Assembly: GCA_017431625.1 (NCBI GenBank)
Contig: JAFRKQ010000027.1
Location: 1-46,780 of the forward strand
DNA: 46,780 nt
Reading direction: 5' to 3'
Source of the DNA: a bacterium
GTDB taxonomy: Bacteria; Patescibacteriota; Microgenomatia; UBA1400; PJMF01
Shown: one piece after another, positions 1 to 46,780 of the stretch
Position numbering within the stretch: position 1 is the first letter of the stretch
Layout of the letters: each line of letters opens with the position of its first letter
Position numbers and translations under genes: made by a program
The notes under the pieces: model-generated
What the model saw: only the letters and a program-made list of their open reading frames with translations
What the model was told of the DNA's origin: nothing
Database searches by the model: none

Positions 1-2
1 CA

Positions 3-56
3 AATAAGCTGGTTCTCACCGCACGCTATTTGAGAAAACAACAAAAACTGCCATGA
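3..56 (+). CDS. possible C-terminal tail of a gene entering from the left
   Basis: Frame 3 is open from the window edge and encodes about 17 residues ending in a basic segment (ARYLRKQQKLP) before TGA at 54-56. A basic tail is typical of a protein C terminus, but the piece is too short to assign. Positions 57-158 hold no gene or terminator that I can see. The next gene is convergent. Confidence 0.25.
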   Translation, partial: NKLVLTARYLRKQQKLP

Positions 57-158
57 AAAACCAACGCAAAATGACACTTAACTCCAAAAAAGATTCAATT
101 AAAAACGTGTAAGATATGTTCGTTAATCCAACATTGTACGACCTGAGTACATTTTGGA

Positions 159-2048
159 CTAAATAGCCTCAAATCTATCCACCAATTGTAAACTTGTCGT
201 AGCTTCCGTCACCTCAACTCGGTAAATATCACCCATCATCGCCGAATTAGTCGCGGCTAGCGTTGCTAAATGTTCTTGCCATAAAGAATGATCAGCCAAA
301 TTGACCAGATAGTCATAGTCTGACAATCGTTGACTCCAATGGACAATTGACTCGGAGCTAAGTTTTTGAGATTCATAGGCTAAGTAGTCAAACAGCAATG
401 ACTGCGAATAAAAACTAGTCATTGTTTGCCAATAACTAGATGGTAAATCGTTGGGCAGAGGATATAGTAACAAAACCCGCTTATATGGTGCCACCAATTG
501 ATCGAGTTGTTGGGCTAGTGTTTTTTGTGCTTGCCATGGCGTATGCAGCAGTCCTTGCGGTAAGATCCTCACTCCTGATTCACTTGTTCCTAAGATAAAA
601 ATCGCTATCGTCGCTAGACAAAAACAATTTACTGACAAGCGCCGATGCCCGCATTGGCTGTGCCAATACCACCAACTGCCTAACAGCCACAAAGCTACCA
701 TTGTGGTATATGAAGACAAATAACGATTGAGGCTAGCCAAACTTTTAACTTCTGCGGACTCAAAACAAAAACAGTAAAGAATAAATAAAACCACAGCATA
801 CGCTAGTCCACCGCCAAAAACTATCAAGCTCCATAACCACGTTTGACCCGTGGTCAAATGTTGACGATACTGTAAATGTAAGCAATAAATAGTTGTGATA
901 GCAAGTAACAGAAAACTAACACAGTGAATGCGCACTGGTAAGCGTACTAATGGCATAGTCACGAGTGCAGTCGCGAACCTTTTAACCAATTCATAGCCTT
1001 CAGAGCCGTGAGTAAAAAACTCTTTCAAGAGTGATAGCGAGATCCGATTGAGATCGAATTGACCGGAAATTCCCTGACTCGTCACCAAATGTCGCCACCA
1101 GTAATAATTGACTGCCAAAGTCACTCCTGTCAACAGCCAAATCCACAAATGCAACCAACGACTTTTGGGCGAGTATTTTTTTGCTGACATTACCAGCATC
1201 GCTAGCCACAATGACATGGCCAAACAGGCAAAAAATAGACCAATTTGCTTGCTTAAAACCAAAGCGGTCAGCGTCAAGGCTATAACTGTTAGTCGCCGGC
1301 CTGACCACGAAGTTTGCATGAGGGAAATTGTCAACAAGACGTATGCGCTCATCACGCCAATGATAATATCGGTATAAATGGTGTGGTAAATACCATATGG
1401 ATCCAGACAAAAAAGCAAACCAATTGCTGCTAGACACATACCTATTACTAGCGGCCAAGTGGTTTTATGTAAACGACGTGGCCACAGCTCAGCCGCGGGC
1501 GGTATAATAAAACTCAACAATAAAGTGTGCAAACTCACAGTTAGTAAACCCTCACGAAAACCACCGGTAAGGCGACACCACCACCACTCCCACAATGATA
1601 AAAAAGGTGGGTATTCTCGATGACTAATCAGTGTTGAGAGCGGTTCGAGGTAGAATTTATCAAGTCTTACCATTTCTTTCACCATTTTGCCCCAATGTGC
1701 CAACTCGTCCCAAACAGCCAGCTGTCGGCCGCCATCAAGCAGTAGGCATAAGGCGTACAGACAGATAAACGCCCATAAGCCAGGAGTGAAAATCAATTGC
1801 CGGTGATGGCGACGGCCTGCGTGCCAAGGTGAAAAATACAAGATAGGTGCGGCAGCAGCGATTAAGACGAGCAGGTAGAATCCAGGCTCAAATGAGCCAA
1901 AAACAAGTTGGCTGACGTAAATTAATAAACAAGTGACAATAAATGTGGGCGCTAATGTATAGCCAAAAGGCCGATCAAATGTAATCGCCGCACTCATACC
2001 CAAACAAACACAGGCTAATAGTGGCACAAGATAGGTTATCAGTATCAT
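159..2048 (-). CDS. multi-spanning GT-C type membrane glycosyltransferase (putative)
   Basis: This is a 629-residue integral membrane protein with about ten hydrophobic spans, followed by a soluble C-terminal domain of roughly 130 residues. An acidic WDELAHWG motif lies in the first extracytoplasmic loop, with a YPP motif further on. This layout is typical of GT-C fold glycosyltransferases (PMT/ArnT-like), which use lipid-linked sugars on the outer face of the membrane. The longer reading frame begins upstream at 2099, but I place the start at the ATG at 2048. A perfect TATAAT lies exactly 7 nt before that ATG, so the transcript should be leaderless. Substrate is unknown; an O-antigen ligase or an uncharacterised membrane protein are alternatives. 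Confidence 0.7.
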   Translation of the reverse strand: MILITYLVPLLACVCLGMSAAITFDRPFGYTLAPTFIVTCLLIYVSQLVFGSFEPGFYLLVLIAAAAPILYFSPWHAGRRHHRQLIFTPGLWAFICLYALCLLLDGGRQLAVWDELAHWGKMVKEMVRLDKFYLEPLSTLISHREYPPFLSLWEWWWCRLTGGFREGLLTVSLHTLLLSFIIPPAAELWPRRLHKTTWPLVIGMCLAAIGLLFCLDPYGIYHTIYTDIIIGVMSAYVLLTISLMQTSWSGRRLTVIALTLTALVLSKQIGLFFACLAMSLWLAMLVMSAKKYSPKSRWLHLWIWLLTGVTLAVNYYWWRHLVTSQGISGQFDLNRISLSLLKEFFTHGSEGYELVKRFATALVTMPLVRLPVRIHCVSFLLLAITTIYCLHLQYRQHLTTGQTWLWSLIVFGGGLAYAVVLFILYCFCFESAEVKSLASLNRYLSSYTTMVALWLLGSWWYWHSQCGHRRLSVNCFCLATIAIFILGTSESGVRILPQGLLHTPWQAQKTLAQQLDQLVAPYKRVLLLYPLPNDLPSSYWQTMTSFYSQSLLFDYLAYESQKLSSESIVHWSQRLSDYDYLVNLADHSLWQEHLATLAATNSAMMGDIYRVEVTEATTSLQLVDRFEAI

Positions 2049-2055
2049 AAAGTGT

Positions 2056-2061
2056 ATTATA
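2056..2061 (-). promoter_or_regulatory. -10 box of the GT-C gene, 7 nt from its ATG
   Basis: The minus strand reads TGGTATAAT, an extended -10 box, then 7 nt, then ATG. Transcription starting about 7 nt after the -10 would begin at the start codon. Confidence 0.7.
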
Positions 2062-2134
2062 CCACACAAAAAGTTGCCATTATGAATCGCTTTTGCCACC
2101 CAAAATTACTCGCCAAATTATCTCATTTTGGGTG

Positions 2135-2140
2135 TATAAT
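2135..2140 (+). promoter_or_regulatory. -10 box of tRNA-Leu
   Basis: TATAAT preceded by TG, 24 nt upstream of the mature tRNA 5' end. There is no other promoter-like sequence between it and the tRNA. Confidence 0.6.
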
Positions 2141-2164
2141 ACACAAGTTCTTTGTGTGATTAAT

Positions 2165-2246
2165 GCCCAGGTGGTGAAATTGGTATACACGTACGCTTGA
2201 GGTGCGTATGCCGAAAGGTGTGAAGGTTCAAGTCCTTTCCTGGGCA
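2165..2246 (+). tRNA. tRNA-Leu (anticodon GAG)
   Basis: The acceptor stem GCCCAGG pairs with CCTGGGC at 2239-2245, followed by discriminator A. The anticodon stem TACGC/GCGTA encloses the loop TTGAGGT, giving anticodon GAG, which reads CUC/CUU leucine codons. An extended variable arm around 2209-2221 fits a class II tRNA, and the T loop is TTCAAGT. The CCA end is not encoded (CAG follows the discriminator), so a CCA-adding enzyme is needed. Confidence 0.95.
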
Positions 2247-2288
2247 CAGATGATTGATACGAGCCAGTAATTTACCGGTTTTTATTTG

Positions 2289-2584
2289 TCAGTGTTGGAT
2301 TGTCTGCGCCAAATCCCGAGCGACAGTTTCATCCAAGGTCAAAGCATCATACGCTTGACCGTCGGCGTTCACCAAAATCCCAGAAGTGAGATCTTCATTG
2401 AAATAATAGCCGTAAGTTTTATTTTCACTAGCGAAAATCTGAGTATAACTAGTGCCGTCGGCGGTGGTGGCATCTTCAGTGGTGAAGGTACCGTAGTCAT
2501 AACGGCCGAGTTCATAGATGGCGTAAATGACGTCACCAGTATCGTTTCTAAATTCTAAATATTGCCAGTTCCATATCTGTGTGC
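2289..2584 (-). pseudogene. downstream fragment of the frameshifted anchored protein
   Basis: On the minus strand, reading one frame over from the upstream gene, a continuous protein-like sequence of about 98 codons runs to TGA at 2289-2291. It includes stretches such as WNWQYLEFRND, YELGRYDYGTF and DALTLDETVARDL. It has no start of its own and picks up exactly where the upstream reading frame stops. Together with 2548-3489 it would make one protein of about 400 residues. The shift maps to a short CA/TG dinucleotide tract at 2578-2583. Confidence 0.7.
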
Positions 2585-3489
2585 GGATTACCGCTCACAT
2601 ACAGCCCGCCCATATAAGTAAGTGTATCTGGGCTGGGCGCAATTTCACTTGTGAGTTGAGCACTGCCAGACTTCGCAAACTCTATGAAGTGGCCTTCATA
2701 ATCCAGATAAAGCATATCGCCTTCAATGGTGAAATCATAGCGGGCGCTGCCGTCAGTAGTTTGGATGTAATTACTGCCCCAGATAATATTTGTATCGGCC
2801 GTAAGATTGAGCGTGCCTGTGTGATCGGCATTTAGTGTCAGCGTGCCGACATCGGCCCGATAAGTGCCGGGATAATAACTATACATCGTCTGCGACTGGA
2901 AGTCATTATAAGTGATGGAATTAATAAGTTCTGATAAAGTATCGCTGACTGCCATATCCATCCCGTCGTCACCACTGACGTGACTGGTGATTTCAAACAT
3001 GAGCACGCCGTCATTATATTCGCCGGCGATGGCAGTTTGGTTTAAGCCGGAGCTGTCAGTAGCACTATCCATGATGCGCCAATAACCCCATTTATCGCTG
3101 GTACCGGGAAATATCCCTTCAAGCCTCGTGATTGATTCTTGATCGCCCCAGTCAGATGTGAGCTCATATAAAACCTCTTCAGGTTGTTTGGCGGGAATGT
3201 AACTTACGGTCACCATATTGGTGCCGGCAGACTGACCAAGGTAGACAAATTGGGCGGTATGTTCATCAATTTCGCTGGCTTCAATACTGAGAGCATTGTA
3301 GCGGATCTGAAAGCCATCGCTACTCATATAGGTCATATGTTCACGGCCGTCGTCAGTGGCCACCGGCTGTAAGTCAGGAGTAGCACTGCGCCGGGCGAAG
3401 CGGGAGGCGAAAATAATTAATCCGATCACAACTGGTACTATCATTAGGCAGAAAAATATGTTTTTGATGATTTGTTTGTCTTTTTGCAT
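2548..3489 (-). CDS. membrane-anchored extracytoplasmic protein, frameshifted near its 3' end
   Basis: Encodes 313 residues: a short basic N terminus, one membrane span (about residues 9-28, FFCLMIVPVVIGLIIFA) and an extracytoplasmic region rich in Thr, Ser, Asp and Tyr. I recognise no family. The C-terminal part looks like a small beta-rich domain of the kind used to record a parameter value, with repeated Gly-Thr-Tyr turns. The frame ends abruptly at a TAG at 2548, while the sense of the protein continues in another frame down to 2289. A -10 box at 3518-3523 gives a leader of about 20 nt. It is either a disrupted gene, a phase-variable gene or a sequencing error. Confidence 0.7.
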   Translation of the reverse strand: MQKDKQIIKNIFFCLMIVPVVIGLIIFASRFARRSATPDLQPVATDDGREHMTYMSSDGFQIRYNALSIEASEIDEHTAQFVYLGQSAGTNMVTVSYIPAKQPEEVLYELTSDWGDQESITRLEGIFPGTSDKWGYWRIMDSATDSSGLNQTAIAGEYNDGVLMFEITSHVSGDDGMDMAVSDTLSELINSITYNDFQSQTMYSYYPGTYRADVGTLTLNADHTGTLNLTADTNIIWGSNYIQTTDGSARYDFTIEGDMLYLDYEGHFIEFAKSGSAQLTSEIAPSPDTLTYMGGLYVSGNPHTDMELAIFRI

Positions 3490-3517
3490 GGATGATTCGT
3501 TTTAATTTGATAAGGAT

Positions 3518-3523
3518 ATTATA
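3518..3523 (-). promoter_or_regulatory. -10 box of the frameshifted anchored-protein gene
   Basis: The minus strand reads TGGTATAAT, an extended -10, 28 nt before the ATG at 3489. This gives a short leader, unlike the 7-nt arrangement seen elsewhere. Confidence 0.55.
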
Positions 3524-3576
3524 CCACGAAATTTGGTAAATGTGTGCGAAGTTTTAAAAATCAACCACGTGAAAAA

Positions 3577-3640
3577 ATTGATCAAATTTTGTGAACAATT
3601 AAAAAGTGCGGAGCTCTGCGCCGAGCTACGCACTCAATTA
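3577..3640. repeat. dispersed repeat, copy A (partial)
   Basis: It shares about 40 nt (from AATTGATCAAAT through GTGCGGAGCTC) with copy B near 7047. It ends in a hairpin-forming GC-rich module: GTGCG and AGCTC pair with GAGCT and CGCAC across 3606-3633. It lies in the gap between two divergent genes. Confidence 0.7.
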
Positions 3641-3809
3641 TTTCTTTGTAGCTGACAACTATACATTAGTTGAATTGCAAAATGCATTGGTTTTTATTGA
3701 ATTCTATTTATATGTCGCACACAATCGTGTTGTTTGAAAAACTAAAAATTGAAAGATTGGTGAAATGTGTCTTAACGCAAATTGCCGTTTGTTTTGGCAA
3801 TAATCATGA

Positions 3810-3815
3810 TATAAT
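3810..3815 (+). promoter_or_regulatory. extended -10 promoter of the glycine-rich protein transcript
   Basis: TGATATAAT (TG at 3807-3808). It is the only promoter-like site upstream of the gene at 4063 and predicts a start near 3822, about 240 nt before the ATG. Confidence 0.6.
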
Positions 3816-3821
3816 AGTCAC

Positions 3822-4062
3822 AGAACCAGTAAAAATTAGTTGTGGAAGGAGATACTGAGAGAAAACAGATGATGCACCGAATCAACATGAGTTTACGATG
3901 GAAGACAATAGACAGCGAAAAGAAGCGGGGGACGCAGTTCGGCTTTCGCAAGAGGTTGTCTATTGAGGTACCTGTTTAGGTAACTCCGGAGACTAATTTT
4001 TGCTGGTTCGGGTCGGAAAGTCGCCCGTTTCTTTTGGCTATTTCCACATGTGAAAGGTAAAT
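3822..4062 (+). other. long structured 5' leader of the glycine-rich protein gene
   Basis: A leader of about 240 nt, long by the standards of this window. It contains a hairpin at 3965-3986 (GAG-TACCT/AGGTA-CTC) and a second hairpin at 4009-4027 (CGGGT...GCCCG) followed by TTTCTTTT, which resembles an intrinsic terminator just before the gene. A 36-codon ORF, ATG at 3870, occupies part of it but lacks a well-placed ribosome binding site. I could not match it to a known riboswitch. An attenuator or a small RNA read into the gene is possible. Confidence 0.4.
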
Positions 4063-5091
4063 ATGAGAAGTCAATGGCATTGGCGGTGCTTTTTGGTGGC
4101 CACTTCCCTGATCCTGGCGGTGACAACTAGTCAGGCGGCGTCTGGAAATCAGACGATGAAACTTAAGGATGTCGCTTTGAGTAAAGTGATCAAGGTGGGC
4201 AATATCAAATTTGTCAAAGTTGGGAGCAATCAATATCTGGCCCTTGATTTGTGTCCGGACGGTAGCAATTACTCCAGTTTTTATAAAGGCTGCGTAGTCA
4301 AGACGACGGATTTTGCCTATACTGGTAGTGAGCAGACGTTTAGTGCACCAGCAGATGGATATTATGTGCTAGAGGCGTGGGGAGCGCAGGGAAAAACTGC
4401 TTATAGCGGGATCGCTGGGATGGGTGGCTACGCCATTGGTGCTGTATACCTTTATCAAAATGATCCTCTATACGTTGTAGTGGGGAGTCAAAGCTATAAT
4501 GGCGCTGGCAAGGGTATTGCTGGCGGTGGGGCGACACATATAGCCAGTTTTGGTCGTGGTGAAATATCAAACTATAAAGAAAGTATTGATGAGCTGGTGA
4601 TTGTCGCCGGCGGCGGCGGAGGTGGTGAAAGTGCTATTGGCGGTTCAGGTGGTGGATTTATAGGCAATAATGGCAGCAACCATCGAAATAACTATAATAA
4701 TGGTGATGGCGGCTCACAAAATGCTGGTGGTGCAGGTAGAATTAATAATGGCAAAAATCCGAGTGGCAATATTAATGGTGCTTTTGGACAAGGTGGTAAT
4801 GGCAAGTCGAGTGACCAAGGTGCTGGCGGTGGTGGCGGCTTCTATGGTGGCGGGGGTACAACATATGCTGGTGGCGGTGGTGGTGGCTCAGGTTACATCA
4901 GTAGTTCAGCACTGCTGAGTCTCACTAATTTTCCCAAACATATGACCTGTTATGAATGTCTGGAGTCAACCAATAGTGCTACTTTAACATTTTCCAGCAC
5001 TTGCGCCAGCGAAACGCCTACTACTGATTGTGCCAAAACCGGCAATGGTGCCGCGCGTATCACCCAACTTTCAGTTTATCTGGGAATTTAA
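4063..5091 (+). CDS. secreted glycine-rich protein (Gly_rich/ALK-type domain)
   Basis: 342 residues. A cleavable signal peptide occupies about residues 1-25 (ending TTSQA-ASG). A domain matching the bacterial glycine-rich protein family follows: F-Y-TGSEQTFSAPADGYY, LEAWGAQG, a GGYA...LYVVVGSQ strand, GGGATHIA, VIVAGGGGGGG, and then long Gly/Asn-rich loops. Related domains occur in secreted bacterial proteins and in the extracellular region of ALK/LTK receptors, where they form polyglycine helix bundles. Cys pairs flank the domain (residues ~66/77 and the C-terminal CYEC, C, C). The ATG has AAAGG 6 nt upstream. It probably acts at the cell surface; its binding partner is unknown. Confidence 0.75.
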   Translation: MRSQWHWRCFLVATSLILAVTTSQAASGNQTMKLKDVALSKVIKVGNIKFVKVGSNQYLALDLCPDGSNYSSFYKGCVVKTTDFAYTGSEQTFSAPADGYYVLEAWGAQGKTAYSGIAGMGGYAIGAVYLYQNDPLYVVVGSQSYNGAGKGIAGGGATHIASFGRGEISNYKESIDELVIVAGGGGGGESAIGGSGGGFIGNNGSNHRNNYNNGDGGSQNAGGAGRINNGKNPSGNINGAFGQGGNGKSSDQGAGGGGGFYGGGGTTYAGGGGGGSGYISSSALLSLTNFPKHMTCYECLESTNSATLTFSSTCASETPTTDCAKTGNGAARITQLSVYLGI

Positions 5092-5096
5092 GTTTT

Positions 5097-5126
5097 GCAG
5101 TCTTAATACTTTTCTTATTTCGTTTC
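5097..5126 (+). other. recurrent pre-terminator element, copy 1
   Basis: The 30 nt immediately after the glycine-rich gene share the core CTTTTCTTATTTCGTTTC with the candidate small RNA at 27188-27217 and with the sequence after rpsI. In each case a hairpin terminator follows directly. Confidence 0.65.
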
Positions 5127-5166
5127 CACCTAGCCTTCACTCAAAAGAGTGAGGGCTGGGTGTTTT
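5127..5166 (+). terminator. intrinsic terminator after the glycine-rich gene
   Basis: A long hairpin with CACCTAGCC...CACTC pairing with GAGTG...GGCTGGGTG around an AAAA loop, followed by TTTT. Confidence 0.8.
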
Positions 5167-5316
5167 GGCCTGTGGAGACATCATCACAATTAATGGCCAA
5201 TAATGCTAAACATATTCTGAATTAGGCACGATACATTTCGGACTTTAGAAAGTTGCCAAATGCGACAATTAAATATAAATATGGTCAAACACATTTGAGA
5301 CTGAGAAAGGGCTCAA

Positions 5317-5454
5317 ATGGATATTTTTAATATCTTACCAGTGCCAGACCAGCGGTATAATACCGGGACGAAAAGACTGGCAAATATGTTTGATTTTGAG
5401 AAAAATGCGGCGGCACCAAATATGTGGTTGCAAAACCAATTGTATATTGTATAA
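5317..5454 (+). CDS. small ORF, 45 residues, unknown
   Basis: The ATG at 5317 is preceded by GAGAAAGGG at a suitable Shine-Dalgarno distance. The 45-residue product has no membrane segment and contains PDQRYNTGTKRLANMFDFEK. Its TAA overlaps the -10 box of the next gene, so transcription and translation of the two could interfere. It resembles no family I know and may be a chance ORF. Confidence 0.35.
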   Translation: MDIFNILPVPDQRYNTGTKRLANMFDFEKNAAAPNMWLQNQLYIV

Positions 5455-5455
5455 T
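5450..5455 (+). promoter_or_regulatory. -10 box 7 nt before the next gene
   Basis: TATAAT followed by exactly 7 nt and the ATG at 5463. Confidence 0.65.
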
Positions 5456-5462
5456 GCATTTT

Positions 5463-6377
5463 ATGCTTGGCAAGAAGATTAAAAATAATAAGCTCCACAA
5501 AAAATGGGTGAAGTTTGTGTTGGTCGGCATAATCGCTTTGTTTGTTTTAGCTGTAATTGGCGGTGGAATTTGTTTTAATAATCAACTGTGTCGTCTATAC
5601 TCTTCATTTGTTTTATCAATGGTTACCAGTCGCTACCCAAAATTAAAAATTTACATGCTGACTCATTATAGCGACGATCAGCAAAATGAATCTTTTGCCC
5701 ATGATAATTATAGAAGCGGGTATGCTACCCCGCAGCCCATAGTGCCAATGTCTACCAATCGATTGTGGCAGTACGCTAATGCGCTTGACATGAAAGAGTA
5801 CAGCCTTTGTAGACTAAATCGTATGCAAGTTGTCGATGAAGATCGCCCAGGACAATGGCGACAAGGATATAGCTATGGCGAGCAAAAAACCTGCAATCAC
5901 GATATGATGATCGTCATTAGTAATGCCGGCATGGACGGCGGCGAGTGTGTGAACGGAGAGTTGACCGGCGATGAGTTTTATATTACATATGCCGTACGGA
6001 TGGACAATCGTTATCGGGTCTATACGCCTTCATGTACGGTAAAAAGTAAGGATGAAATATGTCATGAGTATGAGTATGAGGATGTGTTATTCGGCGATCT
6101 TAATGTTATATCAAGTGGATGTTCCCTTTTTAATGAATTTGTAATAGATGGCCCATTTTCTGCTATTGACGACCATCATCTTCAAGCAAAATGGGTACTA
6201 GATGGAATGTATACATTCGAATTTAATGACGAGCGTCAACCCGTGTATGCAAAATTAGTAACAATCGATAATGATACGACTCATGTGCAGTCTGATTTTT
6301 ATATTAATCAAGCTTCGTTGTCATTGATGATCCCCGAAGAAGTGGTGCGTGCCGCCACACCAAAAAATGGTAATTAA
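5463..6377 (+). CDS. membrane-anchored extracytoplasmic protein, unknown
   Basis: 304 residues. A Lys/Asn-rich N terminus (LGKKIKNNKLHKKW) is followed by one strong membrane span at about residues 16-38. The rest is a soluble region with about eight Cys residues, including CNHD, GGECVNGE, SCTVKSKDEICHEY and SGCSLFNEF, which suggests disulfide bonds outside the cell. I recognise no domain. The open frame extends 13 codons further upstream, but the TATAAT 7 nt before the ATG at 5463 makes that the likely leaderless start. A palindromic terminator follows. Confidence 0.7.
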   Translation: MLGKKIKNNKLHKKWVKFVLVGIIALFVLAVIGGGICFNNQLCRLYSSFVLSMVTSRYPKLKIYMLTHYSDDQQNESFAHDNYRSGYATPQPIVPMSTNRLWQYANALDMKEYSLCRLNRMQVVDEDRPGQWRQGYSYGEQKTCNHDMMIVISNAGMDGGECVNGELTGDEFYITYAVRMDNRYRVYTPSCTVKSKDEICHEYEYEDVLFGDLNVISSGCSLFNEFVIDGPFSAIDDHHLQAKWVLDGMYTFEFNDERQPVYAKLVTIDNDTTHVQSDFYINQASLSLMIPEEVVRAATPKNGN

Positions 6378-6392
6378 AGTAGCCATGTCGTC

Positions 6393-6420
6393 GTGCTCAA
6401 TAGCTATTGAGCACATTTTG
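6393..6420 (+). terminator. palindromic terminator
   Basis: A perfect 22-base palindrome at 6393-6414 (GTGCTCAATAG and its reverse complement, no loop bases) followed by ATTTTGT. It sits between a plus-strand gene end and a minus-strand gene end and could serve both. Confidence 0.6.
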
Positions 6421-6474
6421 TCTATATAGCCGCGCTACAGTATTAAATGTCAATAATCTTTGATATAAAGACAA

Positions 6475-6783
6475 TTAATCTAAAAAGAATTGAAGCAAAG
6501 CAGACAGAAGCGAGAAATAAAAGTAACTACTGCCGAGACCAGTGACACACATGATGAGGCGCACGCAATAACGCACACAATTATTGTTTTGATAATAAGT
6601 CGCGAGCATTAATTCGTTTGGAATAAGATCACAATAGTCTACGTGTCGATACCAATCCACACACAGGACGACAACAACTAACAAACTTGCAATCGCGAGT
6701 AAACTGTAAGGAAAATGAGTAAAAGACAAACCAATATGCGCACTCCAAAACAAAATCAAGTCATATAAAAAGTTTTCTAGCAT
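6475..6783 (-). CDS. small membrane protein, unknown
   Basis: About 102 residues from the ATG at 6783, or 105 from a GTG at 6792. There are two to three hydrophobic stretches (FPYSLLAIASLLVVVVLCV and a C-terminal YFYFSLLSALLQFFL), with a short Asp/Asn/Tyr-rich loop between them. No family is recognised. Its start overlaps the end of the 35-codon ORF at 6777-6884, so it may be translationally coupled, or the two may be halves of one frameshifted gene. Confidence 0.5.
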   Translation of the reverse strand: MLENFLYDLILFWSAHIGLSFTHFPYSLLAIASLLVVVVLCVDWYRHVDYCDLIPNELMLATYYQNNNCVRYCVRLIMCVTGLGSSYFYFSLLSALLQFFLD

Positions 6784-6884
6784 ATATTGCACGCCGCCAC
6801 CAGCAAAATGCTGTATAGCCCTGTCTTGTCAAGATTAATTGCAACCGAGCTTGTTTTTGTGGTAAATGGTGGCGTTTTTGTCAT
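6777..6884 (-). CDS. short leaderless ORF upstream of the small membrane protein
   Basis: 35 residues (MTKTPPFTTKTSS..., ending GLYSILLVAACNIC). A good promoter sits directly upstream: TTGACA, 17 nt, TATATT, then 9 nt to the ATG. Its stop codon overlaps the start of the next ORF. The hydrophobic C-terminal stretch would extend the first span of that protein if the frames were joined. Confidence 0.35.
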   Translation of the reverse strand: MTKTPPFTTKTSSVAINLDKTGLYSILLVAACNIC

Positions 6885-6893
6885 ATTATAAAT

Positions 6894-6922
6894 AATATAC
6901 TATAGTTTGATCTTGGTGTCAA
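6894..6922 (-). promoter_or_regulatory. promoter of the short ORF and small membrane protein
   Basis: Minus strand: TTGACA (6922-6917), 17-nt spacer, TATATT (6899-6894). The ATG at 6884 lies 9 nt beyond the -10. Confidence 0.55.
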
Positions 6923-6983
6923 GATATTAGTTTTGCTCTTGTGGGAACGTGCAATGAATATTAAAATCAAGTTAAATAACAAA

Positions 6984-7119
6984 AACACCATTTTTGTCAC
7001 CAAAAACCAGAGGTACACGTTTAACACGCGTTTAACAAAAATGTCAAATTGATCAAATTATGTGAACAATTAAAAAGTGCGGAGCTCCGCACATAGCTCG
7101 GCAGTCAATTGTTTTTGGC
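6984..7119. repeat. dispersed repeat, copy B
   Basis: It contains the conserved segment with CCAGAGGT and the direct repeat CGTTTAACACGCGTTTAAC found in copies C and D. It then has the TGTGAACAATTAAAAAGTGC segment of copy A. It ends with a perfect 16-base palindrome at 7077-7092 (GTGCGGAGCTCCGCAC). The end module is an inverted version of the 5' module of copies C and D. Confidence 0.8.
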
Positions 7120-7207
7120 AACCGATTAAACATCACGCCATTATTTTGAGTAATCACCGCCTCGTCGTCAACAATTCATAAATTATAGCCAATACTTGTG
7201 GTGACTA

Positions 7208-8902
7208 TTATTGTAGCAAATTACGTCCTGTCATGGCTGGCGGCTGGGGAATGCCCATGAGCGATAACATGGTGGGGGCAATATCGGCCAAAACGCCATT
7301 GGGCAGAGTCCGTGATTGATTGAAAAACTTTGGCGAGATGACAATAAAAGGTACCGGGAAAGTGGAGTGTTCAGTGTCCATATTGCCCGTATTCATATCA
7401 ATCATCTCCTCTACGTTGCCGTGATCGGCGGTGATAATTAAATTACCACCTTTTTGGTAGACAGCTTTGGCGATGCGCCCCACACATTCATCAACAACTT
7501 CGCAAGCTTTGATGCCGGCTTGCAGATTGCCGGTGTGACCCACCATATCACCATTGGCAATATTAATCACAATCACATCGTAGTCACTATTTTTGATCCG
7601 CTCACAAACCTCATCGGTGATTTCATAAGCACTCATCTCAGGCACGAGGTCATAAGAACGTTCGCCCTTGGATGGCAAAATTACGCGATCCTCACCAGGA
7701 TAGATAAACTCTTTTTGACCATTCATGTAGTAGGTAACAAAGCGTTCTTTTTCGGTTTCACTCACCCGCAGCTGTTTGAGGCCGGTATCGGCAAAAATCC
7801 GACCAATCGGTTGTTTGACTGGTTGGGGCGGGAAGGCTTCGGCCACGGGCAAATTATCTTCGTAGCGAGTCATGGTTACAAAGTACAAATTTTGTAAGAA
7901 ACGTTTGCGCGGGAAAGCCACAGAAGTTTGTGATTGGTGAAGATTGGTTTTTTCGTACTTTTCCGCGTACGGATCGAAGCTAACTTTTTGCTCGCCAAAT
8001 TCTTTTAGGACAAAAGCGCGCGTGAGTTCGCGGGGGCGATCAATCCGATAGTTGGTAAAAATCACCGCATCATTATCATTGATAGTGATCAGATTGCCAT
8101 TGACATCAAGAATATTGGTGGGAGTAATAAATTCATCAGTATTGCCTTTTTGGTGTTCGAGGTTGATAGCAGCAAAAGGATCATTGGCTTTCTCACCAAT
8201 ACCACTGGTAAGACAATCATAAGCGGCCTCAACTCGATCCCAACGCAAATCGCGATCCATCGCGTAGAAGCGTCCCATAAGTGAGACAATTTCGCCCAAA
8301 CCCACCTCTTGACATTTGTTAAGCACAGTCTGAACAATGTCGGGTGATTGATAGGGTGGCGAATCACGGCCATCGGTAAAAAGATGTAAGTAAAGCCGGG
8401 GAACATCATTAGCGGCCGCCATTTCGATTAGTTTGAGCATGTGTTGGAGATTGGCGTGCACACCGCCGCTACCAGCCAAACCCATGATGTGGAGAGCAGA
8501 ATTATTTTTTTTGGCGTGGTCAAAAGCTTTGAGGAAAACTTCATTATGTTGAAAACTACCGTCATTAATTGACATATTTACCCGGGGCAAGTCTTGATAG
8601 ACAATATTACCAGCACCAATATTGACATGTCCAGTTTCGCTATTGCCATCCTCGCCCTTGGGCAAGCCGACCGCTTCGCCAGAAGCTGCTAGTTGAGCAT
8701 GAGGAAAAGACAGCCAAAAAAGATCCATGTTGGGAGTTTTGCCCAAGGAAATCGCATTGCCGGCATTATTGGGACCAATACCCCAACCGTCGAGAATCAG
8801 CAAAACTGTCAGTGGTCCGCTATAAGGCTTGCGCGGTGACTCGGGAGTGAAATCCTTCCCCGAAATCATTGGTTGAATAATATGTTTGTTACCAAATGGC
8901 AT
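7208..8902 (-). CDS. gpmI: 2,3-bisphosphoglycerate-independent phosphoglycerate mutase
   Basis: 564 residues. Interconverts 3- and 2-phosphoglycerate using two metal ions (typically Mn2+) in lower glycolysis. Visible family motifs are LLILDGWG near residue 35, GNSETGHVNIGAG with the catalytic Ser at about 88, GSGGVHANLQH, LHLFTDGRD, MGRFYAMDRD, the phosphatase-like metal-binding GDMVGHTGN and TADHGNVEEM, and a C-terminal EHSTFPVPFI. It is some 50 residues longer than the usual ~510, with about 25 extra residues at the N terminus. The start codon lies 1 nt after the stop of the enolase gene, so the two are one operon and likely coupled. It catalyses the step just before enolase. Confidence 0.95.
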   Translation of the reverse strand: MPFGNKHIIQPMISGKDFTPESPRKPYSGPLTVLLILDGWGIGPNNAGNAISLGKTPNMDLFWLSFPHAQLAASGEAVGLPKGEDGNSETGHVNIGAGNIVYQDLPRVNMSINDGSFQHNEVFLKAFDHAKKNNSALHIMGLAGSGGVHANLQHMLKLIEMAAANDVPRLYLHLFTDGRDSPPYQSPDIVQTVLNKCQEVGLGEIVSLMGRFYAMDRDLRWDRVEAAYDCLTSGIGEKANDPFAAINLEHQKGNTDEFITPTNILDVNGNLITINDNDAVIFTNYRIDRPRELTRAFVLKEFGEQKVSFDPYAEKYEKTNLHQSQTSVAFPRKRFLQNLYFVTMTRYEDNLPVAEAFPPQPVKQPIGRIFADTGLKQLRVSETEKERFVTYYMNGQKEFIYPGEDRVILPSKGERSYDLVPEMSAYEITDEVCERIKNSDYDVIVINIANGDMVGHTGNLQAGIKACEVVDECVGRIAKAVYQKGGNLIITADHGNVEEMIDMNTGNMDTEHSTFPVPFIVISPKFFNQSRTLPNGVLADIAPTMLSLMGIPQPPAMTGRNLLQ

Positions 8903-8903
8903 A

Positions 8904-10205
8904 TTAACCTTGTGTGTTTTGATTTATCAACTGCAGCTCATTATTAATCTGCAAGAGACGATTGTATTTAATGATCCGTTCACCACGATTGGGTGGGCCA
9001 AATTTGACAAACTCAGCTCCCAGACCTACGCCTAAATCAGCAATCAAATCATCATTGGTTTCGCCTTCGCGATTGGCCACCACGATTTGCCAATTGGCCG
9101 AGCGAGCTTGCTTGACCGCGGCAATTAAATCGGTGATAGTGGGTACTTGTCCGGTTTTGACAATCAAGGTGTTGCCGATCTTTTCTTTAATTGCGCCAGC
9201 AGTCAGTTTCACATCAGTACGAGTCATAGAATCAGAAACTACCCGGGCCGCTTTGTCAAATTCATTGGTGAATTCACGCCAAGAACCAAGATCGGAACTG
9301 GCGAAAGGATCCTCAAAAGAGTAGAGGGCGTAGTTTTTATTGAGATCGCGCAAGTAACCAATCCATTGTTTGTTGGACATAGCCTCAGTATTGTCTTTGA
9401 TTTTGTAGCGATTGACAGAATAAAAACTATCGGCGTTAAAATCAGCACCAAAAAAGATGTCACGTCCGATTACTAGTCCAATGCTGCGCGCGGCCTCAGA
9501 CATAAGGTCAAAAGCATCGGTGTTTTTGTAGAGATTGGGAGTATAACCCCCATTGGGACCCACTGATCGGATTGCTCCTTTTGACTTGAGCAAATCGCCC
9601 AAAGCCTTAAAAAGCGAGACAGCAATCTCGAGGGAGCGCTGAAAATTGAGGTGATTGGCCGGGATAATCTGAAATTCTTGGAAGTCAAGATTGTCAGTGC
9701 CATGTTTGCCACCATCAATCAAGCCATAAATACAAGTGGGCACGGCTAGGACACTCGTGAGTGCGTAGCGCTTGAATATATAATAGTATGGTGGCCAACC
9801 ATAAGACAAAGCGGCGGCCTTAAGCACTGCTTGTGAAACCACCATGGTGGTATTGGCACCAATATTTTCCAGAGTTTTGGAGGTGTCCAATCCCAAAAGC
9901 AAAGTATCAATATTCTCCTGATCAATAGGATTCTTGCCGACTAGACGACCAGCAATCTGGGTGTTAATGATATTAACTGCTTTAGTTACACCCATGCCTA
10001 GCATCCGATCGGGATCACGATCACGCAATTCATGATAGCCAACACCACCGCTAAGATTGGCGGTAGAAACACTGGTCACTACCATCACACCATTACTCAA
10101 GGTGAGCGAACATTCGATGGTGGGCACACCGCGTGAATCAAGAATCTCACGCGCAATCAAGCTAGTTATTGTTGTACTGTTATTTTCTGCTGTCAAAATT
10201 GCCAT
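8904..10205 (-). CDS. eno: divergent enolase / enolase-like protein
   Basis: 433 residues from the ATG at 10205. It aligns along its whole length with enolase: REILDSRGVPTIE at the N terminus, GGKHGTDNLDFQEF, GGYTPN, SFEDPF, VKTGQ, GETNDD and VKFG. Metal ligands appear kept (Asp255, Glu298, Asp325), as do Glu177, Lys350 and Lys401. However, the flexible catalytic loop normally reading SGASTG is replaced by STANLSGG. The GDEGGYAPN motif reads GPNGGYTPN, so the catalytic Glu (yeast Glu211) is Asn218. The SHRSGET His (yeast His373) is Asn378. Coupling to gpmI argues for a glycolytic role, but activity is uncertain. Promoter: TTGCTT-17-TAAAAT, 7 nt before the ATG. Confidence 0.85.
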   Translation of the reverse strand: MAILTAENNSTTITSLIAREILDSRGVPTIECSLTLSNGVMVVTSVSTANLSGGVGYHELRDRDPDRMLGMGVTKAVNIINTQIAGRLVGKNPIDQENIDTLLLGLDTSKTLENIGANTTMVVSQAVLKAAALSYGWPPYYYIFKRYALTSVLAVPTCIYGLIDGGKHGTDNLDFQEFQIIPANHLNFQRSLEIAVSLFKALGDLLKSKGAIRSVGPNGGYTPNLYKNTDAFDLMSEAARSIGLVIGRDIFFGADFNADSFYSVNRYKIKDNTEAMSNKQWIGYLRDLNKNYALYSFEDPFASSDLGSWREFTNEFDKAARVVSDSMTRTDVKLTAGAIKEKIGNTLIVKTGQVPTITDLIAAVKQARSANWQIVVANREGETNDDLIADLGVGLGAEFVKFGPPNRGERIIKYNRLLQINNELQLINQNTQG

Positions 10206-10212
10206 AATGCAA

Positions 10213-10241
10213 ATTTTAACGCAAATGCCTATAAAAAGCAA
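10213..10241 (-). promoter_or_regulatory. promoter of the eno-gpmI operon
   Basis: Minus strand: TTGCTT (10241-10236), 17-nt spacer, TAAAAT (10218-10213), then exactly 7 nt to the ATG at 10205. A leaderless transcript is predicted. Confidence 0.6.
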
Positions 10242-10301
10242 GATGATCAGACTAAAACAAAAAAGGTCAAAAGTGCTTCATGATTTGTAGGCTTTTTGCG
10301 G

Positions 10302-10307
10302 TATAAT
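10302..10307 (+). promoter_or_regulatory. -10 box 7 nt before the second GT-C gene
   Basis: Reads GCGGTATAAT, then 7 nt and the ATG at 10315. It is divergent from the eno-gpmI promoter. Confidence 0.65.
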
Positions 10308-10314
10308 AGACGGC

Positions 10315-11931
10315 ATGAAAGCAGCGAAAAAGCCATGGAGTGTACGTTTGCTTGAACACTTGGCTAATAACTGGTTGTATGATGTGATCGGCTTGGTGGT
10401 GATTGTTTATCTGGCCAATCGCTTGTATCGGCTGACAAATATCCCGGTATTTGCCGATGAAGCAATTTATATTTATTGGGCACAGTTGGCAGCTTCTGAT
10501 TGGGGTCGCTACGCTTTTGCTAGCATGAACGACGGCAAGACACCACTGATCATTTGGCTAATGATCCCGCTACTCAAACTTCTTCGTGATCCGTTGGTGG
10601 CAGGGAGGCTTTTGAGTGTTATGTTTGGCTTGGGTCAGATGATTGTGGCCGGTGTTTTTACTGCTGTTTTCACTGACAAAAAACGTTATCATTTCTTAGC
10701 GGCCATCTTGGTGATTTTTTGTCGTGGACTCATGCTCAATAATCGTCTGGCACTTATGGACTCGGCTTCTGGCTTTTTGGTCATGTTGACATATGTGTGT
10801 GCTTTTGTCGGTGCCTTGGGTCTATCACTGGGACGAGAAGAGAAAGCGGCTGACCTGCAACATCGAGGTTGGTGGTGGTTGGCTTTAGGTAGTCTCAGTT
10901 TTGGACTGGCTTTGTGGGTGAAGTTTTCCAATTTATTGATTTTGCCGATGCTGGCGACCATTTTTTTGTTTGATGATCGGCTGGGAGATTATTGGCGCCA
11001 GCGACAATGGCGCGCTTTAGCCCGGGCTTGCGGTTGGACACTAGTTGGCCTGGGTACCATTGTCATCATCGGTGGCAGTCTTTTTGCTACCCTCAAACTC
11101 AGCGCGTCATTTCCGGGAATTTTTCGTCGTGGCGGTGATTTTCTTTATACTCTCAGTGAGTTTAGCGATCGACCCGTGGAGATCATGCTTGGCAACTGGC
11201 GATTTTTTTGGCAAGTGCTGACTAATTACGGTGGCATCATCATGGTGATGGCCACGATTATTTTGGCAGCGATCGAGTTTTTGGGCCCCAAACAACGCGA
11301 GGTCGTTTGGATTTTACTTGCAGCCTTAGCCTACGCTTTGCCGATTATTCTTTTTGGAAAGGTGGTTTATCCACGTTATTATCTACCAGTCATTCCTTTT
11401 GTAATCGTGGCTTTTTGTATTAGCTTGGCCAATATCCAAACGGCAGCTCTTTTTAATTTTAAGACTGCTTTAATTATTCTGGTCATAGGTGCAGGTATGT
11501 ACAATTGTTGGCGACTTCATACTCTGCCGCATCAAGCGGGTCTGCTGCCGGCCGATCAAGAACAGCTTTTTCAGGAGTGGTCATCTGGTCATGGTATTAA
11601 ACAAACAGCACAGTTTCTGGCTCGCAAAGCCCGCCATCATCGGCTTTTGGTAATGACCGAAGGACATATCGGGACTTTACCTGATGGCTTGCAAATTTAT
11701 TTGTGGAAGGCGCAGGAACGTAATAATATGCGCATTGTGGGATTGGGGACACCACCAGTGAAAAATTATGGCGAGTTTGCTCGTGAATTTGCCGACTATG
11801 ATCAGGTGTGGTTGGTAGTTAATTCGCATCGGTTGGAGCTTGAGCCAGAAGCGAGTGCAGGCGCTTTAATCAAGGAATATGCTCGTCCAGGTCGAGGGGC
11901 TCCAAGTCTTCAAGTTTGGCAGATCAAATAA
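10315..11931 (+). CDS. GT-C glycosyltransferase, PMT/ArnT-like
   Basis: 538 residues with about 10-12 membrane spans. The first loop carries PVFADEAIYIYWAQ, where the DE pair sits at the place of the catalytic acidic residues of PMT/ArnT-type transferases, and NDGKTPL, another hallmark of this family. The C-terminal ~130 residues are soluble and probably face outside. The enzyme is expected to move a sugar from a polyprenyl-phosphate carrier to a protein or lipid at the outer membrane face. The GT2 enzyme at 26100 could supply such a carrier-linked sugar (inference). A leaderless start at 10315 is supported by a TATAAT 7 nt upstream. Confidence 0.8.
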   Translation: MKAAKKPWSVRLLEHLANNWLYDVIGLVVIVYLANRLYRLTNIPVFADEAIYIYWAQLAASDWGRYAFASMNDGKTPLIIWLMIPLLKLLRDPLVAGRLLSVMFGLGQMIVAGVFTAVFTDKKRYHFLAAILVIFCRGLMLNNRLALMDSASGFLVMLTYVCAFVGALGLSLGREEKAADLQHRGWWWLALGSLSFGLALWVKFSNLLILPMLATIFLFDDRLGDYWRQRQWRALARACGWTLVGLGTIVIIGGSLFATLKLSASFPGIFRRGGDFLYTLSEFSDRPVEIMLGNWRFFWQVLTNYGGIIMVMATIILAAIEFLGPKQREVVWILLAALAYALPIILFGKVVYPRYYLPVIPFVIVAFCISLANIQTAALFNFKTALIILVIGAGMYNCWRLHTLPHQAGLLPADQEQLFQEWSSGHGIKQTAQFLARKARHHRLLVMTEGHIGTLPDGLQIYLWKAQERNNMRIVGLGTPPVKNYGEFAREFADYDQVWLVVNSHRLELEPEASAGALIKEYARPGRGAPSLQVWQIK

Positions 11932-12001
11932 AATTTTTGTGGGTAAATTATGTCTATTTATGGGTATATTTTTGTACGCACAATGTACTCACAAAAATTT
12001 A
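11930..12001. repeat. AT-rich inverted repeat after the GT-C gene
   Basis: A 15-16 nt arm (AAAATTTTTGTGGGTA) at the gene end is mirrored at 11986-12001 with about one mismatch, enclosing ~40 nt. It could be a weak terminator or a binding site. The rest of 11932-12157 is AT-rich with nothing else recognisable. Confidence 0.5.
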
Positions 12002-12157
12002 CCGGTTTATAGGAATAAATTTTAAATATAGTTATTTTGTGATCATTAAAGAAAATTATTTTGATATATCAATGTTTATTTTTACATCAGTTATTTATCT
12101 TAAAATTGTACTCCTTCATTTGATAGTTTGAGGGTCTTGTGCCTAGTTGATCGGGTT

Positions 12158-15100
12158 TTAGAGACCGCCAGGCTTACACTCGCGCGAGTAACGGAAACAA
12201 TTGATGAGAGTCTCACCGGTGCAATTGCATTCACACTCGATCTTGGTTATATCGCCATTTTCGGTTTCCTTGATACTACTACCATCATCGTGACAACCAC
12301 GAATACAGCTAGCGGTGGCATTGGCAATACATTGAGTCTTATTATCGTCAAACTCCTTGTCGTCACTACCACTTTCATCATCGGCGCAACGCGACTCAAA
12401 GTACGAAGGTACACTTTTACACTTGCGGAATTTTTTGTAAAGGGTAGTATCTTTGGTGTAGAGAGCCTCTTGTTGAATTAAGACATTGCCAATGGGGCCG
12501 CCAGCCGGTAGCCAGATAGGAATATCGCTCAGTTTACTTTTGGCTCCTTGCATGCTAATTTTGCGATTTTGCCGTTTGTCATCTTTGAGGAACTGTTGAT
12601 AATCACTATTGCGGAAATAGGGGGTCATAATTGTTTCCTCGATGATTTGCGATTCATCAGAAAATGGTTCTACCACGTAATAGTCAATGCTCGCGTAGGC
12701 AAAATAAGGAATAAAGACAAAGGCTTTGAGTCGACACAAACAAAAGTCATTAAACTCATTAATTTGTGTGATTGCCGCCTCGCGTTTATTCTCTGCTGGA
12801 GAGGTGATTTCTTTGCTGGTTAGTCCCTTGATATTATCAGTGCCTTTACTGTTACCATTGGGGTTATCAATATCATAGAGGGTGTTATTATCGATCGCGC
12901 CATTAACATATTTGACAATAGCCATTTTGATTTTATCACCATCGCAGTTTTCGCAGTCAATTAAATCACCACTGTAAGCGTGAAATTTAGTACACATGAG
13001 TTTGGCAGGATCTTGCATGCTTTCTTTTAAGGTAGTGATACTATTGACAGTACACGCATTAGCGGCATTTTCACCTATTTTTTTGCGCTTGGCAATCAAT
13101 TCTTTGCGCTTGGCTGACTGTTGACTTGTTTGGAGGAAGAAATTTTTCTCGGAGAGCCCGGGATCGTAGTACTCCTGCAACATATCAACATAGTGAAAAT
13201 CTTCTGACGGCTCACACTCGACACTAAAGGGGTTAAGTCCAGGGTATGTTTCTTTGGCAGTATTACAAAAATTTTTATTGGTAAAAAGTTCTGGCGCTTG
13301 GAAAGGATAAATACGGACTTGATCGGGAGTGATCCCGTCCACACATGGTACTGGTATACAAGCACCTGCTCGCACCAATGAATACTTATAAATTTGCGTG
13401 CGATCGCAAAGCCACTGACGCTTGACCGGGCAGATACGAGTGGTCTGGACCAAGTAAGCCGAACGATACTGGCGTGCCAAATAAAAATCAAGTTTTTCAA
13501 TAGCCAAGCGGATGTAAATTTTGCCTAAATCGGCTTGACTAATGTTGCCCAAATCAGTTTGATTAATTATGTCTTTATCGATCCCAATTTTGCCATCGTG
13601 CAATTTAGAAAGAAGCTTCTCTAGCGCTTGAGTATCATACGCCTCAGTGTCATAAAGACTTTCACAAATTTTCATTCGGTTATCGACAGCTGGCTTAAAG
13701 ATCTTGTTGGCAGCAATTTTGGCCAAGATATCAAGAATATCCGCACTATCACCACCAAACATAGTATTAAGCTGATTACGGAAATCAGTGACTTTGTCGC
13801 CCAAACTACCGCCACTCGCCACCAAAGCTGCTGCCAGTCCATTCCACATATTGTCATTGATTTCGCCGTCTTTGATCATCAAAACAGTCATGATGAGAGC
13901 CAAATCGTGAAGATTGATACGTGTACCGCGGATAGTTTCGCTACCATCAGCTGTGTAATAGAGAGCTTGACAGCCACTATCTTTGAGCAAGTCACAAGTG
14001 CGCACGATGTAAGCGAGATTGGAGAGCTTGAGCGTGCACTTGACTGGCTGAGTCATTTTGGCAATCCAGGCTGACTCAGTCAAAAGATCATCATCTGTGT
14101 TGACATCAGGCCTGGCACCGTATCCATAGTAATTCTCGGCAGAATTCAGTCGCTCGTAAGCGTACTTCTTGTCAGCATTGCGCAAAAGTGGGATCGTGGC
14201 CTTGCTAAAGTCGACATTGTTTTTGCGGTGGAGATAATTAAGATAGGGATAAATATGGTTGACAGACTTGATGTGATAAACTTCATAGCCCTCCATCGCC
14301 ATGTTCTTGGCAATTTGATTGGCGAGATAACCATTGATAGCTTCGTTGGCGATGCTGTTTTCATCAACATATTGTTGAGCTTTTTTGAGGATTGCCTCAA
14401 TAATAATACCTTGAGTTGGAGTTTTGACGTATTTTTCGGTATGCGGCGAAGGTGAAGATGAAGGTGAAGGTGTGCCGCTAGGAGTGGGTGAACTGGTGGG
14501 CGTGGGCGATCCTGGAGCGGGAGTACTACTGCCTGGAGGAGTGCTTGTGGGTGGAGTCGATGTTGAGCCGGGAGTCGTTTCGGTGGCTTTTTGGGCGGTA
14601 GATTTGGCCTCACTTTTGGCTTGCTCTTTGGGTAGTGACATTTTTTCGGCCACCATTTCCTTGATTTTGTTTTCTCCCAGTTTGCTGATTTGTTCAGCAC
14701 TTAGCCCTCCCTTGACATTGTCATAAACTTCTTTGAAATCTTTAGCTTTGCCTAGAGTGCTACTTGCCAGACTACCAAGATCGAGATTCTTGGAACTAGT
14801 GCCTAATATCTGAGCGGCAAGCGACTGGAGCTCTTTATTGCCGACGACACCGGCAACATCAGCCGGCAAATGTAATGGATTGATAGCGTCAGCGCTAGTA
14901 ATGCGACTGACAGCATTCAAGACTTTGTTGGCATCGCTGCCAAAATTGCCAGTGGTGAAAATATTGGTAGCCGCCAGAATGCCTTTGGCCTCATTGCTAC
15001 TAAGACTGCTACTACTCATCATAGAATTCATGCGAGACGCAATGTTGCCGCTGTTGATATTGGTCATATTGAGAATGCCAGTCTTGTCTAGAGCCGAAAG

Positions 15101-15856
15101 GATCTCACCGCCAGTCCCAGTTAGACCACTAGCTCCGGCCACGCTGCCGTTGTTGTTTTTATCATTCAAAACACTATTGGCAATGGCTAAAGCATCGCTA
15201 AAAGTGTCGATGTTGCTAGTGTTCAATTGGGTGGCGATAATTTGTGCCGCAGCCAGACTAACACCTTTGTTATCTTGCAATTGCTGGGCAGTGGTTGCCA
15301 CACTAGCAGCATTGGCTTTGGCTTGATTGACATCGTCTCGACTATCGACAGCCACAATGCTTAGCGCCAAGTCGCTAATGTTGTTATAATTACTGTCGCC
15401 GCGTAATGCGTTTAATACATTATTATACTTTTCCATTGCGATGCGTGCCTGGTTGGTATCCTGGCGATGTTCCATAGCGATCACATTGAGAGCGTAGTCA
15501 CTAGCTCCACTGTAGCGGCTGCGCAAATTAGATAAAACAGACAAGTATTGATTGACACCGGTAATGGCGTAATTATAAGCAGCTTCGGTATCTTGTCCCT
15601 CATCCAAAGCTTGATTGATAGCATCACTGATTATTTGCCCGGCAACATCATCAGGGATAGTTTGTCCACGACTATCAAAGTAGTTTCTCACACGGTCATC
15701 TAGGCTTTCTTCACTGCGGACTTGAATCAGTTGTGTCAGTGCCCTTTGCCAACTGGTAGGGAGCGAAGGCCAGCTGAGAACCACCAATACTAGAGCCAAA
15801 AACAGAAATTTAACTGGTTGCCAGAATGCTGATGTCAATGAATGTGGTTGTGTCAT
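12158..15856 (-). CDS. large secreted/anchored surface protein, unknown, next to pilin gene
   Basis: 1232 residues. A membrane span at about residues 14-33 (FLFLALVLVVLSWP) is followed by an Ala/Asn-rich helical region with loosely repeated units (SDYALNVIAMEHRQDTNQAR and SDLALSIVAVDSRDDVNQAK). A Pro/Thr/Ser linker lies near residues 425-475. A large domain follows, with a Cys-rich C terminus (about ten Cys in the last 60 residues, such as CECNCTGE). No family is recognised. It lies 27 nt downstream of a VirB2/TrbC-like pilin gene and is probably cotranscribed with it. This suggests a surface appendage or secretion-related complex rather than an enzyme. Confidence 0.75.
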   Translation of the reverse strand: MTQPHSLTSAFWQPVKFLFLALVLVVLSWPSLPTSWQRALTQLIQVRSEESLDDRVRNYFDSRGQTIPDDVAGQIISDAINQALDEGQDTEAAYNYAITGVNQYLSVLSNLRSRYSGASDYALNVIAMEHRQDTNQARIAMEKYNNVLNALRGDSNYNNISDLALSIVAVDSRDDVNQAKANAASVATTAQQLQDNKGVSLAAAQIIATQLNTSNIDTFSDALAIANSVLNDKNNNGSVAGASGLTGTGGEILSALDKTGILNMTNINSGNIASRMNSMMSSSSLSSNEAKGILAATNIFTTGNFGSDANKVLNAVSRITSADAINPLHLPADVAGVVGNKELQSLAAQILGTSSKNLDLGSLASSTLGKAKDFKEVYDNVKGGLSAEQISKLGENKIKEMVAEKMSLPKEQAKSEAKSTAQKATETTPGSTSTPPTSTPPGSSTPAPGSPTPTSSPTPSGTPSPSSSPSPHTEKYVKTPTQGIIIEAILKKAQQYVDENSIANEAINGYLANQIAKNMAMEGYEVYHIKSVNHIYPYLNYLHRKNNVDFSKATIPLLRNADKKYAYERLNSAENYYGYGARPDVNTDDDLLTESAWIAKMTQPVKCTLKLSNLAYIVRTCDLLKDSGCQALYYTADGSETIRGTRINLHDLALIMTVLMIKDGEINDNMWNGLAAALVASGGSLGDKVTDFRNQLNTMFGGDSADILDILAKIAANKIFKPAVDNRMKICESLYDTEAYDTQALEKLLSKLHDGKIGIDKDIINQTDLGNISQADLGKIYIRLAIEKLDFYLARQYRSAYLVQTTRICPVKRQWLCDRTQIYKYSLVRAGACIPVPCVDGITPDQVRIYPFQAPELFTNKNFCNTAKETYPGLNPFSVECEPSEDFHYVDMLQEYYDPGLSEKNFFLQTSQQSAKRKELIAKRKKIGENAANACTVNSITTLKESMQDPAKLMCTKFHAYSGDLIDCENCDGDKIKMAIVKYVNGAIDNNTLYDIDNPNGNSKGTDNIKGLTSKEITSPAENKREAAITQINEFNDFCLCRLKAFVFIPYFAYASIDYYVVEPFSDESQIIEETIMTPYFRNSDYQQFLKDDKRQNRKISMQGAKSKLSDIPIWLPAGGPIGNVLIQQEALYTKDTTLYKKFRKCKSVPSYFESRCADDESGSDDKEFDDNKTQCIANATASCIRGCHDDGSSIKETENGDITKIECECNCTGETLINCFRYSRECKPGGL

Positions 15857-15883
15857 ATTTAGATTTGGTGTTAAGCTGCTTTT

Positions 15884-16321
15884 TTATGAAGAACTAACAG
15901 TATCAGATAAAAATTTAATGGTCATAAAGGTGTTGAGTCCCGTGTAGTAACTGATCAGCTGAATAATCACAAATGATGATAAAGCCAGAATAAACCCAAA
16001 AATAGCGTAAGTAAAGGTATTGCGCGCTGTCTCATAACCATTGGGATTGCCGCCAGAGATCATGAGCATAAAAGAGGCATAAACAAACATCAAAAAGCCC
16101 ACGAAGGAAAAAAGCGTCAGGACGGCATTAAGACCATTGGCAATCAAACAAGCAAAACCTTGAATGGTGGCCACATCTTGCGACAAACCACCATTGCCCA
16201 CACACACTGTATCCGTCCAGGAACCAGCTCTGGGGTTGTCATTGGCCGCACGTACTGCTGGCGATACGAATAAAAAACTGGTGATAATCAAAGCTGAGGT
16301 CAGTAGATGCCACTTTTTCAT
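15884..16321 (-). CDS. TrbC/VirB2-like pilin subunit
   Basis: 145 residues. A signal peptide (about residues 1-24, ending VRAAND) is followed by a short region with CVGNGG and C-L, then two hydrophobic helices separated by a polar turn, MISGGNPNGYETARN. This two-helix layout with an SGGNP-type turn is typical of TrbC/VirB2-family proteins, which form type IV secretion pilus or channel subunits. Small relatives are common in CPR genomes. The frame is open further upstream, but a TATAAT 10 nt before the ATG at 16321 and the good signal peptide decide the start. It heads a two-gene unit with the 1232-residue protein. Confidence 0.7.
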   Translation of the reverse strand: MKKWHLLTSALIITSFLFVSPAVRAANDNPRAGSWTDTVCVGNGGLSQDVATIQGFACLIANGLNAVLTLFSFVGFLMFVYASFMLMISGGNPNGYETARNTFTYAIFGFILALSSFVIIQLISYYTGLNTFMTIKFLSDTVSSS

Positions 16322-16331
16322 AAGTAGCCTA

Positions 16332-16381
16332 ATTATACACCAATTTTTGCTCTTGACAAGAACCAGTTTTTGTGATATACT
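16332..16381. promoter_or_regulatory. divergent promoters sharing one -35 element
   Basis: The palindromic CTTGACAAG at 16352-16360 gives TTGACA on the plus strand, with TATACT at 16376-16381 and a 17-nt spacer. It gives TTGTCA on the minus strand, with TATAAT at 16337-16332 and a 16-nt spacer. The plus promoter drives nusA-infB; the minus promoter drives the pilin-like gene. Both cannot be occupied at once. Confidence 0.65.
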
Positions 16382-16387
16382 GCCTAT

Positions 16388-16459
16388 ATCGTCCTTAGCC
16401 TGCAGCGGCACACCTCCGAGTAGCCGTTTTTTAGTAAAAAAGCTCAGGATGAAGACACG
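16388..16459 (+). other. nusA leader with terminator-like hairpin
   Basis: The ~70-nt leader contains CGGC (16406-16409) and GCCG (16423-16426) flanking a short loop, followed directly by TTTTTT (16427-16432). An A-run at 16436-16441 could pair with that U-run. This would allow attenuation, as is known for nusA operons in other bacteria, but the stem is short. Confidence 0.3.
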
Positions 16460-17764
16460 ATGGCAAAAAAAGCACAAATATTAAAAAAAACACAAAGAAG
16501 CGAATTTACCGCTGCAATTGCTCAGATTTCGGCTGAGCGTAAAATTGAACCTGAACAAGTTTATCTGGCAATTGAAGCAGGACTGGTGGGAGCTTATCGC
16601 AAACAAATGGGTGGTGAGTATGAAGTGCCGCTTGATCCCGCATATCATTACTGGGCACATGTCGATCGGCTAACTGGGGAGATGACGGTGTATCGAGCGC
16701 CAAAACTCAATCCTGAGGATCCGGAAGATGAGTCGTATGACGATACCAAGATAGAAGACGTGACACCGGCTGGTTTTGGGAGAATTGCGGCGCAGCTGGC
16801 CAAGCAAATTATCGTGGCTCGCATGCGCGATGCCGAGCGTGACCAAATTATTGGTGAATATCAGAATCAAATTGGTCAGATGATTACGGCTCAGGTTTTC
16901 CGTATGGAACGAGGTGTGGTTTGGATGGACGTGGGGCGTGGTAATGCAGCCATGCCGCCTCGCGAACAAATGCGAGGTGAATTTTACAAGAGTAATGCCC
17001 GTATGGCAGTGCTTATTAAAGAAATTGGTGAAGTGGCAGGGCATAAGACGATCATTGTCTCTCGCGCTGACGCAAAGTTGGTTGAGCTATTGTTTGAACG
17101 CGAAGTGCCAGAAATCGCCAGTGGGGCGGTGACGATTAAAATGATTGCTCGTGAGGCTGGCATTCGGACGAAAATCGCGGTGGCCAGTAATCAACCTCAG
17201 GGAGTGGATCCAGTGGGTTCTTGTGTAGGCCAGCGAGGTGTGCGTGTCCAGGAAATTATCAAAGAACTCAATAATGAAAAGATTGACATTATCCCTTATT
17301 ATGAGGATAAAGTGCAATTAATCGCGGCGGCTTTAGCACCAGCAGAAAATCTCACGATTGATTATGATGCCAAGACCAACACGGCAATGGTGGTAGCGCC
17401 AGCCAACCAAGTTTCGCTGGCTATTGGTCGCGGTGGTCAAAATGTTCGCTTGGCGGGCAAGCTTTTGGGAATGTCTATTACGATTACTGATGAGGCAGGT
17501 GCGATTGCTGGTCAAGTCAATGGTCAGGAAGAATACGAAATTGATAGTTTTGGCTTGAGTGAGGATGTTCGTGAACAGCTTATTAACCTCAAGTTGACCA
17601 ATAGCAACGACATTGTTCGTTTCCAGAATCGTTTGCTGGAAAACGAGAATATTCCCGATGACGTGAAACAAGAGGTTTTATCGCGCGCACAAAATCAAGT
17701 GCAAACTGATTACCAAAATGCTCCCAATTTGCTCAATCCTTTAGAAAGGTCGCATTCTCTATGA
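16460..17764 (+). CDS. nusA: transcription termination/antitermination protein NusA
   Basis: 434 residues, cytoplasmic. Binds RNA polymerase and nascent RNA, modulating pausing, termination and antitermination. The N-terminal RNA polymerase-binding domain (about 10-135) is followed by an S1 domain (QMITAQVFRMERGVVWMDVGR). Two KH domains come next: the first carries VGSCVGQRGVRVQEI, and the second carries LAIGRGGQNVRLAGKL. A short acidic tail ends the protein. There are no C-terminal acidic repeat domains like those of E. coli, as is normal outside proteobacteria. The stop codon overlaps the ATG of infB by 4 nt, so the two are translationally coupled. Confidence 0.95.
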   Translation: MAKKAQILKKTQRSEFTAAIAQISAERKIEPEQVYLAIEAGLVGAYRKQMGGEYEVPLDPAYHYWAHVDRLTGEMTVYRAPKLNPEDPEDESYDDTKIEDVTPAGFGRIAAQLAKQIIVARMRDAERDQIIGEYQNQIGQMITAQVFRMERGVVWMDVGRGNAAMPPREQMRGEFYKSNARMAVLIKEIGEVAGHKTIIVSRADAKLVELLFEREVPEIASGAVTIKMIAREAGIRTKIAVASNQPQGVDPVGSCVGQRGVRVQEIIKELNNEKIDIIPYYEDKVQLIAAALAPAENLTIDYDAKTNTAMVVAPANQVSLAIGRGGQNVRLAGKLLGMSITITDEAGAIAGQVNGQEEYEIDSFGLSEDVREQLINLKLTNSNDIVRFQNRLLENENIPDDVKQEVLSRAQNQVQTDYQNAPNLLNPLERSHSL

Positions 17765-19206
17765 CGAAACGCTCTCCGGTGATCACGATTATGGGCCATG
17801 TGGACCATGGCAAGACTACGCTTTTGGATTATTTGCGTCGTAGTCGCTTGACAGCTAAGGAACAGGGCGGAATCACGCAACACATCGGTGCTTATCAGAT
17901 CACAGTGGGCGATAACAAACTTACTTTTATTGACACGCCGGGTCATGCCGCTTTTAGTCAAATGCGTGAGCGCGGCGCGCAAGTGACGGATATTGTGGTT
18001 TTGGTGGTGGCGGCCAATGATGGAGTGATGCCACAAACAATAGAGTCCATTCGTCATATCAAGACAGCGGGTGTGCCTGTAGTGGTGGCAATTAATAAAA
18101 TTGATCTCCCGGATGTGAATGTTGTCAATGTTAAGTCACAACTGGCCGAGCACGATATCATTGTCAGTGATTTTGGCGGTGATGTGGAAGCGGTGGAAAT
18201 CTCAGCCAAAACTGGTCAAGGAATTGACAAGCTTTTGGAGACCTTGGTAATTACGGCGGATTTATTGGAGTTACAGGCCGATCCTCAGAGCGAATTTGAA
18301 GCCGTAGTGATCGAGTCATTGAAAGATCAGCGACGTGGGCCAGTGGCCAATATTATTGTTCGCTCGGGTACACTCCAGATTCGGCAAGATATTTATACTT
18401 CACAAACAAGTGGTAAGGTGAAGGGGATTTTGAATGATTTCGGTAAACCGGTAACTAAGTTGTTGCCAGGAGAGCCAGGACAAATCATAGGTTTCAAGAG
18501 CGTACCGAGTGTCGGGGCTATCATCACGAGCGTGCCTCAAGAGCAACAGGAAGTGACTACAACTGCCGCCGTCGATAATGACACTCCTTGGGCTAATATT
18601 GACTTTTCAGTTTTGCAGGGAGATAAGAAACTGCGTTTTATTCTTAAGGCCGATACTCAAGGAACGCTGGAAGCGATTGCTACCAATTGTGATCCAGAAA
18701 GTGTTGAGCTGATTGCTCAAGGGGTTGGTGAAGTTACTGATACTGATGTCGAGCTAGCACGCACGGCTGGGGCCAAAATTTTAAGTTTTCAAGTGAAAGT
18801 TAGCCCGCATATTATGAGCGTTGCTAAAGCGCAAGGAGTCAAAATCAAGTCTTATGACATTATTTACGAGTTGATTGAGTACATTCAAAAGAAAATGCTC
18901 AAATTACTTGAACCAACTATTGACGAGGTCGTAACTGGTGTAGCTGTTATTCAGGAAGTTTTCGTCATGAAGGGTTTGCGGATTGCTGGTGTCAAGGTCA
19001 ACAGTGGCGAGCTCAAAAAAAATGACAAATACCATCTCAAACGTGATCAAGTGATCCTTGCTGATCCGGTAATTAGTTCAATGATGCATGGCAAACTTGA
19101 AGTCGATCATCTCAAAAGTCCAACTGAAGGTGGTATTACTTTTCGTCAGAAGAAGCTTGATTTTCAGGTGGGTGATGTGTTGACAGCCTATGAGGTTGAG
19201 GACTGA
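17761..19206 (+). CDS. infB: translation initiation factor IF-2, minimal form
   Basis: 481 residues. A GTPase that brings initiator fMet-tRNA to the 30S subunit and promotes subunit joining. It begins directly with the G domain: GHVDHGKT at about 11-18, DTPGHAAF, NKID and SAKTG. Domain II (GTLQIRQDIY), domain III (LRFILKADTQGTLEAI) and C-terminal domain (GLRIAGVKVNSGELKK) follow. The long N-terminal region present in most bacteria (E. coli IF-2 is 890 residues) is absent, as in other reduced genomes. It starts inside the nusA stop codon (ATGA). Confidence 0.95.
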   Translation: MTKRSPVITIMGHVDHGKTTLLDYLRRSRLTAKEQGGITQHIGAYQITVGDNKLTFIDTPGHAAFSQMRERGAQVTDIVVLVVAANDGVMPQTIESIRHIKTAGVPVVVAINKIDLPDVNVVNVKSQLAEHDIIVSDFGGDVEAVEISAKTGQGIDKLLETLVITADLLELQADPQSEFEAVVIESLKDQRRGPVANIIVRSGTLQIRQDIYTSQTSGKVKGILNDFGKPVTKLLPGEPGQIIGFKSVPSVGAIITSVPQEQQEVTTTAAVDNDTPWANIDFSVLQGDKKLRFILKADTQGTLEAIATNCDPESVELIAQGVGEVTDTDVELARTAGAKILSFQVKVSPHIMSVAKAQGVKIKSYDIIYELIEYIQKKMLKLLEPTIDEVVTGVAVIQEVFVMKGLRIAGVKVNSGELKKNDKYHLKRDQVILADPVISSMMHGKLEVDHLKSPTEGGITFRQKKLDFQVGDVLTAYEVED

Positions 19207-19246
19207 TATTGACCACAATTGCTTATTTTTGGCGGTTTTTTTGTGG

Positions 19247-19252
19247 TAAAAT
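19247..19252 (+). promoter_or_regulatory. -10 box of the 19259 gene
   Basis: TGGTAAAAT, 6 nt before the ATG at 19259. It lies in the 50-nt gap after infB. Confidence 0.5.
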
Positions 19253-19258
19253 ATGTCT

Positions 19259-20071
19259 ATGCAAAAATATATCAAAAAGATCATAGTGATTGTGATAGCG
19301 TTGATGGCGATTGCTGGTTTGTGCTTGTATGCAGCCAAGTCTCAGCTACACGTTGACGAGCAATCATCCCCAACGCCCACTCCCAATCCAGCCGACCGCT
19401 ATTTGCAGACGCTGGAGAGTGGTCAGTGGAGTCTACTACAAACGACTACATACATGAGTCTGGATAAGACGCAGAGCGGTATTTCATATGCACTCACTGA
19501 AGTCATGACCAGCCAGTTATCGGTTAGTCAAAATCTCTATGTCTATCAGGCGTTAAGCGCCTCGGTGAGCGCTCAACCCAGCGATAATCCCGAAGTCGCT
19601 CGGTTGGTAGCTGATATTGCTGGGCTGGATCAAACCACTCACCCTCTAAGTTATATTGTCTATGACGATCAGTCACAAACAATGACCTACTACGATCAAT
19701 ATAATGGCGAGTGGACGTACATAACGAGTCCTTTGTATGCTAGTGATGCTCCTTATTCCTACGCTCGCTTGTGGGAGTTACAAGCACAGCCAAGTTTGAT
19801 TGACGACTACACTCTAGAAGCTCGCGATGCCAATCACACTGGCACTTACCAATTTACTTTTAATCCAGAGACGGCAGCTCTGGTGAGTGTCCACTTTGTG
19901 AGTGATGATGGGACCACCCAGATTGGCTATCAAGTGCTTGATACACCACCGGTGACGAGTGTACCAGCGTCAATTGTCAATAGTGCCGTCCCCTTTGATC
20001 CTGAGGACTTAATGATGGACGAGATTACACCCATAATTGGTGATCAAGTTTATGTGCCCACTCTTGACTAA
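19259..20071 (+). CDS. membrane-anchored extracytoplasmic protein, unknown
   Basis: 270 residues. A Lys-rich N terminus and one hydrophobic span (about residues 5-24, containing LCLYAAK but no clear lipobox) are followed by a Pro/Thr linker (SPTPTPNPAD) and a soluble domain. That domain has strand-rich sequence such as MTYYDQYNGEWTYITSPL and GTYQFTFNPETAALVSVHF. The pattern recalls extracytoplasmic lipoprotein-carrier-like folds, but this is only an impression. A second ATG at 19253 is an alternative start; the -10 spacing favours 19259. Downstream lies a 500-nt non-coding stretch leading to nrdD. Confidence 0.65.
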   Translation: MQKYIKKIIVIVIALMAIAGLCLYAAKSQLHVDEQSSPTPTPNPADRYLQTLESGQWSLLQTTTYMSLDKTQSGISYALTEVMTSQLSVSQNLYVYQALSASVSAQPSDNPEVARLVADIAGLDQTTHPLSYIVYDDQSQTMTYYDQYNGEWTYITSPLYASDAPYSYARLWELQAQPSLIDDYTLEARDANHTGTYQFTFNPETAALVSVHFVSDDGTTQIGYQVLDTPPVTSVPASIVNSAVPFDPEDLMMDEITPIIGDQVYVPTLD

Positions 20072-20101
20072 TAATACGTAATTAATGTTGCTTTTGTGTA
20101 T

Positions 20102-20238
20102 TATAATACACACTTTATGGTTCTCATTTGTGACTGTCACCAGGGGTGAGAGTATGATTGAGTCGATTATAATACACTTATTGGCCAATTTTTGTATTTA
20201 ATTAGCTTTAATAAAGACTTTATATTGTTGATTATAAT
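20102..20238 (+). promoter_or_regulatory. three tandem TATAAT boxes in the nrdD upstream region
   Basis: ATTATAATACAC-type sequences with TATAAT at 20102-20107, 20168-20173 and 20233-20238, spaced about 65 nt. The first is inside a perfect 16-base palindrome (GTGTATTATAATACAC, 20098-20113). No convincing gene follows the first two. The third is 6 nt before the GTG of a 36-codon ORF. Confidence 0.45.
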
Positions 20239-20244
20239 AGACAA

Positions 20245-20355
20245 GTGATTTTTGTGGTATTTAAACTCATAAGGAGTGAGTTTGACAACTATAAGTCAAG
20301 GCTTTTAAGCGAAAATAAGACCGAAAAAAGCGATATTTCCTCAAATAAATGTTAG
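20245..20355 (+). CDS. possible leaderless small ORF, 36 residues
   Basis: GTG at 20245 lies 6 nt after a TATAAT, the spacing seen at other leaderless genes here. The product has a short hydrophobic start (IFVVFKLI) and a charged remainder (SEFDNYKSRLLSENKTEKSD). It could equally be chance coding within the nrdD upstream region. Between 20356 and 20460 I see nothing recognisable. Confidence 0.3.
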   Translation: MIFVVFKLIRSEFDNYKSRLLSENKTEKSDISSNKC

Positions 20356-20466
20356 TTTTTGTCCACTATAAAAAATGCTGTCTGTAGTCTAGGCGCCTTC
20401 AATATTGAGCACAAAATTTTTCAGTACAAATGGGCATTTTTCGGGATAACTTTGTAAAAGTCACTA

Positions 20467-20495
20467 TTGACAAATTAAGTAAAATCCACTATATT
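20467..20495 (+). promoter_or_regulatory. nrdD promoter
   Basis: TTGACA (20467-20472), 17-nt spacer, TATATT (20490-20495). The -10 lies inside the first NrdR box, so repressor binding would block polymerase. Confidence 0.75.
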
Positions 20496-20501
20496 TAGTA
20501 T
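20486..20501 (+). promoter_or_regulatory. NrdR box 1
   Basis: CCACTATATTTAGTAT matches the NrdR consensus ACACWATATATWGTGT at 13 of 16 positions by eye. It overlaps the -10 element. Confidence 0.75.
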
Positions 20502-20517
20502 TCGCGCTTATCACTAA

Positions 20518-20533
20518 ACACAATATCTAGTGG
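20518..20533 (+). promoter_or_regulatory. NrdR box 2
   Basis: ACACAATATCTAGTGG matches the consensus at 14 of 16 positions. It starts exactly 32 bp after box 1, about three helical turns, the spacing typical of paired NrdR sites. Confidence 0.8.
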
Positions 20534-20571
20534 TCAGCGCCCAAGAAAGTACAAAATAATGAAAGGCCAAA

Positions 20572-22941
20572 ATGACCAAAAAAAATAATCCTAAATTCAT
20601 CAAAAAACGCGATGGGCGCAAAGAGATTTTTTATCCTGAAAAAATCACGCATGCAGTCCAAGCAACTTTGATTTCTGAAGGTGTTCATGATCACAATCTG
20701 CCTGCAGAGGTGACAGTCACAGTGATGGAACGACTTAATAGTGATTTTGGCCGCAAGACTCCCACGGTAGAAGATGTCCAAAATATTGTCGAACAAACTC
20801 TTATGGAAATGGATCAATACGATGTGGCCAAGTCTTACATCCTTTATCGTCAGGAGCGCTCACGTTTGCGTGACTCCAAGTCGAGACTCATGCAGACTTT
20901 TGCTGGTATTGCTTTTTCTGACGCTAAAGACAATGACATCAAGCGTGAAAATGCCAATGTTGATGGCAATACGGCGATGGGAGCAATGCTCAAATTTGGT
21001 TCGGAGGCCACCAAAGAATTTGCCAAAACGCACATGATGAAGCCTGAACATGCTTTTGCTCATGAAGAGGGTGATATTCACATTCACGATCTTGACTTTT
21101 TGCCTATGGGTACACTAACATGCTGTCAAATTGACGTCCTGGAACTCATGAAACGTGGTTTTTCTACGGGTCACGGGTTTATTCGTGAACCACAAAGCAT
21201 CTCTAGCTATGCGGCTTTGGCAGCAATCATTCTCCAGGCCAACCAAAACGAGCAACACGGCGGTCAGTCCATTCCCAATTTTGACTATGCCTTAGCTGAG
21301 GGGGTGAAGAAGTCATTTGTAAAATTCATTGCCTATAATTTGGTGAAGGTGGCGGATTATAAATACGACCAACAGCTAAAAAAGGAAGAAGTGCTCAAGG
21401 CAGTGCAGACACTCAAACATCTGCCTACTTATCCGCAATTGACGTCTGAGTGTGCTAACGAATTAACCACGCTTATGAGTCAAAAGTTCAAGCTCAAACT
21501 CACCAAAGATGATCTCAAGCGAGTGACGCGCGAGGCGGCCAGTGACACCCAAAAAGAGACTTTCCAGGCACTTGAAGGCTTAATTCACAATCTCAATACC
21601 ATGCATTCACGTGCTGGAGCACAAGTCCCTTTCACCTCTATCAATTTTGGCACGGATACCAGTCCAGAAGGTAGATTGGTGAGCAAAGCCTTACTGGAGG
21701 CTACCTGGAATGGCTTGGGACACGGCGAGACGCCAATTTTCCCAATTTCTATTTTTAAGGTTAAGGAAGGTATTAACTACAATCCCCAAGATCCCAATTA
21801 TGATCTTTTTGTCCGCTCGATGGAAGTATCTGCCAAGCGTCTATTCCCCAATTTTAGCTTCATTGACGCGCCCTTCAATCTTCAGTATTACAAGCCCGGT
21901 GATTACCGCACTGAGATCGCTACTATGGGCTGTCGTACTCGGGTGTTTGGTTCGTGTTTCCCCGAAAGTGATGGTATTGTCACGGGGCGTGGTAATTTGT
22001 CTTTTACCACAATCAATTTGGTGGCTTTGGGGATCAAACATGGGATTGTCAATGAAGATAATGGAGGCCAGGCTGACTGGGATGGTTTCTATCAAGAACT
22101 AGACCAAAAAATGGCTTTGGTGACTGACCAGCTACTGGAGCGTTTTGAAATTCAAGCCAACAAAACTGTCAAAAACTTCCCTTTTTTGATGGGGCAGGGC
22201 GTATGGATGAACAGCGAAAAACTTGGGCCCAATGACACTTTGCGCGATGTCATCAAACATGGGACACTCTCAATGGGCTTTTTTGGCTTGGCCGAATGTT
22301 TAGTAGCGATGATGGGCGAACATCAGGGTCAAAGTAAGCGCGCGCAGCAAAAGGGCTTGGAAATTGTCAAGCGTATGCGCACCTATTGTGATGACATGGT
22401 CAAAAAGCACCATCTTAACTTCTCACTTTTAGCGACTCCAGCTGAGGGTATTTCGGGGCGTTTTGTCAAACTCGACAAAAAGCGTTTTGGTGTGATCAAA
22501 GGCGTGACTGATCGTGATTACTACACCAATTCTTTCCATATTCCGGTTTATTATCCGATTAGCGCTTTTGACAAAATTGAGCTGGAAGCACCTTATCACG
22601 CGCTTTGCAATGCTGGCCACATCACTTACATTGAACTTGACGGTGACCCGCTCAAAAACGTCGATGCTTTCAAGGCTGTGATCCGCAAAATGAAAGAGTC
22701 GGGTGTGGGCTATGGCAGTGTCAATCATCCAGTCGATCGTGATCCCGTGTGCGGTTACTCGGGTATTATCAATGACACTTGTCCTCAGTGTGGTCGCTCA
22801 GACAAGGATAGTGAAATTAAATTTGAGCGTTTGCGCCGAATCACTGGTTATTTGGTGGGCACACTGGATCGCTGGAATGATGGCAAGCGGGCTGAAGAAC
22901 ACGATCGGGTCAAGCATGGTGTAGCCCGAGGTAAAAACTAA
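20572..22941 (+). CDS. nrdD: anaerobic (class III) ribonucleoside-triphosphate reductase
   Basis: 789 residues. Reduces NTPs to dNTPs by a glycyl radical mechanism without oxygen. An N-terminal ATP-cone (about 8-98, with KKRDGRKEIFYPEKI) gives allosteric activity control. The catalytic barrel includes HIHDLDFL and the region around TMGCRTR. Near the C terminus is a zinc site and the radical loop RITGYLVGTLDRW, with Gly759 the likely radical residue. The zinc site reads Asp724-x2-Cys727 ... Cys737-x2-Cys740, so one of the usual four cysteines is Asp. The ATG has GAAAGG upstream. It is controlled by two NrdR boxes. Its activase gene follows. Confidence 0.95.
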   Translation: MTKKNNPKFIKKRDGRKEIFYPEKITHAVQATLISEGVHDHNLPAEVTVTVMERLNSDFGRKTPTVEDVQNIVEQTLMEMDQYDVAKSYILYRQERSRLRDSKSRLMQTFAGIAFSDAKDNDIKRENANVDGNTAMGAMLKFGSEATKEFAKTHMMKPEHAFAHEEGDIHIHDLDFLPMGTLTCCQIDVLELMKRGFSTGHGFIREPQSISSYAALAAIILQANQNEQHGGQSIPNFDYALAEGVKKSFVKFIAYNLVKVADYKYDQQLKKEEVLKAVQTLKHLPTYPQLTSECANELTTLMSQKFKLKLTKDDLKRVTREAASDTQKETFQALEGLIHNLNTMHSRAGAQVPFTSINFGTDTSPEGRLVSKALLEATWNGLGHGETPIFPISIFKVKEGINYNPQDPNYDLFVRSMEVSAKRLFPNFSFIDAPFNLQYYKPGDYRTEIATMGCRTRVFGSCFPESDGIVTGRGNLSFTTINLVALGIKHGIVNEDNGGQADWDGFYQELDQKMALVTDQLLERFEIQANKTVKNFPFLMGQGVWMNSEKLGPNDTLRDVIKHGTLSMGFFGLAECLVAMMGEHQGQSKRAQQKGLEIVKRMRTYCDDMVKKHHLNFSLLATPAEGISGRFVKLDKKRFGVIKGVTDRDYYTNSFHIPVYYPISAFDKIELEAPYHALCNAGHITYIELDGDPLKNVDAFKAVIRKMKESGVGYGSVNHPVDRDPVCGYSGIINDTCPQCGRSDKDSEIKFERLRRITGYLVGTLDRWNDGKRAEEHDRVKHGVARGKN

Positions 22942-22964
22942 TAGCTCTCAGGATTAATTAATGA

Positions 22965-22970
22965 TATAAT
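22965..22970 (+). promoter_or_regulatory. extended -10 box before nrdG
   Basis: TGATATAAT 20 nt before the nrdG ATG, with AAGGAAAAT as ribosome binding site. nrdG may thus be expressed apart from nrdD as well as by read-through. Confidence 0.5.
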
Positions 22971-22990
22971 ATAGTACACTTAAGGAAAAT

Positions 22991-23476
22991 ATGCAAATCA
23001 GACTCGCAGGACCACCAATTATTGACAGTATTGTTGATGGTCCGGGTCTGCGCACGACAGTTTTTGTCCAAGGTTGCTGGCGTCATTGTCCCGGCTGTCA
23101 CAATCCCCAAACATGGGACTTTGACGCTGGCTACCTGGATGATACCGAAAATATTAAAAAAATCATTAGCGAGACCAAAATGCAGGATGGCGTGACTTTT
23201 TCTGGTGGCGAGCCCTTTTTACAGGCGGCCGCTCTGGCAGATATTGGCCGACACGTTAAAAGTTTGGGTTTGAGTTTGTGGTCCTTTTCTGGGTTTACGC
23301 TCGAGGAATTACAAGCGGGCACACCTGAACAACAAGAATTACTCAAATTGCTTGATGTCTTGGTTGATGGTCCTTTTGTCTTGAGTCAGCGCAACCTCAA
23401 TTTACGTTTTAAAGGGTCCAGTAATCAACGTACCCTACGCCTCAAGGATGGACAACTGATCGAACGGATTGATTAG
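22991..23476 (+). CDS. nrdG: anaerobic ribonucleotide reductase activating protein
   Basis: 161 residues. A radical SAM enzyme that uses a 4Fe-4S cluster and S-adenosylmethionine to make the glycyl radical on NrdD. The cluster motif is GCWRHCPGCHNP (Cys29, Cys33, Cys36; CX3CX2C). VTFSGGEPFLQA is the SAM-binding GGE motif. The length is normal for the family. It lies 49 nt downstream of nrdD on the same strand, and the two products act as a pair. Confidence 0.95.
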   Translation: MQIRLAGPPIIDSIVDGPGLRTTVFVQGCWRHCPGCHNPQTWDFDAGYLDDTENIKKIISETKMQDGVTFSGGEPFLQAAALADIGRHVKSLGLSLWSFSGFTLEELQAGTPEQQELLKLLDVLVDGPFVLSQRNLNLRFKGSSNQRTLRLKDGQLIERID

Positions 23477-23568
23477 GTGCTGATTGGCCTTTTTATTAGC
23501 ATCAATAACTTTTATTATTGTTATCGGTCGCTAGCTAGCTTGATCGCCGGTGATGATAGTATTGATGG

Positions 23569-23709
23569 CTGCCAAGCTGTGTGCCGAGCTCCGCAATCAG
23601 ATTTTCATTTTCAAAACATAAAATCACAAAAATGCCATTTCTGTTACAAAAAACCAGAGGTGAGCGTTTAACACGCGTTTAACAAACTATATAGACAAAA
23701 TGTGAACAA
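23569..23709 (+). repeat. dispersed repeat, copy C
   Basis: 141 bp that differ from copy D (25951-26091) at a single base that I could find. It starts with the GC-rich module CTGCCAAGCTGTGTGCCGAG and ends in TGTGAACAA. It contains the CGTTTAACACGCGTTTAAC direct repeat. It lies in the spacer after nrdG and carries no ORF. Confidence 0.9.
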
Positions 23710-23728
23710 ATATAATAATTATCATGTC

Positions 23729-23756
23729 TTGACAAAAATACTTTTTTTGCTATAAT
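23729..23756 (+). promoter_or_regulatory. promoter of the 32-residue peptide gene
   Basis: TTGACA (23729-23734), 16-nt spacer, TATAAT (23751-23756). Confidence 0.75.
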
Positions 23757-23795
23757 TAGCTCATCTTTTATCTTGATGATATGGAGGTGAGGTCG

Positions 23796-23894
23796 ATGTT
23801 CGATCCGGATAGCATTGAGTTGATATGCGGGCTGTTGGTAGCCGGCGCAGGGATTTATGCCTTATGGTGTGAATACCACCTACGACATCGGTAA
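23796..23894 (+). CDS. 32-residue single-span membrane peptide, unknown
   Basis: ATG at 23796 is preceded by a near-perfect Shine-Dalgarno GGAGGTGA. The product starts MFDPDSIEL, has one hydrophobic helix (about residues 8-24, ICGLLVAGAGIYALW) and ends in a basic tail YHLRHR. Outside negative, inside positive fits an N-out single-span orientation. It has its own promoter upstream and a strong terminator 6 nt after the stop, so it is a complete small transcription unit. Function is unknown. Toxin-like or regulatory membrane peptides have this size, but nothing here proves that. Confidence 0.7.
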   Translation: MFDPDSIELICGLLVAGAGIYALWCEYHLRHR

Positions 23895-23900
23895 AAGTTT

Positions 23901-23928
23901 ATCCCCGACTCCAATCGGGGATTTTTTT
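23901..23928 (+). terminator. intrinsic terminator of the small peptide gene
   Basis: ATCCCCGA pairs with TCGGGGAT around a 6-nt loop and is followed by seven T. Confidence 0.9.
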
Positions 23929-23954
23929 GTCTTTTAGAAGTTTATTATAAACAC

Positions 23955-23983
23955 TTGCAATTTTGCGCATAATGTGATATAAT
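23955..23983 (+). promoter_or_regulatory. promoter of the Nudix-fold gene
   Basis: TTGCAA (23955-23960), 17-nt spacer, TATAAT (23978-23983) with TG one base before it. Confidence 0.7.
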
Positions 23984-24033
23984 TACACATATTGCTCTGG
24001 AAAAAAAATCTAATATAGGAGGTAAAAATCTCA

Positions 24034-24741
24034 ATGAAACCAGAGAGCGTTAGAAGAATCGACACCCTGCTCAAAAGTCGGCAGTGGTGGAGGAATACGG
24101 ACCGCAGCGTCGCCAAGCAGGCACTGTCTTTGCCCTTATCTGTCCGAGAGGACTTATCGCACAGAGAGGATGCCACTATGGACGGTGCGCAAACCGTGAA
24201 GCTCGCAAGTATTTGCGGGCATAAGTATCACTTCATTTTGCAGTTCCTGGTCGCCAAAAACGGTCGGGAATACCGCGAGGAGTATGTCTCGGTCAGGGCT
24301 GGTCAGCAGTACATGGCCAAGGCGTTGATTTTGGTCACCAATGGCAATCACCCCCGGGCAGAAAAATGCTTGATCAGAAGAACAGTGCCGTTTACCGCGG
24401 GCGAGAGGATCTATGACCTTGTCGGGGGCATTCGGCGTCCCACCGAATCACTGACCGACACACTCGTTCGCGAGATCAAGCAGCAGACTGGCATTATCAG
24501 TGCCAAGCTGAATCTGCTCACTTATTCGCTTTTGGAAAGCGATTTAAGTGATGTCAAGATGCTGGTCTATGCAGCCACGGTCACCAGCGATCAGATAGAT
24601 CTGGATCATGTCAACGACAATATTCGCGCTTTGGGAACGGAGTTGGTTTTATTGACTCCGGAAGACTTCAAAGAGATTAAATCCGCCAACATGCCCGTGT
24701 TCGCAGCTTTTGGTTTAGCTCGCGCCAAAGGGCTGTTTTAG
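24034..24741 (+). CDS. Nudix-fold protein with degenerate catalytic box
   Basis: 235 residues. An N-terminal region of about 90 residues of unknown type is followed by a Nudix domain (about 92-220). The Nudix box consensus GX5EX7REUXEEXGU is matched at Gly132, Glu138, Arg146, Glu147 and Gly153, but the EE pair that binds the catalytic metal is Gln150-Gln151. Hydrolysis of nucleoside diphosphate derivatives is therefore doubtful; ligand sensing or a changed chemistry is possible. The start is fixed by a strong TAGGAGGT site. The gene has its own promoter and terminator. Its CTG/CGG-rich codon use looks somewhat different from its neighbours, which hints at transfer. Confidence 0.75.
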   Translation: MKPESVRRIDTLLKSRQWWRNTDRSVAKQALSLPLSVREDLSHREDATMDGAQTVKLASICGHKYHFILQFLVAKNGREYREEYVSVRAGQQYMAKALILVTNGNHPRAEKCLIRRTVPFTAGERIYDLVGGIRRPTESLTDTLVREIKQQTGIISAKLNLLTYSLLESDLSDVKMLVYAATVTSDQIDLDHVNDNIRALGTELVLLTPEDFKEIKSANMPVFAAFGLARAKGLF

Positions 24742-24776
24742 GCAATAGGTTCATTTTTCTCGCGCAATGATTATAC

Positions 24777-24808
24777 ACCCCATCTTGTCACAAGGTGGGG
24801 TACTTTTG
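24777..24808 (+). terminator. intrinsic terminator of the Nudix-fold gene
   Basis: ACCCCATCTTG and AAGGTGGGGT form a hairpin around TCAC, followed by ACTTTTG. It also lies just beyond the 3' end of the convergent CapA-like gene. Confidence 0.75.
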
Positions 24809-24812
24809 TGGG

Positions 24813-25916
24813 TCAATCAGTTAAGTTAATAGTGACGTGATCGTCCAAGCGCGCACCAGAGCTGCTTTCGCGCTGGAAGACATCGAGAATTTGCTCACCG
24901 ACGGTGGTGCCTGCTGCCCAGTGACTGAGACCATAATTGGTGATATGAATAGGATAGATATCTACGCCTACAAGCTCCCGCCCCTGCCAATGCCAAGCAG
25001 CCGCCAGTCCAGCTTTGGTTTCGTTTGACCACTCTTGATCAAAAACAAAATTGCCATGTGAGTAAATAATGGCCCCGCCGTGATATTTTTCTACGCTACC
25101 CAGCCAGTGGGAGTGGTTGCCCAGGATCAGTATGGCACCGCTATCAATAGCGGCGTGAGCGAGAGTAATTTGGCGATTGGTAGGAGTGTAGACATATTCT
25201 ATCCCAAAATGCAAGGCCACTATGAGAACATCAACTTGTGAAGCGGCATGAGTAATCATATTGCGCCAGTCGTCCAAATCAATAGGGTAGGTGACATCAT
25301 CGTAAGCCAGCAGACCATAAGTAATTCCTTCACGAGTGAAAGTGAGAATGTCAGTATCATTAACATAGAGTTCGCCGGCACCGGCGAGTAAATCTTGAGT
25401 CTGCCGGTAACCATCTGGCCCATGATTGTATACATGATTATTGGCGAGTGTCACGATGTCGATATTGCTAGCGGCCAAAGCGGCGGCTGCTGAAGCATCA
25501 GCACAAAAAATCATGCCCTCATCGGTCACAGGGCAAGGATCAGTAATCGGTGTTTCCAAATTGGCGACCACCAGATCAAAATTTGCCAAATAGGGATTAA
25601 CCTCACGCAGTGACCAACTAAAATCTTTTTTGCGCGCGCCAATCGAGTTGACGCTGCGACCCAACATCATATCGCCAGTGGACAGCAGTGTCCAGGGAGT
25701 CGCACTCTGGGTCGCCATTGTATTTTCGTTTGCCAGTGGCTGTGCTTGCGGGATCACGGGCGAGGTGTCAACAGTAATTGACTCTCGATGATCAATGTTT
25801 TTGAGTTTTTCGGTCGGGGGCAAAGTCTCCACTACTAGCCAACTTATCGCTCCCATAGTCAGTAAACAAACGCAGATGATCGCGGATAGTGTTTGCAATG
25901 ACTTAAGTTTATTCAT
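24813..25916 (-). CDS. CapA-like metallophosphoesterase (PGA_cap family), membrane anchored
   Basis: 367 residues. An N-terminal membrane span (about 9-30, LSAIICVCLLTMGAISWLV) is followed by a calcineurin-like phosphoesterase domain of the poly-gamma-glutamate capsule type: STGDMMLGR, VVANLETPI, VTLANNHVYNHG, VALHFGIEY, ILGNHSHWLG and IYSHGNFVFDQ. Such proteins act outside the cell in capsule or surface polymer synthesis, though their reaction is poorly defined. The frame is open upstream, but TATAAT exactly 7 nt before the ATG at 25916 sets the start. It stands alone, convergent with the Nudix-fold gene. Confidence 0.85.
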   Translation of the reverse strand: MNKLKSLQTLSAIICVCLLTMGAISWLVVETLPPTEKLKNIDHRESITVDTSPVIPQAQPLANENTMATQSATPWTLLSTGDMMLGRSVNSIGARKKDFSWSLREVNPYLANFDLVVANLETPITDPCPVTDEGMIFCADASAAAALAASNIDIVTLANNHVYNHGPDGYRQTQDLLAGAGELYVNDTDILTFTREGITYGLLAYDDVTYPIDLDDWRNMITHAASQVDVLIVALHFGIEYVYTPTNRQITLAHAAIDSGAILILGNHSHWLGSVEKYHGGAIIYSHGNFVFDQEWSNETKAGLAAAWHWQGRELVGVDIYPIHITNYGLSHWAAGTTVGEQILDVFQRESSSGARLDDHVTINLTD

Positions 25917-25923
25917 ACATTTG

Positions 25924-25929
25924 ATTATA
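25924..25929 (-). promoter_or_regulatory. -10 box of the CapA-like gene, 7 nt from its ATG
   Basis: Minus strand TGTTATAAT (extended -10), then 7 nt to the start codon. Confidence 0.65.
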
Positions 25930-25950
25930 ACACAAATGTAACTCCAATGA

Positions 25951-26091
25951 CTGCCAAGCTGTGTGCCGAGCTCCGCAATCAGATTTTCATTTTCAAAACA
26001 TAAAATCACAAAAATGCTATTTCTGTTACAAAAAACCAGAGGTGAGCGTTTAACACGCGTTTAACAAACTATATAGACAAAATGTGAACAA
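25951..26091 (+). repeat. dispersed repeat, copy D
   Basis: Essentially identical to copy C over 141 bp (one C to T difference near the middle). It sits between the GT2 gene end and the CapA-like promoter. Confidence 0.9.
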
Positions 26092-26099
26092 TTTTACGA

Positions 26100-27062
26100 T
26101 CAATTAGCGCCCTCAAACACATCATTGATGTTTTGGTGATGGTGAGCGAGTGTATTGAGGTACAATTCGAATTGTCGACGATCGGATTGTTCTAAGCTCG
26201 ATAATATCAAACCAACAAAAAATGATAACAAACCCGCTACAAAAGTAAAACCACAAACAATCAGAGTGGGGAATTGCCGCACTTCGCCAGTCCGCCAAAA
26301 AGCCAGTAATACCGGAATGAAAAAAACAATCGCCAAAATCATCAGAGCAATTGCTAGTCCACCAAAAAACGTGAGTGGTCGGTAGGCACGAAAAAGCCGT
26401 AAAACTGTCAGCAAAACTTTCACACCATCGCGAAAAGTGTGAAGTTTGGAAGGACTATTTTGGGGGCGATCACGATAGTCAATAGGCACACTGGTAACCA
26501 CAAAGTGATGATAGACAGCGTGAATAGACATTTCGGTTTCAATTTCAAAGCCGCGCGAGAGAATGGGCAATGATTTGACAAACTGGCGGCTAAAAGCGCG
26601 ATAACCAGTCATTATATCTTGCAGTTGTGCCCCAAAAATGAAGTTGATACTAGCGCGCACCAAACTATTGCCAAAATTATGAAATGGCCTTTTGTTTTGA
26701 GTGGCATAAGTGGTGGAGAGGCGATCGCCAAGCACCATATCGGCTCCATGTTCGATTACTTGAGCAATCATTGCAGGAGCGGCATCAGCGGGGTAGGTAT
26801 TGTCAGCGTCCACCATTAAGTAACAGTCGGCCTCTAGTTCGCGAAAAGCCCGCCGCAAGACTTCGCCCTTGCCTTGGCGAGTTTCCCGCACAATAATCAC
26901 TTGTGAGTCGGCTTGACGAGCAATGGCCGCGGTGTCATCAGTGCTGTTGTTGTCATAAACTACAATGGTGGCTGTTGGTACCTGCTGGCGAAAGGACGTA
27001 ATTACCTTGGCAATAGTGGCGGCTTCATTGTAGGCGGGGATGATAATGACAACTTTGGACAT
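26100..27062 (-). CDS. GT2 glycosyltransferase, polyprenyl-phosphate sugar synthase type
   Basis: 320 residues. An N-terminal GT-A domain (about 1-225) carries IIPAYNEA, VYDNNSTDDT and the metal-binding DADNTYP. This is followed by two C-terminal membrane spans near 233-255 and 268-292. The arrangement matches dolichol/polyprenyl-phosphate mannose or glucose synthases, which make carrier-linked sugars at the inner membrane face. The two GT-C enzymes in this window would be natural consumers of such donors (inference). TATAAT lies exactly 7 nt before the ATG at 27062, so a leaderless start is likely. Confidence 0.85.
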   Translation of the reverse strand: MSKVVIIIPAYNEAATIAKVITSFRQQVPTATIVVYDNNSTDDTAAIARQADSQVIIVRETRQGKGEVLRRAFRELEADCYLMVDADNTYPADAAPAMIAQVIEHGADMVLGDRLSTTYATQNKRPFHNFGNSLVRASINFIFGAQLQDIMTGYRAFSRQFVKSLPILSRGFEIETEMSIHAVYHHFVVTSVPIDYRDRPQNSPSKLHTFRDGVKVLLTVLRLFRAYRPLTFFGGLAIALMILAIVFFIPVLLAFWRTGEVRQFPTLIVCGFTFVAGLLSFFVGLILSSLEQSDRRQFELYLNTLAHHHQNINDVFEGAN

Positions 27063-27069
27063 ATGAATT

Positions 27070-27075
27070 ATTATA
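27070..27075 (-). promoter_or_regulatory. -10 box of the GT2 gene, 7 nt from its ATG
   Basis: Minus strand TGTTATAAT (extended -10), then 7 nt to the start codon. Confidence 0.65.
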
Positions 27076-27128
27076 ACATGAAATATACTTCATTTGGAGT
27101 TGAAAATCAACTAGTGTCATACAGATAG

Positions 27129-27157
27129 TTGCCAAAATTACAAATGTGTGATATAAT
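27129..27157 (+). promoter_or_regulatory. promoter of the candidate small RNA
   Basis: TTGCCA (27129-27134), 17-nt spacer, TATAAT (27152-27157) with TG one base before it. Confidence 0.7.
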
Positions 27158-27187
27158 CAGAGACATTAAGTTCTTTTGATTGAGTTT

Positions 27188-27217
27188 GCAGTTTTAATAC
27201 TTTTCTTATTTCGTTTC
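27188..27217 (+). other. recurrent pre-terminator element, copy 2
   Basis: It is 30 nt long, with one mismatch to copy 1 at 5097-5126 by eye (GCAGTTTTAATAC against GCAGTCTTAATAC), and is followed by a hairpin terminator. Confidence 0.65.
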
Positions 27218-27259
27218 TTCTCCCCCTATTCATAATTGAGTGGGGGGAGAATTTTTTTT
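27218..27259 (+). terminator. intrinsic terminator of the small RNA
   Basis: TTCTCCCCC (27218-27226) pairs with GGGGGAGAA (27243-27251) and is followed by eight T. Confidence 0.9.
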
Positions 27260-27375
27260 GCTGTGGTTTCTCTGGCTTCTTCCCGTCTTAGTAAGAATCA
27301 ACTCCTCTGGCTGCTAGATCGGCCATCTAATAGTACCCACAGGTAAACTGTCTGATCAAAAGCTCATCGGTGTGG

Positions 27376-27381
27376 TATAAT
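27376..27381 (+). promoter_or_regulatory. extended -10 box of the sbcD-sbcC operon
   Basis: TGTGGTATAAT about 45 nt upstream of the chosen GTG start. A Shine-Dalgarno sequence is present, unlike at the leaderless genes. Confidence 0.6.
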
Positions 27382-27426
27382 CAGGGTTGGTATTGATAAT
27401 TAACTTTGAATGAATTGGAGAGTGAC

Positions 27427-28554
27427 GTGCGCATTTTGCATACGAGCGATTTACATCTGGGACGAGTGTTACTGGAAGAGTCATTAATTGATGATCAGGA
27501 ACAAATGCTGACGGATCTGACATCGTTAATTAAAGACCAAAAAGTGGCCGCGGTGGCTATTAGCGGCGATATTTATGACAAAAGTATTCCGTCGGAAGAG
27601 GCTATGGCCTTGTGGGATAGTTTTTTGCACGGCTTGAGTCAATTACCGGTAGAAGTTTTGGTGGTGAGTGGCAATCATGACTCCAACGGCCGTCTAGGTT
27701 ATGGTAACTGGCTTTTTGCGCAAAAACAGATTCACATTGTCACCCATTATGGCGGTCAGATAAGCAAAGTTCTCTTGGACGGGGTAACTTTTTATCTTTT
27801 GCCATTCGTGAAACCTTTTCACCTCAAACCGTTTATGAGTGAGGCTGAATACGCCCATCATCACACGAGCGAGGCGATGATGCGCTGGCTGATTGAGCGA
27901 GAAACACTCGATCGGCGTCGTCATAATATTTTGCTGGCCCATCAATTTGTCGTGGCCACTGGTCAAGAAACGTTGACCGGAGAGAGCGAGCGTGCTACCA
28001 ATCTAGGAACACTTGATGCCATTGATGCCAGTATTTTTGCCGACTTTGACTATGTCGCTTTGGGTCACGTCCACCGACCGCAAAAAATCGGGCGCCAGAC
28101 AGTGCGCTATAGTGGGACACCACTGGCTTATGCTTTTAGTGAGGCCTCTGATCGCAAAAGTGTTGTTATTTATGACACGCAAACAAGGAAAGTGGAACTA
28201 CTGCCAATTGTTCCCAAAAGGCGTTTGCAAGTTTGGCGGGGGAGTTTTGTCCAGCTGATGGCAAGACCAGTGACCAAGGATTTGTTGCGTTTTGAACTCA
28301 CAGACGGTGAACAGCTGCTATCACCGATGCAACAGCTCAAAAAGCGTTTTCCCGGTGCCTTGAGTTTGAGTTTTGTTGGCCAGGTAGCGCCACAGGCGAC
28401 GGCAGAACAATTGACTTTGACCAAAGGGCAAACGCCAACGGCACTTTTTGCTCAGTTTTTTCAAAAAATTAACCAGCGCCCACTCACGCTAGCTGAAACT
28501 CAATATTTACAGACCGTCATTGCCGAGTTAGAAGGGAGCGAGCATGCGACTTAA
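27427..28554 (+). CDS. sbcD: SbcD nuclease subunit (Mre11-like)
   Basis: 375 residues from the GTG at 27427. This start gives the family-typical opening MRILHTSDLHLG and has GGAG 7-8 nt upstream; an ATG at 27406 would add seven residues. It is the metallophosphoesterase nuclease of the SbcCD complex, which trims DNA ends and opens hairpins. Its metal-binding motifs are DLHLG, GDIYD, GNHDS, LLAHQF and GHVHRPQ. It overlaps sbcC by 11 nt, so the two subunits are made together. Confidence 0.93.
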   Translation: MRILHTSDLHLGRVLLEESLIDDQEQMLTDLTSLIKDQKVAAVAISGDIYDKSIPSEEAMALWDSFLHGLSQLPVEVLVVSGNHDSNGRLGYGNWLFAQKQIHIVTHYGGQISKVLLDGVTFYLLPFVKPFHLKPFMSEAEYAHHHTSEAMMRWLIERETLDRRRHNILLAHQFVVATGQETLTGESERATNLGTLDAIDASIFADFDYVALGHVHRPQKIGRQTVRYSGTPLAYAFSEASDRKSVVIYDTQTRKVELLPIVPKRRLQVWRGSFVQLMARPVTKDLLRFELTDGEQLLSPMQQLKKRFPGALSLSFVGQVAPQATAEQLTLTKGQTPTALFAQFFQKINQRPLTLAETQYLQTVIAELEGSEHAT

Positions 28555-31117
28555 AAAACTGACCTTGCAAGCTTTTGGGCCTTTTCGTGAGCGAGTCAAT
28601 CTTGATTTTACGGCCTCCGGACTAGATCATGGTCTTTTGTTAATCACTGGTGACACTGGTGCTGGCAAAACCACTCTTTTTGATGCGATTTGTTTTGCTC
28701 TTTATGGCGAGGCATCAGGTTCACTGCGACCTGCAGCGAGCTTGCGCAGTGATTTTGCCGATCCAGATGTGGAGACTTTTGTGGAGCTGGAATTTGAGCA
28801 TCATGGTCGCAGCTACTGCGTGCGGCGCCGTCCAGAGTATGTACGACCCAAAAAACGTGGTCAGGGTGTGATTCGTGAGCCTGCTTCGGGAGAATTGGCT
28901 TTGGGACAGCGGCGCGAAACTAATACTAAAGTGATTACAGACGAAATCACTAGTCTTTTGGGGTTGGACGCGGGACAGTTCCGCCAAGTAGCCATGCTGT
29001 CACAAGGCGAGTTTACGCGCTTCCTTTTGGCAAGCTCCACCGAAAAAACATCTATCTTTCGTAAAATTTTTAATACTAGTTTTTATGAGGCTTTAAGCCA
29101 ACGTTTGCTTGAACGTTTTAGTGAATATCACCACCAGCAAGAAGTCTTAGCGGCTAATCTCGAGCAGGTCAAAAGCCAGTTGGACGAAATCGACACCAAT
29201 CACCTTAATGATCGCGAATTACAACAATTGCTTGACGAGCAAGTGGACACGCAAACTAAACAAGTAGCGACTCTCAAGCAGGAACAAACACGCCAACAAA
29301 AAACGGTCCAGAGTTTGAGCCTTGAAGTTGATCGGCAACAAAAAATCAATGAGCTGTTGTCGCAGCTGGAGACCCAAACGGCCAAATTACGCGAGCTTGA
29401 AGCTGGTTATCCACAAAAACAATCAGACCAAAAACAGCGTGACTACAATGTTCGCGTTGGGCAGAGAATCAGTACTCAGCGCCAATTGCAAGCTCAGACC
29501 GGCCGGCAGCTGGCAGAAAAAAAGCAAGCCCACACGCGCGCCAAAAAAGAGCTTGAGATGGCGCAAAAACAAATGGCAGCCTTACAAGAAGAGTTTTTGC
29601 TTCTTGAACAATATGACGAGAAGAGGGACATCCTGACTCGTGAGGGCCAAAGTTTGAGTGAGGAGCTAAAAAAACTTCAAGACTATGCTCAATTTCAGCA
29701 ACAACAACACACCAGCCAAAATCAATTGGCTCTGGCCCTAAATCGACAGCGCGAGAGTCAAGATTTGCTTAACGCTCAACGTCAGACTTTTTATCTGGGT
29801 CAAGATTATCTGGTGGCCAGCCGACTTGCACCCGGACAACCCTGTCCCGCCTGTGGCAGTCGGGAACACCCTCACCCTGCCAGCAAACCACCAGCTGGTG
29901 TCACTCGTGAACAATTAGAACAGACGCAAAAAACTGCCGATTGGTGCCAGCAAGAGGTACAAAAAATTCAGGCTACTCTTGACAGTTTACAAAAAAGCCT
30001 GGAAGACTTAGCTTTGCCTGTTGATGTGGACGTGAGGGGGCGCCAAAGTCAGCTCCAAAAGGAAATCAATGATAAACGTCAAGAGTTTGCCAGACTCAAA
30101 AATGACTATTTGCAGGTAAAAAATAAGCATGATCATTGGCAAAAACAGTTGACTACCAGCCAGTCGCAAGTGGAGACTTTTGCGGCTGAAATCAAAGAGC
30201 TGACGGCTGAGCTAGCGCGTCAGACAACGGCCTTAACTCAGCTTTATGAGCGTGAACATACAAGTCCAGAAGAATATGAGCGTTATCACCTGGATGCTGA
30301 CGAGTTGCAACAACTCGACCAGCGTTTGCGCCAGCATGAACATATGCGCACGAGCCTTCTGGCCAGTATTGAGACTTTGCGCCAGCAAACTCGGGGCAAA
30401 AAGCTGGTGGATCTCACCGCCAGACAAGCAACTTTGGCTCAATTGCAACACCAACAAAATGCCCTCAATGACCAATACGCTCAATTAACAGCGCGTCTGG
30501 AGCGTTGGCAGACTGCCAATGTTCAAATCAAAAAACTACTGTCACAATCAGCACGCCTTAACGCTGAGGTGGCAATAGCCAAGACGTTGAGTGATACCGC
30601 CAATGGTCGCCAGACCGGCCGACAAAAAATCATGTTTGAAAACTACGTCCAATCGTATTATTTGACTGATGTACTTGAGCGGGCCAATGGCCGACTCGCC
30701 CAGATGACTGATGGTCGCTTTCAGCTCGTGCGAGCTCAAGATGCCACAGATTTGCGCAGCAAAACTGGCTTGGACATCTGGGTGTATGATGCCTATACAG
30801 GTAAGCCGCGCCAAGTAGCCAGTCTTTCTGGCGGGGAAAAGTTTAAAGCCGCCTTAGCTCTCGCTTTGGGGCTGGCTGATGTTATCAGCATGAATGTGGG
30901 TGGGATCAGTATTGAGGCCCTTTTTGTTGACGAAGGCTTTGGCTCTCTTGATCAGGAGTCACTGGCTGGCGCCCTTGAGACGCTGACACAATTGGTCGAT
31001 ACTGATAAGCTTGTGGTCATTATTTCCCATGTAAGCGAGCTTATCAGTCAGATCGACAACAAAATTATTGTTCACAAAACCAATACTGGTAGCCGCCTTG
31101 TTTTAGAAACAGCCTGA
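28544..31117 (+). CDS. sbcC: SbcC ATPase subunit (Rad50-like)
   Basis: 857 residues. An SMC-type ATPase that partners SbcD. Walker A GDTGAGKTT is at about 36-44. Long Gln/Glu/Lys-rich coiled coils run over about 180-430 and 460-690. A zinc-hook CPAC is near residue 431 at their tip. The C-terminal ATPase half has the signature SLSGGEKFKAALA (about 758) and Walker B ALFVDEGFGSLD (about 792). The length is somewhat shorter than E. coli SbcC (1048) because the coiled coils are shorter. All catalytic motifs appear intact. Confidence 0.95.
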   Translation: MRLKKLTLQAFGPFRERVNLDFTASGLDHGLLLITGDTGAGKTTLFDAICFALYGEASGSLRPAASLRSDFADPDVETFVELEFEHHGRSYCVRRRPEYVRPKKRGQGVIREPASGELALGQRRETNTKVITDEITSLLGLDAGQFRQVAMLSQGEFTRFLLASSTEKTSIFRKIFNTSFYEALSQRLLERFSEYHHQQEVLAANLEQVKSQLDEIDTNHLNDRELQQLLDEQVDTQTKQVATLKQEQTRQQKTVQSLSLEVDRQQKINELLSQLETQTAKLRELEAGYPQKQSDQKQRDYNVRVGQRISTQRQLQAQTGRQLAEKKQAHTRAKKELEMAQKQMAALQEEFLLLEQYDEKRDILTREGQSLSEELKKLQDYAQFQQQQHTSQNQLALALNRQRESQDLLNAQRQTFYLGQDYLVASRLAPGQPCPACGSREHPHPASKPPAGVTREQLEQTQKTADWCQQEVQKIQATLDSLQKSLEDLALPVDVDVRGRQSQLQKEINDKRQEFARLKNDYLQVKNKHDHWQKQLTTSQSQVETFAAEIKELTAELARQTTALTQLYEREHTSPEEYERYHLDADELQQLDQRLRQHEHMRTSLLASIETLRQQTRGKKLVDLTARQATLAQLQHQQNALNDQYAQLTARLERWQTANVQIKKLLSQSARLNAEVAIAKTLSDTANGRQTGRQKIMFENYVQSYYLTDVLERANGRLAQMTDGRFQLVRAQDATDLRSKTGLDIWVYDAYTGKPRQVASLSGGEKFKAALALALGLADVISMNVGGISIEALFVDEGFGSLDQESLAGALETLTQLVDTDKLVVIISHVSELISQIDNKIIVHKTNTGSRLVLETA

Positions 31118-31126
31118 AGAGAGTCT

Positions 31127-32152
31127 TTATTGGCACTGGAGACTAACAACGCCTTCACTGTCTGGGGCAACACTACAGCTGCGATCACTGGTATTATTGC
31201 CCAAAAGTCGGAGACCATTTTCTAGTTGCTGGAAATAAGCCCGATGGTAGCCAAAATCCACCGTGACAATATCAGCTTCATTGGGATCGTGCTCGACACT
31301 ATAAACAGTACTATCAGGTATCAACCACTCAGGATCAATGATATTAATCGCGTACAAGTAAGGACTGGCCAGGTCTTTGGCTTGTTGGTAGTTACTACTA
31401 CAAGTCAGTTCGACGCGCAAGACTGGATTGTTGGTATCAATGCCGACACCGTATGCCCCATAGCGCGCCAAAAGCAAACATTTTTGTTCATTTTTCTTAT
31501 GGGTGAAAGCCGCGATGCAATTCACAAAAGGGTCATAAGCATCATCAACAGGACAAGCATCAATGTTAGTTTGTTTATAATCAAGTTTGTCGAGCGCGTC
31601 CGTCATCTCTTTTTTGACCGCGCCTAGCAACGGGTGGCGCAAAGCAGGGTGGAGGTCTTCATCTTGTTTTTTGCCACCAGCTGGCGCGAGTTGATAGGCA
31701 GTTTGAGTGGTGGGTACTTGGAAAACCACAGTTTTACCCCCAGAAACTTGGATCCTATAGCCATCCTCACTACGCCACCAGAGGGTAGTATCAATACCAT
31801 AATCTGCCCCGAGACTGGCGTCACTCAGCTCACTGACATGTTTGGAGGCCACAGTGTCGCGCACGAAGGGGATCGGATCGGCTTGCAACTGTTCTTTTTG
31901 TCCAGCCGCTGGCTCAGGGGTGGGATTGAGACTGCAACCAGTGGGGCATGTGGTGCTGCCTTGATTGATCTGATTGACCGCTTCCGCCTCGAGTTCACTA
32001 CCAAGCATGACCCCCAAAGTGTTGCTAATCACCGCGTTCACCTGTGGGCGCGTGGCCACCAATTGTTGACGATTGTTGAGCACCGTTGCCACAATCACCA
32101 CTACCAACAGTAGTCCGATAACAGCAACTGAAGTAATTGCATCCTTATCCAT
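31127..32152 (-). CDS. membrane-anchored extracytoplasmic protein, unknown
   Basis: 341 residues. One N-terminal span (about 6-25, ITSVAVIGLLLVVVIVATVL) is followed by a soluble extracytoplasmic region with a Cys pair (TTCPTGCSLNP) and three to five further Cys, including a CSVAPDS...SLQCQ pair at the very end. No domain is recognised. TATAAT exactly 7 nt before the ATG at 32152 predicts a leaderless mRNA. It converges with sbcC, leaving only 9 nt between the stop codons. Confidence 0.7.
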   Translation of the reverse strand: MDKDAITSVAVIGLLLVVVIVATVLNNRQQLVATRPQVNAVISNTLGVMLGSELEAEAVNQINQGSTTCPTGCSLNPTPEPAAGQKEQLQADPIPFVRDTVASKHVSELSDASLGADYGIDTTLWWRSEDGYRIQVSGGKTVVFQVPTTQTAYQLAPAGGKKQDEDLHPALRHPLLGAVKKEMTDALDKLDYKQTNIDACPVDDAYDPFVNCIAAFTHKKNEQKCLLLARYGAYGVGIDTNNPVLRVELTCSSNYQQAKDLASPYLYAINIIDPEWLIPDSTVYSVEHDPNEADIVTVDFGYHRAYFQQLENGLRLLGNNTSDRSCSVAPDSEGVVSLQCQ

Positions 32153-32159
32153 AACCTAT

Positions 32160-32165
32160 ATTATA
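32160..32165 (-). promoter_or_regulatory. -10 box 7 nt before the 32152 start
   Basis: Minus strand TGGTATAAT (extended -10), then 7 nt to the ATG. Confidence 0.65.
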
Positions 32166-32197
32166 CCACATTAATGCCATTTTGTCAAGGGTTAATT

Positions 32198-33136
32198 TTA
32201 GTCTGATATATTCTGTTGGTCCTCCACGGCTGGCCACGGGCCTACATATTGATAAAATTTCTTATCAATCAAGGTAAAAATGTCACCAGATGCTGGATTG
32301 TATCCCAGTGCCAAGGCTTGTGAGAGGAGAGAATCATGAACAGCGTATAAGTGCTGACCGCGAGCGTCAAAAAGATTGAGGCTGCTCCAGTGAGGACTTA
32401 AAACTAATAACTGACCATTACGATCATTGGACAGATAAAGTTGACTACTAGGACTAGCCTCGAGCGACCAATGAGTACGCTGGCCGCGCAACCACTGGTG
32501 CGCTTGACCATCGGCGACGGTGTAAATATAACCATCAATCAAGGCATTAGTAATCAATCCCGGCGGCGTTTCCTCTTGAGCTAGCCAAGAATCTTGACTG
32601 ACAAATTCATCATTTTTGAATGTTAGTTTGACAATAAAATCTTGGCCAAAAACATAAAAATTACCGTCAAAACGCTCCAAGTCGTGAGCTTGATGTGGCA
32701 AATTTATGATAGGAGTCAGCGCTAGCCAGCCTTTTTGTGGCTCATTCCAGACATAAAGCTGATCGCCCAAGGCAAAAATCTGGTCGTCATCGAGCGCTAG
32801 TGCTTGGATTGGAGTGGGTGTGGGTGCTAGTGATTGGTAGTTTTTGCTAGCCAAATCCACCTTAATGACATCTTGCAAGTTGGAGTCGGCCACAACCACT
32901 TGATCAGCTGCAAAAGCGATCAGGGCAGGCGTGATTTCTTGGCCAGTAAGTTCTAGATCGTAAATTTCTCGCCACAATTGACTGACCTGCACCTGTTTTT
33001 GACTTTGGTGCTGACCAGGAACAGTTTCGATTTGAGAGACAATCCGACTACCAGTATAATTATAGGTAATTATCATCAACAGCGTCAACGCCGTCACCAA
33101 GATGATCGCCGCTGGCACCCACAGACTCTTTTTCAT
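32198..33136 (-). CDS. membrane-anchored protein, possible beta-propeller-like
   Basis: 312 residues. A short basic start MKKSLW and one span (about 5-24) are followed by an extracytoplasmic region with repeating blade-like units, such as DQVVVADSNLQDVIKVDL, DDQIFALGDQLYVWN, FDGNFYVFGQDFIVKL and GQLLVLSPHWSSLNLFD. The spacing of these units suggests a beta-propeller, a guess from pattern only. The ATG at 33136 lies 7 nt after a TATAAT, so the longer upstream frame (TTG start) is rejected. Confidence 0.65.
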   Translation of the reverse strand: MKKSLWVPAAIILVTALTLLMIITYNYTGSRIVSQIETVPGQHQSQKQVQVSQLWREIYDLELTGQEITPALIAFAADQVVVADSNLQDVIKVDLASKNYQSLAPTPTPIQALALDDDQIFALGDQLYVWNEPQKGWLALTPIINLPHQAHDLERFDGNFYVFGQDFIVKLTFKNDEFVSQDSWLAQEETPPGLITNALIDGYIYTVADGQAHQWLRGQRTHWSLEASPSSQLYLSNDRNGQLLVLSPHWSSLNLFDARGQHLYAVHDSLLSQALALGYNPASGDIFTLIDKKFYQYVGPWPAVEDQQNISD

Positions 33137-33143
33137 GGTCTTG

Positions 33144-33149
33144 ATTATA
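33144..33149 (-). promoter_or_regulatory. -10 box 7 nt before the 33136 start
   Basis: Minus strand TGATATAAT (extended -10), then 7 nt to the ATG. Confidence 0.6.
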
Positions 33150-33159
33150 TCACACAATG

Positions 33160-34248
33160 CTACTCAGAAAGCACGTAGCGTACACCTTTGGTCACCCCAC
33201 GCTTTTCAATGACGCCTTTTTTAATTAAGTCCTTAATATCGCGCAAAATTGTGTCGGTAGAGACATTGGGGAGAGCCTGTTGGGCTTCTTCGGATGTGAT
33301 TTCTCCTTGGTGTTGCAAGATCTCCAAAAGAATAATTTGCCGCTCAGAAAGAGAGACTTGACGGCCCAATTTTTCTTTGAGTTGGAGGTCTTTGGATAAC
33401 TTGAGGACTTGGCTTTTGACTTTGTCCACCTCAATTGCTAGGCCATAACCAAAATACTCGAGCCAATAAGTCATATCTTGGCTGCCGGATTGTTGGACTG
33501 AGAGCAGGGCTTGATAGTAGCGTCCCACATCAGCATCAAAATACTGTTCGAGCGAGAAGAAACGCTTAAAATCATAGCGACTACAATAAAGTACCAAGGT
33601 AGCCATCGCACGAGCAGTGCGGCCATTACCCTCAATAAAGGGGTGGATATTAACTAGTTGATAATGGGTAATCGCGGCTTTGACAATCGGGTGTACTGCT
33701 TGTGCTTCGGGGGAATTGAGCCAGGAAAAAAAGTCCGCAATCAAAAAGGGGACTTCGGTGCTATGGGGTGGACGAAAAGCAATGTCATCGCCGGCCACTG
33801 ATTTGACTACCACTTGTCGATCGCGATAAACACCAACAAACTGCTCATCCACCAGACGATTGACCGTGAGTGAGTGGATTTTTTTGAGAGTTTTTTCACT
33901 AAATAGCCGCTCAGGATTGAGATTTTGTTGCTGATCAATCCACCAAATTACATTACGATAGTTGATAACTTCCTGAATGTCACGGTCTCTAGCCATAATG
34001 CCAGCTTTTTCGGAAATAGTCTTGAGATTGGAGTCATCAATCATCACTACTTGTCGTGCCTGCTCAGCGGTTAGGTCATTACCCTCAATTTTGGTACCAT
34101 AGTGCACTGTTCGCTGCAAGGCGTCGTCGCGAAATTTCATCTCCCAAGCAGGCACAATTGGCGAATTTTCAATCAAAGCGCGCGCCGCCTCAATACGAGA
34201 GATGTACATGAGCAAATTGTTAGTAATTGTATAGTTCGGTTGAAACAT
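33160..34248 (-). CDS. Fic-family protein with C-terminal winged-helix domain
   Basis: 362 residues. The Fic core motif HPFIEGNGRTAR (His202-Arg213) fits the consensus HxFx(D/E)GNGRxxR, so AMP transfer from ATP to a protein target is expected. TKIEGN at 52-57 resembles the class II inhibitory helix motif (S/T)xxxE(G/N), whose Glu blocks the active site until relieved. The last ~70 residues look like a winged helix (SERQIILLEILQHQGEITSEEA), as in many Fic proteins that may also bind DNA. No antitoxin gene adjoins it, which fits self-inhibition. Leaderless start: TATAAT 7 nt before the ATG at 34248. Confidence 0.9.
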   Translation of the reverse strand: MFQPNYTITNNLLMYISRIEAARALIENSPIVPAWEMKFRDDALQRTVHYGTKIEGNDLTAEQARQVVMIDDSNLKTISEKAGIMARDRDIQEVINYRNVIWWIDQQQNLNPERLFSEKTLKKIHSLTVNRLVDEQFVGVYRDRQVVVKSVAGDDIAFRPPHSTEVPFLIADFFSWLNSPEAQAVHPIVKAAITHYQLVNIHPFIEGNGRTARAMATLVLYCSRYDFKRFFSLEQYFDADVGRYYQALLSVQQSGSQDMTYWLEYFGYGLAIEVDKVKSQVLKLSKDLQLKEKLGRQVSLSERQIILLEILQHQGEITSEEAQQALPNVSTDTILRDIKDLIKKGVIEKRGVTKGVRYVLSE

Positions 34249-34255
34249 ACTGGGA

Positions 34256-34261
34256 ATTATA
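34256..34261 (-). promoter_or_regulatory. -10 box of the Fic gene, 7 nt from its ATG
   Basis: Minus strand TGGTATAAT (extended -10), then 7 nt to the ATG. Confidence 0.65.
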
Positions 34262-34442
34262 CCACAATTATCGCGAGACTTGCAAGAAAAAAAATACCAA
34301 TTAAACTTTGACGTGAGCGCCAAAAAAAGTATGCGAAGTTGTATACAATTTTAATGACACTATGGCAATAGTTTGATTACTTTAGTAGAATTTTTTCTAG
34401 TTATAAGACTAATAATCTATTGAGTCCAGAGTTAATTGGGTC

Positions 34443-34471
34443 TTGACAAAATTGACTATATGTGATATAAT
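34443..34471 (+). promoter_or_regulatory. upstream promoter of the CAP-domain gene
   Basis: TTGACA (34443-34448), 17-nt spacer, TATAAT (34466-34471), with TG one base before the -10. This is a consensus-perfect promoter 90 nt before the gene. Positions 34262-34442 hold nothing else that I recognise. Confidence 0.7.
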
Positions 34472-34521
34472 ATAAGATATTAAGATAGAGAATAAGCTAA
34501 TTATTTCGGGTATTTTTCTTC

Positions 34522-34550
34522 TTGACAAAGTGTTAATTTATGCTTATAAT
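34522..34550 (+). promoter_or_regulatory. proximal promoter of the CAP-domain gene
   Basis: TTGACA (34522-34527), 17-nt spacer, TATAAT (34545-34550), 10 nt before the ATG at 34561. Confidence 0.7.
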
Positions 34551-34560
34551 GCTCACATCA

Positions 34561-35439
34561 ATGACAGGAACAAAAAAACAGACCACCAAAAGACATGAAA
34601 ATGTTGCTATCAAAGCAAAAGCAGCTAAAAGTGTGCGTGAGCTGAAAAAAACTGCCAAAACAAGAAGAAAAGCGTCGTCAAAACAACGTCAGACTGCCAA
34701 TCTGTCGACTGGTAAGTTTCGGTTTTTGTGTGATTGTATGTCAGGACTGGCGGCGGCGGTATTGGTGGGCGGTTTGATGAGTTGGCGCACCACTACGTCG
34801 ACTAAAGTTTTGGGTTTGTCCACTCAGTTGAGTGCTGAGACGATTTTACAGACAATCAACCTTGAGCGCGCGGCCAAAGGACTCGGGCCGTTAAGCAGTG
34901 ACGAGCGTTTATATCAGGCGGCGGTAGCCAAGGGTGAGAATATGTTTGGTGATAATTACTGGGCTCACGTTAATCCTAGTGACGGCACCGAACCGTGGGT
35001 ATTTATCCAAAATGTGGGTTATGAATATCAAAGTGCTGGCGAAAATTTAGGACGTGACTTTACCAGTGAGAAGGCTTTGGTGCAGGCGTGGATGGATAGT
35101 CCTTCACACCGCGAAAATATCCTCAATCCACAATTTAGTGATGTGGGCTTGGCGGTTTTGGATGGACAAATTGACGGTCAACCAGTGGTTTTAATTGTCA
35201 ATCTTTTTGCTCAGCCCAAAATTGGCGATGGTCAGATTACCCAGATCGCTACCTACAATCAAGCTAATGATCAGTTGGTATTGGCCGGGCAAGTGGGGCC
35301 AGCTGAAGCACTTTTGGCTGGAAGTACCAGGCGTGTATTGTGGTGGCAGTGGTTAGTCATGGCAATTGTTGGTGGAGGAATGACCTTGGTTTTGGGCAAG
35401 TTGCATCCTCGTTATCCGTCTCGTGCTCGTCGCCGCTAG
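34561..35439 (+). CDS. CAP-superfamily (SCP/YkwD-like) membrane protein
   Basis: 292 residues. A very basic N terminus (about 1-55, Lys/Arg-rich) is followed by a membrane span (about 62-80, GLAAAVLVGGLM). A CAP domain follows (about 95-225) with INLERAAKGLGPLS, YWAHVNPSDG, AGENLGRDF, WMDSPSHRENILNPQF and DVGLAVLDG. A second span near 263-283 and a basic end complete it. CAP proteins are extracytoplasmic; some bind lipids or cell-wall material, and in bacteria the function is usually unknown. Two tandem promoters precede it. It is followed 9 nt later by a small membrane protein gene. Confidence 0.85.
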   Translation: MTGTKKQTTKRHENVAIKAKAAKSVRELKKTAKTRRKASSKQRQTANLSTGKFRFLCDCMSGLAAAVLVGGLMSWRTTTSTKVLGLSTQLSAETILQTINLERAAKGLGPLSSDERLYQAAVAKGENMFGDNYWAHVNPSDGTEPWVFIQNVGYEYQSAGENLGRDFTSEKALVQAWMDSPSHRENILNPQFSDVGLAVLDGQIDGQPVVLIVNLFAQPKIGDGQITQIATYNQANDQLVLAGQVGPAEALLAGSTRRVLWWQWLVMAIVGGGMTLVLGKLHPRYPSRARRR

Positions 35440-35448
35440 AAAGACAAG

Positions 35449-35838
35449 ATGCTGTTTAATGTTTTGCAATTTATTTGTGCGACTTATGTTCACAATTATG
35501 AAGTTATTGGCTTTTTTGTGGCGATGTTGGCGGCTTTATATGCACTCATTGTGAAACCCACGCGCCAGCGAGTGCTATTTTTTGTCGGCTTCTTGCTTTT
35601 AATTTTGCATTTTGAGTATTACAAACACATCAATGAAGGGTTGCAGGATCAGACTTTGGCTACTTTATTTTTGCAGGAGCCTCATTACCGTGGTCGCTGG
35701 CTGACGCGAGTATTTATTCAACACGTTATTCCTTTGAGTTTGTGGCTCACAGCCTGGGGAAGTATTGTATTGGCCTTAATTAAACCCAAATGGCTTTTTG
35801 CCGATGCCAAAAAGTCGTCCCATCAAAAGCTCAAATAA
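35449..35838 (+). CDS. small polytopic membrane protein, unknown
   Basis: 129 residues with three hydrophobic spans (about 20-35, 42-58 and 90-112) and a Lys-rich tail. No family is recognised. It begins 9 nt after the CAP-domain gene with no promoter in between, so it is very likely cotranscribed with it. Confidence 0.7.
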   Translation: MLFNVLQFICATYVHNYEVIGFFVAMLAALYALIVKPTRQRVLFFVGFLLLILHFEYYKHINEGLQDQTLATLFLQEPHYRGRWLTRVFIQHVIPLSLWLTAWGSIVLALIKPKWLFADAKKSSHQKLK

Positions 35839-35889
35839 ATAAAGCTGACATTGACACAAAACTACATGTCACAAAGATAGGTTTTGTGA

Positions 35890-35895
35890 TATAAT
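35890..35895 (+). promoter_or_regulatory. extended -10 box of the DUF308 gene
   Basis: TGTGATATAAT, about 35 nt before the GTG start. AGAAAGG serves as ribosome binding site. Confidence 0.6.
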
Positions 35896-35929
35896 ACGCA
35901 GTGTCTAATAAGTATTTAGAAAGGTAGTA

Positions 35930-36514
35930 GTGCGAAAATTTGCAAATTACACCAAATGGATGCTGGTTTTGAGCGGCGTTTTAATGGCGCTGGTGGCAGT
36001 CGTCCTGTTTATGAATCCTTTGACCAGTGCGTGGTCGGCCACTAATGTGGTGGGCTGGTTGATGCTGGCAGCAGCCATTATTGATATAGTGACTTTTATT
36101 GCCAATAACGATCGTTTTTATGCTGGTTGGCTACTGATCCGTGGTGTGGTCACAGGCTTGATTGGCGGCATGTTGGCATTCAGACCAGTAGACTCAATGG
36201 AATTGATAATGATTGTTTTTGGTCTCTGGGTGATTATTACCGGCAGTGTCCAGTTCGCCAATTCTTTTATTGCTCGCAGCTTAGGGCAGAGAGAATGGTT
36301 TTGGCCGATGCTGGGAGGAATTTTTGAAATTATTGCTGGTGGAGTCATTATTGTTTATCCCGGTATCAGCTTGATTGCGAGTACCTACGTGTTGGCGATA
36401 AGTCTGATGGTGGATGCCATCACCAATTTTATCGATGCCTTTAAAATTCAACAAGGACTTAATGAAATCAATCGTTGGGAAAAAGCTTTAAAAAAACTCC
36501 TACCAGGACAATAA
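35930..36514 (+). CDS. HdeD/DUF308 family membrane protein
   Basis: 194 residues from a GTG start with AGAAAGG upstream. Six hydrophobic helices occur in two similar halves, each with a pattern like GVLMALVAVVLFMNP and GIFEIIAGGVIIVYPG. This duplication of three helices with a conserved Pro-Gly turn is typical of the HdeD/DUF308 family. The E. coli member is linked to acid resistance, but the role here is unknown. A strong terminator follows. Confidence 0.8.
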   Translation: MRKFANYTKWMLVLSGVLMALVAVVLFMNPLTSAWSATNVVGWLMLAAAIIDIVTFIANNDRFYAGWLLIRGVVTGLIGGMLAFRPVDSMELIMIVFGLWVIITGSVQFANSFIARSLGQREWFWPMLGGIFEIIAGGVIIVYPGISLIASTYVLAISLMVDAITNFIDAFKIQQGLNEINRWEKALKKLLPGQ

Positions 36515-36532
36515 AGTTGCAGGTAGGTGAAG

Positions 36533-36562
36533 AATCCCCTGATAAAATCGGGGGATTTTTTT
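36533..36562 (+). terminator. intrinsic terminator of the DUF308 gene
   Basis: AATCCCC pairs with GGGGATT around a ~11-nt loop and is followed by a T-run. Confidence 0.85.
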
Positions 36563-36590
36563 GTTGGGCTGACTGTTAGCAAATGTCACT

Positions 36591-36626
36591 AAAACAAATG
36601 TCCGTCCCTTTCGAGACGGCCACTTG
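36591..36626 (-). terminator. terminator of the ribosomal protein operon
   Basis: On the minus strand, CCGTCTC-GAAA-GGGACGG forms a GNRA-capped stem extended by CAAGTG/CATTTG and followed by TTTT. It lies 30 nt after the rpsI stop. Confidence 0.8.
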
Positions 36627-36627
36627 T

Positions 36628-36655
36628 GAACGAAATAAGAAAGATATAATATTGC
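36628..36655 (-). other. recurrent pre-terminator element, copy 3
   Basis: Directly after the rpsI stop, the minus strand reads GCAATATTATAT then CTTTCTTATTTCGTT. This matches copies 1 and 2, which also stand between a transcript body and its terminator hairpin. Confidence 0.6.
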
Positions 36656-37159
36656 TTAACGTTTTGGTGATTGACGCTTGCGACGAGCCTTGCCACCAGT
36701 GCCAATCTTGCGACTCTCTTTCATCCGATCATCACGCGTGAGTAGAGAAGTCTCTCTAAATAATTCGTGATAGTCGGGGTTCATCTTTACTAAGGCACGA
36801 GCCAAACCATGGGTGAGCGCGCCCAATTGACCATTTTTGCCGCCACCAGTCACTTTAACCGTGACCGCGTAGCGCCCCAGACAGTTAGTTACGACAAATG
36901 GTTGATTGTAAAAAGTGGCTGCATTGGGAATATTTTCAAAGTACTTGCCAGCAGCCACACCGTTGATGATAAAGTCACCTGGTCGAGGATAAAGTCGCAC
37001 TCGAGCGGTAGAAGTTCGTCGACGGCCAACGGTAGCGACATACTCGCCTTTAGGCGAGGTCATTGTCATAGAAGCTCGACTTGTCTTCACAGTCACGCGA
37101 GGCTTTTCTTTTTTGACCACTTTTTGGGCAATTGATTTTCTATTCTTTTTGATCGCCAT
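36656..37159 (-). CDS. rpsI: 30S ribosomal protein S9
   Basis: 167 residues. The S9 core starts at about residue 38 (EYVATVGRRRTSTARVRLYP) and ends in the basic tail KARRKRQSPKR, which reaches the decoding centre and P-site tRNA. An extra Lys-rich N-terminal segment of ~37 residues precedes the core; most S9 proteins are about 130 residues. It is the last gene of the operon, 6 nt after rplM. Confidence 0.95.
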   Translation of the reverse strand: MAIKKNRKSIAQKVVKKEKPRVTVKTSRASMTMTSPKGEYVATVGRRRTSTARVRLYPRPGDFIINGVAAGKYFENIPNAATFYNQPFVVTNCLGRYAVTVKVTGGGKNGQLGALTHGLARALVKMNPDYHELFRETSLLTRDDRMKESRKIGTGGKARRKRQSPKR

Positions 37160-37165
37160 AGTCTT

Positions 37166-37597
37166 TTATTCCTTAATAAAATTATGATAAGTGTGTTCAC
37201 TATCGGGAAAAACTTTCAGTCGAGCCAAGCGAGCGTCACGCAATTTGTTAGCTGGCAACATGCCTTTGACCGCTGTGCGGATTATCGCTTCAGGGTCACG
37301 CTCTTGTAAAGAGCGGAAAGTTTCGCGCACTAAACCGCCAGGGTAATTTGAGTGCCGGATATAGACCTTTTTATCTTGCTTGCTGCCAGTGACCACAATT
37401 TTGGATGCATTGACAAGCACCACATAATCTCCATTGTCGATATTGGGAGTGTAACTAGTCTTATGTTTGCCCATGAGCGTCTGGGCGATGTCAGAGGCCA
37501 ACTGACCCAAAACTTTGTTTTCGCCGTCAACCAATTGCCACTCGTGTTTGATGTCTTTTCGACGCAATACTGATGTTTTTTGACGTTTTATCTGCAT
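37166..37597 (-). CDS. rplM: 50S ribosomal protein L13
   Basis: 143 residues, normal length. Motifs include HEWQLVDGENKVLGQLAS, GDYVVLVNASKIVVTG, YIRHSNYPGG and VKGMLPANKL. Part of the 50S subunit and an early assembly protein. It is paired with rpsI, as in nearly all bacteria, and follows rplQ by 3 nt. Confidence 0.96.
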   Translation of the reverse strand: MQIKRQKTSVLRRKDIKHEWQLVDGENKVLGQLASDIAQTLMGKHKTSYTPNIDNGDYVVLVNASKIVVTGSKQDKKVYIRHSNYPGGLVRETFRSLQERDPEAIIRTAVKGMLPANKLRDARLARLKVFPDSEHTYHNFIKE

Positions 37598-37600
37598 AGT

Positions 37601-38185
37601 TTATTTCCCTCTACCACCGCCACTAGCTGTGGAACGATTGGCAGTTTGTCGGCGGACGAGATTGCCAATTTTACTGGTGACCTTTTTTGCTTTATTTTGA
37701 TCAGCCTTGACTGCTTCTTGGGCTTGAGTGTCATGAAGATGACTCTGTTTAGCGGCAGTGTCCTTAGTCACAGCCTTTTTGCTTGTAGCTGCGTTTTTAT
37801 CACTCGGTGCTGATTTTTTGGCGGGAGGCAGCACCTCTACCAAACTCAGGCGATACAAAGCAACATTATCGCCACGGCGGCGACCATATGGTACCAATCT
37901 GGTAAAGCCAGACTGACGATTGACAAAAACCGGTGCTACTCGATCGCACAGATTATTAACAACGTCACGACGACCAAAAATTCGATGAAGCTGACGCCGT
38001 GAGGCTAAGTCACCTTTTTTAGCCTTACTAATCACACTATCGATGATTTTGCTCGCCTCTTTACCCTTGGGCTTGGTGGTGATAATCTCACCGTGTTCGA
38101 GGACAGCCACCGTCACTCCCATTAACAAGGCACGACGTGACTTAGTATCACGATTAAAAGATTTTTTATTGAGGCGATGTCGCAT
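37601..38185 (-). CDS. rplQ: 50S ribosomal protein L17 with long C-terminal extension
   Basis: 194 residues. The L17 core (about 1-115) has MRHRLNKKSFNRDTKSRRAL, GEIITTKPKGKEA and the end YRLSLVEVLPP. It is followed by a ~75-residue Lys/Ala/Ser-rich low-complexity tail, absent from standard L17 (about 127 residues). The tail may wrap ribosomal RNA or be disordered. It lies next to rpoA, the universal arrangement. Confidence 0.95.
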   Translation of the reverse strand: MRHRLNKKSFNRDTKSRRALLMGVTVAVLEHGEIITTKPKGKEASKIIDSVISKAKKGDLASRRQLHRIFGRRDVVNNLCDRVAPVFVNRQSGFTRLVPYGRRRGDNVALYRLSLVEVLPPAKKSAPSDKNAATSKKAVTKDTAAKQSHLHDTQAQEAVKADQNKAKKVTSKIGNLVRRQTANRSTASGGGRGK

Positions 38186-38186
38186 A

Positions 38187-39146
38187 TTAATCCTCCAATT
38201 TCACACCGTGAGTGGCCAAAGCCTCTTCGATGATTCCAATGCTCTTGGAACCGAGGTTTTTCACTTTGGCGATCACACTCTTCTGGGTACTGAGCAAATC
38301 ATAAACTGTCTTGAAACCAGCTCGGCGCAAAGCATTGCTCAAACGTGTTGGTAATTCAAGCTCCTCAACCGTTAGCAACATGATCTTTGCTTCTTTGGGA
38401 TCGAATTTGCGCTGATCAAGGCCACGTTTGCTAGGATCGAGAGCCACGGGATCATAGATTTGGGTAAACTGTTTGGCCAAAATTTGGGCGGCTTGTTGGA
38501 CAGCTTCCAAAGGAGTCAGTGTCCCTTTGGTCTTAACATCCATCAAAAGTCGATCATAGTCCGTCTGGCGACCGACACGAGTCTCTTCGACCTTGTAAGA
38601 CACGGTAGCAATGGGCGAAAAGAGGGCATCAATATCAATTTGACCGATTAGCGGCTTGGCTTTTTCTGGTGCCATTCGGTAGCCAAAACCACTTTCAACT
38701 TCAAGCTCAACATTAAAGACCTTGTCAGTCACCACCTCAGTAATTACCAAATCCTTATTGATGATCTCAAAGCCAGCTGGCACTTGGATGTCGCCAGCGG
38801 TTACCACTTTGGGTCCAGTGACATTAATCATCATGTTGACTTTTTCGTCAGAATCGCCCTTGACTACTACCTGTTTGAGATTGAGGACAATATTAAGCAA
38901 ATCATCACTCAGACCATCAACTCCAGTGTAGGGGTGATCTGAGTCAGCAAATTTGACTGACGTAATGGCACTGCCAACAAGAGAAGTGAGTAACACTCGT
39001 CGCAGGGCGTTACCAATTGTATGACCATAGCCGTTCATCAAAGGAGAAATTTCGATGATGGCATGATTGGCCTCCACCTCCTCTAATAGCTTAGTTTCAA
39101 AACTAGGATTCAAGACTTCGTATTGATTTAAATCTCTCATACACAC
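38187..39146 (-). CDS. rpoA: RNA polymerase alpha subunit
   Basis: 319 residues, near the usual ~315-330. The N-terminal assembly domain (about 1-235) includes PLMNGYGHTIGNALRRVLL and the dimerisation region. A linker leads to the C-terminal domain with helix-hairpin-helix motifs (ELPTRLSNALRRAGFKTVYDL and NLGSKSIGIIEEAL), which binds UP elements and regulators. It lies between rpsD and rplQ. Confidence 0.96.
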   Translation of the reverse strand: MCMRDLNQYEVLNPSFETKLLEEVEANHAIIEISPLMNGYGHTIGNALRRVLLTSLVGSAITSVKFADSDHPYTGVDGLSDDLLNIVLNLKQVVVKGDSDEKVNMMINVTGPKVVTAGDIQVPAGFEIINKDLVITEVVTDKVFNVELEVESGFGYRMAPEKAKPLIGQIDIDALFSPIATVSYKVEETRVGRQTDYDRLLMDVKTKGTLTPLEAVQQAAQILAKQFTQIYDPVALDPSKRGLDQRKFDPKEAKIMLLTVEELELPTRLSNALRRAGFKTVYDLLSTQKSVIAKVKNLGSKSIGIIEEALATHGVKLED

Positions 39147-39152
39147 TCCCCT

Positions 39153-39761
39153 CTAGCGAGAATAAAACTCCACAATTAACTGTTCTTCGATATTTTCCAT
39201 GGTATTCTCTCGCTTGGGTAGACTCGCAACCTTGATGGCACCAGCCTTAATCTTGAGCCACTCGAGATCTTCCTTGTCATTATTTTTGATGGCCTCGCTG
39301 ATCACCTTGATACCACTTGAAGTGGGAGCGATAGTTACCACGTCACCCACTTGGACTCGGTATGAAGGAATGTCAAGTTTGCGATTATTGACACAAATGT
39401 GGGCGTGATTGACTAGCTGTCTAGCAGCGGCACGAGTAGGCGCAAAGCCCGCTCGGTAAATAACATTATCGAGGCGACGTTCGAGATAAGATAAGAGTGT
39501 CATGCCGGTATTGGTCTGTTTGCTGGCCGCCTCCTGATAAAGACGCACCAACTGTTTTTCACTTACTCCGTAAAGAGCTTTCACCTTTTGTTTTTCTTTT
39601 AACTGGAGACCGTATTGCGAGAGTTTGCGTCGCATTTTGGCACCATGCTGGCCTGGAGCCTGCATTAAACGACGCGAAGTCTTAGCAGCATTTGTCTTGA
39701 GCGACAAGTCTTCATTGAATTTACGTGAAATTCTGGTTTTTGGTCCGGTATATCTTGACAT
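39153..39761 (-). CDS. rpsD: 30S ribosomal protein S4
   Basis: 202 residues. The N-terminal part lacks the zinc-binding cysteines (a C-minus form), with RLMQAPGQHG and QLKEKQKVKALYGVSEKQ. An S4 RNA-binding domain follows: RLDNVIYRAGFAPTRAAARQ, VNHAHICVNNRKLDIPSYRV. It is a primary 16S rRNA-binding assembly protein. It lies between rpsK and rpoA. Confidence 0.96.
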   Translation of the reverse strand: MSRYTGPKTRISRKFNEDLSLKTNAAKTSRRLMQAPGQHGAKMRRKLSQYGLQLKEKQKVKALYGVSEKQLVRLYQEAASKQTNTGMTLLSYLERRLDNVIYRAGFAPTRAAARQLVNHAHICVNNRKLDIPSYRVQVGDVVTIAPTSSGIKVISEAIKNNDKEDLEWLKIKAGAIKVASLPKRENTMENIEEQLIVEFYSR

Positions 39762-39771
39762 ATTTTATTCC

Positions 39772-40170
39772 TTAACGATTGTGTTTAGCTTTGCGTGAAC
39801 GAGTCCCATTGTGAGGAATAGGAGTGCGATCCACAATCATCCCCACCTTCATCTTGGCAGTGCGCAGGACATTGAGCACCACATCACGACCAGGACCAAT
39901 ACCCTTAATGTAGACGTCAATCTCATTCATACCAAAAGCCTTGGATTTATTAAGTGCGTTTTCAACAGTCACTGTAGCCGCAAATGGAGTTGACTTGCGA
40001 CCACCAGAAAAACCTGATTCACCAGTCGATGACCAGCATAGCACATTACCTTTGTCATCAGTAACGCTCGCCAAAGTGCTGTTAAAAGTGGCGCTGACGT
40101 ACAAGCGACCTTTGACTGCCAACTTATTGGCTTTCTTCTTAAAGTTTCGTCGATTGCGATTTTTTCTCAT
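39772..40170 (-). CDS. rpsK: 30S ribosomal protein S11
   Basis: 132 residues, normal length. Motifs include GRLYVSATFNSTLASVTD, SGESGFSGGRKSTPFAA, IDVYIKGIGPGRDVVL and the end DRTPIPHNGTRSRKAKHNR. Located on the 30S platform near the mRNA exit. It begins 6 nt after rpsM. Confidence 0.96.
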   Translation of the reverse strand: MRKNRNRRNFKKKANKLAVKGRLYVSATFNSTLASVTDDKGNVLCWSSTGESGFSGGRKSTPFAATVTVENALNKSKAFGMNEIDVYIKGIGPGRDVVLNVLRTAKMKVGMIVDRTPIPHNGTRSRKAKHNR

Positions 40171-40176
40171 AGTCTG

Positions 40177-40587
40177 TTAGCCTTTTTTATTCTTGGCTTC
40201 TTCTAGTTTTGCGGCCATTTCTTTGGTCATAGAACCAATTGTTTGACGCTTATTGCCACGCACGGAGCGTGAATTGGTACGAGTGCGCTGACCTCTCGCC
40301 GGCAAGCCAGCAATATGACGCAAGCCGCGATATGACCGAATCCGTTTGAGGCGATCAATATCATCGGCCACCTTGCGTTTGAGATCACCTTCAATCACAT
40401 ATTGATCCAAAACTGTCTGAATGCGACCGATTTCTTCTGACGTGAGGTCGCGGGCACGCTTGTCAGCATCGATATTGGCGCGCTTGACTACCTCGGCAGA
40501 AACTTTTGGCCCAACGCCGTGAATATAGCGTAATGCAAAAAGTACTTTTTTTTGTTCTGGGATATCTACACCTGAAATACGCAACAT
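40177..40587 (-). CDS. rpsM: 30S ribosomal protein S13
   Basis: 136 residues. Starts MLRISGVDIPEQKKVLFALR and contains HIAGLPARGQRTRTNSRSVR; the C-terminal tail is slightly longer than usual. S13 sits on the 30S head, contacting the P-site tRNA and the 50S subunit. AAAAGG lies upstream of the ATG. Confidence 0.96.
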   Translation of the reverse strand: MLRISGVDIPEQKKVLFALRYIHGVGPKVSAEVVKRANIDADKRARDLTSEEIGRIQTVLDQYVIEGDLKRKVADDIDRLKRIRSYRGLRHIAGLPARGQRTRTNSRSVRGNKRQTIGSMTKEMAAKLEEAKNKKG

Positions 40588-40596
40588 ATTGACCTT

Positions 40597-40710
40597 TTAA
40601 CCTTGTCTTTGTTTATGCTTGGGATTGGTGCAGACCACCCGCACAACACCCTTACGTTTAATTACTTTGCATTTATTGCATTGTGGTCTTACCGATGATC
40701 TAACTTTCAT
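40597..40710 (-). CDS. rpmJ: 50S ribosomal protein L36
   Basis: 37 residues, the normal size. Starts [19 protein letters not shown], with zinc ligands Cys11, Cys14, Cys27 and His32 (the C+ form). AAAAGGTAAT precedes the ATG. It lies 9 nt upstream of rpsM, in the standard infA-rpmJ-rpsM order. Confidence 0.95.
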
Positions 40711-40743
40711 ATTACCTTTTATATTTACCTGTCAAGATTTGCT

Positions 40744-40749
40744 ATTATA
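40744..40749 (-). promoter_or_regulatory. possible internal promoter before rpmJ
   Basis: The minus strand reads TGATATAAT (extended -10) in the 68-nt gap between infA and rpmJ. It could drive the ribosomal genes independently of infA. Confidence 0.45.
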
Positions 40750-40778
40750 TCATAATTTATCAAATATGCGGTACTAGT

Positions 40779-41102
40779 TTACGTCATTTGTTTTTTTGTG
40801 GATCTATAAGTAATTTTTGCCTTAGTTAGATCATATTTTGACACATAGCCTCTAACATGATCGCCGGGCATGACGCGGATACGATAGAGTCGCATTTTGC
40901 CAGCCAAAGTCGCCAAAAGCTGCTTGCCAACCAAAGGCGTCACCTCACTGGCCGTGACTGTCAAACGAAAGCTTGTATTGGGTAGGCAATCATCAATCAC
41001 ACCTTCAAAGTCAAACATATCAGGATTTTTCTTCTTATCCAGCTGAAAATTCACCTGGCGTTTGGCTTTCTCTGCTCGTTTGTGTGCTTGTACTTTTCCC
41101 AT
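40779..41102 (-). CDS. infA: translation initiation factor IF-1, N-terminally extended
   Basis: 107 residues against about 72 in most bacteria. The OB-fold core starts near residue 31 (DFEGVIDDCLPNTSFRLTV), followed by LAGKMRLYRIRVMPGDHVRGYV and YDLTKAKITYR. The extra ~30 N-terminal residues are basic (HKRAEKAKRQVNFQLDKKKN). IF-1 binds the ribosomal A site during initiation. It heads the operon from a consensus promoter, with the ATG 11 nt after the -10. Confidence 0.93.
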   Translation of the reverse strand: MGKVQAHKRAEKAKRQVNFQLDKKKNPDMFDFEGVIDDCLPNTSFRLTVTASEVTPLVGKQLLATLAGKMRLYRIRVMPGDHVRGYVSKYDLTKAKITYRSTKKQMT

Positions 41103-41113
41103 AATGAGTTGCT

Positions 41114-41142
41114 ATTATACCACACTTTGCCGTTTTTGTCAA
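41114..41142 (-). promoter_or_regulatory. main promoter of the infA-ribosomal protein operon
   Basis: Minus strand: TTGACA (41142-41137), 17-nt spacer, TATAAT (41119-41114) with TG one base before it. This is a full-consensus promoter for the nine-gene operon. Confidence 0.8.
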
Positions 41143-41271
41143 GGGCTAAATGAGATTATTGAACACAAAATTTGTACAATGTTGCTAGTCGGGTGTGTTA
41201 CACAAGTATTCGAGTGTGGCCGATCGTGATACTAGCACACAATTGACTCATCAATTATCCAATTTTTAGTG

Positions 41272-41277
41272 TATAAT
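41272..41277 (+). promoter_or_regulatory. -10 box of the YqeY-like gene
   Basis: TGTATAAT about 38 nt before the ATG. AGAAAGAAAGGG serves as ribosome binding site. The remaining spacer 41143-41270 shows nothing else clear. Confidence 0.5.
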
Positions 41278-41315
41278 AGGCGCACTGATTTGATAAAGCG
41301 AGAAAGAAAGGGTTT

Positions 41316-41750
41316 ATGACCATTAGTGAACAGTTAATGACTGATATGAAGACAGCGATGAAGGCTCATGATAGTCAGACTTTGGAGGTGATCCGTTTTT
41401 TGCGCTCCAGCATCCAAAACGCCCAGATTGATGGTGCCGGCAATGACGATAGCTCAATTCAAAAAATCATTGCCTCACAAGTGAAAAAATCAAAAGAAGC
41501 GGTGGCTGAGTTTGTCAAGGCTGGCCGTGAGGATTTGGCCGGGCAAGAACGCAGTAAAATTCAAGTGATGGAAAAATATTTACCTACTCAACTTGATGAC
41601 ACGGCACTGGAGACCATCGTGCGCGAAGTCCTTGGTGATACGCCCGACAAAAGCAAAACCGGACAGCTCATCGGCTTGGTGATGAAAAAGGTTGCGGGTC
41701 AGGCTGATGGTAGTCGAGTGAAAGCGATGGTAGAAAAGCTTTTAAGCTAA
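41316..41750 (+). CDS. YqeY/GatB-YqeY domain protein
   Basis: 144 residues, all alpha-helical in appearance. The features of the YqeY family are present: LMTDMKTAMKAHDSQTLEVIRFLRS at the start, IIASQVKKSKEAVAEFVKAGR in the middle, EKYLPTQLDD, and the GQLIGLVMKK...SRVKAMVEKLL end. It is related to the tail domain of GatB, which binds tRNA in the amidotransferase. As a free protein its role is not settled. It starts a four-gene run. Confidence 0.9.
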   Translation: MTISEQLMTDMKTAMKAHDSQTLEVIRFLRSSIQNAQIDGAGNDDSSIQKIIASQVKKSKEAVAEFVKAGREDLAGQERSKIQVMEKYLPTQLDDTALETIVREVLGDTPDKSKTGQLIGLVMKKVAGQADGSRVKAMVEKLLS

Positions 41751-41775
41751 CTGGTGTGAATATTAAGGAGACAAA

Positions 41776-42069
41776 ATGATGAGTCCAGATCAAATTGTAC
41801 CAATTGTCTTAATCGTCGTCATGGTGATTGTGGCCGTGGTTTTGGTAGCTGTCGGCATCCAGCTGTTTTTGGTGCTTAAAGACACTCGCCGCTTGCTGGC
41901 CAGTGTTGATCGCTTGGTGGTCAACACCGATGAAAAACTTGGCTTGGTTGTCAGTCCCATTCGCACCCTTGGTAGTCTCGCGGCGGGAGTGGCCGGTGGC
42001 ATGAAATCTTTTGAGGCCTTTTCGGCGTGGCTGAAGAATCGCAAGGTAAGTGGTAGCCAACATGGATGA
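41776..42069 (+). CDS. small single-span membrane protein
   Basis: 97 residues. One long N-terminal membrane helix (about 7-33) is followed by an amphipathic helix rich in Leu and Val (RRLLASVDRLVVNTDEKLGLVV) and a Gly-rich part. This resembles small DUF948-like proteins, but the match is not certain. AAGGAG precedes the ATG. It overlaps the next gene by 8 nt. Confidence 0.65.
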   Translation: MMSPDQIVPIVLIVVMVIVAVVLVAVGIQLFLVLKDTRRLLASVDRLVVNTDEKLGLVVSPIRTLGSLAAGVAGGMKSFEAFSAWLKNRKVSGSQHG

Positions 42070-42394
42070 AATCAACTCGCAGCTCAAGACTGCGCGTGAC
42101 CAGGGTGAACAGCTGGCCGAGCTTTTGGCTTTGTATGTGTATTTTATGCAACATACACCTGAAGGCCGAGCTGTGGGGCGAGAATTGGAGCGTGACTGGC
42201 AGGAGGCCGTCTCACGCTTGCGTGAGGATAAACGTTTGATTGGCGCGGATTTTAGTCTGCGCGAGTGGCTGCTACAAATCAGGCGTGAGCTTCTGAGTGA
42301 TTCTCGTCTGTTACGACCGGTCAAAAAAGTCAAACCGCGATCAAGCCGGTCGGCACGCAAAAAAACTCTTCGCTTCCGCGGGATCAATGAGTGA
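42062..42394 (+). CDS. small charged cytoplasmic protein, unknown
   Basis: 110 residues from the ATG at 42062. Helical and charged (MDEINSQLKTARDQGEQLAE at the start), with an Arg/Lys-rich C terminus. No membrane span and no recognised family. Overlaps at both ends place it in a tightly coupled operon with its two neighbours. Confidence 0.6.
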   Translation: MDEINSQLKTARDQGEQLAELLALYVYFMQHTPEGRAVGRELERDWQEAVSRLREDKRLIGADFSLREWLLQIRRELLSDSRLLRPVKKVKPRSSRSARKKTLRFRGINE

Positions 42395-42930
42395 ACAACA
42401 AGATGACCACGCCAGTAGATATTCCCCCACTATCACGCTCTTGGTCACCAGCACCGGTTGGCAGGGTACAGACGCGTTTGTCAGCGGTTGGTGGCCGTGT
42501 GTCAAGTGAACAGCCCGATCTTGCCGATAAGACGCCCGAGACTAGCGCAGGTGCGCCCACTGTCCAAAACGGCTATTATCGCACTTTGCCGCTGTTGATA
42601 TTTGGTTTATTTTTTTATGCACTGGTGTGGATGATAACAGGGCGCGTGGCGCCAGCTTCCCTGGCCAACTGGTTGTGGACGGACTCCTATCTGCTATTCC
42701 AGCTCTTGTTGGCGGCTGGAAATTTCTTTGTTTTTACCTATTTATGCCAGAGTGCAGCCTGGGGACGGTGGGCGGCTTTGATGGGTGCCAGCGTGATGTT
42801 TTTCAAGCTAGGCCATTTTTTGTTGACCTTGCCATTGATTATCAGTTTGAGCCTGCTGGCCATTATTTATGGGTATCTTTTGGTCTTTCGTCATAAAAAG
42901 TCTGATAAACCAACAAAAACTACCTCTTGA
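42391..42930 (+). CDS. membrane protein with four spans, unknown
   Basis: 179 residues from a GTG overlapping the previous stop (GTGA); an ATG at 42403 is an alternative. A Pro/Ser-rich, probably disordered N-terminal ~65 residues precede four hydrophobic helices and a Lys-rich tail. The helices recall ATP synthase subunit I-type four-helix proteins, but this is only an impression. It is the last gene of the run that starts with the YqeY-like gene. Confidence 0.6.
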   Translation: MNNKMTTPVDIPPLSRSWSPAPVGRVQTRLSAVGGRVSSEQPDLADKTPETSAGAPTVQNGYYRTLPLLIFGLFFYALVWMITGRVAPASLANWLWTDSYLLFQLLLAAGNFFVFTYLCQSAAWGRWAALMGASVMFFKLGHFLLTLPLIISLSLLAIIYGYLLVFRHKKSDKPTKTTS

Positions 42931-42955
42931 CAAAATAGGGTTATTGTGATATAAT
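42927..42955 (+). promoter_or_regulatory. consensus promoter upstream of the ABC exporter
   Basis: TTGACA (42927-42932), 17-nt spacer, TATAAT (42950-42955), with TG one base before the -10. It begins inside the stop codon region of the previous gene. Confidence 0.7.
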
Positions 42956-42979
42956 ATAGGTCATAGAAGGAAGCGGTCG

Positions 42980-43033
42980 GTGCGACCTTTGCCGGTGAAT
43001 CGCTATGAGGATTGGTCGCTAGCTGTGGTATAA
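42980..43033 (+). CDS. possible 17-residue leader peptide
   Basis: GTG at 42980 follows AAGGAAG at a usable distance and encodes 17 residues (VRPLPVNRYEDWSLAVV). Its TAA lies inside the TATAAT of the downstream promoter. An AGCG/CGCT inverted pair surrounds it. It may be chance. Confidence 0.25.
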   Translation: MRPLPVNRYEDWSLAVV

Positions 43034-43034
43034 T
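43029..43034 (+). promoter_or_regulatory. -10 box 6 nt before the exporter permease gene
   Basis: TGTGGTATAAT (extended -10), then 6 nt to the ATG at 43041. It would give a leaderless transcript next to a longer one from 42950. Confidence 0.6.
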
Positions 43035-43040
43035 ATCCTC

Positions 43041-43868
43041 ATGAGCGAGTCAACTTATCAGCTGGAGATTTTGCCGGAAAGTGGTTTTTTTGACCTGGGG
43101 CTGAGGGAGTTGTGGGCGCGCCAACGCTTGTTGTGGGTGCTCGTGCGGCGCGATCTGCAGGTGCGCTATAAAAGCACTGTCCTGGGAGTGGTGTGGGTGG
43201 TGCTACAGCCGGTATTGTCTACCTTGATTTTTACTTTGATCTTAGCGCGGATTTTTAATACCAATGGTGATAATAATTACCTGCTTAATACCCTGATCGG
43301 CTTTACGCTGTGGCAGTTTTTTTCCAGTTGTCTGGGGGCGGCTACAGGGAGTGTTTATGAACAAGCGCGACTCATCCGTAAAATCTACTTCCCTCGGGCT
43401 TATATCCCTCTCACAATTGTCTTTCGCCAACTTTTTGATTGTGGTGTTGGGACGATTTTTTTGTTGCTGGTGATGTGCTGGCAGCGAGTGTGGCCCACGC
43501 CAGTCGGTCTGCTAGCCTATATTCTGGGGCTGGTTAATTTATTACTCTTAACCAGTGGTCTGTCGTTGATGGTCTCGGCCTTGAGTGTGCTTTTTCGCGA
43601 TGCGCGGCATTTGATTCCCTTTATTGTCCAGATTTGGTTTTATCTCACTCCAGTTTTTTATGGCCGCGGTTTGCTGAGTGGACGACTGCAGATTTTGGCA
43701 CTGATCAATCCCGTGACCGGGACGCTAGATCTGGTGCGTGGAGGATTGTTGGCAGGGCAGATTGCTTGGGGTAGCTGGGCAGTGCAGTTGTTTGTTGGTC
43801 TGGTGGTGGCAGTTTTGGGCTTGGCTTTTTTCCGGCGGCTAGAGACAGAAATCATTGATCGGGCGTGA
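43041..43868 (+). CDS. ABC-2 type polysaccharide exporter permease (Wzm-like)
   Basis: 275 residues with six membrane helices. The cytoplasmic start LLWVLVRRDLQVRYKSTVLGVVW is a hallmark of ABC-2 permeases of the O-antigen/teichoic acid export type, as are LIRKIYFPRAYIPL and the end INPVTGTLDLVRGGLL. It moves a lipid-linked polysaccharide out across the cytoplasmic membrane together with the ATPase encoded next. Its stop overlaps or nearly touches that gene. Confidence 0.9.
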   Translation: MSESTYQLEILPESGFFDLGLRELWARQRLLWVLVRRDLQVRYKSTVLGVVWVVLQPVLSTLIFTLILARIFNTNGDNNYLLNTLIGFTLWQFFSSCLGAATGSVYEQARLIRKIYFPRAYIPLTIVFRQLFDCGVGTIFLLLVMCWQRVWPTPVGLLAYILGLVNLLLLTSGLSLMVSALSVLFRDARHLIPFIVQIWFYLTPVFYGRGLLSGRLQILALINPVTGTLDLVRGGLLAGQIAWGSWAVQLFVGLVVAVLGLAFFRRLETEIIDRA

Positions 43869-43873
43869 TTTTT

Positions 43874-44638
43874 ATGAAAATGATCGAAGTAGAAAATTTG
43901 GGCAAAAAATATCGTAAGCACACGAGTTTGGAGCCAACTTTCCCCACATTGCGCGATCGACTTTTGTCCTGGGGCCGACAAGCGCCAGTGCATGACTTTT
44001 GGGCCCTGCAAGACATCAATTTTTCGCTCGAAGAGGGACAGGTATTGGGGGTTATTGGCCATAATGGCGCGGGCAAAAGTACCCTTTTTAAGATTCTCTC
44101 TCAAGTGACTCGCCCCACCACTGGCCGAGCAGTTTTGCGTGGTCGGGTGGCCTCGATGTTGGAGGTGGGTACGGGTTTTCATCCGGAGCTTTCGGGGCGA
44201 GAAAATGTTTATCTCAATGGGACAATTTTGGGGATGAGTCGGTCAGAAATTGATAGTCACTTTGATGAAATTGTCGAGTTTGCTGGCGTGGCTGATTTCT
44301 TGGATGATCCAGTCAAGTATTATTCTTCTGGTATGTATACTCGTTTGGCTTTTTCCATCAGCGCCTTTTTGGCTAGTGAGATTATGATCATTGATGAAGT
44401 TTTGAGTGTGGGGGACGCTAGTTTCCAGAAAAAAAGCCTGGAAAAAGTGCGCCAGCTCGTGCGTGACCAGGGGCGGACGGTGATGATCGTCAGTCACAAT
44501 CTAGCCGGGGTGGCACAGTTGACCGATCGGTGTTTGTGGCTCGATCACGGTCGACTCAAAAAACAGGGGCCCACCCAAAAAGTCCTGCCACTTTATAAAG
44601 CTCAACAAGAACGTTTGACTCGCACTCCCAAGCGGTGA
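43874..44638 (+). CDS. ABC polysaccharide exporter ATPase (Wzt-like, short form)
   Basis: 254 residues from the ATG at 43874; a GTG at 43865 overlapping the permease stop is an alternative. Walker A GHNGAGKST is near residue 60. The family-typical LEVGTGFHPELSGRENVYLNG, signature YYSSGMYTRLAF, Walker B IMIIDEVLSVGD and switch SHN follow. The C-terminal carbohydrate-binding domain of long Wzt proteins is absent, so it resembles the TagH core or short Wzt types. It powers export with the Wzm-like permease. Confidence 0.92.
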   Translation: MKMIEVENLGKKYRKHTSLEPTFPTLRDRLLSWGRQAPVHDFWALQDINFSLEEGQVLGVIGHNGAGKSTLFKILSQVTRPTTGRAVLRGRVASMLEVGTGFHPELSGRENVYLNGTILGMSRSEIDSHFDEIVEFAGVADFLDDPVKYYSSGMYTRLAFSISAFLASEIMIIDEVLSVGDASFQKKSLEKVRQLVRDQGRTVMIVSHNLAGVAQLTDRCLWLDHGRLKKQGPTQKVLPLYKAQQERLTRTPKR

Positions 44639-44698
44639 GCGTTAGCGGCTCGCAAAAATACCATGATATATCAAAAATGGATTTTGTGAGTATAAATT

Positions 44699-45007
44699 TT
44701 AAGCTTGACGACGACTGCGCCTGCCGAGTTCTTCAGCTACTTCCAGCCGATAGTGAACTACGTCATAAATCTTACCATCTTTGCCAGCAGTTTTGAGTCG
44801 GCGCATATAGCGAGAGCGGGGATAAGGACCATCTTCAGTGGTAATCTTTTTGAGATGCTCATTGACAGTGGATAGCTGGAGGCGATACAAATCGCTAATT
44901 TGCGTTTGGGTCAGCCAGACCTCACCATCAACAAACGCCACCTCTAGCTGCTGTGACTTGCCATGAAGGTGATACTTGATTGTTGGCAGACGCGGCTTAT
45001 TGGGCAT
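44699..45007 (-). CDS. RhuM-like short DNA-binding-type protein
   Basis: 102 residues. Carries GEVWLTQTQISDLYRLQLST followed by VNEHLKKI and GKIYDVVHYRLEVAEELGRRS. This resembles the N-terminal part of RhuM family proteins (GExVWLTQxQMAxLF...STI..HIK). Full-length RhuM proteins are about 300 residues, so this is only the helix-turn-helix-like part. The function is unknown; a small regulator is plausible. It lies 3 nt after the gene at 45011 and is cotranscribed with it. Confidence 0.6.
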   Translation of the reverse strand: MPNKPRLPTIKYHLHGKSQQLEVAFVDGEVWLTQTQISDLYRLQLSTVNEHLKKITTEDGPYPRSRYMRRLKTAGKDGKIYDVVHYRLEVAEELGRRSRRQA

Positions 45008-45010
45008 AGT

Positions 45011-45490
45011 TTATTTTTTTGACGGATCAGTGCCCTGAGTATTGATGACTTCCACCCGACCCACATCCATGAGCCAACCAACGCTCTGACCGGAGAAGGT
45101 TTCACCCCAGACACGAACATCCATACCGACAAACTTGTCCAGATCAGTGACTGATGAGGTTAGATAAACTGTCTGACTAGCACCCCCAGTACGCAAAAGC
45201 GCGTGTGAGCCCTCGCCATTCATACCGCCAGCTTGCAGATAGCCTTGAGCACTGTCAACAAAGTCATCAGCATTGGGACTACCAAAAACATCGCCTTTTT
45301 TGATGCTGCTGGCATCCTCGGCCACGGTCGCTGTAACAGCTGTAGTTTGATCGGCATCACTATCAGTATCAGCTACAGTCGCTTTATTGTTGCCTCGCAA
45401 CAGCCAGCCACCACCAACACCTAGGCCAATGGCGACCACCGACAAAACGGCGACAATAATTAATTGTTTGACATTGGTTTTTTCTTCCAT
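45011..45490 (-). CDS. membrane-anchored extracytoplasmic protein, unknown
   Basis: 159 residues from the ATG at 45490. One N-terminal span (about 9-29, LIIVAVLSVVAIGLGVGGGWLL), an Asp/Thr/Ala-rich linker, then a small domain (about 75-150, GYLQAGGMNGEGSHALLRTG ... VGMDVRVWGE) that could be an OB-like beta barrel. No family is recognised with confidence. TATAAT lies 10 nt before the ATG, so the upstream extension of the frame is rejected. Confidence 0.65.
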   Translation of the reverse strand: MEEKTNVKQLIIVAVLSVVAIGLGVGGGWLLRGNNKATVADTDSDADQTTAVTATVAEDASSIKKGDVFGSPNADDFVDSAQGYLQAGGMNGEGSHALLRTGGASQTVYLTSSVTDLDKFVGMDVRVWGETFSGQSVGWLMDVGRVEVINTQGTDPSKK

Positions 45491-45500
45491 ATTAGCTGAT

Positions 45501-45506
45501 ATTATA
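45501..45506 (-). promoter_or_regulatory. -10 box of the 45490 gene
   Basis: Minus strand TGGTATAAT (extended -10), 10 nt before the ATG. Confidence 0.6.
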
Positions 45507-45588
45507 CCACAAATGCGCGCAAAAAGACGGTTAGTTTTGACTCTGGACAAAAACTTGATTTACCCTTGATTTTGGGGCAAAAGTATGA

Positions 45589-45594
45589 TATAAT
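45589..45594 (+). promoter_or_regulatory. extended -10 box of the Cys-rich pilin-like gene
   Basis: TGATATAAT, 13 nt before the ATG at 45608. Confidence 0.55.
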
Positions 45595-45607
45595 TATATC
45601 CATTGTT

Positions 45608-46780
45608 ATGTTTGGTAAAAAGACATTTCTGGCTTTTTTGGTTTTTATTGGTACTCAGTTTTGCTTGACAATTGACTTGTCACGTCAGGCATGGGCAGGA
45701 TTTTGTTTGTGTACCCGACAAGATGCAGCGACTGGTCAATACATAGGGCATGCGTGTAGCGGTGGCACAAGTGTGACGACATGTACGCAATCAGAATGTG
45801 ACACTTGGGGGAGTTATATTTTGCAAGCAGGTATTCATGCTACCTATAGTGATTGTGAACAAGCTTTTGATGAACTCAAAAAAGCGGCAACTCCGACTAC
45901 GCCACCTGTAGATACTGGTACAAAAACATGCCTTTTTATCATTAGAAATCAGAGAACATTGAATATTCGTCACGAATGTAAACTCCGCAATGGACAGACT
46001 TGCGCCGAAATTACCCCGAGTTTAATTGATGGTGACGAAAAAATCGATGCGACCCATCGCGAGTACGATGACCCTGCACAGTGTGAAGCAAAATTTACAG
46101 ACGCAATGGAAGATATTACCTGTATTAGCAATAAAACTGGCACTTGTGTCAACATTACTGTGACCAAGTCCAAAGCGCGGACAATGGTACCCAATCCTAG
46201 TGACCCAGAGATTTTCACTTATTTGCAATGTTTTAGTGGTAGTAATCGTCAAACTGACTGTGCTAAAGCTCAAGAGAGTACAGCCAAATGTTGCATGTAC
46301 AAAAATAATGCTGATTCCTATACTTGCGAGTGCGGCGATGGCGTGCTTTATGGTGATGGCACATGTAAGTCATCATCTGGCAGTGGTGCTTATTATAATG
46401 GCCCCTACGCCAGCAAAACCGACTGTGAAGACGCCCGTCCCGGTGAACTCCCCAAATTTAAAGTGGATGAACCAACCGAACAACTCAGTCATGAGACTTT
46501 GGAAAAAATGAATCCTTTGCGTCACAGTTTACCTAATGTTTTTGGCAATCAAAGTAATCGTAACCCGGGTTATATTATTTCTCGTCTGGTAAAAAATATT
46601 ATCTTTCCCATTTCTGGTCTGATTCTTTTTATCCAAATTATCTGGGCTGGTTTTCAAGTGGTTCAAGGAGGCACTACTGGTAATGACAATCAAGTCAATA
46701 GTGGTAAACAACGTCTTATCTCAGTGATTGTTGGTTTCTTACTACTTTTTGCCAGCTACTGGCTTTGGTCACTGGTAGAA
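45608..46780 (+). CDS. Cys-rich secreted protein with pilin-like C-terminal helices (partial)
   Basis: The frame is open for 391 codons from the ATG at 45608 to the window edge, so the 3' end is missing. A signal peptide (about 1-30, ending RQAWA-GF) is followed by ~265 residues with 20 cysteines, an even number, probably disulfide-bonded outside the cell (FCLCTRQD, AKCCMYKN, YTCECGDG). The last ~75 residues contain two hydrophobic helices (IIFPISGLILFIQIIWAGF and ISVIVGFLLLFASYWLW) separated by a polar turn. This is the TrbC/VirB2-like layout also seen at 15884. The fusion of a Cys-rich ectodomain with a pilin-type membrane module suggests a surface or secretion-channel component. Confidence 0.75.
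   Translation, partial: MFGKKTFLAFLVFIGTQFCLTIDLSRQAWAGFCLCTRQDAATGQYIGHACSGGTSVTTCTQSECDTWGSYILQAGIHATYSDCEQAFDELKKAATPTTPPVDTGTKTCLFIIRNQRTLNIRHECKLRNGQTCAEITPSLIDGDEKIDATHREYDDPAQCEAKFTDAMEDITCISNKTGTCVNITVTKSKARTMVPNPSDPEIFTYLQCFSGSNRQTDCAKAQESTAKCCMYKNNADSYTCECGDGVLYGDGTCKSSSGSGAYYNGPYASKTDCEDARPGELPKFKVDEPTEQLSHETLEKMNPLRHSLPNVFGNQSNRNPGYIISRLVKNIIFPISGLILFIQIIWAGFQVVQGGTTGNDNQVNSGKQRLISVIVGFLLLFASYWLWSLVE

Follow-up and report, generated by a model that had tools for sequence, protein, structure and literature searches.

Does the enolase-like gene of this Microgenomatia contig encode a working glycolytic enzyme, or has it taken on another role? The window analyzed here is the whole stretch of 46,780 nucleotides (contig JAFRKQ010000027.1 of assembly GCA_017431625.1), and the gene lies on its reverse strand next to gpmI. 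The preliminary description of this locus left two alternatives. That is, either the active site of enolase has been reworked in this lineage, or the protein has another role and a second enolase is present elsewhere in the genome. The features that bear on this question are as follows; all residue assignments are from alignment.

8904..10205, minus strand: degenerate native enolase of 433 amino acids with an ATG start, predicted to be non-catalytic (sequence alignment and predicted model)
10047..10064, minus strand: TANLSG, which replaces catalytic loop 1, SGASTG (yeast Ser39); the model is locally of low confidence
9552..9554, minus strand: codon of Asn218, which replaces the catalytic Glu (yeast Glu211; E. 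coli Glu209 counting Met1)
9441..9443, minus strand: codon of Asp255, metal ligand kept (E. coli Asp246)
9312..9314, minus strand: codon of Glu298, metal ligand kept (E. coli Glu290)
9231..9233, minus strand: codon of Asp325, metal ligand kept (E. coli Asp317); the next residue, equivalent to Asp318, is Ser
9156..9158, minus strand: codon of Lys350, catalytic-base lysine kept (E. coli Lys342)
9072..9074, minus strand: codon of Asn378, which replaces His (E. coli His370; yeast His373)
9003..9005, minus strand: codon of Lys401, active-site and substrate lysine kept (E. coli Lys393)
7208..8902, minus strand: gpmI, cofactor-independent phosphoglycerate mutase of 564 amino acids with intact catalytic motifs, beginning one base past the enolase stop
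8908..8911, minus strand: AAGG, putative gpmI ribosome-binding site within the end of the enolase gene, about 5 bases upstream of the gpmI start

We compared the motifs of the window enolase with those of E. coli enolase, and the alignment ran without gaps across the motifs. The preliminary description had reported that the metal ligands and the catalytic Lys are kept, that Asn218 and Asn378 stand in place of Glu and His, and that the SGASTG loop is replaced; the alignment bears out each of these points to the residue. GDEGGY is GPNGGY in the window enolase, with Pro in place of the Asp before Asn218, and SHRSGET is ANREGET, with Ala for the Ser before Asn378 and Glu for the later Ser. Two further changes were found beyond those listed earlier, namely GDDLFVTN to SDSMTRTD, by which Asp318 is gone, and NQIG to GQVP. 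His168 and Glu177 are kept. That is, the protein possesses all three carboxylate metal ligands and both lysines of a competent enolase and lacks the catalytic Glu, the loop 1 Ser and the His373 equivalent. Judging from these residues, the window enolase is predicted not to dehydrate 2-phosphoglycerate, and the kept lysines and metal ligands may allow a weak or altered catalysis.

The relation of the protein to enolase is evident from both Pfam domains, the NCBIfam enolase model and the structural comparison. Enolase_N and Enolase_C matched the full-length protein with 113.6 and 205.7 bits, and TIGR01060 accepted it as a true enolase at 345 bits, its cut-off being 300. The predicted model had a pLDDT of 90.4 and a TM-score of 0.92 to E. 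coli enolase, the replaced loop 1 being of low confidence. The fold is thus predicted to be intact and that of a normal enolase, and an essential catalytic residue is gone from it.

The TIGR01060 score would suit an enolase whose active site has been reworked. The change of His alone would also be tolerable, given that yeast His373Asn retains about 10% of the activity. The loss of Glu together with the loop 1 Ser and Asp318 argues against such an enzyme, as does the Glu204Ala mutant of M. tuberculosis enolase, which is non-functional: its activity is abolished and PEP binding remains (PMC10619443). Glu204 of that enzyme is equivalent to E. coli Glu209 through the GDEGG motif.

The genome of the window (1.14 Mb, 32 contigs, 96% complete) contains only one other enolase match, on contig C19. 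Every catalytic motif of this second enolase is intact, and a separate gpmI gene follows it. Therefore, the second alternative of the preliminary description, another role with a canonical enolase elsewhere, is supported, although the role itself is our inference.

The pairing with gpmI had been taken as the mark of a working glycolytic pair. This argument fails, because the canonical enolase elsewhere adjoins a gpmI of its own, and the window's pair is left over from an ancestral operon. The spacing of one base that had been reported was confirmed (TAA at 8906-8904, T, ATG at 8902-8900), and the literal fusion was not; the two genes lie side by side, and their translation is probably coupled. 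The catalytic motifs of the native gpmI were intact throughout the relatives examined. An obligate pairing of the degenerate enolase with the neighboring gpmI was rejected, since in many members no native gpmI lies beside the degenerate enolase. Some of the native gpmI frames carry apparent N-terminal extensions of about 70-190 residues with putative starts (L057:2627-4813, L064:3527-5611, L068:6323-8401). The divergent neighbor of the enolase in the window, at 10315-11931 on the plus strand, is a PMT-type (mannosyltransferase) membrane protein.

The enolase loci were compared in 51 relatives and then in further family members. Genomes that were at least 90% complete were regarded as near-complete, and there were 32 of these in the family of the window. 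Two enolase homologues were present in 30 of the 32, one closed genome included, and the degenerate copy was present in 31, at full length unless the contig was broken. The two single-copy genomes are G057, which has the canonical copy only, and G054, which has the degenerate copy only. Because a foreign-type gpmI sits at a contig edge in G054, its canonical enolase probably lies in an assembly gap. We rejected the idea that the second enolase stems from contamination or misbinning, as the pair is found family-wide, including in the single-contig genome G004.

In the tree, the native copies of the family (29 rows) formed one clade with a support of 100/100, and the canonical copies fell into at least two other clades (the SGASTG/IKTG type and the YGASAG/GNEGA type). 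From this ingroup tree, in which E. coli was the sole outside reference, we read in which direction and when the enolase was acquired.

Glu209 was lost in all 35 native copies of the family (29/29, and 6/6 more). Since every copy shares the loss, chance is excluded as its source. The replacing residues were of seven kinds, namely N, C, L, T, V, D and G. Whether the Asn substitutions are conserved in related genomes had been proposed as a check, and they are not: even G001, which belongs to the same genus as the window genome, has Cys where the window enolase has Asn218. The idea that Asn serves as a new catalytic residue kept across the family was thereby rejected. Of the 29 copies, 8 lack His370, 6 lack Asp317 and 4 lack Asp246; in other lineages of the family, Asn or Gln takes the place of the metal ligand Asp246, and Cys or Asn that of Asp317. 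Lys342 and Glu290 were invariant, and Lys393 was nearly so, with one Arg. With no residue fixed at the Glu position, metal ligands lost in some lineages and a canonical enolase in the same genome, the reworked active site that had been put forward as the first alternative is not upheld, and we think it very unlikely that the window protein is still an enolase.

The protein might instead be an enzyme with a new substrate, in which the lysines and metals of the superfamily are kept and the acid/base and loop residues are altered for another compound. The invariance of Lys342 and Glu290, the near invariance of Lys393 and the three metal ligands of the window copy are consistent with such an enzyme. 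However, nothing is conserved in place of Glu209 or His370. No more than three alignment columns are both conserved within the family and unlike functional enolases, and none of them is among the catalytic positions examined. Moreover, the native enolases of genus g5 (G005, G023, G052), in which metal ligands are lost (altered Asp246/Asp317), are still 86-89% identical to each other. A new substrate thus seems improbable to us.

In many relatives, the operon of the native enolase consists of the genes for phosphomannomutase (PMM), a bifunctional PGI/PMI, a PEP-synthase-like protein, enolase and gpmI, with lexA and a cobalamin adenosyltransferase gene next in line. In the sublineage of the window, eno-gpmI is split from the PMM-PGI/PMI operon. 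The T-S-H-A-A phosphohistidine loop is absent from the PEP-synthase-like protein wherever its gene adjoins a degenerate enolase of the family, and it is present beside intact native enolases. Beside the degenerate enolase, either this loop or the entire mobile domain is lost from a fast-evolving protein (L055:3600-5549, L043:2966-5137 and their equivalents in G012, G006 and others). The gene shows 24-78% identity between species and is absent in many genomes. By its sequence, then, the PEP-synthase-like neighbor of the degenerate enolase is clearly decaying. A domain search of the window's genome detected no PEP-binding domain of PEP synthase. Nearly all members of the family, on the other hand, have pyruvate kinase, and an intact PEP synthase is mostly absent. 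Since this is so, the lower end of glycolysis would appear to have been fitted out anew, and catalysis to have been lost from the former PEP synthase and enolase, in an order of events that we infer from these genes.

The decay of this neighbor raises the question of whether the degenerate enolase is also a functionless relic on its way to being lost. The state of the enolase itself points the other way. Between close relatives, the native enolase had pS values of 0.71-0.84, which are near saturation, against pN values of 0.08-0.26; numerical dN/dS was set aside where synonymous sites were saturated. The identities of the degenerate and the canonical copies were about equal in some pairs of genomes (0.87/0.86, 0.89/0.86 and 0.87/0.87), and the degenerate copy was less conserved in others (e.g., 0.70/0.76 and 0.63/0.78). 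It was far better conserved than the PEP-synthase-like neighbor (0.79 versus 0.41 in one example) and better than PGI/PMI of the same operon (0.68). That is, in a family with reduced genomes, purifying selection maintains a full-length enolase in 31 of the 32 near-complete members. Because the degenerate copy is conserved like the canonical one in some pairs and well above its operon neighbors, we disfavor the relic and give it very little credence. The strong purifying selection indicates, therefore, that the degenerate enolase still does something.

One thing it could do is pair with the canonical enolase in mixed dimers, as a regulatory subunit. Enolases assemble into dimers or octamers, and one cell encodes both copies. 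However, the canonical copies of G006 and G053 are only 50% identical and their native copies 84%, and the corresponding values for G016 and G027 are 49% and 77%. Because the canonical lineage switches within genera while the native copy stays, fixed mixed dimers are unlikely, and we see only a slim chance for this role.

We consider it likely, on the above results, that the window enolase is a retained pseudoenzyme, which was displaced by an imported enolase and is kept for a non-catalytic role. The course of events may have been as follows. The gene would have started as the native enolase of the Microgenomates/'Ca. Pacebacteria' lineage. The ancestor of the family would then have acquired pyruvate kinase and a canonical enolase belonging to another lineage, the latter often along with a second gpmI; the native copy would thereby have been freed from glycolysis. 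As the sequences show, the native enolase has lost the Glu needed for dehydration, and in the sublineage of the window the His, the second Asp and loop 1 are gone as well. The job that remained may be one of binding or scaffolding through the enolase surface, akin to that of the enolases in RNA degradosomes. Members that possess the lysines and the metal ligands, the window copy included, may bind 2-phosphoglycerate or PEP without turnover. The kept role is probably protein or ligand binding; the constraint and the missing catalytic residue are the two observations that point to a scaffold. For the family as a whole, the chances seem to us about even that, once the replacement had been imported, the native enolase came to serve solely as a non-catalytic protein, with a partner or ligand of its own.

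Several known systems resemble this protein in part. It shares with enolase (phosphopyruvate hydratase, EC 4.2.1.11; TIGR01060, PF03952/PF00113) the fold, the length, both Pfam domains, the metal ligands, both lysines and the operon with gpmI. It differs in lacking the catalytic Glu, the loop 1 Ser, the His373 equivalent and the second Asp, and in coexisting with a canonical enolase. Moonlighting enolases occur in RNA degradosomes, with RNase E in E. coli and with RNase Y in B. subtilis. These have the same fold and a non-catalytic job, but they remain active enzymes, and the likeness is one of analogy only. The enolase-like hypothetical protein PRK08350 / NF006223 is likewise related to enolase and set apart from it, with a weak N-terminal match; however, that model has 341 positions, and the window protein scored 51 bits against its cut-off of 624.

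Pseudoenzymes in general are already known. Those that arise by gene displacement or duplication have also lost a catalytic residue and kept the fold and the constraint, whereas in this family it was apparently a homologue gained by horizontal transfer, and not a sister copy, that took the place of the active form. In the open-access literature, we found no description of a family-wide enolase pseudoenzyme that arose through displacement by an imported enolase. The portions of Jaffe et al. 2020 (PMC7304191) consulted describe CPR enolases as patchy and affected by transfer, and contain no degenerate enolase copy.

The family would offer a natural experiment that parts the catalysis of enolase from its moonlighting, in that the chemistry has been taken over and the old protein is kept under strong selection in reduced genomes. 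The degenerate enolases would also form a clean set for the search for a non-catalytic enolase partner. Since automatic annotation names such a protein phosphopyruvate hydratase, metabolic reconstructions of these bacteria would be misled, and so would enolase trees in which degenerate and canonical copies are mixed.

Outside the family, the single native-type enolase in other families of the order keeps the Glu, with the exception of G048. In that genome (L114 / L142) a lone native enolase has GIGGGF, with Gly for Glu, and the adjacent PEP synthase is intact; either this is an early stage, or the assembly lacks the second enolase of that genome. In family f2, the native copies of G030 and G043 (L092, L106) have lost the His (Asn or Cys), a second enolase is present, and the PEP-synthase-like gene beside the native enolase is divergent. 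From its separate branch in the tree, the His loss in f2 is apparently an independent case, that is, a convergence.

C-terminal tails rich in P, T and A, of about 50-233 residues, were found on the native enolases of G002, G007, G009, G012, G013, G016, G018, G022 and G025. Such tails are rare in other enolases, and the window copy has none. Those of 136-233 residues are probably disordered (L045:5741-7684, L049:5345-7297, L082:4931-6751, L035:4820-6481, L076:4944-6641). In cells with genomes of about 1 Mb, these tails may point to a new binding or scaffolding system. The complete genome L148 (CP011212.1), which is titled 'candidate division TM6 bacterium GW2011_GWF2_28_16', clusters with the Pacebacteria-like family, and its title seems to be wrong.
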